From positions 1-33,179 of the forward strand of contig PLDY01000096.1 in NCBI GenBank assembly GCA_003136895.1: 33,179 nt of DNA, in the 5' to 3' direction. Under the pieces are notes generated by a model. The model made no database searches. It was not told the origin of the DNA and was given only the letters and a program-made list of their open reading frames with translations. Position 1 is the stretch's first letter; each line of letters begins with the position of its first letter. The stretch is from Candidatus Erabacter solicola. GTDB lineage: Bacteria > Vulcanimicrobiota > Vulcanimicrobiia > Vulcanimicrobiales > Vulcanimicrobiaceae. Below are positions 1 to 33,179 of this stretch, in pieces. A program made the position numbers and the translations under genes.

Positions 1-291
1 CATCTCCTCGCCGCCCGGCGGCAGCCACAGCGCGACTTTCTTGTCGTTGCTCCGCGGTCCGTACTTGAGCATGTAGCGCATCGGGATGATGTCGAGGAAG
101 TGGTCGGCGTGCATGTGGCTGATGACGACCGCATCAACCTCTTCGGCGTCGAGGTATTGATAGAGATTGGCAAACGCGCCCGTGCCGAGATCGGCAATGA
201 CCGCGCGTCCCGCCGCCTCGATCAGATAGCCGCTGCAGGCGCGCTGCGGGCGTGGAATCGAACTGCTCGACCCCAACACCGTCACCTTCAT
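1..291 (-). CDS. MBL-fold metallo-hydrolase, RNase Z-like (3' part outside window)
   Basis: This is the first 97 codons of a metallo-beta-lactamase-fold hydrolase; the rest lies beyond the left edge. The metal-binding signature HMHADH is at residues 59-64 (H59, H61, D63, H64), preceded by the usual N-terminal strand with a GSSSSIPRP turn. This pattern is typical of the RNase Z/phosphodiesterase branch of the superfamily, in which two Zn ions activate water to cut a phosphodiester, but without the C-terminal half the substrate cannot be assigned. The start ATG overlaps the stop of the upstream peroxiredoxin gene by four bases (ATGA), so the two are probably translated together. Confidence 0.85.
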   Translation of the reverse strand, partial: MKVTVLGSSSSIPRPQRACSGYLIEAAGRAVIADLGTGAFANLYQYLDAEEVDAVVISHMHADHFLDIIPMRYMLKYGPRSNDKKVALWLPPGGEEM

Positions 292-743
292 GGCAGGCGT
301 GAGAACACGTCCTCGGCGTGACCGTCGACCGAGACCTTCGGCCACACGGCGAGGCACTTTCCCGCCGCATCGAAGAGGAACGTCGAGCGCTGGATACCCA
401 GGCTCTTCTTCCCGTACATATTCTTTTCGACGATGACGCCGAAGGCGTCGCAGAGCTTCGAATCGACGTCGGCCAAGAGGCGGAACGGCAAGTTGTACTT
501 GTCCTTGAACTTCAGGTGTGAGGCGACCGAGTCACGGCTCACGCCGACGATCTCGGCGCCGTGCTTTTCGAAGTCGTCGAATAGGTCGCGGAACTGCGAC
601 GATTCGTTGGTACAGCCCGGGGTATCGTCTTTGGGATAGAAGTAGAGCACGACCGGGTGCCCGAGCAAGTCCTTGGTCGAAATCGTCTTGCCGCTATCGT
701 CGGCCAGCTTGACCGGCGGCATCGTGGCGCCAACTTTGAGCAT
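288..743 (-). CDS. bcp: Peroxiredoxin, PrxQ/BCP family
   Basis: A 151-residue thiol peroxidase that reduces H2O2 and organic hydroperoxides in the cytoplasm. The peroxidatic cysteine is C44 in the motif TPGCTNE, preceded by the conserved YFYPKDD strand. The resolving cysteine that many BCP proteins have five residues later is replaced by serine (ESSQF), so resolution would need C98 (KLCDAFGV), C130 or an external thiol. The ATG at 743 was chosen because GAGGAAA lies about 8 bases upstream and residue 1 matches the family start; the open frame continues upstream but reads as non-homologous, Arg-rich sequence. The stop overlaps the next gene (MBL hydrolase). Only about 35 bp separate it from the divergent methyltransferase-like gene. 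Confidence 0.93.
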   Translation of the reverse strand: MLKVGATMPPVKLADDSGKTISTKDLLGHPVVLYFYPKDDTPGCTNESSQFRDLFDDFEKHGAEIVGVSRDSVASHLKFKDKYNLPFRLLADVDSKLCDAFGVIVEKNMYGKKSLGIQRSTFLFDAAGKCLAVWPKVSVDGHAEDVFSRLP

Positions 744-778
744 GCGGAACGTTTCCTCGTCATTAAGGGGGACCTTGA

Positions 779-1366
779 GTGGCCGACAGTCACGGTACGC
801 TACGCGAGCCGCCACATCCGCTCGTTGCCGCGCTGATCGTGGCCTTACCCGCGGGGAGCCGGGTCCTGTTGGTAGGTGTGGGGAGCGGAAGACACATTCC
901 GCCGCTGCTGGAAGCCGGATTTCGCGTCGACGTGCTTGACGAAGAGTCGCTGCGCACGATCGTCGACGGCGAGCAACTCGCGGGCGGCTTCGATGGCGCG
1001 CTGACGACGCACGCGCTACTGCACGGCACACCCGGCGCGATCGCCGCAGCACTCGGCGCGATCGGCGAACGGCTACGCGACGGCGCGCCGTTTCACCTCA
1101 CGCTCGGTTCGACCGCCGATCCACGCTTCGGCGCCGGCGCACGCATCGAGGACGGAACGTGGGCGGCGAACGGCGGTCCGGAATCAGGCGTGCCCCATTC
1201 ATACTTCGACGAGGCCGGGGCGCGAGTGTTGCTGGCCGATTGGGACGTGCTGGCGCTCGAGCAGCACAGCGCGGCGGAGACGGCCGGGCGCTGGGCGCAT
1301 CAGCCTGAGGAACTCGCAAGCATGGTTCACTGGTTCGCGCGCATCACGCGACGTCAACCTACTTAG
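779..1366 (+). CDS. SAM-dependent methyltransferase-like protein
   Basis: A 195-residue protein with a GTG start preceded by AAGGGGG. The region at residues 29-54 ([19 protein letters not shown] followed by an acidic VDVLD) matches the glycine-rich loop and acidic strand end of class I SAM-dependent methyltransferases. A second segment, [14 protein letters not shown] (71-84), occupies the place of motif II/III. The protein is short and the substrate-binding part is unrecognised. It is divergent from the peroxiredoxin gene and its 3' end overlaps the convergent thiG by eight bases. The fold assignment is fairly safe; the substrate is unknown. Confidence 0.7.
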
Positions 1367-2150
1367 GCGTTCCGATCAGACCGGTCATCGGGCTCGAAGC
1401 GTTCGCATAAAGCCGCTTCGCCATCCGGCCGGCCAGAAACGCGGTACGCCCGGCTTCAACTGCGAGGCGCATCGCACGCGCCATGGCAACCGGATCGCGT
1501 GCCGCGGCGATACCGGTATTCATCAGCACCGCGTCCACGCCCAACTCCATGGCGATCGCCGCATCCGAAGCGGTACCGCCGCCGGCGTCGACGATCACGG
1601 GAACGCCCGACCGCTGTTTGATGATCGTGATCGAGTAGGGGTTACAGATGCCGAGCCCGCTGCCGATCGGCGCGCCGAGCGGCATCACGGCCGCGCAACC
1701 GACGTCTTCGAGACGCTTGCATGCGGTCGGGTCGTCGATGATGTACGGCAGCACGGTGAAGCCGTCGCGCACCAGTTCGCGCGCCGCGACGATCGTCTCG
1801 GCGGTGTCGGGATAGAGCGTCTCCGAGTCGCCGATGACTTCGAGTTTGATCAGGTCGGTGCCGAGCGCTTCGCGCGCCAGCTGCGCGGTCAAGATCGCAT
1901 CCTTGGCCGTCGTGCATCCGGCGGTATTGGGAAGAATCGCGTAACGCGAACGGTCGATGTAGTCGATCAGCGTCTTGCCCGACGGATCGTCGAGGTGGAT
2001 GCGCCGGATCGCGACCGTGACGAGTTCGCTGCCGCTCGCTGCGTGGGCGGCCTGCATGATCTCGAGGGACGGGTACTTGCCCGTCCCGACGAGCAGGCGC
2101 GAGTGAAACTCGTGTTTACCGATCTTGAGAAGGACGTCGACCGAATCCAT
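1359..2150 (-). CDS. thiG: Thiazole synthase ThiG
   Basis: ThiG builds the thiazole phosphate half of thiamine from 1-deoxy-xylulose-5-phosphate, dehydroglycine and ThiS thiocarboxylate. The TIM-barrel sequence is highly typical: GTGKYPSLE near the N-terminus, [11 protein letters not shown] at about 75-85, the Schiff-base lysine K102 in [10 protein letters not shown], and GGGTASDAA plus [11 protein letters not shown] in the C-terminal half. Starting at 2150 gives 263 residues, the family's usual length; an in-frame ATG at 2183 would add 11 residues. Neither start has a clear Shine-Dalgarno. Its sulfur donor gene thiS lies upstream on the same strand but is separated by an NYN-domain gene. I see no TPP riboswitch in the roughly 200-base leader. 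Confidence 0.95.
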
Positions 2151-2426
2151 GGGAGGCACGCCGCAAAGTTCGCGGCCCCGCATGAGGGTTCCGGTCAGGG
2201 ACGCGCGGGACCACCCCCAAGCTCGGTAACGGCCTTCGCAATTCGGAGCCGCCTAGTTGCCAGCGAGTCCCCCTAGTCTTGGCGCCCGCGCCGCCGTGCG
2301 GGTCGTGCGGACGATCGAATTCACCTGAAATCTTTACTTTTGTCGCAGGACGCCCCGTCTTTTCTCCGATATGATGCTGGCATGCATGCCGTCCGGGCGC
2401 CCTTACGGGGCTCGCGATGGCTTCTT

Positions 2427-3356
2427 TTATTCTCTACCGGAAACCGGAAATACATCCACGGTTAGCCTTGATTTGGGGCCGGTCTTCCAAACGACCCGCA
2501 CTCTCGAGCCAATGTGCTCCTTGTACATCTCAACGCACTCCGGGTCGACGTGCAAGACGAGTATATCCGTCATCTGTTCCACGATCATGATCGAACCGCC
2601 ATCCGAAGAATGGCAGCCTAACAAACTACCGACTAGACTCTTTCCGCCTCCCTCAAGATCGTACGGGTCAATCCGGCGCTTACGTAGCTTCTCCTCAAGT
2701 TCGCGAACAATCTGCTCCAAGTCAACCTTTGGCGGAACGGCATACTCGGATTTATAGAATTCCTCCGGATAGAGTCCAATCCAGGTCATGCCTGGAACGC
2801 CGTGATGCGACTTGCCTTCAACTGAGCGCGGAAACACGCAGAAAAAGTGGACAAAACGTCCCTGACCAGTAAGCATCTTCTCCCGGGCAAGCATGAACTT
2901 CGCTTCATCTATCGCCTCCCGAAGGTCTGTATCTTGGGAAAACAAGATCACGATGTCACACCGGTCATCAGCAACGGCACGAACAACATCGAGTCCAATT
3001 CTTAGATCTATGCCTTTCTCTCGCGCGAGGCCCGCCTCATTGTACTTTAGCTCGCGCCATACGACTGTGATCTTGTCGTTTCTAAATCGAGAGAATAGCC
3101 GTTCCCAATAGTTTCTTCCAAGCTTATCCCGAAGATGTGTGGGAACGCCCGTATAAAAGCGGATATCGGATAGCTGTATCCTGACGTCCAGTCTTCTCTC
3201 GACGTCGGTTTTGGCCAACTCAGCTAAAACGTGTGGGTCATAGTCCCACTTTTTCTTTTTCCAGCCAAAAACATCGTTTGCAGACCGCAACACGTTTTGC
3301 CCGTCAAAAAATACGACGGTTCGTAGAGGCGCTGCGGTAAAGGCAGGATTAGACAT
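2427..3356 (-). CDS. NYN/LabA-like PIN-superfamily nuclease-domain protein
   Basis: A 309-residue protein whose first ~165 residues form an NYN domain, a PIN-related metal-dependent RNase fold. Acidic signature residues are D18 in VVFFDGQN, D117 and D123 in EKGIDLRIGLDVV, and D142/D144 in ILFSQDTDL. Residues about 225-309 form a separate C-terminal part beginning with a charged helix (VRELEEKLRKRR) and ending in a beta-rich stretch I cannot assign. Codon use is plainly different from the neighbours, with many A/T third positions and AAA/AAG runs, which points to recent transfer. It sits between thiS and thiG, genes that normally act together, so it is probably an insertion. A role in defence or RNA turnover is possible but not shown by the sequence. 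Confidence 0.75.
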   Translation of the reverse strand: MSNPAFTAAPLRTVVFFDGQNVLRSANDVFGWKKKKWDYDPHVLAELAKTDVERRLDVRIQLSDIRFYTGVPTHLRDKLGRNYWERLFSRFRNDKITVVWRELKYNEAGLAREKGIDLRIGLDVVRAVADDRCDIVILFSQDTDLREAIDEAKFMLAREKMLTGQGRFVHFFCVFPRSVEGKSHHGVPGMTWIGLYPEEFYKSEYAVPPKVDLEQIVRELEEKLRKRRIDPYDLEGGGKSLVGSLLGCHSSDGGSIMIVEQMTDILVLHVDPECVEMYKEHIGSRVRVVWKTGPKSRLTVDVFPVSGRE

Positions 3357-3433
3357 CAGCTAACGATTCTGTTCCATTCGGTAATTATCTTGGCAAGCCA
3401 TGGGGTGCATGACGATAACCAACCGTCGGTCGC

Positions 3434-3634
3434 TCAGCCACCCGCAACGGCGCTGATGATTTCGATTACGTCGTCTTCGCACACCATCTCAGTCTCAAAG
3501 AGCGTCCCGCGCACGACTTGCTCGTTGCGCGCAACGGCGACGCCCCTCGTATCGATGCCAAGATCGCGCAGTAACTGGCCGATCGTCGTTCCCTCGGCAA
3601 CACTTCGCGGCTCGCTGTTGACAATGGCAGTCAT
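3434..3634 (-). CDS. thiS: Sulfur carrier protein ThiS
   Basis: A 66-residue ubiquitin-like sulfur carrier ending in the diagnostic Gly-Gly (SAVAGG), which is adenylated and converted to a thiocarboxylate for ThiG. Length and features such as the central TTIGQLLRDLGID helix and VARNEQVV strand match the family. Its ATG shares one base with the stop of the upstream ETF-QO gene (TGATG), so the two are translationally coupled. The partner thiG lies about 1.3 kb downstream beyond the NYN gene. Other thiamine genes (thiF, thiO/thiH, thiE) are not in the window. Confidence 0.93.
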   Translation of the reverse strand: MTAIVNSEPRSVAEGTTIGQLLRDLGIDTRGVAVARNEQVVRGTLFETEMVCEDDVIEIISAVAGG

Positions 3635-5307
3635 CACATGCCCGTGTAGACGGGGCCTTCTCCGCCCTGCGGCGGGACCCACGTGATGATTTGGTACGGA
3701 TCCATGATGTCGCACGTCTTGCAGTGCACGCAGTTGCTGAAATTGATCTGCAGACGTCCGTCGTAGTCGCCGACGCCGTCTTTCTGCGCGAACATCGGTT
3801 CGTAGACCTTGGCGGGACAGAAGTACTGGCACGGGTTGCCATATTCGGGCGTGCAGCGCTCGGCGCAGATGTTGGTGTCGGCAACGTGCAGGTGCGGGAC
3901 TTGATCCTCGTCGTGCATCGTCCCCGAATTGAAGACATCCGTTAGCTTGTCGAAGGTTAGGACGTTATCGATCTTCGCACGCATCTCGACCGCGCGTGGC
4001 GCACGCTCGGAGATCTTCACCATCTGCGCGTAACCCTCTTCACCGTGCAGACGATCGACGACGCCGAAGGCACGTCCGCCGGCGTACATCGAGAGCCCGG
4101 CGTTAAGCATCCCGGCAAATAATCCGCCTCTAAAGCCCTGGTGGAAGTTGCGCGCGATGCGCAGTTCGTCGTACGCCCAAGACCTCTTGAAGTTCGTCTC
4201 CATCGCAGAGAGCGTCGCTGCGTCCGAGTTTCCGGCCAGAACCGCGTTAAAGGCAGTCTCTGCGGCAAGCATCCCCGATTTCACCGCGAGATGGATGCCT
4301 TTGAGACGCATGCCGTTGAGGAATCCGGCCGAGTCGCCGGCGAGCAACAATCCGTCGGCGTACGGGCGCGGCATCGCATACAAACCGCCCTCGGGTATCG
4401 CCTTCGCGCCGTAGCGCAGCAACTTCGCACCGTCGAGCATGGCCGCAACCGCCGGATGCGCTTTATAACGCTGAAAGCTATCGTGCGGATCGGTCGTTGG
4501 ATCCTTATAATCGAGACCCGTGACGAGCCCCACGTCGAGCACATCGCCGGCCATTCCATAGATGAAGCCGCCGCCGAAGGTTTCATTGGGCAGCGGATGA
4601 CCGAACGTATGGATTACCGAGCCGGGTGCTACGCTGCCCGGCTTGCACTGCCACAACTCTTTGATGCCGACGGCGTACGCCATCGGGTCTCGACCGGCGT
4701 CGAGCGCGAGCCGCGCGATCGCCTGTTTTGTCAGCGTGCCGCGCGGGCCTTCGGTCAAGATGACGACCTTCGCCATCAAATCGGGACCCGGTTCGTAATT
4801 CGGTTTGGGCTTGCCGTTATGATCGACGCCCTTGTCCCCCACTCGCACACCCGTAACGCGTTCGACATCCCATATCAATTCTTGACCGGGAAACGACGGG
4901 AAGACATCGGCGCCTAACTCTTCCGCGATGCCGCCCATCCACTTGGTTAATCTCTGCAAGCTCGCGATGTACTTGCCCTTATTCTTCATCATCGGCGGCA
5001 TCATCGGACCGGGTACCGAGATCTTTCCGCCGGCGGTCATGTACCACATCGCGTCGCTCGAGACCGGCGCTTCCAACGGCGCGCTGTCGCGCCAGCCGGG
5101 CAGCAGTTCGTCGAACCCGCGCGGGTCGACGACGGCGCCGGAGATGCCGTGCGCCCCGATGTCGCCCGCCTTCTCGATCAGCATCACCGAGAGGTCGTCT
5201 TTGCCGCGTTCTTTGGCGAGCTGACGCAGCCGAATCGCCGCGGCCAAGCCGGCCGGACCGCCCCCGACGATCAGGACGTCGACTTCGAGTGAATCGCGTT
5301 CTGGCAT
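3634..5307 (-). CDS. Electron transfer flavoprotein-ubiquinone oxidoreductase
   Basis: ETF-QO passes electrons from ETF, reduced by acyl-CoA and amino-acid dehydrogenases, to the quinone pool at the membrane. The N-terminal FAD site is VDVLIVGGGPAGLAAAI; a second FAD contact is GLLLAGDSAGFLNGMRLKG. The C-terminus carries the 4Fe-4S ligands in CQYFCPAKVYEP and NCVHCKTCDIMDP. At 557 residues it is full length. The ATG at 5307 is preferred because AAGGGG sits 8 bases upstream; an in-frame ATG at 5325 would add six residues. It is the first gene of the run leading to thiS and is divergent from the larA-like gene. The linkage to thiamine genes probably reflects shared transcription only. Confidence 0.96.
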   Translation of the reverse strand: MPERDSLEVDVLIVGGGPAGLAAAIRLRQLAKERGKDDLSVMLIEKAGDIGAHGISGAVVDPRGFDELLPGWRDSAPLEAPVSSDAMWYMTAGGKISVPGPMMPPMMKNKGKYIASLQRLTKWMGGIAEELGADVFPSFPGQELIWDVERVTGVRVGDKGVDHNGKPKPNYEPGPDLMAKVVILTEGPRGTLTKQAIARLALDAGRDPMAYAVGIKELWQCKPGSVAPGSVIHTFGHPLPNETFGGGFIYGMAGDVLDVGLVTGLDYKDPTTDPHDSFQRYKAHPAVAAMLDGAKLLRYGAKAIPEGGLYAMPRPYADGLLLAGDSAGFLNGMRLKGIHLAVKSGMLAAETAFNAVLAGNSDAATLSAMETNFKRSWAYDELRIARNFHQGFRGGLFAGMLNAGLSMYAGGRAFGVVDRLHGEEGYAQMVKISERAPRAVEMRAKIDNVLTFDKLTDVFNSGTMHDEDQVPHLHVADTNICAERCTPEYGNPCQYFCPAKVYEPMFAQKDGVGDYDGRLQINFSNCVHCKTCDIMDPYQIITWVPPQGGEGPVYTGM

Positions 5308-5386
5308 AGCCACCGCCCCTTCCATGTGGCGCTTCTTTCAGCCTCGCCCATCGGGGGTTCCCGGCGCCAAACGCGAAGCAACATGC

Positions 5387-6661
5387 ATGAACGTGCGCGT
5401 GACATACGGCCGCTCGGGCCTCGACCTCGAACTTCCTGACGAGACGCTCGTCATCGAGCCCACCGAAGGGATCGCGCTGGCCGACGAAGCGGCCGCCTTC
5501 CGCTCGGCGGTACGCTCGCCGATCGCCGCGCCCGCGCTGCGCGAGTTGGTCGGATCGCACGAGCGGGTCGTCATCGTTACGTCGGACATCACGCGCGCGA
5601 CGCCCAACGAGCGGCTGATTCCGTGGATTCTCGACGAGCTGTCACACGTTCCGGCCGGGCAGATTACCGTCTTGATCGGGACGGGCTCGCACCGCGCGAC
5701 GACGCGCGACGAAATGGAGCGCATGTTCGGCAAGGCGACGCTCGAGCGCGTTCGCATCATCGATCACGACGCGCACGATATGTCGCACGTCTTGCATCTG
5801 GGCACGACCTCGCGGGACGCCGACGTCTACCTGAACCGCGAATATCTGCAGGCTGACAAACGCATCTGCGTCGGCTTCATCGAGCCGCATCTGTACGCGG
5901 GTTTCTCAGGCGGACCGAAAGGCATCATGCCGGGCATCGCGGGCATCGAGACGGTCAAGTTCTTCCACAACGCCAAGATGGTCGGCGATCCGCGCTCGAC
6001 CTGGCTCAATCTCGATGGAAATCCGATCCAGGACATGTCACGCGAAGTCGTGGCGATGGCTCCGCCGCATTTTCTGGTGAACGTCACGCTCAATAGCAGT
6101 AACGCGATCACCGGCTTCTTCTGTGGCGACTACCTTCAGGCGCACCTGATCGGCGCGGCCGCGTGCAAACGGCAAAGCGCGCAACCGGTTCCGCACCGTT
6201 TCGACGTCGTGGTCACGACCAACGGCGGCTATCCTCTCGACCAGAACCTGTACCAGTGCATCAAGGGGCTCTCGGCGGCCGCGCCGATCGTGAAGCCGGG
6301 CGGCACGATCGTGATGTGCGCGGAGTTGAGCGACGGTCTACCCGATCACGGGAACTTCAAGGACATCGTTCGGGCGCGCTCGACGCCGCGCGAACTGCTC
6401 GCAATGATCGAGTCGCCGGACTATTCGGTCTACGATCAGTGGGCCGCGCAAAGCCAAGCGATGATCTTGCTGCACGCCCAGGTTCGCTTCCATTCGAGCT
6501 TACCCGATGACGTGATTCGCTCGGCGATGCTCGTACCCGCGCGTGATCCATCGGCCGACGTGCGCGAAGCAATGAAAGCGGCCGGGCCAAACGCGACCTG
6601 TGCGGTGCTGCCGCACGGCCCCTACGTCGTACCGTACGTCTCCGAGGCGGTTCCGGCTTAG
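5387..6661 (+). CDS. larA: LarA-type nickel-pincer racemase/epimerase
   Basis: A 424-residue member of the LarA (DUF2088) family, which uses a nickel-pincer nucleotide cofactor for hydride-transfer racemisation of 2-hydroxyacids. The four key residues of Lactobacillus plantarum LarA (H108, H174, K184, H200) appear at a constant offset as H102 (GTGSHR), H168 (EPHLYAGFSGGPKG), K178 and H194 (FHNAKM). The substrate phosphate/carboxylate motif SDITRATP is at 66-73. LarA family members act on several 2-hydroxyacids, so the exact substrate (lactate, malate, others) is open. Cofactor genes larB, larC and larE are not in the window. The ATG at 5387 was chosen because it begins the conserved first strand (MNVRVTYG). 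The 3' end overlaps the M14 gene by four bases, convergently. Confidence 0.85.
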   Translation: MNVRVTYGRSGLDLELPDETLVIEPTEGIALADEAAAFRSAVRSPIAAPALRELVGSHERVVIVTSDITRATPNERLIPWILDELSHVPAGQITVLIGTGSHRATTRDEMERMFGKATLERVRIIDHDAHDMSHVLHLGTTSRDADVYLNREYLQADKRICVGFIEPHLYAGFSGGPKGIMPGIAGIETVKFFHNAKMVGDPRSTWLNLDGNPIQDMSREVVAMAPPHFLVNVTLNSSNAITGFFCGDYLQAHLIGAAACKRQSAQPVPHRFDVVVTTNGGYPLDQNLYQCIKGLSAAAPIVKPGGTIVMCAELSDGLPDHGNFKDIVRARSTPRELLAMIESPDYSVYDQWAAQSQAMILLHAQVRFHSSLPDDVIRSAMLVPARDPSADVREAMKAAGPNATCAVLPHGPYVVPYVSEAVPA

Positions 6662-7386
6662 AGCGAAGCGCGTAGCCGTTGCAGGGCGGTGACCAGCGCG
6701 ATGCGATGGATTGCGACGCGCTCGTCCCAGGCCAAGCGGCGCGGCGATTCAAGCGTCAACGAACGCTTGGCGGCGCGCCGCAAAAGATACATGCTGTACG
6801 GAAGCTTGCGGCTCATCGCGAGTTCGGCTTTAACGTTCGGCCTCACCAGACCGCGATGCAGCGTTCGCAATTCCTGCGCCGCGGGCGGATAGCCGAGTTC
6901 GAACGCATCGTGTAACTCTTGCACCGCGAAACCTTCTTCTTCGACCGCCCGCACGATGGCTGTTCCGAATGACGTCTCGTCGACGGCCGGCTCGTAACAG
7001 TAGAAACCGTCGGCTTCGTAATCTTCGTGCATATCGATCGTCAGCGCGAACTTGCGGTCGCGATTCGACGTGATGATCGCGCGCGCTTCGGGAGTCTCTC
7101 CGCCGCGCCCGAAACTGCGATTGATATCGGCATCCTCGGCGTTTCGGCGCGTTCCGGCTGCATAGCCGCTCGGGTTGGTGCACGGCCAGATGCGATACGC
7201 GAAGCGTAAGTCGAGGAGCCCATCGCGCACTGCGGCCAGGAGCGCCCAAGGCGCAGCGGGCTCGTCACCGTGCACGCCCGCGGCGATTGCCACAGCCGGC
7301 GCCGCACCGGGGCTGGCGCGCGGTACGATCTCGGCAACGAGTAGCGTGCGCGGCACGCCGACGCACGCGACCTCGCGAACGCTCAC
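6658..7386 (-). CDS. M14-family zinc carboxypeptidase-like amidohydrolase
   Basis: A 242-residue protein of the M14 carboxypeptidase/succinylglutamate desuccinylase fold. Zinc ligands are visible as H39 and E42 (GVHGDEPA) and H120 (IDMHED), with the substrate-binding NPSGY (71-75) and NR (89-90), and the general-base glutamate in TLESP (E213). The GTG at 7386 is the only canonical start in this frame. About 24 further codons upstream read like genuine protein (SYSELERSWKALRSRG) and run back to a TGA without any ATG, GTG or TTG. The true start is therefore uncertain: either GTG, a non-canonical CTG, or a slightly truncated gene. Substrate unknown; it converges on larA. Confidence 0.75.
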   Translation of the reverse strand: MSVREVACVGVPRTLLVAEIVPRASPGAAPAVAIAAGVHGDEPAAPWALLAAVRDGLLDLRFAYRIWPCTNPSGYAAGTRRNAEDADINRSFGRGGETPEARAIITSNRDRKFALTIDMHEDYEADGFYCYEPAVDETSFGTAIVRAVEEEGFAVQELHDAFELGYPPAAQELRTLHRGLVRPNVKAELAMSRKLPYSMYLLRRAAKRSLTLESPRRLAWDERVAIHRIALVTALQRLRASL

Positions 7387-7471
7387 GCCGCGCGACCGCA
7401 GTGCCTTCCAGGAGCGTTCCAGCTCCGAATACGAAGGTGCGTCTACCGCGAGGACTCAATCACGAAAGCGT

Positions 7472-9550
7472 CTAGCCCGAGGCAGCCTTAGCCGCGTTGA
7501 TATGGCGGCCGCGTAGGAGCGCCTCGATCTCTTGCGGCGGCAGCGGCCGCGCATAGTAATAGCCCTGCTGCTCGTCGCAGCCGAGTTTGTGGACGAGCGC
7601 CGCCTGCGCCGCGGTCTCGACGCCTTCCGCAACAATCCGCAGATCGAGCGCATGACCGAGCGCCACGATCGCCGAGACGATCGCCAAGTCGCCGCGATCC
7701 GCCGGCAGATCGCGGACGAACGCGCGATCGATTTTGAGCGCGTCGACCGGAAAATGTTTGAGATATGCGAGCGCACTGTAGCCGGTACCGAAATCATCTA
7801 GCGCAAAGCCGACGCCGAGCGACTTGACCTGCGCTACGGCACGCTTGGCCGCATTGACGTCGTGCAAGACGGCGCTTTCGGTGATCTCCAGCTCGAGAGC
7901 ATCTGACGGCAGCGAGCTATCGACCAGCGCGTCGCGCACGTTCCGATGCAGGTCCGGGTCGAGTAGCTGACGCGCCGATAGGTTAATCGCGAGTCTGAAC
8001 GGTTGCATCCCCCGATCGCGCCATTCGCGCATCTGCATCAGTCCCGCGCGCATGATCCAGCGTCCCATCGGAATGATGAGGCCGATCTCTTCGGCGAGCG
8101 AGATGAACGTGTCCGGGAAAACCAAACCGAGACTCGGATGCTGCCAGCGTACCAGCGCCTCAACGCCGACGATCTCCGCGTTCGAATCGACGATTGGCTG
8201 ATAGTGCAGCCGAAACTCTTCGCGTTCGACCGCGCGACGCAACTGGTTCTCGAGCGTTAAGCGTTCGACGGCACGCTCATGCGTCGCCGCCGTATAGAAG
8301 CGCAGCCCGTTGCCGCCCGCTAGCTTAGCGCGCGAAAGCGCGGCATCGGCGGACCGCAGCAGGTCTTCAACCGTCTCGCCGTCATCGGGAAACAGGCTCA
8401 CGCCGACGCTCACGCTCGAGTACAGCTCGCGGCCTTCGACGTCAAATCGGGCGGCGAACGCTTCGACCAGCGTCTGCGCGACGCGCGCGGCATCGTCGGC
8501 TGTTTCGATATCGACCAGTGCGATCACAAACTCGTCGCTGCCGTGGCGAGCCACCGCATCGGTCTCGCGGACGGCCGTTACGATGCGCTCGGCCGCGGCG
8601 CGCAGAAAGCGGTCGCCGACAGCGTGGCCCAACGTGTCGTTGATGGTCTTGAAGCGATCCAGATCGACGAAGAGGACTGCCACGCGCGAACCGGCGCGCC
8701 GCGCGTGCGGCAGCGAGCGGCCCAGGCGCTCGGCGAAGAGTTTGCGATTGGGCAATTGCGTGACCGGATCGTAATGCGCCTGATGGATCAGGTCGGCTTC
8801 GACCTGTTTGCGGGCGGTAATGTCCAGCACGGTTCCGAGCACGCGCGTCGGCCGGCCCTCCGCGTCGAGCGCGAAACGGCCGCGGTGCTCGACCCAACGC
8901 TCGGTCCCATCCGGCCAAACGAGCCGTCCATCGACGACGAAGGGTTCACCGTCGCTTCGCGCCGCGTCGAATGCGGCCCGCACCCGCGATGCATCCTCGA
9001 CATGCACGAAGCTCCAGAGCAGGTCCGGGCCCGGCGCCGATTCGCTCGGGTTCATTCCGCACAGCGAGAACAACTCTTCCGACCAACTGACGCTACCGGT
9101 CAACAGATCGTGATCCCAACTGCCCAGATGCGCGGCGGCTTGCGCCATCGCGAGATTCTCTTCGCTGCGGCGCAATGCCCGAACCGCCCGGTGTTCGGCG
9201 GTAACGTCGAGCGCGACGCCGAGTACGCCGACGATCCGATCGTCCGTGCGCAGCGGCTCGACGTAGGTGCGAAAGCGCCGAACTCCGAGCTCGACTTCAA
9301 AAAAAACCGGCTCGCCTTCGAGCGCGCGCAGGTGCGCCGCGATGGGGCCGTATGTCGCGTCGTTCGAGCCGAAAAACTCGTGAATCGAAACGCCGTTGTT
9401 GGCATCCGGTTCGAGTCCGAGATCGTGAAGCGCGGAGCCGAGCGTCGAACGAAAGCGAAGCTCGCGATCGACTGTCCAGACGAGCGCGGGGAGCTGATTG
9501 AAAATGCGACGCAGCCGGCTCTCGCTCTCGGCGAGGATTTCCAGGCTCAT
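7472..9550 (-). CDS. PAS-PAS-GGDEF-EAL cyclic-di-GMP turnover protein
   Basis: A 692-residue soluble signalling protein. Two PAS domains (about 10-118 and 125-248) precede a diguanylate cyclase domain (about 255-422) and an EAL phosphodiesterase domain (about 430-685). The cyclase signature is GSDEF (337-341) instead of GGDEF, with the metal aspartate in FVDLDRFKTIND retained. The EAL domain looks complete: EAL at 464-466, NLSARQ, ELEITES, and DDFGTGYS at 585-592. It may therefore act mainly as a c-di-GMP phosphodiesterase with the GGDEF domain weakly active or GTP-sensing. An ideal Shine-Dalgarno (GGAGG) lies 4 bases before the ATG. It follows glcF by 57 bases on the same strand, so it may be cotranscribed with the glycolate oxidase genes. 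Confidence 0.93.
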   Translation of the reverse strand: MSLEILAESESRLRRIFNQLPALVWTVDRELRFRSTLGSALHDLGLEPDANNGVSIHEFFGSNDATYGPIAAHLRALEGEPVFFEVELGVRRFRTYVEPLRTDDRIVGVLGVALDVTAEHRAVRALRRSEENLAMAQAAAHLGSWDHDLLTGSVSWSEELFSLCGMNPSESAPGPDLLWSFVHVEDASRVRAAFDAARSDGEPFVVDGRLVWPDGTERWVEHRGRFALDAEGRPTRVLGTVLDITARKQVEADLIHQAHYDPVTQLPNRKLFAERLGRSLPHARRAGSRVAVLFVDLDRFKTINDTLGHAVGDRFLRAAAERIVTAVRETDAVARHGSDEFVIALVDIETADDAARVAQTLVEAFAARFDVEGRELYSSVSVGVSLFPDDGETVEDLLRSADAALSRAKLAGGNGLRFYTAATHERAVERLTLENQLRRAVEREEFRLHYQPIVDSNAEIVGVEALVRWQHPSLGLVFPDTFISLAEEIGLIIPMGRWIMRAGLMQMREWRDRGMQPFRLAINLSARQLLDPDLHRNVRDALVDSSLPSDALELEITESAVLHDVNAAKRAVAQVKSLGVGFALDDFGTGYSALAYLKHFPVDALKIDRAFVRDLPADRGDLAIVSAIVALGHALDLRIVAEGVETAAQAALVHKLGCDEQQGYYYARPLPPQEIEALLRGRHINAAKAASG

Positions 9551-9607
9551 TAGCCTCCGACTTGGCGTGGGGCCGGGGTCTCCCCTGCGGCCCGGCCGCC
9601 GGCGGCC

Positions 9608-10909
9608 CTACGAGATGACGGCGTCGAGGATTTCAATGGGATGTGCGGCCGGGAGGTCGATGCCGCGCTTGGCCAGCAACGAGCGGATCTGCAACGTGCA
9701 GCCTGGATTTGCGCTTGCCAGCAATTGCGCCCCCGTGGCCATGACGTTCGCGATCTTGCGCTCACCGATCTCTTCCCCGCTCTCGGGTTGCAGGAGATTG
9801 TAGACGCCGGCGCTGCCGCAGCACTGGTCGCCGTTCGGGATCTCGAGTAACTCCAGTTGCGGGATCGAACGGAGCAACGCGCGGGGCTCGTCGCGGATGC
9901 GTTGAGCGTGCGCCAGGTGACAAGCGTCGTGATACGCTACCCGGATCGGCGCCGGGCGGCGCGGCGCGAGTGGCTCGACCGCCGCTAGAAACTCGTTGAC
10001 GTCGCGCACCTTCGCCGAAAACGCCGCCGCGCGCTCGCCGTATTCCGGATCGCCCGTGAACAGCATGCCGTACTCTTTGAGCGTCGAGCCGCACCCTGCG
10101 GCATTGATCAGAATGGCGTCAATGCGTTCCAACGCTCCGGGATCGCTCTTGGGTACGAAACGATCGATCAGCGCGCGCGCGTACGCCGCCGATTCGTCGG
10201 CCCGGCCGGCATGCAACGAGAGCGCGCCGCAACAGCCCTGGCCCTCCGGCACGAACACATCGAACCCCTCGGCGCTTAGCACGCGGATCGTCGCCGAATT
10301 CACATTCGGAAAAAAGACGCGCTGGACGCAACCCGCGACCATCGCAACGCCCCCGCGCTTCTTCCGCCGGGCCGGCGTAAAGGGCGGCAAGCGCGCCAGC
10401 AACTGGCCGAAGGTCAATGACGGCATCAGCGCGTCAAGCTGCGCGATCCGCTTGCCGAATATCTCCAGGACGCCACTCTGACGGACGAGATCGTGCAGGC
10501 CGCTCTTACGGAACAGATACATCGCCGGCGCAAGCAGCTGCAAACGATCCGGGCGCGGAAACAGCGCGAAGATCATATCGCGAAACGCGCGATCGAGAGG
10601 TCCCCGCGAATGCTCGGAATCGACCTTGACGCGCGTCTCTTCGATCAAGAGGTCGTAGCGCACGCCCGACGGGCACGCCGTAACGCAGCCCATGCAGCCG
10701 AGGCACGCGTCGAGATGTTCGACCACGGACCCGGTCAGGTCGATCACGCCTTCGTGCAGGCCCTTCATGAGATCGATGCGCCCGCGCGGCGAATCCATCT
10801 CGTTGCCCCACGACACGTACGTCGGGCAGGCCGGCAAACAGAAGCCGCAGTGGACGCAATCCGATAGCAGTTCGTCGAAGGTTCGCAGCGCGGGCGCCTC
10901 GGGCGTCAT
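9608..10909 (-). CDS. glcF: Glycolate oxidase iron-sulfur subunit GlcF
   Basis: A 433-residue electron-transfer subunit that takes electrons from GlcD/GlcE to the quinone pool. Two N-terminal 4Fe-4S sites are explicit: C18-C21-C24-C28 (CVHCGFCLPACP) and C69-C72-C75-C79 (CLGCMGCVTACP). The C-terminal half holds two cysteine-rich CCG motifs, GQGCCGALSLHAG and DQCCGSAGVYN, as in GlcF/LutA/HdrB proteins. Its ATG overlaps the glcE stop (ATGA). A D-lactate dehydrogenase role is possible since the families are close, but the D-E-F gene trio favours glycolate. Confidence 0.93.
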   Translation of the reverse strand: MTPEAPALRTFDELLSDCVHCGFCLPACPTYVSWGNEMDSPRGRIDLMKGLHEGVIDLTGSVVEHLDACLGCMGCVTACPSGVRYDLLIEETRVKVDSEHSRGPLDRAFRDMIFALFPRPDRLQLLAPAMYLFRKSGLHDLVRQSGVLEIFGKRIAQLDALMPSLTFGQLLARLPPFTPARRKKRGGVAMVAGCVQRVFFPNVNSATIRVLSAEGFDVFVPEGQGCCGALSLHAGRADESAAYARALIDRFVPKSDPGALERIDAILINAAGCGSTLKEYGMLFTGDPEYGERAAAFSAKVRDVNEFLAAVEPLAPRRPAPIRVAYHDACHLAHAQRIRDEPRALLRSIPQLELLEIPNGDQCCGSAGVYNLLQPESGEEIGERKIANVMATGAQLLASANPGCTLQIRSLLAKRGIDLPAAHPIEILDAVIS

Positions 10910-12102
10910 AGGCCGCCGACGAAGCGGCCCGGGTTGAGGCGGCGCTCCGGATCAAAACGTCCCTTGAGTCGCTTCATGATCGGGAACGACGGCGGCGGCG
11001 TCCCGAAGGGATCGAAGCGCTCGCGCAGTTCCGGCTCGTTGCAATCGACCACGGCCAAATGCCCGCCGGCCGACTCCACCACGGCTCGTGCTTGCTGCAA
11101 AGCTGCGAGGAGTGCCTCGCTGTCGCGCGGCATGCCACCGACGAAAGCGGCACCGATCGTCGGGTACAGGATGACGCGGCAGTCAGCGTACGCAACGCGC
11201 AACGGCGCGAGCACATCGCGATCGAGCGATGTCAGGAACGCGGGCGGTGTCGAGATCCGCACCCGGATGCTCCCGTAGAGCCGGGCCGTTTCGTCAAGCG
11301 ACGCGACGTCGATATCGCCGCTTGCCGCGATGGGTCGCGCATCGGTACCGAGCACGTCACGGGGCAAATCGTGGAGCTTCGCGCCTTGGCTCTCGACGCT
11401 GGGTCCGAACCCTTCGAATAGGATATAGATCGAATACGCGTCGCCGTTCGAATGGGCGATCACCGCCGACGCCTCGAGCTTGCATTCCACAAGCGCCCGC
11501 ACGAGTTCACGCACCTGCGCCGCCGAACGTCCGGCGAGCACATGCCACTGCTGCTGCTCGGGAGCGGGATGCAGCCGAAAGGTCGCAGACGCGATCAAAC
11601 CAAGGGTACCGAGCGAGCCGACCATCAACTTCGGCAGATCGAAACCGGCAACGTTCTTCACGACTTTTCCGCCGCCGTGCGCGAGCGTGCCGTCGGCGCG
11701 CACGATGCCGACACCGACGATCAAGTCGCGCAGCGATCCGTAGCGCGCGCGTCGCGGCCCAAATCCATTGGTGGCCAGCAGACCGCCTATCGTCGCGCGC
11801 GCGGCTTGCGGTGCGTCGAGCGCGAGGCGCTGCCGTTCGGGCGCGAGCGTCGCCTGCAACGCGCCGAGCGTGATGCCGGCTTCGACGGTGATCGTCAGAT
11901 CGGCCGGCGCATAGTCGAGGATGCGGGATAGCCGCTCGGTTCGCAACAGCGTATCGACACGCTCCGGCGCGCGGCCGTAGCCAAGTTCGGTGCCGCCGCC
12001 CACGAACGTGACGACGCTGCCGCGCCGCGCTCGTTCGGCCAATTGCGAGACGGCCTCATCGATCGACCCCGGCGTAACGACGTCGGCGACGTGCGTCATC
12101 AT
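10906..12102 (-). CDS. glcE: Glycolate oxidase FAD-binding subunit GlcE
   Basis: A 398-residue FAD-binding PCMH-type protein, the second flavin subunit of glycolate oxidase. The FAD contacts are VTFVGGGTELGYG near residue 35, the middle segment ATIGGLLATNGFGPRRARYG, and HGGGKVVKNVAGFDLPKLMVGSLGTLG. The C-terminus ends with the family motif LKGRFDPERRLNPGRF. It overlaps both neighbours by four bases (glcD stop/glcE start, glcE stop/glcF start), so the three subunits are made at matched levels. Confidence 0.92.
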   Translation of the reverse strand: MMTHVADVVTPGSIDEAVSQLAERARRGSVVTFVGGGTELGYGRAPERVDTLLRTERLSRILDYAPADLTITVEAGITLGALQATLAPERQRLALDAPQAARATIGGLLATNGFGPRRARYGSLRDLIVGVGIVRADGTLAHGGGKVVKNVAGFDLPKLMVGSLGTLGLIASATFRLHPAPEQQQWHVLAGRSAAQVRELVRALVECKLEASAVIAHSNGDAYSIYILFEGFGPSVESQGAKLHDLPRDVLGTDARPIAASGDIDVASLDETARLYGSIRVRISTPPAFLTSLDRDVLAPLRVAYADCRVILYPTIGAAFVGGMPRDSEALLAALQQARAVVESAGGHLAVVDCNEPELRERFDPFGTPPPSFPIMKRLKGRFDPERRLNPGRFVGGL

Positions 12103-13568
12103 CCGCGTCCCGCCTCGCCGGCGATCTCCGTCGAATGCGCGACGTAGGTTCCGGGACGGTCGCCGCAGAGGCGCGGCGTCGGAAAGACTTTGCCGGGATT
12201 GAAAACGCGTTCAGGATCGAAGGCGCAGCGCACGAAGTTCATCGTCTCGAGATCGTCGTCGCTGAAGATCTCGCCCATGTAGGCCGCTTTGTCGGCGCCG
12301 ACGCCGTGCTCGCCCGTGATCGAGCCGCCGTGGCGCACGCAAATCTTGAGGATATCTGCTGCAACAGCTGCGGCATGGTGCGCCTGACCTGGAATCCGCC
12401 CGTCGTAGAGCACGAGCGGGTGAAGGTTCCCATCGCCGGCGTGAAAGACGTTCGCGACGCGGAAACCTTCGCGCGCGCAGAGAGCGCCGATCTCGCGCAA
12501 AACGACGCTGATCTCCGAACGCGGAATCACGCCGTCCTGCACGTAGTAGTTGGGGCTGATCCGGCCCATCGCCGCAAACGCTCCCTTGCGGCCCTTCCAC
12601 ATCAGCGCGCGCTCGCGTTCATCGCGCGGCGTGCGCACTTCAATCGCTCCGCTCGAGCGGGCGATTTCGATGGATTGCGCGGCGGTATGCTCGGCTTCCG
12701 CTAGCGGTCCATCGACATCGACCAGGAGCGCGGCGCCGACATCGAGTGGCCAGTCGACACCGGTCGACTTCACGATCGCTTCGATCGCGAGTTGGTCCAT
12801 CATCTCGATCGCCGCGGGAACGATGCCGGCCGCAACGATCCCCGCAACGCAGTCGCCCGCTTCATCCGTCGACGGAAAAGTCGCGAAGAAGGTGCGCGTC
12901 GCTTCGGGCGACCGCAAGATGCGAACGACCGCCTCGGTCACGATGCCGACGAGCCCTTCGCTTCCGACTAACACCGCCATCAAATCGTAACCGAGCGCGT
13001 CCGGCGAGGCTGATCCGAGTTCGACAATATCGCCATCGGCCGTGACGATCGTCGCGGCGACGACGTGGTTCACGGTGAATCCGTATTTGAGGCAGTGCGC
13101 GCCGCCCGAATTCTCGGCGATGTTGCCGCCGATCGAGCAGACGCTCTGCGACGACGGATCGGGCGCGTAGTAGTAGCCGCGGGCCGCGATCGCCTTGGTG
13201 ACATCGAGGTTGATCACGCCCGGCTGAACGCGCATGCGAAGATTCTCGAAATCGACCCCGAGGATCGCATTCATTCGCGAGAGCCCGATCACGATGCTGC
13301 CCTCCGAAGGCAGCGCGCCGCCCGATAACCCGGTTCCGGCCCCGCGCGGAACGATCGGCAGACCGTACTTGCGCGAAACCCGCACGACCCCCGCTACTTC
13401 CGCAGTCGTCGCGGGCAGCACCACAACGCGTGGTCTGACTCGCGTCCCGGTCAAGCCGTCACATTCGTACGTCCGCAGGTCGGCGGGGTCGACGATGCAG
13501 TTGGCCGGGCCGACGATCGCCGTCAACTCGCGCTGAGCCTCAACCGTCTCTGCTGTCGGCAATATCAT
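12099..13568 (-). CDS. glcD: Glycolate oxidase catalytic subunit GlcD
   Basis: A 489-residue FAD-linked oxidase that oxidises glycolate (or D-lactate) to the 2-oxoacid. The FAD motif PRGAGTGLSGGALP is at 74-87, followed by SVCSIGGNIAENSGG and LKYGFTVNHV. The C-terminal catalytic region contains FHAGDGNLHP, GSITGEHGVGADK and FDPERVFNPGKVFP. The ATG at 13568 begins the usual N-terminus; an in-frame ATG at 13610 would add 14 residues without homologous character. It is the first gene of the operon glcD-glcE-glcF and is divergent from the SLOG gene across 59 bp that contain a palindrome and a short hairpin. Confidence 0.94.
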   Translation of the reverse strand: MILPTAETVEAQRELTAIVGPANCIVDPADLRTYECDGLTGTRVRPRVVVLPATTAEVAGVVRVSRKYGLPIVPRGAGTGLSGGALPSEGSIVIGLSRMNAILGVDFENLRMRVQPGVINLDVTKAIAARGYYYAPDPSSQSVCSIGGNIAENSGGAHCLKYGFTVNHVVAATIVTADGDIVELGSASPDALGYDLMAVLVGSEGLVGIVTEAVVRILRSPEATRTFFATFPSTDEAGDCVAGIVAAGIVPAAIEMMDQLAIEAIVKSTGVDWPLDVGAALLVDVDGPLAEAEHTAAQSIEIARSSGAIEVRTPRDERERALMWKGRKGAFAAMGRISPNYYVQDGVIPRSEISVVLREIGALCAREGFRVANVFHAGDGNLHPLVLYDGRIPGQAHHAAAVAADILKICVRHGGSITGEHGVGADKAAYMGEIFSDDDLETMNFVRCAFDPERVFNPGKVFPTPRLCGDRPGTYVAHSTEIAGEAGRG

Positions 13569-13577
13569 TTTACCGAA

Positions 13578-13608
13578 TCGAACGTTCGACGAAAGGTCGT
13601 CGGCGACC
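13578..13608. promoter_or_regulatory. Palindrome and hairpin in glcD / SLOG divergent region
   Basis: The 59-bp gap between two divergent starts contains a perfect 12-bp palindrome TCGAACGTTCGA (13578-13589), followed by GGTCG-TCGG-CGACC (13595-13608). Either could be an operator for a dimeric regulator that controls both directions. No regulator gene is adjacent, and no clear -35/-10 pair is visible. Confidence 0.4.
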
Positions 13609-13627
13609 ATCCAAAAAGTCTAGGCCC

Positions 13628-14224
13628 ATGAAAACTCAGGTTGGCGTGATGGGTTCGGCCGGCGGCGATCTTCCCCAGGAACAGCTCGACCGCGCCCGCC
13701 GGTTGGGAAAACGAATCGCGGAACGGGACTGCGTGACGGTAACGGGCGCCTGCCCCGGTTTGCCGGACGCGGCAGCGCACGGCGCACGCGAAGCGGGCGG
13801 GTTCATCCTCGGCGTCTCTCCCGCACACTCGCGCGAAGAACACGTTCAGGTCTACGCCTCGCCGCTCGAACCGTACGACGCGATGGTCTTCTCGGGTTCC
13901 GGCCTGATGGGCCGCGAAGTCCACAACATCCACAGTTCCGATTTCGTGATCTTCGTCGGCGGACGCACCGGGACGCTCGGCGAGTTTGCGATCGCTTACG
14001 ACGAAGGAAAACTGATCGGAATCCTATCGCACTCAGGCGGCCTCTCCGACGACTTCACCGGCATCGCGCGTATGGCGGGAAAAGAGACCGGCGCCCACAT
14101 CGTGGAAGACGACGACCCCGAACGACTCGTCGACCGTTGTCTCGAGCTCTACGTGAAAGCGCCGCAAGCATTCCTCGGCTCGCCGGCACTCGCGCAACCG
14201 GACACGCCGACCTCGCGGGCGTAG
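13628..14224 (+). CDS. SLOG (LOG-family-like) nucleotide-binding protein
   Basis: A 198-residue Rossmann-like protein of the SLOG/LOG superfamily. It has an N-terminal GSAGG turn (9-13), a GACPGLPDAAAHGAREAGG segment (40-58) and the signature VGGRTGTLGEF (110-120), which corresponds to the PGGxGTxxE motif with P replaced by V. Family members hydrolyse cytokinin ribotides or bind nucleotide-type ligands such as Moco. Residue E119 fits the catalytic glutamate of LOG enzymes, but the substrate cannot be named. It is followed 12 bases later by the cupin gene, probably in one transcript. Confidence 0.75.
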   Translation: MKTQVGVMGSAGGDLPQEQLDRARRLGKRIAERDCVTVTGACPGLPDAAAHGAREAGGFILGVSPAHSREEHVQVYASPLEPYDAMVFSGSGLMGREVHNIHSSDFVIFVGGRTGTLGEFAIAYDEGKLIGILSHSGGLSDDFTGIARMAGKETGAHIVEDDDPERLVDRCLELYVKAPQAFLGSPALAQPDTPTSRA

Positions 14225-14236
14225 TCGATCGCCAGG

Positions 14237-14728
14237 ATGCCGGTCAACCGGTACGAAGCCCATATTATGAATGACGACGTCTCGCGAAAAATCCATCACG
14301 TTCGGCCGGGAGAAGGACCATGTCTCGGCTACGGTGGCCAGGTGATGAATGTGAAGCTCTCCAGCGCGGAATCGGCCGGCGAGCTCACCGTCATTGAGGA
14401 CTTGATTCCCCCGAAGAACGGGCCGCCGCTCCACGTCCACAGCCGCGAAAGCGAAGCGTACTACGTCCTCGAAGGCGAGTTTGAGTTCACCTGCGGCGAA
14501 GACACGGTTCGTGGAGGGGTCGGTACGTTTGTTCACGCCCCTCGCGGGCTTCCCCACCGGTACTTCAACGTGGGCGACACGCCCGGCCGGGTCCTGTTTT
14601 CGTTCACGCCGGCCGGGATCGAGCGGTTTTTTGGCGAGCTCACCGAGCAGAAAGACCAGCTAACTCCGGCCATCATGGCGACGGTTGCCGCCAAGTACGG
14701 CATAACGCTCATTCCACCGAAGGCGTAG
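14237..14728 (+). CDS. Single-domain cupin protein
   Basis: A 163-residue small beta-barrel protein with both cupin motifs: metal ligands H66, H68 and E73 (PPLHVHSRESE) and H107 in APRGLPHRYFN. The complete ligand set suggests a bound Fe, Mn or Ni and a role as a dioxygenase, isomerase or sensor. It resembles quercetinase-type single cupins, but function is not determined by the motifs. The start at 14237 has a weak CCAGG directly before it; an internal ATG at 14267 (MNDDVSRKIHHV) is an alternative. It lies 12 bases behind the SLOG gene. Confidence 0.8.
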   Translation: MPVNRYEAHIMNDDVSRKIHHVRPGEGPCLGYGGQVMNVKLSSAESAGELTVIEDLIPPKNGPPLHVHSRESEAYYVLEGEFEFTCGEDTVRGGVGTFVHAPRGLPHRYFNVGDTPGRVLFSFTPAGIERFFGELTEQKDQLTPAIMATVAAKYGITLIPPKA

Positions 14729-14753
14729 GTCACCGCTTCCGCGCGTTTACGCC

Positions 14754-15191
14754 TTACGCGTGCGCGACGAGGACTGGGCGCTTTTCTTCGAGATCGAGCA
14801 AGTCGAACCACGTCTTGATCTCCGGCCGATCCGGCGCTATTTGCGAACGCATCTTCTCGAAGTATTCCAGATGCGGTCCTGGTTCGGGCCGCCAGTTTTC
14901 GCGCTCTTCATTGAAGGCTGCGATCTCTTGCGGCGTTTTCTTTGAGATGAAGTCGCGCTGGACCCAATCCGCAACCGCGGAATCGTCCTTGAGCTCGGCG
15001 ACCTTCTGCGCGAATGTCGCGCCGTCGATGCCGAGGAACTTCAGCACGGGCTTATCGTGCGGGCAATCGTAGTCGTACTCGCCTAGCTTGCCTTCATTGA
15101 AGGCGCCGGCTTTGTCGATCATGCGACCGAGCGAAACGATGCCGTCCATCTTCACTTTTGGGCTGCGCGGAATCTCTTTGGTTAAATCCAT
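14754..15191 (-). CDS. DUF5069 domain protein
   Basis: A 145-residue soluble protein that matches the DUF5069 pattern: an N-terminal DLTKEIPRSP, then LGRMIDKAGAFNEGKLGEYDYDCPHDKPVLKFLGID, and a C-terminal WFDLLDLEE. Function is unknown. It follows the FAD oxidoreductase gene by 29 bases on the same strand, with AGGGTAAGAG upstream of its ATG, so the two are probably cotranscribed. It converges on the cupin gene across about 25 bases. Confidence 0.85.
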   Translation of the reverse strand: MDLTKEIPRSPKVKMDGIVSLGRMIDKAGAFNEGKLGEYDYDCPHDKPVLKFLGIDGATFAQKVAELKDDSAVADWVQRDFISKKTPQEIAAFNEERENWRPEPGPHLEYFEKMRSQIAPDRPEIKTWFDLLDLEEKRPVLVAHA

Positions 15192-15220
15192 GCCAAGCTC
15201 TTACCCTGCCGGACGGTTTT

Positions 15221-16453
15221 CTAGTCGGCCGTCCAATCGAGCATCGCTTCCCATTGATCCGGCGTGAACGCTTGCTTGGACTTGATCGCGTCGACGTACT
15301 TGCGCTTGCCCGCCCGGTTGCCTTTGCCGATCATCACGACGCCTGCCAGCCGGTTCTTCCAAAAGAAGAGCCCGCGATAATGTTTCTTCTCGCGATCGAT
15401 CTTACGAACGAGGTCGAGATCGGGACGGTACTCCGGCGAGATGCCGAACTGTGTGATCGTCTGATCGGTGAAGAGTTTTGACGAATACTCCGGGACATCG
15501 TGATAACGCTCGTCGCCGCCGGCCATGTTGATCGCCGCGACCTTACCGTGCGCGCCCGCGTTATTCCAGGTCCCCATGCGATAGAACATCTCGGCCGTCG
15601 GATCGTAGAACTCGGCCGCATCGCCGCCGGCATAGATGCCCTTGATATTCGTCTCGAGCCGGTCGTCGCAGACGATGCCGGTGCGAATTTCAATTCCCGT
15701 GCCGTCGAGCAACTCGGTGTTGATCGTCAGGCCCAGACCGACGCCCAAGCAGTCGCAGGGAATCTCGATGCCGCTGCTGGTGACGACTTTGGTAACCACA
15801 CCGTTCGAACGCACCGCGTGATCGAGTTCCTCGCCGTAATGCACGTGCACGCCGTCGATGCGCGCCGCATCGTCGACCATCTCGCCCGCGATCTCGTCGA
15901 GCATCCGGCGCAGGAAGCGCGGTCCGCGCAGGAGCCAATGCGTCTCGACGCCGCGCGACGCGAAGGCCTCGGCAAGTTCGTAGGCGATGAACGACCCGCC
16001 GATGGCGACCGCGACCTTCGACTCCTCGAGCTGTCGTGAAATCGCCTTGGTATCGTCCATGTACTGAAAGTTGAAGACGTTGTACGCTCCCGCGACACCT
16101 GGCGACAGCGACGGATTCGGCCGGCCACCGGTCGCCACCAAAAGCGCGTCAAACGGGTACCCGGTGCCGTTCGCGTAGGCCACCTTCTCCGTCGCATCGA
16201 TACGTTCGACCCGGGTCGAAAGGTGCAGATCGATCGCATGCTTCTCGTGCCAGGCCAGGTCGCGCATGATGACTTTCGCCTCAGTCACCTGCTTGCGCAA
16301 GAGCGGCGGAAGCGCGATCCGATTGTAAAGCGTATACGGTTCGTCCGTGAAAAGTGCTATCGAGCACGACGAATCGGCCTTACGCAACTGCTCGGCGCAC
16401 GTCGTTCCGGCAAAGCCGTTCCCGACGATCACGTATCTGCGATTGTCATTCAT
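15221..16453 (-). CDS. NAD(P)/FAD-dependent oxidoreductase (NirB N-terminal/rubredoxin-reductase type)
   Basis: A 410-residue pyridine nucleotide-disulphide-fold flavoprotein. The FAD-binding start is VIVGNGFAGTTCAEQLR; the second dinucleotide site is VAIGGSFIAYELAEAF; the third FAD contact is GIYAGGDAAEFYDP. There is no CxxC redox disulphide. The sequence resembles NADH-dependent reductases such as rubredoxin reductase and the N-terminal half of assimilatory nitrite reductase, but no ferredoxin, rubredoxin or nitrite reductase gene is adjacent. It leads a two-gene unit with the DUF5069 protein. Confidence 0.88.
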   Translation of the reverse strand: MNDNRRYVIVGNGFAGTTCAEQLRKADSSCSIALFTDEPYTLYNRIALPPLLRKQVTEAKVIMRDLAWHEKHAIDLHLSTRVERIDATEKVAYANGTGYPFDALLVATGGRPNPSLSPGVAGAYNVFNFQYMDDTKAISRQLEESKVAVAIGGSFIAYELAEAFASRGVETHWLLRGPRFLRRMLDEIAGEMVDDAARIDGVHVHYGEELDHAVRSNGVVTKVVTSSGIEIPCDCLGVGLGLTINTELLDGTGIEIRTGIVCDDRLETNIKGIYAGGDAAEFYDPTAEMFYRMGTWNNAGAHGKVAAINMAGGDERYHDVPEYSSKLFTDQTITQFGISPEYRPDLDLVRKIDREKKHYRGLFFWKNRLAGVVMIGKGNRAGKRKYVDAIKSKQAFTPDQWEAMLDWTAD

Positions 16454-16527
16454 CCTAGAGTCCTTAGGCCGTTGGTCCGTCTCCCGACGGTGGGGACCGG
16501 ACTGCGGCTCAGGGAAACCGTCCGTCG

Positions 16528-16866
16528 ATGGAAGTCCGGCTGGTGCAGTTGCTCGGTTCGATCATAGCGACCACGTGTGCGTATACGTTGGCGCGACTTG
16601 AATTTGCGATGCGGCATCCCGAGCTTCCCGCGCCGCCCTTGATCAATCGTTTACCGGACGCATCCGAACCCACCTTGCGCGCCGAGTGGACCGCCGTGGA
16701 AGTCCAGCTCGATGCCGCACGCCGCTTTCTGCGCGAAAATGACGATCGGCGCGGCAAACGGGCCGTCTACGACCCGACCTTCGCTTGGCTTCAGCGCACG
16801 ACGCGCGAACTGGACCAATATGCTCGCGCCGTGCGCTGGGTCCTGACCGTCGAGGACGGGCGCTAG
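16528..16866 (+). CDS. Hypothetical small helical protein
   Basis: A 112-residue ORF I do not recognise. The N-terminus (LVQLLGSIIATTCAYTLAR) could be a short hydrophobic helix, the middle is Pro-rich (HPELPAPPLINRLPD), and the C-terminal half is a charged amphipathic helix with many Arg/Glu residues. AGGGAAA lies about 13 bases before the ATG, slightly far. It is upstream of the phasin-like gene on the same strand. It is probably real because codon bias matches the neighbours and no better frame is open. Confidence 0.55.
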   Translation: MEVRLVQLLGSIIATTCAYTLARLEFAMRHPELPAPPLINRLPDASEPTLRAEWTAVEVQLDAARRFLRENDDRRGKRAVYDPTFAWLQRTTRELDQYARAVRWVLTVEDGR

Positions 16867-16937
16867 AAACACGGGCGCGAATTCTGGGTACATGCCCGGA
16901 AACGCCCCCAGCGTCACTCCCCCGGCTAGGAGCACCC

Positions 16938-17291
16938 ATGAGTTGGAATGACACGATGCAAAAGGCCCTGGCGCAAGCGCGCGAGTTGCACCGCCAGACC
17001 GTTGAGGCCGCGAACAAGACGGCCGAAGATATGAAGCCCCACTTGCAGACGACTCTCCGTCACGCGCAAGAACTGCAGGCAACGCTCAGTAAGCATGCGA
17101 CCGAGATGAGTGCGAGCGCGGCGCAGCAGACCGAAACCGCCAACGGACACCTGAGCGACTACATCCGGATGGGCGCCGAGGCGATGCGCCAATCGGCCGA
17201 ACAGACTCGCGCCACCGCGATGATGATGACCGAACACGCCAAGAAGGTCGTCGACGCCGCGGTTGCAGCCAATACGAAAAAGCCCGAGTAA
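16938..17291 (+). CDS. Phasin-like amphipathic helical protein
   Basis: A 117-residue, Ala/Gln/Glu/Thr-rich, cysteine-free protein predicted to be one long coiled coil or amphipathic helix bundle (SWNDTMQKALAQARELHRQ, then TEHAKKVVDAAVAANTKKPE). Its size, composition and lysine/proline tail resemble phasins, which coat polyhydroxyalkanoate granules, but no PHA synthase is nearby, so this is a composition-based guess. The start is set by AGGAG six bases before ATG 16938; the open frame further upstream lacks such a signal. A GC-rich hairpin follows the stop. Confidence 0.65.
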   Translation: MSWNDTMQKALAQARELHRQTVEAANKTAEDMKPHLQTTLRHAQELQATLSKHATEMSASAAQQTETANGHLSDYIRMGAEAMRQSAEQTRATAMMMTEHAKKVVDAAVAANTKKPE

Positions 17292-17295
17292 ACTC

Positions 17296-17323
17296 CGCCC
17301 GGGGCCGCTCCGGCGGCCGGGCG
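17296..17323 (+). terminator. GC-rich hairpin after the phasin-like gene
   Basis: The stems cgccc/gggcg and ggccgc/gcggcc enclose a TCCG loop with a two-base bulge, starting four bases after the stop codon at 17291. No T-run follows, so termination would have to be Rho-assisted or depend on the stem alone. Confidence 0.45.
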
Positions 17324-17357
17324 GGGAAGCGAGTTAGCGGCGAGAAGCGGGGATTCC

Positions 17358-19136
17358 GTGTCGCATCAAGCTCCCGCCCGGCGTACCCCGCGCATACTGC
17401 ACGTCGTGCTCGTCGTGGTGCTGGCCGGCTGGGCCTTCGTCGAGGTACTCGCCGGGCTCAATGCGTTCATCCATCCGCCGGGCCATTTTGGCTTTGATTT
17501 CGTCGCCAGCGGTAACGAAATTCTGATCACGCGAGTAGATCCGTCATCGGCCGCAGCGGACGCGGGCCTTCGCGCCGGCGATCAGGGCGAATGGCAATAC
17601 CTCGACCCGGTGGACCGCTATCGCCTCCAGAGTCCCTTGGCGTACAAACCGGCCGGGATGTCGATTCGGCTTTTCGTCGTACGCAATCGCGTTATTTTTC
17701 CGGTCACGATGGCGGCGCGACCGGATCCCGCAGCGCTCAACGATGCGATCGCCGAAGGACTCGCGATCGCGGTGACGCTGATCTTCGTCGGAATCGCATC
17801 AGTCTTGGTCTTGATGCGGCCGACGATCGTCACCTGGTCGTTCCTTCTGTTCGCGAGCGGATACTCGATCGTCCAATTCGGCTCGCTGCATGGCATGCTG
17901 ATCCCGCCGTGGTCGGATATCCATGCGGCCACCACGAGCCTCGCGCTCGCCGCGGCGGTTTGGGGCGGCGGTTTGTTTCTTTCGCGTTTTCCGGATGGAC
18001 GACCGGCACGCTTGGGACGCTGGTACGAAGCCTATCTTGCAGCCGCCGGCGCGACGCTCGGCCTCCTCTTCTTCAAGCTCTTCGGCGACTTTGCAGCCCG
18101 CGGAACCATGCTCGCGAAAATTTACCTCTGGCTCATGATCGTGACCGTGATCGTTTCGATCGCTCTGCTGCTCGTGCGCTACCGGCAGGGGGGCGCCGAG
18201 CGCGCGCGCGGACGCTGGGTCATGCTGGGCTCCTCAGTTAGCCTGGCGGCGCTGATTGCAGACTTCGCGCTGCGCTTGAAGGGGGTTCAAGGTTTCAATA
18301 ACTCGCCCGTCGACCTCGCGCTGACCTCGGCCGTCGTGCTGATTCCAATCTCGGTGGCGTACGCGATTCTGCGACACCGCGTGATCGACGTCAATTTCGT
18401 AATCAGCCGCGCGCTGATCTACGGAGCGATTACCTCGGCCGTCGTCGTGTTGTTTTCGTTCGTCGAATGGTTCATCGGGAAGAAACTCTCGGCCGGTGGA
18501 CTCGCCGCGTTCATTGAGGTGGCCGGAGCGCTCACCATCGGTTTCTGGTTCAATGCGATCCACGGCCGTGTCGAGCGTTTCTTCGAGGGTATCTTCTTTC
18601 GGGCGCAGCATCGCGCGGAGCAGCACCTCGCGCGGGTCGTTGCCGCAATCGCACACGCCGGCGCGGTTGAAACGGTCGATGACTTCCTGACGGTCGAACC
18701 CTCGAGCGCATACGGCTTGGGTTCCGCCGCGCTCTTTCGGCGGGCCGGCGGAAATCGGTTCGAACGCGTCGCGGCCGTCGGGTGGCCGAGCGGCACACTC
18801 GACGTTCTCGAGACAAGCGATCCGCTCGTCGCGTACCTTTCGGCCGAGCGAGCTACGCTCGATCTCGAAGAGGTGGGCTGGACTGCGCAGGATCTACCCG
18901 CGGCCGGCGCACATCCCGTCGTCGCCGCACCGGTCGCAGCGCGAAACCGTCTGATGGCGATTGCGCTGTACGGACCGCACCGTAGCGGCGAGGCTCTCGA
19001 TCCCGACGAACGCCGCATGCTCCTCGATCTCGCCGGCGCCGCCGCCTTCGCCTACGATCACCTCGAAGCTGAGGCGCTTCGGCGCGAAATCGCCGCAATG
19101 CGCGGCACTGGATCGCCGCAGTCGTCGTCCTCATGA
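17358..19136 (+). CDS. Polytopic membrane sensor with PDZ-like and GAF-like domains, no kinase
   Basis: A 592-residue membrane protein with a GTG start preceded by AAGCGGGG. One TM helix (about 13-33) leads into an extracytoplasmic PDZ-like segment (ITRVDPSSAAADAGLRAGD, about 56-74). Six or seven further TM helices fall roughly between residues 128 and 400, ending with the conserved AYAILRHRVIDVNFVISRALIYG that in many multi-TM sensor kinases leads into the cytoplasmic output. Here the C-terminus (about 415-575) looks GAF-like and stops without an H-box, HATPase or GGDEF domain. It may thus act as a sensor for a partner, or be a truncated kinase. Its stop overlaps the dehydrogenase gene start (ATGA). 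Confidence 0.7.
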   Translation: MSHQAPARRTPRILHVVLVVVLAGWAFVEVLAGLNAFIHPPGHFGFDFVASGNEILITRVDPSSAAADAGLRAGDQGEWQYLDPVDRYRLQSPLAYKPAGMSIRLFVVRNRVIFPVTMAARPDPAALNDAIAEGLAIAVTLIFVGIASVLVLMRPTIVTWSFLLFASGYSIVQFGSLHGMLIPPWSDIHAATTSLALAAAVWGGGLFLSRFPDGRPARLGRWYEAYLAAAGATLGLLFFKLFGDFAARGTMLAKIYLWLMIVTVIVSIALLLVRYRQGGAERARGRWVMLGSSVSLAALIADFALRLKGVQGFNNSPVDLALTSAVVLIPISVAYAILRHRVIDVNFVISRALIYGAITSAVVVLFSFVEWFIGKKLSAGGLAAFIEVAGALTIGFWFNAIHGRVERFFEGIFFRAQHRAEQHLARVVAAIAHAGAVETVDDFLTVEPSSAYGLGSAALFRRAGGNRFERVAAVGWPSGTLDVLETSDPLVAYLSAERATLDLEEVGWTAQDLPAAGAHPVVAAPVAARNRLMAIALYGPHRSGEALDPDERRMLLDLAGAAAFAYDHLEAEALRREIAAMRGTGSPQSSSS

Positions 19137-20167
19137 ACGTTCTGATCGCAACGCCGATCGAGGCCGAACTCGTCGAACGTATTCGAAGTGTCGATCCGAG
19201 CAACCGCATCACCTGGGAGCCCGCGCTCTTGCCCGAGCCGCGCTATCCTTCGGATCATCGCGGCGACCCCGAGTTTGCGCGCGATGCCGCCGGGCAGGCC
19301 CGCTGGAACAGCATGCTGTCGGAAGCTGAGATCTTGCTCGGCATTCCCGGCGAGGATCCAGTTCAGCTTGCCGATACAGTCGCTCGCGCCCCGCATCTGC
19401 GATGGGTGCAGTGCATGTACGCGGGAGCCGGCGAACAAGTGCGCGCGGCGGACCTCTCGCATTCAGACCTGGAACGCGTTGCGTTCACGACCTCGGCCGG
19501 CGTACACGCCACGATGCTCGCCGAGTTCTTCTTCATGGGCCTGCTGGCGCTGCGCAAAGACTTTCGGCGCCTCGAGCGGCTGCGCGAGAAAGAACGCTGG
19601 GCCCATTGGGCGATGGGCGAACTCGACGGTTCGACCCTCGCCGTGATCGGCATGGGCGCAATCGGCAAGGCGATCGCCAAACTCGCGCGCGCGTTCGGGA
19701 TGCGCGTCATCGCCGTCACCCGCGACGGCCAGGCGATTCCCGGCGTCGCCGCGGCCTACTCCACGCACCACCTTCACGATGCGCTTCCCCTGGCGGACGC
19801 CGTCGTCGTGACGTTGCCGGCGACGGACAAGACCCGCGGTCTGATCGATCGCGCAGCCTTTGCTGCGATGAAGAACAGCGCGATCTTCGGGAACGTCGGT
19901 CGTGCCGCGGTCGCCGATCAATTGGCTCTCGTCGAAGCGCTGCAGAACGAAACGATCGGCGGCGCCGTGCTCGACGTCTTCGATCCGGAGCCGTTACCGG
20001 CGGGCGATCCACTGTGGAGGCTGCCGAACGTGATCATCAGTCCCCACACGGCAGCGCTCTCCGCGCGCGAAAACAAGCGGGTCGTCGATATCTTCTGTGA
20101 GAATCTCGAACGCTTCGCAAACGGACAACCGCTACGAAACCTCATCCATGCAACCGAGTTCTACTGA
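19133..20167 (+). CDS. D-2-hydroxyacid dehydrogenase family protein
   Basis: A 344-residue NAD-dependent dehydrogenase that interconverts 2-oxoacids and D-2-hydroxyacids. The Rossmann motif is GMGAIG (173-178). The catalytic triad positions are R257 (FGNVGRAAV), E286 (DVFDPEPLP) and H305 (SPHTAAL). All required residues are present. Substrate (glyoxylate/hydroxypyruvate, D-lactate or phosphoglycerate-like) is not defined. It is translationally coupled to the upstream membrane sensor by an ATGA overlap, an uncommon pairing. Confidence 0.9.
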   Translation: MNVLIATPIEAELVERIRSVDPSNRITWEPALLPEPRYPSDHRGDPEFARDAAGQARWNSMLSEAEILLGIPGEDPVQLADTVARAPHLRWVQCMYAGAGEQVRAADLSHSDLERVAFTTSAGVHATMLAEFFFMGLLALRKDFRRLERLREKERWAHWAMGELDGSTLAVIGMGAIGKAIAKLARAFGMRVIAVTRDGQAIPGVAAAYSTHHLHDALPLADAVVVTLPATDKTRGLIDRAAFAAMKNSAIFGNVGRAAVADQLALVEALQNETIGGAVLDVFDPEPLPAGDPLWRLPNVIISPHTAALSARENKRVVDIFCENLERFANGQPLRNLIHATEFY

Positions 20168-20175
20168 GTATCTCG

Positions 20176-20928
20176 TCACCCGGAAGCCGAAAGGGTCTCG
20201 CGAAAGAGTTTGAACAGCGTTGTCCAGTGACGTTCGGCGGCGATTGCGTCGAACGTGGGTAGATCCGGCACCGCGAAACCATGACGCGCGCCGGGATACG
20301 TCTCGACCACGTGGTCTACCCCCGACTGCGTCAAAGCCAATTCGAGACGCTCTTTTTGTTCTTCGGCGAATGACGCGTCCTCGATAGCACCGGCGACATA
20401 AACGCGGCCGGTTATACCTCCCACGAAAAGGTGAGGACTATCCGGTTTGTCCGTCGCCAAATTGCCACCGTGAAACGACGCGACCGCCGCAAATCGATCT
20501 GGGAAAGCGCCGGCAGCGGTCAAGGCACAATTGCCCCCCATGCAATACCCTGTCGACCCGAATCGATCACCTTTGACTTCGTTTTGAGATGACAGAAATT
20601 CGATGAAGGCGCCGGCGTCGGATATCTTACGGTCGCGATCGAGGCTGCGCACGAATTTCATCAACTCTTCCCGTAATTTCGGATCGGCCAGAACCGCGGA
20701 GGGGTTCATCGGCGAATAACTCCCGGCGCGGTAATAAAGATCGGGCAGCAGGACGAGATAGCCGCCGGCGGCCAGACGCCGGCCCATCTCCCACATGACC
20801 GGACGAATGCCCAGACCGTCCATGAAGAAGATCACGGCAGGCCACGGCCCCGCGATATCGTCGGGGGTGAAGATCGACGCCGGGCAGATTCCGTCACGGG
20901 TCTTGATGGTGACCTGAAGCTGGGGCAT
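20176..20928 (-). CDS. Dienelactone hydrolase family protein
   Basis: A 250-residue alpha/beta hydrolase. The cysteine nucleophile lies in GYCMGGNCAL, the catalytic acid is probably the Asp in AIEDASF, and the histidine is in ARHGFAVPD, the Cys-Asp-His triad of dienelactone hydrolases. Start 20928 (MPQLQVTIKTRDG) fits the family length and shares a base with the stop of the upstream M20 gene (TAATG), which indicates translational coupling. The open frame further upstream belongs to the antiphase of that gene. Substrate unknown; no aromatic degradation genes are adjacent. Confidence 0.9.
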   Translation of the reverse strand: MPQLQVTIKTRDGICPASIFTPDDIAGPWPAVIFFMDGLGIRPVMWEMGRRLAAGGYLVLLPDLYYRAGSYSPMNPSAVLADPKLREELMKFVRSLDRDRKISDAGAFIEFLSSQNEVKGDRFGSTGYCMGGNCALTAAGAFPDRFAAVASFHGGNLATDKPDSPHLFVGGITGRVYVAGAIEDASFAEEQKERLELALTQSGVDHVVETYPGARHGFAVPDLPTFDAIAAERHWTTLFKLFRETLSASG

Positions 20929-22085
20929 TAGCCGCGTAGCCCGAGAGCGACCATCATCTTGTAGCCGACTTCGAGCGCGCGTTCGTCGATATCGAAGCGG
21001 GCGTTGTGGTGCGGGAACGAAGTACTCTCGCCGCCGCGAGCGCCGACGATGAAGTACGAGCCGGGTCGCTGCTCTTGCATGAACGACATATCTTCTGCCC
21101 ACATCACGATATCGTGTTCGACCACGTTCTCGTCACCAAGCGTCTTACGCCCAACCTCGCGCACGAGATCGTTCATCGCTTTATTGTTGACCGTCGGCGG
21201 ATATGACCAGTGATACTTCAACTCATACTCGACACGCATCGCATCGCAGAGTCCCTTGAGGATACGCTCCATGCGCACCGGCATCGAGGCGCGCACGTCG
21301 GCATCGAAGCAGCGCACTGTCCCCATCAGCGTCGCTTTATCCGGAATGACGTTGAACGTCGTACCGGCTTCGAATTTTCCGACCGTGAAGACCGCCGGAT
21401 CTTTCGGCGCGACTTCGCGACTAACGATCGTTTGCAGCATCGTCACGAAATACGACGCAGCCACGACTGGATCGACCGCGAGTTGCGGCATTGCGCCGTG
21501 GCCGCCTTTGCCAGCGATCGTCAGGAAGAACTCGTCGGCCGAGGCGAAGAACGCGCCGTCGCGTACGCCGATCTTGCCAACGTCGAGACCGCTAAATAGA
21601 TGAAGCGCAAACGTCCGGTCGACGTGCGGATTCTCGAGCGCGCCGTCTTCGATCATCAAACGATTGCCGGCGCTGCCTTCTTCACCGGGTTGAAAACAGA
21701 AAACGAGCGTACCCGGCACCTCGGCCCGGCGACTGCACAGCGTGCGCGCGGCCGCCAACAGAATCGCGACGTGACCGTCGTGTCCGCAGGCGTGCATGAC
21801 GCCGGCGTTCTCCGAAACGTACGGCGACTCGACCAGTTCGGCGATCGGCAGCGCGTCCATATCGGCGCGCAAGAGCGTTACCGGCCCCGGGCGGCCGCCC
21901 TTGAGCGTTCCGAGGATGCCCGTCTTGCCGATTCCCGTCCGCAGATCGTCGAGCGGCAGCGCGCTCAGTTCGGATTGGACGAAACGGGCCGTCTCGAACT
22001 CGAGCATAGATAGTTCGGGCTTGCGATGAAGCAGCCGGCGAACGCGGATCAGTTCGTCTTGGGGAGTCTTTTCGGCAGCGGGCAT
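20928..22085 (-). CDS. M20-family metallo-amidohydrolase
   Basis: A 385-residue zinc/manganese amidohydrolase of the aminoacylase/IAA-amino-acid hydrolase branch (M20D). Metal ligands are visible in MHACGHDGH, in FQPGEEGSAG and in the C-terminal FPHHNARFDIDERAL. The inserted dimerisation domain includes GKGGHGAMP and FNVIPDKATLMGTVR. Typical substrates are N-acyl amino acids, so it probably releases an acyl group from an amino acid. It is first in a two-gene unit with the dienelactone hydrolase. Confidence 0.93.
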   Translation of the reverse strand: MPAAEKTPQDELIRVRRLLHRKPELSMLEFETARFVQSELSALPLDDLRTGIGKTGILGTLKGGRPGPVTLLRADMDALPIAELVESPYVSENAGVMHACGHDGHVAILLAAARTLCSRRAEVPGTLVFCFQPGEEGSAGNRLMIEDGALENPHVDRTFALHLFSGLDVGKIGVRDGAFFASADEFFLTIAGKGGHGAMPQLAVDPVVAASYFVTMLQTIVSREVAPKDPAVFTVGKFEAGTTFNVIPDKATLMGTVRCFDADVRASMPVRMERILKGLCDAMRVEYELKYHWSYPPTVNNKAMNDLVREVGRKTLGDENVVEHDIVMWAEDMSFMQEQRPGSYFIVGARGGESTSFPHHNARFDIDERALEVGYKMMVALGLRG

Positions 22086-22113
22086 GCCCGGCGATTTCGA
22101 CGGCCGCCGCCGG

Positions 22114-22137
22114 GGCCCGCCCGCTCTGGGGCGGGCC
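22114..22137 (+). terminator. Hairpin with trailing T-rich tract between divergent genes
   Basis: A perfect nine-base stem GGCCCGCCC/GGGCGGGCC with a six-base loop is followed by TCTCTTTTC, terminator-like on the plus strand. No plus-strand gene lies upstream, so it may act as a block or attenuator in the leader of the E1alpha-E1beta-E2 operon, or insulate it from antisense transcription. Confidence 0.45.
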
Positions 22138-22221
22138 TCTCTTTTCGTATGCCGAAAGGATTGCGGGGCCTCATTCCAAGATAGAGCGAGGTTCCGGCTA
22201 CGTCACTTCAGGAGGGTCCGG

Positions 22222-23244
22222 ATGGCCAAAGCGGTCGAGTCGCCGGCGTTCGAGCGGCAGGGGTTGAGCGACGATCAACTCCGCTGGATGCTTCGCAACA
22301 TGTACATGCAGCGCACGCTCGATAACCGTGGCTTTCAGTTGAACCGCCAGGGTAAGATTCCGTTCGCCACCGGAAGCGAAGGGCACGAGGGCATCCATGC
22401 CGGCGCCGCACTTGCCTTTGCGCGCGGCAAAGACTTGCTCGTCCCGTACTACCGCGACATGGGTCTGTGCGTTGGAATCGGGATGGATCCGCTCGACGTG
22501 CTGCTCTCGATGTTCGCGCGCGGTGCCGATATCTCGGGCGGGCGCCAATTCCCGAATCACTATTCAAACAAGTCGCTCGGCATGATGTCGATCAGCTCGA
22601 TCATCGCGGCGCACTGTCCGCATGCGGTCGGCGCCGCGTATGCGTACAAACTGCGCAAGCAAACCGATCGCGCGGTCCTCTGTACGTTCGGGGATGGATC
22701 GACCAGCGAAGGTGAATGGCACGAGTCCGTCAATTTTGCCGCGGTACAGAAACTCCCGATCGTCTTTCTGTGCGAGAACAACGAATGGGCGATCTCGACG
22801 CCGCGCGATCGCCAGATGGCGATCAAAGACGTCGTCCAAAAAGCTGACGGTTACGGAATCCCCGGCGTGATCGTCGACGGTTCGGACCCGATCGCCGTCT
22901 ATCGCGTTCTCAAGGATGCGCTCGAACTAGCGCGTTCCGGTGGCGGACCGACGCTCGTTGAAGCCAAGTGCTATCGATTCTTGGCGCATACGACCGATGA
23001 CGACGATCGCACCTACCGAACGAAGGAAGAGATCGAGCGCTACCGTCATCTCGACCCAGTGCCGCGCTTCGAGCGCGTGCTGATCGAGCAAGGAATTATC
23101 ACCGCCGCCGGCATCGAGGAATCGAAGAAAGAGGTCCTGGGGGTCGTCAACGACGTGACCGACCGGGCCGAAGCGCTGCCGTATCCGCCAGCTGAAGAGC
23201 TGTACACGAACGTCTACGAAGGGACGCACGAGCCATGGCTGTAG
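22222..23244 (+). CDS. Branched-chain 2-oxoacid/pyruvate dehydrogenase E1 alpha
   Basis: A 340-residue alpha subunit of a heterotetrameric thiamine-diphosphate 2-oxoacid dehydrogenase, which decarboxylates the 2-oxoacid. The ThDP-Mg motif runs from GDG (157-159) to ENN (185-187), and the substrate-side segment PYYRDMGLCVGIGMDP is intact. The overall pattern is closer to the 2-oxoisovalerate (Bkd) type than to classical PDH. The ATG at 22222 was chosen for its strong AGGAGGG six bases upstream; the longer open frame lacks this. The stop lies ten bases inside the next gene. Confidence 0.93.
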   Translation: MAKAVESPAFERQGLSDDQLRWMLRNMYMQRTLDNRGFQLNRQGKIPFATGSEGHEGIHAGAALAFARGKDLLVPYYRDMGLCVGIGMDPLDVLLSMFARGADISGGRQFPNHYSNKSLGMMSISSIIAAHCPHAVGAAYAYKLRKQTDRAVLCTFGDGSTSEGEWHESVNFAAVQKLPIVFLCENNEWAISTPRDRQMAIKDVVQKADGYGIPGVIVDGSDPIAVYRVLKDALELARSGGGPTLVEAKCYRFLAHTTDDDDRTYRTKEEIERYRHLDPVPRFERVLIEQGIITAAGIEESKKEVLGVVNDVTDRAEALPYPPAEELYTNVYEGTHEPWL

Positions 23245-24239
23245 CGACGAGCGGCACGACGACGATGAACAACGTGGAGGCGGTCCGCCAGACGTTGTAC
23301 GAAGCGCTCAAGGCCGATCCGCGCACGCTCGTGATGGGCGAAGATGTCGGCGCGCGCGGTAACGTCTTCCTCATCACCAAAGGCTTCATCGAAGAGTTCG
23401 GGCCAGAACGCGTCATCGATACGCCGCTCGCCGAGGCGTCGATTGCAGGTATCGCGATCGGTATGGCAATGGAAGGTCTGCGCCCGATCGCCGAGATTCA
23501 GTTTGCGGACTTCATCTATCCGGCGTTCAATCAAATCGTCGGCGAGGCCGCCAAGACGCGCTATCGCTCCAACGGGGACTATACGTGTCCGCTCGTCATC
23601 CGGACGCCGTACGGCGGCGGCGTGCACGGCGCGCTCTCGCACTCGGTCTCGATCGAAGCGCTCTTCTATCACGTCCCCGGTTTGAAGATCGTCGCGCCGG
23701 CTTTTCCCGCCGATATCAAGGGCCTATTGAACGCATCGATCGACGACCCCGATCCGGTGCTTTTCCTCGAGCACAAGAAAACGTATCGCCTGGTCAAAGG
23801 TGAGGTTCCGAACGGACACTACACGATTCCGATCGGCAAGGCCGATGTCAAACACCCCGGCGATCAATTGACGGTCGTTTCGTACGGGTTGTACGTTCAT
23901 CAGGCGCTCGAAGCCGCGCGTCAACTCGAAGGGGATGGCCTTTCGGTCGAAGTCATCGACCTGCGCTCGATCCGGCCGATGGACCGCACGACGATTCTGG
24001 AGAGCGTGCGCAAGACGCGCAAGCTGCTCATCATTCACGAGGACAATAAGTTCGGCGGCATCGGCGCGGAGATCAGCGCGATGGTGGCCGAGGACGCATT
24101 TTTCGATCTCGATGCGCCGATCCGGCGCCTCTGTGGACCCGACGTTCCCGCGATGGGGTACGCACGGACGCTCGAAGACGAATTCATGATCCCGACGTCA
24201 CGCATGGCCGAATCTATGCGCGAGATGGTGGCGTTCTGA
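23235..24239 (+). CDS. Branched-chain 2-oxoacid/pyruvate dehydrogenase E1 beta
   Basis: A 334-residue beta subunit with the typical start NVEAVRQTLYEALKADPRTLVMGEDVG, the pyrimidine-binding glutamate region PLAEASIAGIAIGMAMEG, and the transketolase C-terminal domain (VSYGLYVHQALEAARQL, IDLRSIRPMDRTTI). It pairs with the upstream E1 alpha to form the alpha2beta2 enzyme. The start overlaps the E1 alpha stop by ten bases, and its own stop shares a base with the E2 start (TGATG), so the three genes form one operon. Confidence 0.94.
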   Translation: MAVATSGTTTMNNVEAVRQTLYEALKADPRTLVMGEDVGARGNVFLITKGFIEEFGPERVIDTPLAEASIAGIAIGMAMEGLRPIAEIQFADFIYPAFNQIVGEAAKTRYRSNGDYTCPLVIRTPYGGGVHGALSHSVSIEALFYHVPGLKIVAPAFPADIKGLLNASIDDPDPVLFLEHKKTYRLVKGEVPNGHYTIPIGKADVKHPGDQLTVVSYGLYVHQALEAARQLEGDGLSVEVIDLRSIRPMDRTTILESVRKTRKLLIIHEDNKFGGIGAEISAMVAEDAFFDLDAPIRRLCGPDVPAMGYARTLEDEFMIPTSRMAESMREMVAF

Positions 24240-25537
24240 TGGCGACCACCATCACGATGCCGCAATTGGGCGAAACCGTCACCGAAGGGACGATCGCGCA
24301 GTGGCTCAAGAAAGTCGGCGACTCGGTCGAGAAGTACGAAGCATTCGTTGAGATCTCGACCGATAAGGTCAACGCCGAAGTGCCGTCGCCGGTTACCGGC
24401 ATCATCCGCGAGATCATCATCAAAGAAGGCGAGACCGTTCCGGTCGGCGCGGCACTCGCGATCATCGACGAGGTTGGCACTGCAGCCGGCGCGCCTGCAA
24501 CCGCTGCGCTTGCGCCGGCAGCCACGGGGGCACCCGCCGCCCCGAACGGCGCGACGCCCACGCATTCGCCTTCGCGCAACGGCGAGGCGCTGAACGCGCC
24601 CGATGTCCTGCGCCGCGTCTCGCCGGCCGTTCGCCGCCTGGCGCGCGAACATCATGTCGAACTGACCTCGGTGCGCGGGACCGGCACGGGCGGCCGCATC
24701 ACGGCCAACGATGTCTTGGCAGCCGCGCGCGAAGGGCCGGCGGCAAACGTGGCCGCGACGATCATGAATACGCCGCTCACATCCGCTGCAAAGCCGTCGA
24801 CGCCGCTTCCGGCCGGAACTTCAACCTACGGCGCGCCCGTGCCGGGTACGACGATCAAGTTGTCGCAGGCGCGCAAGATCATCGCGCAACGCATGCTGGA
24901 ATCCAAGCACACCGCTCCGCACGCCTGGACGATGGTCGAGGTCGACGTCAGCAGTGTTTGGAAGTGGCGCGCGTCCGAAAAGGATCGCTTCCAGCGCGAG
25001 AAGGGCCATCCGCTCACGCTCTTGCCCTTCTTCATCTACGCGGTCGTCCAATCGCTCAAAGCGTTCCCGCTGATGAACTCGCGCTTCACCGACGAGGGCA
25101 TCGCGGTTCTCAGAGAGCTGAATATCGGTTTGGCCGTCGCGCTCGACTCCAACCTGATGGTGCCCGTCATTCGGGACGCGGACAATTATTCGATCGGCGG
25201 GTTGGCGGTCGCCGCCGGCAAGATTATCGAGCGCGCGCGCGCGGGCAAACTGACCGCCGACGATCTCGCTGGCGGAACGTTCACGGTCAACAATACCGGC
25301 GCCAACGGCTCGCTGCTCTCCGCCCCGATACTCAACGGCGGCCAAGCCGGAATCGTTACCATGGAAGCGGTCGTCAAACGGCCGGTCGTGGTCGACAACG
25401 ATGCGATCGCGATCCGTTCCATGATGAACGTCTGTCTCTCGCTCGACCATCGCGTCGTCGATGGCGCTATTGCGAGCGCGTTCCTCGTCGATCTCAAGAA
25501 ACGTCTTCAGGCGATGGGACCGGGCGGCACGCTCTAG
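24239..25537 (+). CDS. Dihydrolipoamide acyltransferase (E2)
   Basis: A 432-residue E2 core protein. It has one N-terminal lipoyl domain with the modified lysine K43 (STDKVNAEV), an Ala/Pro linker, a peripheral subunit-binding domain (VSPAVRRLAREHHVELTSV, about 125-160), a second linker, and the acyltransferase domain with the catalytic HxxxD as H404-D408 (LDHRVVDG). It transfers the acyl group from E1 to CoA. A single lipoyl domain fits Bkd or OGDH type. The dihydrolipoamide dehydrogenase (E3) gene is absent here and must be supplied from elsewhere. Confidence 0.94.
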   Translation: MATTITMPQLGETVTEGTIAQWLKKVGDSVEKYEAFVEISTDKVNAEVPSPVTGIIREIIIKEGETVPVGAALAIIDEVGTAAGAPATAALAPAATGAPAAPNGATPTHSPSRNGEALNAPDVLRRVSPAVRRLAREHHVELTSVRGTGTGGRITANDVLAAAREGPAANVAATIMNTPLTSAAKPSTPLPAGTSTYGAPVPGTTIKLSQARKIIAQRMLESKHTAPHAWTMVEVDVSSVWKWRASEKDRFQREKGHPLTLLPFFIYAVVQSLKAFPLMNSRFTDEGIAVLRELNIGLAVALDSNLMVPVIRDADNYSIGGLAVAAGKIIERARAGKLTADDLAGGTFTVNNTGANGSLLSAPILNGGQAGIVTMEAVVKRPVVVDNDAIAIRSMMNVCLSLDHRVVDGAIASAFLVDLKKRLQAMGPGGTL

Positions 25538-25568
25538 ATTACAGCTCGGTGAAAACCGTGCGTGCTGA

Positions 25569-25602
25569 GGTTCGCCGAGTAAAGAAATACTCGTGGCGAA
25601 CC
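25569..25602. other. Hairpin downstream of the E2 gene
   Basis: ggttcgcc-gagta / tactc-gt-ggcgaacc gives a 13-bp stem with a two-base bulge and a six-base A-rich loop, 31 bases after the E2 stop. No T-run follows on either strand. It may be a Rho-assisted end for the operon or an upstream element of the following promoter. Confidence 0.4.
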
Positions 25603-25623
25603 GATGGTAAGAGAACCTGCGTC

Positions 25624-25651
25624 TTGACAATTGCCCGGCGCATGGTATTCT
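25624..25651 (+). promoter_or_regulatory. Sigma70-like promoter ahead of structured RNA and tRNA array
   Basis: A consensus -35 TTGACA (25624-25629) is followed after 16 bases by TATTCT (25646-25651). It is the best-matching promoter I can see in the window. The predicted start is near 25658, just before the structured RNA. With leaky termination it could also serve the tRNA array, which begins seven bases after the hairpin. Confidence 0.6.
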
Positions 25652-25657
25652 TCTAGC

Positions 25658-25860
25658 AATGGAGACTTTGTTCGTGACCTATACATCCTCGGCCCAAAGG
25701 CTATCAACGAGCGGCAGATTATCGGATTGCTTCGGCATATCCGAACCAATGAATCATGCCGCCAAGTCGATTGGTCGCGAGGTCGCGATCGCGTAAGGGT
25801 ACGTCCGCACAACCTTTTCTCTTCAAGAGAGGCCGGGCGGAAACGCCCGGCCTCTCTTGC
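25658..25860 (+). ncRNA. Highly structured non-coding RNA candidate (6S-like rod)
   Basis: Between the promoter and the terminator hairpin lies a roughly 200-base transcript that folds as one long interrupted rod. The paired segments are: CCTCG 25687-25691 with CGAGG 25778-25782; CCAA 25694 with TTGG 25771; CGA-GCGGCA 25708-25716 with TGCCGC 25757-25762 and TCG 25767-25769; GATT 25717 with AATC 25752; TCGGAT 25722 with ATCCGA 25739; and TGC/GCA closed by a C(UUCG)G tetraloop at 25731-25734. Size, rod shape, an internal asymmetric bubble (25698-25707) and its own promoter and terminator are reminiscent of 6S RNA, the RNA polymerase regulator. It could equally be a leader of the tRNA operon. 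The open frame across it has no family features. Confidence 0.5.
25825..25858 (+). terminator. Intrinsic terminator-like hairpin before tRNA array
   Basis: A 15-bp perfect stem (25825-25839 with 25844-25858) closes a GAAA tetraloop. The following bases are gctttat, so the T-tract is weak. It ends the structured RNA and sits seven bases before the first tRNA, which suggests partial read-through into the array. Confidence 0.7.
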
Positions 25861-25865
25861 TTTAT

Positions 25866-25938
25866 GGCGTTCTAACCCAAACGGCGCGGGGGCAGCTTGT
25901 GACGCTGCTAGTAATGGGTTCGACTCCCATCGGACGCC
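25866..25938 (+). tRNA. tRNA-His(GTG), aberrant
   Basis: The anticodon arm GCAGC-TTGTGAC-GCTGC and T-arm ATGGG-TTCGACT-CCCAT are clean. Read as a His tRNA with G-1 paired to C73, position 8 becomes A instead of U and pair 7-66 is mismatched; a seven-pair acceptor instead leaves one extra base before position 66. No complete CCA is encoded. It is separated from the rest of the array by a 177-base spacer (25939-26117) in which I see no gene. Confidence 0.7.
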
Positions 25939-26117
25939 CAGTCTTCTTCCAAAACGAATTCCAGATCATTGAAAACTGCACGGTATTCTCTTAGCACGGG
26001 CTCGACGCGGCGATTTTTCTCCGCACCGCAGACACCTGTAGTTTCGTGCGCCCTTTTCAAGGATGACAGTCGATGTGTGGATTCAGTCGAGCGAGCCACG
26101 ATGTAGTCGACGAATAA

Positions 26118-26192
26118 AGATCGATAGCGTAACGGGCAACGCACGGCGCTCCAAACGCCGAGTAGAGGGTTCGAGTCCTTCTCGGTCTGCCA
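26118..26192 (+). tRNA. tRNA-Trp(CCA)
   Basis: Full cloverleaf: acceptor AGATCGA/TCGGTCT, D-stem GCGT/ACGC, anticodon arm CGGCG-CTCCAAA-CGCCG, T-arm GAGGG-TTCGAGT-CCTTC, G73 and encoded CCA. U8 and U33 are present; one of the most canonical members of the array. Confidence 0.93.
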
Positions 26193-26203
26193 GTTCGGTA
26201 TAA

Positions 26204-26236
26204 CGATGGGAGGTGCTTGGCCGGCACCTTCCATCG
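26204..26236. other. Strong hairpin in spacer between tRNA-Trp and tRNA-Ser
   Basis: CGATGG/CCATCG and AGGTGC/GCACCT stack on a G-T wobble to give a 13-bp stem with a seven-base loop. No T-run follows. It could be a processing or termination signal after the His/Trp pair. Confidence 0.45.
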
Positions 26237-26248
26237 CCCCGAACCCTT

Positions 26249-26342
26249 GGAGCGATGGCCGATGCTGGTAAGGCGCTGCTCTGCTACAGCAGTGAAGCTC
26301 AGATAATGGGCTGCGTGAGTTCGATTCTCACTCGCTCCTCCA
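26249..26342 (+). tRNA. tRNA-Ser(GCT), class II
   Basis: Acceptor GGAGCGA/TCGCTCC, anticodon arm CTGCT-CTGCTAC-AGCAG, a long variable arm of Ser type, T-arm GTGAG-TTCGATT-CTCAC, U73 where Ser tRNAs usually have G73, encoded CCA. It abuts the next tRNA with no spacer base. Confidence 0.9.
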
Positions 26343-26414
26343 CGGGAGATAGCCGAGACAGATTAGCGATGCGTTGAAGGCGCGTAGACGCCGGTGCAAT
26401 ACCGGCTCTCCCGG
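26343..26414 (+). tRNA. tRNA-Phe(GAA)-like, degenerate T-loop
   Basis: Acceptor CGGGAGA/TCTCCCG is perfect and the anticodon arm ATGCG-TTGAAGG-CGCGT gives GAA. The T-loop is TGCAATA instead of TTCRANY, so the U54-U55-C56 signature is broken. The D-stem is poor and no CCA is encoded. Possibly a tRNA losing function, or one with altered elbow contacts. Confidence 0.7.
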
Positions 26415-26435
26415 CAACTACGAATGCGGACAGAC

Positions 26436-26463
26436 GCGAGTTCGATTCTCGCCGAGGGTTCCA
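26436..26463 (+). pseudogene. 3' remnant of a tRNA gene
   Basis: T-arm GCGAG-TTCGATT-CTCGC, the 3' acceptor strand CGAGGGT, U73 and CCA are intact, but no matching 5' acceptor strand exists in the 21 bases since the previous tRNA. The piece could be a deletion remnant or a residual integration site, since integrases commonly target exactly this part of tRNA genes. Confidence 0.7.
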
Positions 26464-26465
26464 AT

Positions 26466-26542
26466 GGGTCGGAATGTTCCAAGGCTGGCGAGCCTCACTT
26501 GCAATGAGGCTGTGTAGAGTTCGATTCTCTATCGATCCACCA
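26466..26542 (+). tRNA. tRNA-Ala(TGC)-like
   Basis: Acceptor GGGTCGG/TCGATCC, anticodon arm CCTCA-CTTGCAA-TGAGG, T-arm TAGAG-TTCGATT-CTCTA, A73 and CCA. The D-arm does not form a normal four-pair stem and A replaces U8. The G3-U70 pair that specifies alanine is present (G3 opposite T70), which supports Ala identity. Confidence 0.8.
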
Positions 26543-26561
26543 ACTATCCAGAACATCCCAA

Positions 26562-26645
26562 TGCTCGGTGGCGGAATGGGAGACGCACCTGGTTGTTACC
26601 CAGGCGTCGAAAGGCGTGTTGGTTCAAGTCCAACCCGAGCAGCCA
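26562..26645 (+). tRNA. Class II (Leu-like) tRNA with Asn anticodon GTT
   Basis: The body is textbook Leu class II: GGTGGCGGAAT in the 5' part, AGACGC after the D-loop, a variable arm CGTCGAAAGGCG and the T-arm GTTGG-TTCAAGT-CCAAC. The anticodon arm CCTGG-TTGTTAC-CCAGG, however, reads GTT (Asn). G73 and the U1-A72 pair resemble bacterial tRNA-Asn rather than Leu (A73). CCA is encoded. Charging by LeuRS, SerRS or AsnRS cannot be decided from sequence. Confidence 0.85.
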
Positions 26646-26646
26646 A

Positions 26647-26721
26647 GCCCGACTAGCACAATCCGGTAGATGCAACTCGCTCAGAACGAGTAGGTTCGCG
26701 GTTCGAATCCGCGGTCGGGTA
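26647..26721 (+). tRNA. Class I tRNA with Leu anticodon CAG
   Basis: Acceptor GCCCGAC/GTCGGGT, D-stem starting GCA, anticodon arm ACTCG-CTCAGAA-CGAGT (CAG), only a five-base variable loop, T-arm CGCGG-TTCGAAT-CCGCG, A73, no CCA. Bacterial Leu tRNAs normally have a long variable arm, so this combination is atypical. Confidence 0.85.
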
Positions 26722-26728
26722 CGAACGA

Positions 26729-26818
26729 GCCGATGTAGCAGAATGGTACTTGCGCGGCGCTCAGAACGCCGGTCGACCGTGACGGTCATTGGAGGTTCGA
26801 ATCCTCTCATCGGCACCA
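26729..26818 (+). tRNA. tRNA-Leu(CAG), class II
   Basis: Acceptor GCCGATG/CATCGGC, D-stem GCAG/TTGC, anticodon arm CGGCG-CTCAGAA-CGCCG, long variable arm with stem GACCG/CGGTC, T-arm GGAGG-TTCGAAT-CCTCT, A73 and CCA. Fits a normal bacterial Leu tRNA and shares its anticodon with the preceding class I gene. Confidence 0.92.
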
Positions 26819-26819
26819 A

Positions 26820-26898
26820 CTCGTCGTTGCTCAATTGGTAGAAGCCGTCGCTCTTAAAAAGCGATGTTGTCGCGGTTCGAATCCGCGCGACGAGACCA
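26820..26898 (+). tRNA. Class I tRNA with Leu anticodon TAA
   Basis: Acceptor CTCGTCG/CGACGAG, anticodon arm TCGCT-CTTAAAA-AGCGA (TAA), short variable loop, T-arm CGCGG-TTCGAAT-CCGCG identical to the class I CAG tRNA, A73 and CCA. The D-arm appears one base longer than usual. Second short-variable-loop tRNA with a Leu anticodon. Confidence 0.85.
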
Positions 26899-26899
26899 T

Positions 26900-26984
26900 G
26901 CGATCGTGGTGAAATTGGCAAACGCACCACCCCGAGACGGTGACGCCGCAAGGCTTACGGGTTCAAGTCCCGTCGATCGCACCA
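26900..26984 (+). tRNA. tRNA-Leu(GAG), class II, C33
   Basis: Acceptor GCGATCG/CGATCGC, Leu-type GTGGTGAAATTGGCAAACGCA, variable arm ACGCCGCAAGGCTT, T-arm ACGGG-TTCAAGT-CCCGT, A73 and CCA. The anticodon stem has four good pairs plus a 27-43 mismatch, and the loop CCGAGAC puts C at position 33. Confidence 0.85.
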
Positions 26985-26985
26985 C

Positions 26986-27068
26986 GCCGGTTATCCCGAG
27001 GAGGGAACGTTGGCTGTAAACCAACTGCGCTGCGCGCAACGGGAGTTCGACTCTCTCAACCGGCACCA
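26986..27068 (+). tRNA. tRNA-Tyr(GTA), class II
   Basis: Acceptor GCCGGTT/AACCGGC, D-stem CCC/GGG, anticodon arm GTTGG-CTGTAAA-CCAAC, long variable arm as expected for bacterial Tyr, T-arm GGGAG-TTCGACT-CTCTC, A73 and CCA. Position 8 is A instead of U. Confidence 0.9.
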
Positions 27069-27069
27069 C

Positions 27070-27170
27070 GCCTGCCTAGTTTAAACGGAAAAACGCTCGT
27101 CTTATAAACGAGTAAAAGCGCCCGGCCGATTACCGGGAGAATCTGGGTTCGATTCCCGGGGCAGGTACCA
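27070..27170 (+). tRNA. Ile(TAT)-anticodon tRNA with a 30-base variable region
   Basis: Acceptor GCCTGCC/GGCAGGT, D-stem GTTT/AAAC, anticodon arm CTCGT-CTTATAA-ACGAG (TAT, reading AUA), T-arm CTGGG-TTCGATT-CCCGG, A73 and CCA. The variable region 27113-27142 is 30 bases and contains its own stem CCCGG/CCGGG. Ile tRNAs are class I with a short variable loop, so both the size and the rare UAU anticodon are unusual. Seryl- or leucyl-type charging is conceivable. Confidence 0.85.
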
Positions 27171-27171
27171 C

Positions 27172-27245
27172 GGCTTCTTAGTTCAAGGGCAGAACGTCTG
27201 TTTCATACGCAGATTACGACGGCTCGACTCCGTCAGAAGCCACCA
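27172..27245 (+). tRNA. tRNA-Met/Ile2(CAT)
   Basis: Acceptor GGCTTCT/AGAAGCC, D-stem GTTC/GAAC, anticodon arm TCTGT-TTCATAC-GCAGA, T-arm GACGG-CTCGACT-CCGTC with C54 in place of T54, A73 and CCA. The paired first base argues against the initiator; elongator Met or lysidine-modified Ile2 cannot be separated here. Confidence 0.87.
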
Positions 27246-27246
27246 T

Positions 27247-27321
27247 AGGGATGTTGCGCAGTGGTAACGCGTTTGCTTCGGGAGCAAAAGTTCGCAGGTT
27301 CGATTCCTGTCATCCCTGCCA
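27247..27321 (+). tRNA. tRNA-Pro(CGG)
   Basis: Acceptor AGGGATG/CATCCCT, D-stem GCG/CGC, anticodon arm TTTGC-TTCGGGA-GCAAA, T-arm GCAGG-TTCGATT-CCTGT, G73 (Pro usually A73) and CCA. Confidence 0.9.
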
Positions 27322-27322
27322 T

Positions 27323-27394
27323 GCCGGCGTAGCTCGCGATCGAGCGCGCGCACTTGTAATGCGCAAGGGATCGGTTCGACTCCGATCGCCGGCT
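27323..27394 (+). tRNA. tRNA-Thr(TGT)
   Basis: Acceptor GCCGGCG/CGCCGGC, D-stem GCTC/GAGC with a short loop lacking the GG pair, anticodon arm GCGCA-CTTGTAA-TGCGC, T-arm ATCGG-TTCGACT-CCGAT, U73, no CCA. It is the last tRNA before the lipoprotein gene. Confidence 0.88.
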
Positions 27395-27473
27395 TCAATT
27401 CATCTGGGCAGGCGGCGTACAGCGGCCATCTCGAATTCTCGTAGGCCCGAAGCGTTCCGTGAGGGATCCTTAG

Positions 27474-28679
27474 ATGCTCCGCCGGCTGTCTGCCTCTGCG
27501 TTCATCGTCTGCCTCTGCGCGGCGCTATCGGATTGCGGAGGCGGCGGCAGCTCGCCGCCGATCCCGGGCAACTCCGGCGGATCTCCGGGAACCGGCGGCC
27601 CTGCGATCGACGCGCTCGTCGCGCAGAATTACCCCGGCGGCTGGGGCGTCGAGGTTGCGATCTTCCGCAACGGGACGCCAATCTTCGAACGCGGGTACGG
27701 GTTGCGAGATCGCGGCTTACCGGACACCTTCGCGCCGGTCGATATCTTCGGCGTTCAGCAGCCGGACCAATTGTTCGGGCTCGCGCGAGGAGCGTTCGCG
27801 CCGGATGCAAACACGATCTTCGACCTGGCATCGGTCAGCAAAGAGTTCACCGCCGGAGCCATTCTCTTGCTCCAACAGGACGGGAAACTCTCCGTTAATG
27901 ACCCTCTCTCGAAGTACTTCCCAACGTTCCCGAACGGCGGCGCCATCACGTTGCTCAGTCTTCTGCATCACAACAGCGGCCTGGTCGACTACAATAACTT
28001 CGGCGATTCGCCCGATTTCACCGGCGCCTACAATGCGTTCATGGCGAGCGGGCAGACGAACTATCAGCCCATCGTCGATCAGCTCGCGACCTTCCCGTTG
28101 GATTTTGCTCCGGGAACGAACTTCGAGTACAGCAACACGAACTATCTCCTTCTCGGAATCGTCGTCGCGAAGGTCAGCGGCCAGACGCTACGGGCGTTCT
28201 TGCAGCAGCGCGTTTTCGGGCCGCTCGGGATGACGCAGACGCAGCAAGGCGAACCCCAGGCGCCCGTCACCGACCTCGCGCTCGGATATCGAAATCCAAG
28301 CGGCACCATAGTGCGCGCCTGGCAATGGAATCTCGATTGGCTCGCTGGGCCGGGCGGGATGACCTCGACCGTTGGAGATCTCGAAAAATGGGATTTGTCG
28401 GTGCGAACTCCGGGAATCTTCACACAGGCCTCGCTGACCCAGATGTTTGCGCCGGGTCCCTTTCCACAATCGGTCGGTGCGTACGCGGACGGCTGGTTCG
28501 TCGCGACGCTCAACGGCCATCAGTATATTTGGCACGATGGCGCGGTCGGCGGCTATCAGACGATGAATGCGACTTTCCCGAGCGACGGCATCGACATCGT
28601 CATCCTGACGAACGACGGAACCGGGCTGGATCCCTATTTCATCGTCCCGCAACTCTTCGCCATCGCTCAATCACTGTAG
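27474..28679 (+). CDS. Beta-lactamase-fold serine hydrolase, probable lipoprotein, inside the tRNA array
   Basis: A 401-residue protein of the class C beta-lactamase/penicillin-binding-protein-like family. The N-terminal signal ends at C21 after LSD, followed by a Gly/Ser/Pro-rich tether, so it is probably a lipoprotein, although Asp at -1 is atypical for a lipobox. Catalytic motifs are S120-x-x-K123 (SVSK), Y219-S-N221 (YSN) and H354-D-G356 in the place of KTG. Such enzymes are esterases, D-aminopeptidases or peptidoglycan hydrolases; true beta-lactamase activity is not implied. GAGGGA lies before the ATG. It splits the tRNA array (tRNA-Thr 79 bases before, tRNA-Pro 11 bases after), and its composition matches the chromosome rather than the tRNA spacers. 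Confidence 0.9.
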   Translation: MLRRLSASAFIVCLCAALSDCGGGGSSPPIPGNSGGSPGTGGPAIDALVAQNYPGGWGVEVAIFRNGTPIFERGYGLRDRGLPDTFAPVDIFGVQQPDQLFGLARGAFAPDANTIFDLASVSKEFTAGAILLLQQDGKLSVNDPLSKYFPTFPNGGAITLLSLLHHNSGLVDYNNFGDSPDFTGAYNAFMASGQTNYQPIVDQLATFPLDFAPGTNFEYSNTNYLLLGIVVAKVSGQTLRAFLQQRVFGPLGMTQTQQGEPQAPVTDLALGYRNPSGTIVRAWQWNLDWLAGPGGMTSTVGDLEKWDLSVRTPGIFTQASLTQMFAPGPFPQSVGAYADGWFVATLNGHQYIWHDGAVGGYQTMNATFPSDGIDIVILTNDGTGLDPYFIVPQLFAIAQSL

Positions 28680-28690
28680 CTTCCCAGCAC

Positions 28691-28764
28691 CTAGGTGTAG
28701 CGAAGCGTATCGCGCTCGGCCTGGAACCGAGAGAGCGCAGGTTCAAATCCTGCCGCCTAGACCA
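28691..28764 (+). tRNA. tRNA-Pro(TGG), C33
   Basis: Acceptor CTAGGTG/CGCCTAG, D-stem GCGA/TCGC with a six-base loop lacking GG, anticodon arm CTCGG-CCTGGAA-CCGAG (TGG, C at 33), T-arm GCAGG-TTCAAAT-CCTGC, A73 and CCA. Confidence 0.85.
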
Positions 28765-28765
28765 C

Positions 28766-28841
28766 GCCCACCAAGCAGACGTGGAATTGCACCGGGTTTT
28801 TACCCCGGATATGCTCGGTTCAAATCCGAGGGTGGGCACCA
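28766..28841 (+). tRNA. tRNA-Lys(TTT)
   Basis: Acceptor GCCCACC/GGTGGGC, D-stem GCAG/TTGC, anticodon arm CCGGG-TTTTTAC-CCCGG, T-arm CTCGG-TTCAAAT-CCGAG, A73 and CCA. A replaces U8. Confidence 0.9.
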
Positions 28842-28845
28842 GCTT

Positions 28846-28924
28846 CCGCGCGCCGCGCAATTGGAATGCGCACCGATCTTCTAAATCGGACAAGATGCGG
28901 GTTCGAATCCCGCCGCGCGGTCCA
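28846..28924 (+). tRNA. tRNA-Arg(TCT)
   Basis: Acceptor CCGCGCG/CGCGCGG, D-stem GCGC/GCGC, anticodon arm CCGAT-CTTCTAA-ATCGG, seven-base variable loop, T-arm GCGGG-TTCGAAT-CCCGC, U73 and CCA. Position 8 is C instead of U. Confidence 0.9.
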
Positions 28925-28925
28925 A

Positions 28926-29000
28926 TCCCGGTTCGTCTAGGCGCTAAGACGGCAGCTTTTGGATCTGCTCAGGGTGGTTGAAGTCCATCACCGGGAACCA
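28926..29000 (+). tRNA. tRNA-Gln(TTG)
   Basis: Acceptor TCCCGGT/ACCGGGA, D-stem GTCT/AGAC, anticodon arm GCAGC-TTTTGGA-TCTGC with a 31-39 mismatch, T-arm GGTGG-TTGAAGT-CCATC with G56 instead of C56, A73 and CCA. The C56 change would disrupt the G19-C56 elbow pair. Confidence 0.85.
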
Positions 29001-29001
29001 C

Positions 29002-29075
29002 GCCGGCTTAGCACAATGGCAATGCGTCGCACCCGTAATGCGATGACGGCAGTTCGATTCTGCCAGCCGGCTCCA
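29002..29075 (+). tRNA. tRNA-Thr(CGT), C33
   Basis: Acceptor GCCGGCT/AGCCGGC, D-stem starting GCA, anticodon arm TCGCA-CCCGTAA-TGCGA (CGT, C at 33), T-arm GGCAG-TTCGATT-CTGCC, U73 and CCA. Confidence 0.88.
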
Positions 29076-29076
29076 C

Positions 29077-29151
29077 GCCCCCGCAGCTCGATGGACGAGC
29101 GGCGCGCTTCGAACGCGTAGGTTGCAGGTTCGAATCCTGTCGGGGGCTCCA
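29077..29151 (+). tRNA. tRNA-Arg(TCG)
   Basis: Acceptor GCCCCCG/CGGGGGC, D-stem GCTC/GAGC, anticodon arm GCGCG-CTTCGAA-CGCGT, T-arm GCAGG-TTCGAAT-CCTGT, U73 and CCA. C replaces U8. Confidence 0.9.
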
Positions 29152-29153
29152 CT

Positions 29154-29229
29154 GATGACGTCGGCAAATGGGAAGCCCGCGCACCGCAAATGCGCTACCG
29201 AGTGTGTTCGATTCACACCGTCATCTCCA
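29154..29229 (+). tRNA. tRNA-Cys(GCA), C33
   Basis: Acceptor GATGACG/CGTCATC, D-stem GGC/GCC, anticodon arm GCGCA-CCGCAAA-TGCGC (GCA, C at 33), T-arm GTGTG-TTCGATT-CACAC, U73 (normal for Cys) and CCA. Confidence 0.88.
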
Positions 29230-29233
29230 ACGT

Positions 29234-29322
29234 GGAAGGTACCGCCGGGTGGCTGGCAACTGGTCCTGAAAACCAGGGCGACGTGATGAGCGTCGATGGT
29301 TCGACTCCGTTACCTTCCTCCA
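29234..29322 (+). tRNA. tRNA-Ser(TGA), class II, C33
   Basis: Acceptor GGAAGGT/ACCTTCC, anticodon arm CTGGT-CCTGAAA-ACCAG (TGA, C at 33), long variable arm with stem GACG/CGTC, T-arm GATGG-TTCGACT-CCGTT, U73 and CCA. A occupies position 8. Confidence 0.88.
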
Positions 29323-29323
29323 C

Positions 29324-29398
29324 GCACGCGTAGCTCAACGGTAGAGCATCCGGTTGTCGACCGGAAGGTCGTGGGATCGTCACCCATCGCGTGCGCCA
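29324..29398 (+). tRNA. tRNA-Asp(GTC), altered T-loop
   Basis: Acceptor GCACGCG/CGCGTGC, canonical D-arm GCTC/GAGC, anticodon arm TCCGG-TTGTCGA-CCGGA, T-stem GTGGG/CCCAT with loop ATCGTCA, so T54 and A58 are changed. G73 (as in Asp) and CCA. Confidence 0.9.
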
Positions 29399-29399
29399 T

Positions 29400-29475
29400 G
29401 CCGACGTAGCTCAACCGGAAGAGCTACAGGTTCTTACCCTGTGCGTTGTGGGTTCGAGTCCCACCGTCGGCCCCA
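29400..29475 (+). tRNA. tRNA-Lys(CTT)
   Basis: Acceptor GCCGACG/CGTCGGC, D-arm GCTC/GAGC, anticodon arm ACAGG-TTCTTAC-CCTGT, T-arm GTGGG-TTCGAGT-CCCAC, C73 (Lys usually A73) and CCA. Confidence 0.92.
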
Positions 29476-29476
29476 T

Positions 29477-29548
29477 GCGGATTTCGTCCAACGACTAGGA
29501 TACGGCGTTTTCACCGCCGTGATGCGGGGTCAGCACCCGCAGTCCGCA
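29477..29548 (+). tRNA. tRNA-Glu(TTC), altered T-loop
   Basis: Acceptor GCGGATT/AGTCCGC, Glu-like TCGTCCAAC D-arm, anticodon arm CGGCG-TTTTCAC-CGCCG, T-stem GCGGG/CCCGC with loop GTCAGCA (T54 and A58 lost), A73, no CCA. Confidence 0.85.
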
Positions 29549-29562
29549 TCATTCAATGTCAC

Positions 29563-29637
29563 GTTGCCGTAGCTCAGCGGTAGAGCGCCGCCCCGATAAG
29601 GCGGAGGTCGACGGCTCGATACCGTCCGGCAGCACCA
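29563..29637 (+). tRNA. tRNA-Ile(GAT), C33
   Basis: Acceptor GTTGCCG/CGGCAGC, canonical D-arm GCTC/GAGC, anticodon arm CCGCC-CCGATAA-GGCGG (GAT, C at 33), T-arm GACGG-CTCGATA-CCGTC with C54, A73 and CCA. Confidence 0.9.
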
Positions 29638-29646
29638 GGCACTCAC

Positions 29647-29720
29647 GCGGGCGTTGCATAGTGGCAATGCCGCTGCCTTCCAAGCAGAAGTCCCGAGTTC
29701 AATTCTCGGCGCCCGCACCA
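29647..29720 (+). tRNA. tRNA-Gly(TCC)
   Basis: Acceptor GCGGGCG/CGCCCGC, D-stem GCAT/ATGC, anticodon arm GCTGC-CTTCCAA-GCAGA with an outer G-A mismatch, T-arm CCGAG-TTCAATT-CTCGG, A73 and CCA. Last tRNA of the array, 36 bases before the HNH gene. Confidence 0.9.
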
Positions 29721-29756
29721 CTTCTCATTCACAATCACCGAAAGGAGCAGCGCGTG

Positions 29757-30284
29757 ATGAGCGACGTTCTCGTTCTCAACTCAACCTACGAACCATTGAA
29801 CGTCACGAGCATCGCGCGTGCCGTTCGGTTGATCTTTGCCGGTAAGGCCGAGGTCTTGCACGATCGCGGCCGCATTGCCTCGCCGACGATCGAGTTCCCG
29901 CTGCCGTCGATCGTCCGGATGCTGTACTTCATCCGGCATCGCAAGAAGCGTGTCGCTCTCACCAAGAAGAACGTGCTCTTGCGCGATGACTACGCCTGCG
30001 CGTACTGCGGCAAGCGCGGCGACCGATCGACGATGACGGTCGACCACGTCGTGCCGCGCCGCCAAGGCGGGCGCTCCGAGTGGACCAATCTGGTCGCAGC
30101 TTGCGTGGAATGCAACGGCCGCAAACGCGACCGGACCCCGCTCCAAGCGCAGATGCCGCTACGCCGAAAGCCGCACGAACCCCGCTACATACCGTTCTTC
30201 GTCGTTCGCCGCAATACGGAGCGCGACGAGTGGATCAAGTACCTGACGCTCTACTCGGTATCGATCGAGCAGCGTCTCACTTGA
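29757..30284 (+). CDS. HNH endonuclease
   Basis: A 175-residue protein of a widespread HNH family that begins VLVLNSTYEPLNVTS. The nuclease core is C81-x-x-C84 (CAYC), the HNH histidine in VDHVVP (D96-H97), N111, and C116-x-x-C119 (CVEC), so the zinc-stabilised beta-beta-alpha metal fold is complete. An N-terminal region of about 65 residues probably binds nucleic acid. AAAGGAG lies about 11 bases before the ATG at 29757, and a GTG sits directly before it in frame. It starts 36 bases after the last tRNA and could be transcribed with the array. Its target (DNA or possibly RNA) is not evident. Confidence 0.92.
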   Translation: MSDVLVLNSTYEPLNVTSIARAVRLIFAGKAEVLHDRGRIASPTIEFPLPSIVRMLYFIRHRKKRVALTKKNVLLRDDYACAYCGKRGDRSTMTVDHVVPRRQGGRSEWTNLVAACVECNGRKRDRTPLQAQMPLRRKPHEPRYIPFFVVRRNTERDEWIKYLTLYSVSIEQRLT

Positions 30285-30285
30285 A

Positions 30286-30315
30286 GAAGGCTCCCCGCGC
30301 CTGCGGGGAGCCTTC
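30286..30315. terminator. Hairpin between convergent HNH and secreted-protein genes
   Basis: A perfect 13-bp stem (30286-30298 with 30303-30315) closes a GCCT loop immediately after the HNH stop. Symmetry would allow it to serve both converging transcripts. It has no T-run on the plus strand; on the minus strand it is followed by tcaagtg. Confidence 0.6.
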
Positions 30316-30339
30316 CGGCGGCGAGCAGTGCGCTATTCG

Positions 30340-30735
30340 CTACACCAGGCTCGTGGCGTAGAACGTACCGGTGCGCCAGTATCCGGTGGCTTCAATCTGC
30401 CGACCGACGGCGACGCGGCCGGTCGTCCGCATTTCCAGAGCGGGCTGATCGTTGACCACGATCGAGCGCTCGCTCTGCTGAAGCGTGACCAAATGGCCTC
30501 GCACCGAAGTGATCGTCCCGCTCACGCGGGCTACGCTCTCGGCACGGGGAGAGCTTGCGGGGCCGCAGTTTCCGTTGGACATCCAAACGCCGTTCTGCAC
30601 GCTACCGCAGTACGGATTGTCGAATACCGTTGGAGGCCCCGGATCCGTCGGTTCCGCACCGGCCGGCAGCGAAGGTAGCGCCAGCAGCGCGCAACTGCAA
30701 ACTAAGGCGGTGAAGAATGAACGTGGTTTTTCCAT
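30340..30735 (-). CDS. Secreted small beta-rich protein (DUF5666/OB-like)
   Basis: A 131-residue exported protein. A signal peptide (charged start MEKPRSF, hydrophobic core ALVCSCALLALPSLP) is probably cut after AGA, giving a mature protein of about 100 residues. The mature part has two cysteines (DNPYCGS and GNCGPAS) able to form a disulphide. A beta-rich C-terminus (VSGTITSVRGHLVTLQ, GRQIEATGYWRTGTFYATSL) resembles DUF5666/OB-type modules. Function unknown. AGGAG lies before the ATG. Confidence 0.7.
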   Translation of the reverse strand: MEKPRSFFTALVCSCALLALPSLPAGAEPTDPGPPTVFDNPYCGSVQNGVWMSNGNCGPASSPRAESVARVSGTITSVRGHLVTLQQSERSIVVNDQPALEMRTTGRVAVGRQIEATGYWRTGTFYATSLV

Positions 30736-31043
30736 GAGCTAGCTCCTATTCTTGGGTCTCCGCTCGTTATACCCAATTCCTACGATACCGAACTTCCGGA
30801 GAAGCTCGCTCAATGGATTAGGAGATTCGCCGACCCAGTCGTTCCTCTCACGCCTAGCAAAGGGAGCGGGCGGATGTAAGCTTCGCACGATTCACTTGCC
30901 CAGCCTCATTTCTTGGTGAGAGAGTACGCTCATCGCCATCCAGTCGCCTAGGTGAGCCGTGTCATGAGCGCATCGACGCCGAACGCGATCGTGAGCAGTA
31001 CGGCCGCCACGTATCCCTTGAACGCCCAATAGAAGTGTGTGCC

Positions 31044-31068
31044 CTCACGCCGCATCGTGCGTCGTGAG
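31044..31068 (-). other. Right-end hairpin overlapping the tnpB stop
   Basis: CTCACG/CGTGAG and CGCA/TGCG stack around a C-T mismatch with a three-base loop. Position and structure fit the right-end hairpin of an IS200/IS605 element and the 3' part of its guide RNA scaffold. Confidence 0.5.
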
Positions 31069-32265
31069 CGGGGTCCTCGCCCACGATAGCTCACTTATGC
31101 GCTGCTTCTCAGCGCGTCGCCCGATCTCTAGCGCCGCCGCTACGTCGGCATGGCAAGTCCAGCCACACGCAACACAGCAGAAGCGCCTTCTTCGGCGACT
31201 CTTCGGGTCGACGTGCAGGCAGCGCCCGCAGGTCTGACTCGAATATCTCGCGTCCACGCTGACCACTTCGCGCGCAGCATATTCTGCTTTCTCGCGTATC
31301 AGCGCCGCAAATGTTCCAAACCCCGCATCGAGCATGACGCGATTGAGGCCGCTCTTGGCCGCAACATTACGGCCCGGTTTCTCGATGGTGCCCTTGGCAC
31401 TCCGGGTCATCGCCCGAACATCCAGGGCCTCAAGACCGATCACGTCGGCGGACTTCACGATCTTATGGGCCGCTTTGTGCAAGCCGTCGAGCCTGGCGTT
31501 GGCTTCCCGTTCCTTCGCCCGCGCAAGACGCCGGGCCGCGGCGATCCGGCCCGGATCGCGCCGGTTCAGGCAGCGTCCCTTTGCATCTTTGACGCTAACC
31601 GCGTCCAGCGCTCGCTGATGGCTCGACACGATCCGCCGGAGGCGTTCCCCGTGTTGGCCGTTGCCGATCAGTACGCCCTCGCTGGTCGCAGCGAGCACAT
31701 GCACTCCACGATCGATCCCGACGACCTTGCCCGTCTTCGGCAATGCTTTGGGCTCACGCTCGCACTCGAAGCTGGCCCACCAGCGGCCGTTTTTCTCGGC
31801 CACGAAGGCTCGGCCGAAGTCCGGAATCGCACGGCCTTTGCGCAGCCGGACCGTACCAACCCCGGGAATACGCACCCATTTCTGTTCCTGATCGAGTTTC
31901 AGCGCGCGGTCGCCGTGCGGGAATTCCAGCTGCTTCCAGCGCGCTTTCGGCTTGAAGCGGGGATAACCGGGAGTCTCCCCGTTCTTGACGCGTCGAAAGA
32001 ATGCGGCAAACCCAAGGTCGAGCCGGTGCAACACCGCGTCCACGCACTCGCGGTAGACCGCAGCGAACCGGCTGTCCTCTGCGCGGAGCGCCGTGATCTC
32101 GGCGTATTGCATCTTCGTTGTAACGCGAATGCGACGAGCGGTCCAGGCGTACCGGCGCTCATCTAGGAGAGCGTTGTACGTCTGCCGCGTTACGTCGAGC
32201 ATGAACTCCAGACGCTCGGCTTGGGACCTCTTGGGATAGAGACGAACGCGGTGCATCCAGCGCAT
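31045..32265 (-). CDS. tnpB: RNA-guided nuclease TnpB
   Basis: A 406-residue TnpB, the compact RuvC nuclease related to Cas12. The N-terminal OrfB/helix-turn-helix part begins RWMHRVRLYPKRSQAERLEF. RuvC-I aspartate is in GKVVGIDRGVHVLAATS, RuvC-II glutamate in DVIGLEALDVRAM, and RuvC-III aspartate in TCHADVAAALEIG. The zinc ribbon is CGRC...CVACG. All catalytic residues are present and the frame is intact, so it is probably active. The ATG at 32265 is preferred because the longer frame would translate the left-end palindrome; ATG 32256 is a close alternative. Confidence 0.92.
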   Translation of the reverse strand: MRWMHRVRLYPKRSQAERLEFMLDVTRQTYNALLDERRYAWTARRIRVTTKMQYAEITALRAEDSRFAAVYRECVDAVLHRLDLGFAAFFRRVKNGETPGYPRFKPKARWKQLEFPHGDRALKLDQEQKWVRIPGVGTVRLRKGRAIPDFGRAFVAEKNGRWWASFECEREPKALPKTGKVVGIDRGVHVLAATSEGVLIGNGQHGERLRRIVSSHQRALDAVSVKDAKGRCLNRRDPGRIAAARRLARAKEREANARLDGLHKAAHKIVKSADVIGLEALDVRAMTRSAKGTIEKPGRNVAAKSGLNRVMLDAGFGTFAALIREKAEYAAREVVSVDARYSSQTCGRCLHVDPKSRRRRRFCCVACGWTCHADVAAALEIGRRAEKQRISELSWARTPLTTHDAA

Positions 32266-32282
32266 ACGTTCATGGTAGTGCC

Positions 32283-32310
32283 CGAGTGTGCCACCATGGT
32301 GGCACACTCG
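32283..32310. repeat. Perfect 28-bp palindrome at the left end of the tnpB element
   Basis: A fully self-complementary 28-base sequence with half-site CGAGTGTGCCACCA and no loop lies 18 bases upstream of the tnpB start. IS200/IS605 left ends carry subterminal hairpins recognised by TnpA, so this is probably the transposition end; an operator for tnpB is the alternative. Confidence 0.6.
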
Positions 32311-32424
32311 CAGGCGAGGACGACACACACTCCCCGGGCGGCATCGCTTACCTCCTGTTCGCTACTTCGGAACGTGCTTCGAAACCGGCGGCGCGGTCGG
32401 TGCTACATCCACTCAATCGTCTTA

Positions 32425-32438
32425 GTTGGTCAACCAAC
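32425..32438. promoter_or_regulatory. Operator-like inverted repeat upstream of the split small gene
   Basis: GTTGGT-CA-ACCAAC is a perfect 14-bp inverted repeat about 80 bases before the small-gene start (minus strand). Its style resembles TetR-family operators. No regulator gene is adjacent. Confidence 0.35.
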
Positions 32439-32488
32439 CAATTTCTTCCCAGCCAAGACAGGATGCGTAGCCCAGCCGACCCCCCGGG

Positions 32489-32983
32489 CTAGGTCAGGAA
32501 GCGGATCGTCAGCGGGTAGCGGTAGTCCTCGCCGTTGCTGGTTTTAATCGCGCCGACGATCGTCAGGATTATATCGAGCAGGCCAACGACGATCATCATC
32601 GGCAGACCGATGAGGACGACGATCAGAAGCGCGGAGATGCAGAAATAGATCGTCATCGAGATCTGAAAGTTCAAGGACTCCTTGCCTTCGCGATCGATCA
32701 GCGGCGACTCGTTCTTCTTCAAGAGCCAAATGACGAGAGGCCCGATCAGATTTCCAAGCGGACATACCAGACCCAAGAGCGCGGATAGATGGCAGCCCAT
32801 CGCCCAATTCTTCGCGTCCGCGCTTGCGGGTGCGGGCACCGCAGGCGCGAGGGCCGTCGGTTGCAGTCGCTCGGGCTGCAATTCCGGCTCCGGCTGCGTG
32901 GCGGCGCCGCTGGGCGAAACTTCAGCTCCACAATTCGAGCAGAACTTCGACGTCGCTTCGAGGCCACACTTAGGGCAATTCAT
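32489..32983 (-). CDS. Zinc-ribbon DUF4870 membrane protein
   Basis: A 164-residue protein. An N-terminal zinc ribbon (C3, C6, C15, C18: NCPKCG and FCSNCG) is followed by a Pro/Glu/Ala-rich linker. Then comes a DUF4870 membrane domain with MGCHLSALLGLVCPLGNLIGP, IWLLKKNESPLIDREGKE and a long hydrophobic hairpin (ISALLIVVLIGLPMMIVVGL). Start 32983 places the zinc ribbon at the extreme N-terminus and has GGAAG upstream; an ATG at 33004 would add seven residues. Function unknown. Confidence 0.85.
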   Translation of the reverse strand: MNCPKCGLEATSKFCSNCGAEVSPSGAATQPEPELQPERLQPTALAPAVPAPASADAKNWAMGCHLSALLGLVCPLGNLIGPLVIWLLKKNESPLIDREGKESLNFQISMTIYFCISALLIVVLIGLPMMIVVGLLDIILTIVGAIKTSNGEDYRYPLTIRFLT

Positions 32984-33032
32984 CGATCTTCCATCTCCAG
33001 TCATGCCATCCCGGTCGCCGCGCCTATACCCG

Positions 33033-33179
33033 CTAGATCGTGGCGACGACCTTTTCGAATGCCTTCAGGAATTCTGCGGTGTCGTTGTCGTCGAAGATCA
33101 GCGGCGGTTGAATGCGCAGTACGTTGCCGAAGCGTCCGCCTTTACCGATCAGAACCTTGCGCTTGCGCATCTCTTCGAG
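33033..33179 (-). CDS. Class III aminotransferase, C-terminal end (5' part outside window)
   Basis: The last 48 codons of a PLP-dependent class III aminotransferase. The segment RKRKVLIGKGGRFGNVLRIQ followed by PPLIF and an acidic helix (DTAEFLKAFEKVV) is the typical end of alanine-glyoxylate aminotransferase 2-like or 4-aminobutyrate aminotransferases. PLP lysine and substrate residues lie outside the window, so the substrate is open. Confidence 0.85.
   Translation of the reverse strand, partial: LEEMRKRKVLIGKGGRFGNVLRIQPPLIFDDNDTAEFLKAFEKVVATI

Follow-up and report, generated by a model that had tools for sequence, protein, structure and literature searches.

The 33-kb contig analysed here (the window) carries a compact array of tRNA genes that is preceded by a promoter, a short leader ORF and a terminator-like hairpin and is followed by an HNH endonuclease gene. 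We propose, with a probability of about 0.6, that these elements would form an auxiliary, inducible tRNA operon comprising a single promoter, a leader that is translated, an attenuator, 28 tRNAs and the HNH gene. Judging from its sequence, the array is apparently an emergency translation kit for failure of the normal tRNAs. That the leader, selected to contain all 20 amino acids or almost all of them, acts as a universal sensor of charged tRNA gating this emergency set by attenuation is, in our estimate, an even bet.

A dense array of 28 tRNA genes

ARAGORN placed 27 tRNA genes, each on the + strand, at 25867-29720, and Ile(TAT) at 27070-27170 was added by Rfam and by ARAGORN allowing long inserts, which brings the array to 28 genes in 3.85 kb, a density typical of tRNA array units (about 20 or more genes). 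The count given in the preliminary description is confirmed, namely 28 tRNAs and one remnant, covering 19 amino acids with Val missing, and its list of isotypes is correct. Its statement that 23 of the 28 encode CCA was borne out by reading the 3' ends, the exceptions being His, Phe, the first Leu(CAG), Thr(TGT) and Glu. Most intergenic spacers are 1-10 nt. The RF00005 scores of 22 members are 38.9-62.5 bits, and scanning the whole genome gave 32-36 bits for the weakest members of the array versus 45-76 for the housekeeping set; that the array calls are due to chance is excluded. The unit starts about 240 bp farther upstream than had been noted, with promoter and leader at 25624-25857.

All features lie on the + strand. 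The array opens with His(GTG) (25866..25939), in which G-1 faces C73, followed by Trp(CCA) (26118..26192), Ser(GCT) (26249..26342) and Phe(GAA) (26343..26415), the last with G73 and an altered T loop (TGCAATA). Next comes a tRNA gene remnant (about 26416..26464) consisting of a T arm, acceptor 3' strand and CCA, of which a shorter piece (CGAGGGTTCC) is found in the related array of G003, where it separates Ser(GCT) from Ala. Ala(TGC) (26466..26542) retains G3:U70, and Asn(GTT) (26562..26645) is a class II tRNA with a Leu-like body and G73. The tRNA-Leu genes are a first Leu(CAG) (26647..26722; class I, without the long variable arm), a second Leu(CAG) (26729..26818; class II), Leu(TAA) (26820..26898; class I) and Leu(GAG) (26900..26984; C33). 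Tyr(GTA) (26986..27068), Ile(TAT) (27070..27170), with a variable region of about 30 nt, Met(CAT) (27172..27245), Pro(CGG) (27247..27321) and Thr(TGT) (27323..27394) complete the first part. The array is then interrupted by the insertion of a gene for a 401-aa serine hydrolase of the beta-lactamase family (27474..28679; PF00144), whose relatives in other Eremiobacterota (65-70% identity) lie outside arrays.

The second part comprises Pro(TGG) (28691..28764; C33), Lys(TTT) (28766..28841), Arg(TCT) (28846..28924), Gln(TTG) (28926..29000), Thr(CGT) (29002..29075; C33), Arg(TCG) (29077..29151), Cys(GCA) (29154..29229; C33), Ser(TGA) (29234..29322; C33), Asp(GTC) (29324..29398; T loop altered to ATCGTCA), Lys(CTT) (29400..29475), Glu(TTC) (29476..29550; additional acceptor pair, T loop altered), Ile(GAT) (29563..29637; C33) and Gly(TCC) (29647..29720), where A73 replaces U73 of the housekeeping copy. 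In Gln(TTG), T-loop G56 with a probable C19 represents a swap of the 19-56 tertiary pair that is also present in G003. The gene for a 175-aa HNH endonuclease (29757..30284; PF01844/PF14279) begins 36 nt past the last tRNA.

The array is a second set of tRNAs

The possibility that the array is the only tRNA set of its genome was looked for and fails: the genome has 38 more tRNAs elsewhere, with ordinary features, so that the array is a second set. Compared for the same amino acid, array and housekeeping tRNAs share 51-75% identity, with the exception of Gly(TCC) at 92%. Redundancy with the chromosomal tRNAs and divergence from them are characteristic of tRNA array units, and the earlier proposal of an auxiliary set is supported. 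Housekeeping genes for Asp, Cys and Trp tRNAs were not found in this 92%-complete assembly, so that the array is perhaps not purely auxiliary here. The host, a soil bacterium, belongs to Eremiobacterota (Ca. Eremiobacterota, WPS-2), a phylum about which little is known.

That the array supplements codon supply or growth speed, whether of the host or of a mobile element, is very improbable. It does add Arg(TCG), Ile(TAT), Leu(TAA) and Pro(TGG), none of which was found among the housekeeping tRNAs of the assembly, but the anticodons of 21 of the 28 genes duplicate housekeeping ones, which leaves the codon-supply suggestion of the preliminary description weak. Moreover, since Pro(TGG) is a housekeeping gene in the complete relative G008, some of the anticodon gaps are assembly gaps.

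Aberrant features recur across arrays

That many members have aberrant features was confirmed, and since the same oddities recur in related arrays they are not noise. C33 instead of U33 is found in 43 of 240 array tRNAs and in none of 135 housekeeping tRNAs (P about 2e-9), with six of the 28 in the window array. Across arrays, 12 of 23 tRNA-Leu lack the long variable arm.

Could the arrays be the functionless, decaying debris of an element since lost? The single remnant gene, the five members lacking CCA, the lower scores against the covariance model and the patchy distribution would fit, but we find this reading hardly credible in view of the strong paired divergence of the stems and the identity elements kept across genera. 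In array tRNAs 98.0% of 4080 stem pairs are formed. Comparison of orthologues gave 4998 paired positions changed on both sides versus 421 broken, and chimeric pairing between orthologues reaches only 66%. Because the stems have diverged through thousands of paired, two-sided changes, the arrays are maintained rather than decaying. The discriminator bases of Leu (A73, 23/23), Asn (G73, 11/11), Ala (A73, 11/11), Cys (U73, 10/10) and Thr (U73, 13/13) are kept. With such identity elements retained, the arrays supply natural swapped-body tRNAs (short tRNA-Leu, class II Asn and Ile) and C33 tRNAs that are useful for testing the rules of aminoacylation and nuclease recognition.

The anticodon loops are changed relative to host tRNAs, as expected of a set insensitive to anticodon nucleases. 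A serious candidate, which we hold at somewhat below even odds, is that the altered tRNAs (C33, swapped bodies) would serve mainly to withstand toxins that cleave tRNA or nucleases of phage defence. The enrichment of C33 in arrays, the RtcB and TROVE neighbours in relatives, and phage tRNAs bearing anticodon-loop changes predicted to block cleavage (PMC10264068) are consistent with such a role. On the other hand, C33 is spread over many amino acids with no single target, no particular nuclease has been identified, and C33 may simply be tolerated in seldom-used tRNAs. This explanation is compatible with control by an attenuator; it puts the point in the tRNA bodies and not in the switch.

Related arrays and the question of a mobile element

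Arrays with the same gene order are found in about ten other Eremiobacterota, and the plan Trp-His-Ser-...-Ile-Val-Gly-HNH is common to loci of named genomes and of others. In G003, 15 tRNAs follow an order identical to that of the window. A tmRNA call in G035, which overlaps several tRNAs of its array, was disregarded. The related arrays mostly end at the same HNH gene and often lie next to genes for RtcB RNA ligase and Ro60/TROVE, and the HNH gene directly follows the last tRNA in the window and in seven other Eremiobacterota arrays, an association that is frequent but not universal in tRNA array units. Most Eremiobacterota HNH relatives (e.g. those adjoining pdxST-like genes) have no tRNAs nearby; since only a subset is array-linked, we rejected HNH as a specific marker of arrays. 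RtcB and TROVE are absent from the assembly of the window genome and were rejected as members of its own system.

It is also conceivable that the array is an ordinary one that came from a phage or plasmid and has been retained for antidefence or to assist translation, either controlled by a repressor or uncontrolled, with an incidental leader ORF. Phages and plasmids commonly carry HNH-linked arrays, an array with HNH is known in Mycobacterium (PMC5966550, PMC12803027), and the trn operon of Anabaena is under repressor control (PMC10272220). The distribution of the arrays is patchy, their flanks vary between genera, and the window shares no flank synteny with the array or HNH loci of its relatives. 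We nevertheless consider such an origin unlikely. A search of IMG/VR found neither the array Ser gene nor the leader hairpin, and the closest relatives of the window HNH are Eremiobacterota genes (57-68%), versus at most 45% for phage HNH. DNA similarity to phages consisted mostly of one- or two-tRNA matches at 73-85% with no array in common, and likewise no array was shared with plasmids; the case for either origin from DNA similarity was rejected. The link to mobile elements drawn in the preliminary description was not demonstrated: the window, which is the whole contig, has core metabolic genes, and no integrase, phage or conjugation gene was recognised in it, only a TnpB-type gene at 31045-32328. 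Further points against a phage or plasmid array are that the TrcR site TGTAGTAT was not found in the window and that the promoter, ORF and hairpin geometry, described below, is conserved across unrelated leaders.

A leader ORF and candidate attenuator

In every array examined, a promoter is followed by a leader ORF of 33-46 codons, a terminator-like hairpin and then the first tRNA, which is the arrangement of a leader-ORF attenuator, with promoter, short ORF and terminator ahead of the regulated genes. The window promoter (25624..25651) is the best match of the region, at the same position as in related arrays, and consists of a -35 TTGACA (25624-25629), a 16-nt spacer and a -10 TATTCT (25646-25651) preceded by TG. 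The leader ORF (25659..25796; 45 codons, METLFVTYTSSAQRLSTSGRLSDCFGISEPMNHAAKSIGREVAIA) starts 7 nt past the -10 and is near leaderless; in 9 of 10 leaders this distance is 6-10 nt. The leader was noticed post hoc. The hairpin at 25826..25857 (AGAGAGGCCGGGCG-GAAA-CGCCCGGCCTCTCT, dG about -32, tail TGCTTTATGG), our proposed attenuator, resembles an intrinsic terminator. Hairpins precede the first tRNA in 11/11 arrays, at 28-38 nt from the leader stop codon in 12/12 leaders (29 nt in the window). U tracts are weak after several hairpins, including that of the window. In the RtcB-flanked arrays, G003 and G128 the upstream gene is divergent, so that the hairpin is not the end of a co-directional upstream gene.

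All 20 amino acids are found in each of four leaders of 43-44 codons (P 0.0017-0.0026 each), and 19 in the L241 leader (P 0.027) and in the window leader (P 0.049); the leaders of G003, G128 and G035 have 16, 17 and 17 types (P 0.54, 0.42 and 0.10, not significant). The window leader lacks Trp, yet the array has tRNA-Trp. The four complete leaders are mutually homologous and retain their full content while rare residues shift position. Leader pN/pS is about 0.5 in closer pairs and near 1 in more distant pairs.

In seven g9 leaders a predicted antiterminator overlaps the terminator arm, with 95% of cells paired versus 29-58% when slid. The antiterminator predicted for the window does not outperform shuffles (z -0.53), nor does arm pairing by itself exceed them. 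Equilibrium folding, which fails to discriminate from shuffles, was rejected as proof of antitermination.

We infer that the leader is translated and that termination and antitermination occur. During normal growth, the ribosome would complete the 45-codon leader and rest at the stop codon, 29 nt short of the terminator stem, so that the terminator forms and the array is off. Since hardly any amino acid is missing from the leader, a lack of almost any charged tRNA, caused by anticodon nuclease or toxin cleavage, starvation or a translation antibiotic, would stall the ribosome upstream within the leader. The stretch behind the stop codon could then pair with the terminator 5' arm and allow read-through, and the divergent backup tRNAs, if charged and if their altered anticodon loops are protective, would restore translation. 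The set that would be gated in this way has altered decoding loops and, in relatives, the RNA-repair partners RtcB and Ro60.

It has long been asked why bacteria, phages and plasmids should have additional sets of tRNAs. Should the leader function as proposed, the set would be switched on when translation stalls at any amino acid, by an attenuator sensing every amino acid simultaneously, and the arrays would be tied to rescue from tRNA loss and not to codon usage.

Comparison with known systems

HNH-linked tRNA arrays are already known from Mycobacterium, Anabaena and phages. In Mycobacterium, array units (G1-G5) occur on chromosomes, plasmids and phages (PMC5966550, PMC12803027) and, like the arrays described here, have at least 20 dense, divergent and redundant tRNAs for 19-20 amino acids with an HNH gene within or next to the array; the plasmid array of M. 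intracellulare also shares the short tRNA-Leu, Ile(TAT) and class II Asn. They differ in gene order, and the Eremiobacterota relatives have a chromosome-like setting with RtcB/Ro60. The leader ORF and candidate attenuator hairpin of the Eremiobacterota arrays were not seen upstream of the one M. intracellulare array examined. Phage tRNA clusters with RNA ligases and TROVE (e.g. in Tunturiibacter phage Tunturi_5 and Myxococcus phage Mx1) likewise combine tRNAs with HNH and with RNA-repair or Ro-like genes, but the order is scattered, the spacing is looser, the HNH is at most 45% identical, and no common leader was found.

The trn operon on the delta plasmid of Anabaena PCC 7120 has 26 tRNAs, is silent and is induced by translation-targeting antibiotics, and its regulon includes HNH and rtcB genes (PMC10272220). 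It is likewise a second tRNA set in one operon. Its repressor TrcR acts at the operator TGTAGTAT, which is present upstream of the Nostoc plasmid array and was not found in the window; the window instead has the proposed leader-ORF attenuator.

An attenuator responding to all amino acids has no precedent that we found in the literature and is apparently new. The nearest layout is that of the whiB7/wblC uORF attenuators of Actinobacteria, which sense general translation failure including amino-acid starvation (PMC11550727). They have a translated uORF, a Rho-independent terminator and a competing antiterminator, as proposed here, but belong to another phylum with another sequence, and regulate a transcription factor rather than tRNAs.

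Results

The window is an entire contig (C52, 33,179 bp) of a 2.85-Mb genome that is 91.6% complete and has its nearest named relatives in Candidatus Eremiobacterota (WPS-2). ARAGORN and Rfam combined place 28 tRNA genes on the + strand at 25867–29720, with a tRNA remnant at ~26416–26464, and the preliminary description had counted correctly (19 amino acids, Val absent, CCA encoded in 23). The array ends at an HNH endonuclease gene (29757–30284), 3' of which lies a TnpB/IS605 OrfB-type gene (31045–32328, - strand). Elsewhere the contig carries core metabolic genes, among them those for an E1/E2 dehydrogenase, an FAD-linked oxidase and ETF-QO, and no integrase, phage or conjugation genes were recognised on the whole contig.

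That the array is an auxiliary second tRNA set, as had been proposed, is very likely, since the genome holds 38 further tRNAs with normal features. The 91.6%-complete assembly yielded no housekeeping gene for Asp, Cys, Trp, Leu(TAA) or Pro(TGG); these absences are likely assembly gaps, because the complete genome of an array-less relative (G008, 45 tRNAs) does contain Asp, Cys, Trp and Pro(TGG). Array tRNAs share 51–75% identity with housekeeping tRNAs for the same amino acid. Array Gly(TCC), 92% identical to its counterpart, looks like a recent copy.

Homologous arrays occur in relatives. A genome of another genus in the family (G003) has 15 of the window's tRNAs in unchanged order. A common plan of 13–28 tRNAs, Trp-His-Ser-Phe-Arg-Ala-Asn-Leu(n)-Tyr-Met-Pro-...-Gln-Lys-Cys-Thr-Ser-Asp-Glu-Ile-Val-Gly, usually ended by the HNH gene, is found in genomes G123, G127 (locus L217), G129 (L218), G120 (L233), G122 (L237), G121 (L253) and G128 and at locus L241, and in part in G125; an array of different gene order is present in a different family (G035). 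The distribution is patchy, as many relatives have no array. The RNA ligase gene RtcB adjoins the array in L217, L233, L237, L114 and L241, and TROVE/Ro60 adjoins it in L217, L218, L233 and L253 and lies inside it in L112; neither is in the assembly of the window's own genome. DUF6847 (PF20935) genes lie in or directly behind the arrays of three Eremiobacterota (L114 3813–4289, L253 4504–4974, L084 10322–10840). HNH relatives in Eremiobacterota are mostly distant from tRNAs (e.g. L223 7001–7522, beside pdxST-like genes), and the array HNH is therefore a paralogue. At L115 (5836–6342), a second HNH gene of different type is inserted inside the array.

Among 240 tRNAs of 11 arrays, 98.0% of 4080 pairs in the acceptor, anticodon and T stems are formed. 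Orthologue comparisons, which are not independent of each other and give counts rather than a statistical test, yielded 4998 two-sided changes still paired, 592 one-sided changes still paired and 421 broken pairs; pairing the 5' strand of one orthologue with the 3' strand of the other gave only 66%. Identity elements are also kept across the 11 arrays (Leu A73 23/23, Asn G73 11/11, Ala A73 11/11, Cys U73 10/10, Thr U73 13/13), and Ala G3:U70 and His G-1 are present in the window and G003. Judged from these sequences, the arrays are maintained, not decaying.

Unusual features recur. C33 replaces U33 in 43/240 array tRNAs versus 0/135 distinct housekeeping tRNAs (P ~2e-9, Fisher, with common ancestry ignored); the window's C33 members are Leu(GAG), Pro(TGG), Thr(CGT), Cys, Ser(TGA) and Ile(GAT). 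Twelve of the 23 array tRNA-Leu lack a long variable arm and measure 72–77 nt, compared with 79–86 nt for housekeeping Leu. The window's Asn tRNA has a Leu-like class II body with G73, its Ile(TAT) has a ~30-nt variable region, and in Gln of both the window and G003 the T loop has G56 and position 19 is probably C, a swapped 19–56 tertiary pair. Among array tRNAs, the anticodons Gly(ACC) and Val(AAC), unusual in having A34, occur at L084 12142–12216, L218 6723–6798 and L253 6739–6814, and Ser(CGA) of the G035 array (L084 11762–11847) scores barely over the tRNA-Sec model cut-off. Among housekeeping tRNAs, Thr(TGT) has an extended, class II-like variable arm (82–84 nt) at L039 1031–1116, L067, L068/L308, L070, L073 and L076, and is a normal 73 nt in other Eremiobacterota genera (L063, L069, L071).

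A stable hairpin lies 5' of the first tRNA in 11/11 arrays. Ahead of it runs a short ORF, with the stop codon 28–38 nt from the hairpin in 12/12 leaders, including an orphan leader in G128 (L292). In the window, the -35 box TTGACA (25624) and -10 box TATTCT (25646) are followed by the ORF (25659–25796) and the hairpin (25826–25857). The ORF is near leaderless, since its start codon is 6–10 nt after the -10 box in 9/10 leaders; in the G035 leader the 5' end is longer and carries a Shine-Dalgarno-like AAGGAG. In the RtcB-flanked arrays, in G003 and in G128, the gene upstream is transcribed divergently, so the hairpin cannot be ending a co-directional gene there. In L217, L218, L233, L237 and L253, a TGTCAAC-RTGARAAACATTG-like motif recurs 5' of the -35 box, up to ~60 nt upstream of the promoter, and is possibly an operator.

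Leaders of G123, L233, L237 and L253 contain all 20 amino-acid kinds; those of the window, L217 and L241 contain 19, L218 18, G128 and G035 17, and G003 16. Against same-length windows of real proteins, P is 0.0017–0.0026 for each 20/20 leader, 0.027 for L241, 0.036 for L217 and 0.049 for the window, and is not significant for G035, G128 and G003. The four 20/20 leaders are mutually homologous and differ at 13–26 of 43–44 residues; the rare residues W, C, H, K and N shift position among them and the set is still complete, for which the chance under random replacement is 0.012–0.064 per leader pair. The orphan G128 leader and terminator, beside RtcB (G128:C12, L292 ~1400–1600), has no tRNAs 3' of the terminator and only 15–16 kinds, below most array-fronting leaders. 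Leader pN/pS is 0.39–0.59 in closer pairs and near 1 in distant pairs.

Discussion

How the leader might act is suggested by seven leaders of genus g9, in which the terminator 5' arm has a possible pairing partner in the segment right after the stop codon (95% of cells paired, one covarying pair; slid controls 29–58%). A ribosome at the stop codon would mask this segment, so that completed leader translation would favour termination and a stall further upstream would favour read-through. The window's own antiterminator is no better than shuffles, general folding fails to tell the states apart from shuffles, and the U tract behind the window's hairpin is modest; for these reasons we only infer termination and induction from sequence. 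The odds that the leader is a pan-amino-acid sensor are about even.

We argue that the window's locus would be a known kind of unit, a tRNA array, with a leader-ORF attenuator as its new variant part. It is taken as new because the literature searched, with incomplete coverage, gave neither a tRNA array with a leader-peptide attenuator nor a description of a tRNA array in Eremiobacterota. In Mycobacterium, HNH-linked array units are already known from genomes, plasmids and phages (PMC5966550, PMC12803027). Plasmid arrays linked to HNH genes in Mycobacterium intracellulare and Nostoc likewise contain short tRNA-Leu, Ile(TAT) or class II Asn. Anticodon-loop changes in phage tRNAs are predicted to evade tRNA nucleases (PMC10264068). 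The proposed leader follows the same logic as whiB7/wblC attenuation (PMC11550727). The Anabaena trn operon, with 26 tRNAs, is silent, repressed by TrcR and induced by translation antibiotics, and rtcB and HNH genes belong to its regulon (PMC10272220). By analogy with Anabaena, and given the leader, the array likely serves as a backup under translation stress.
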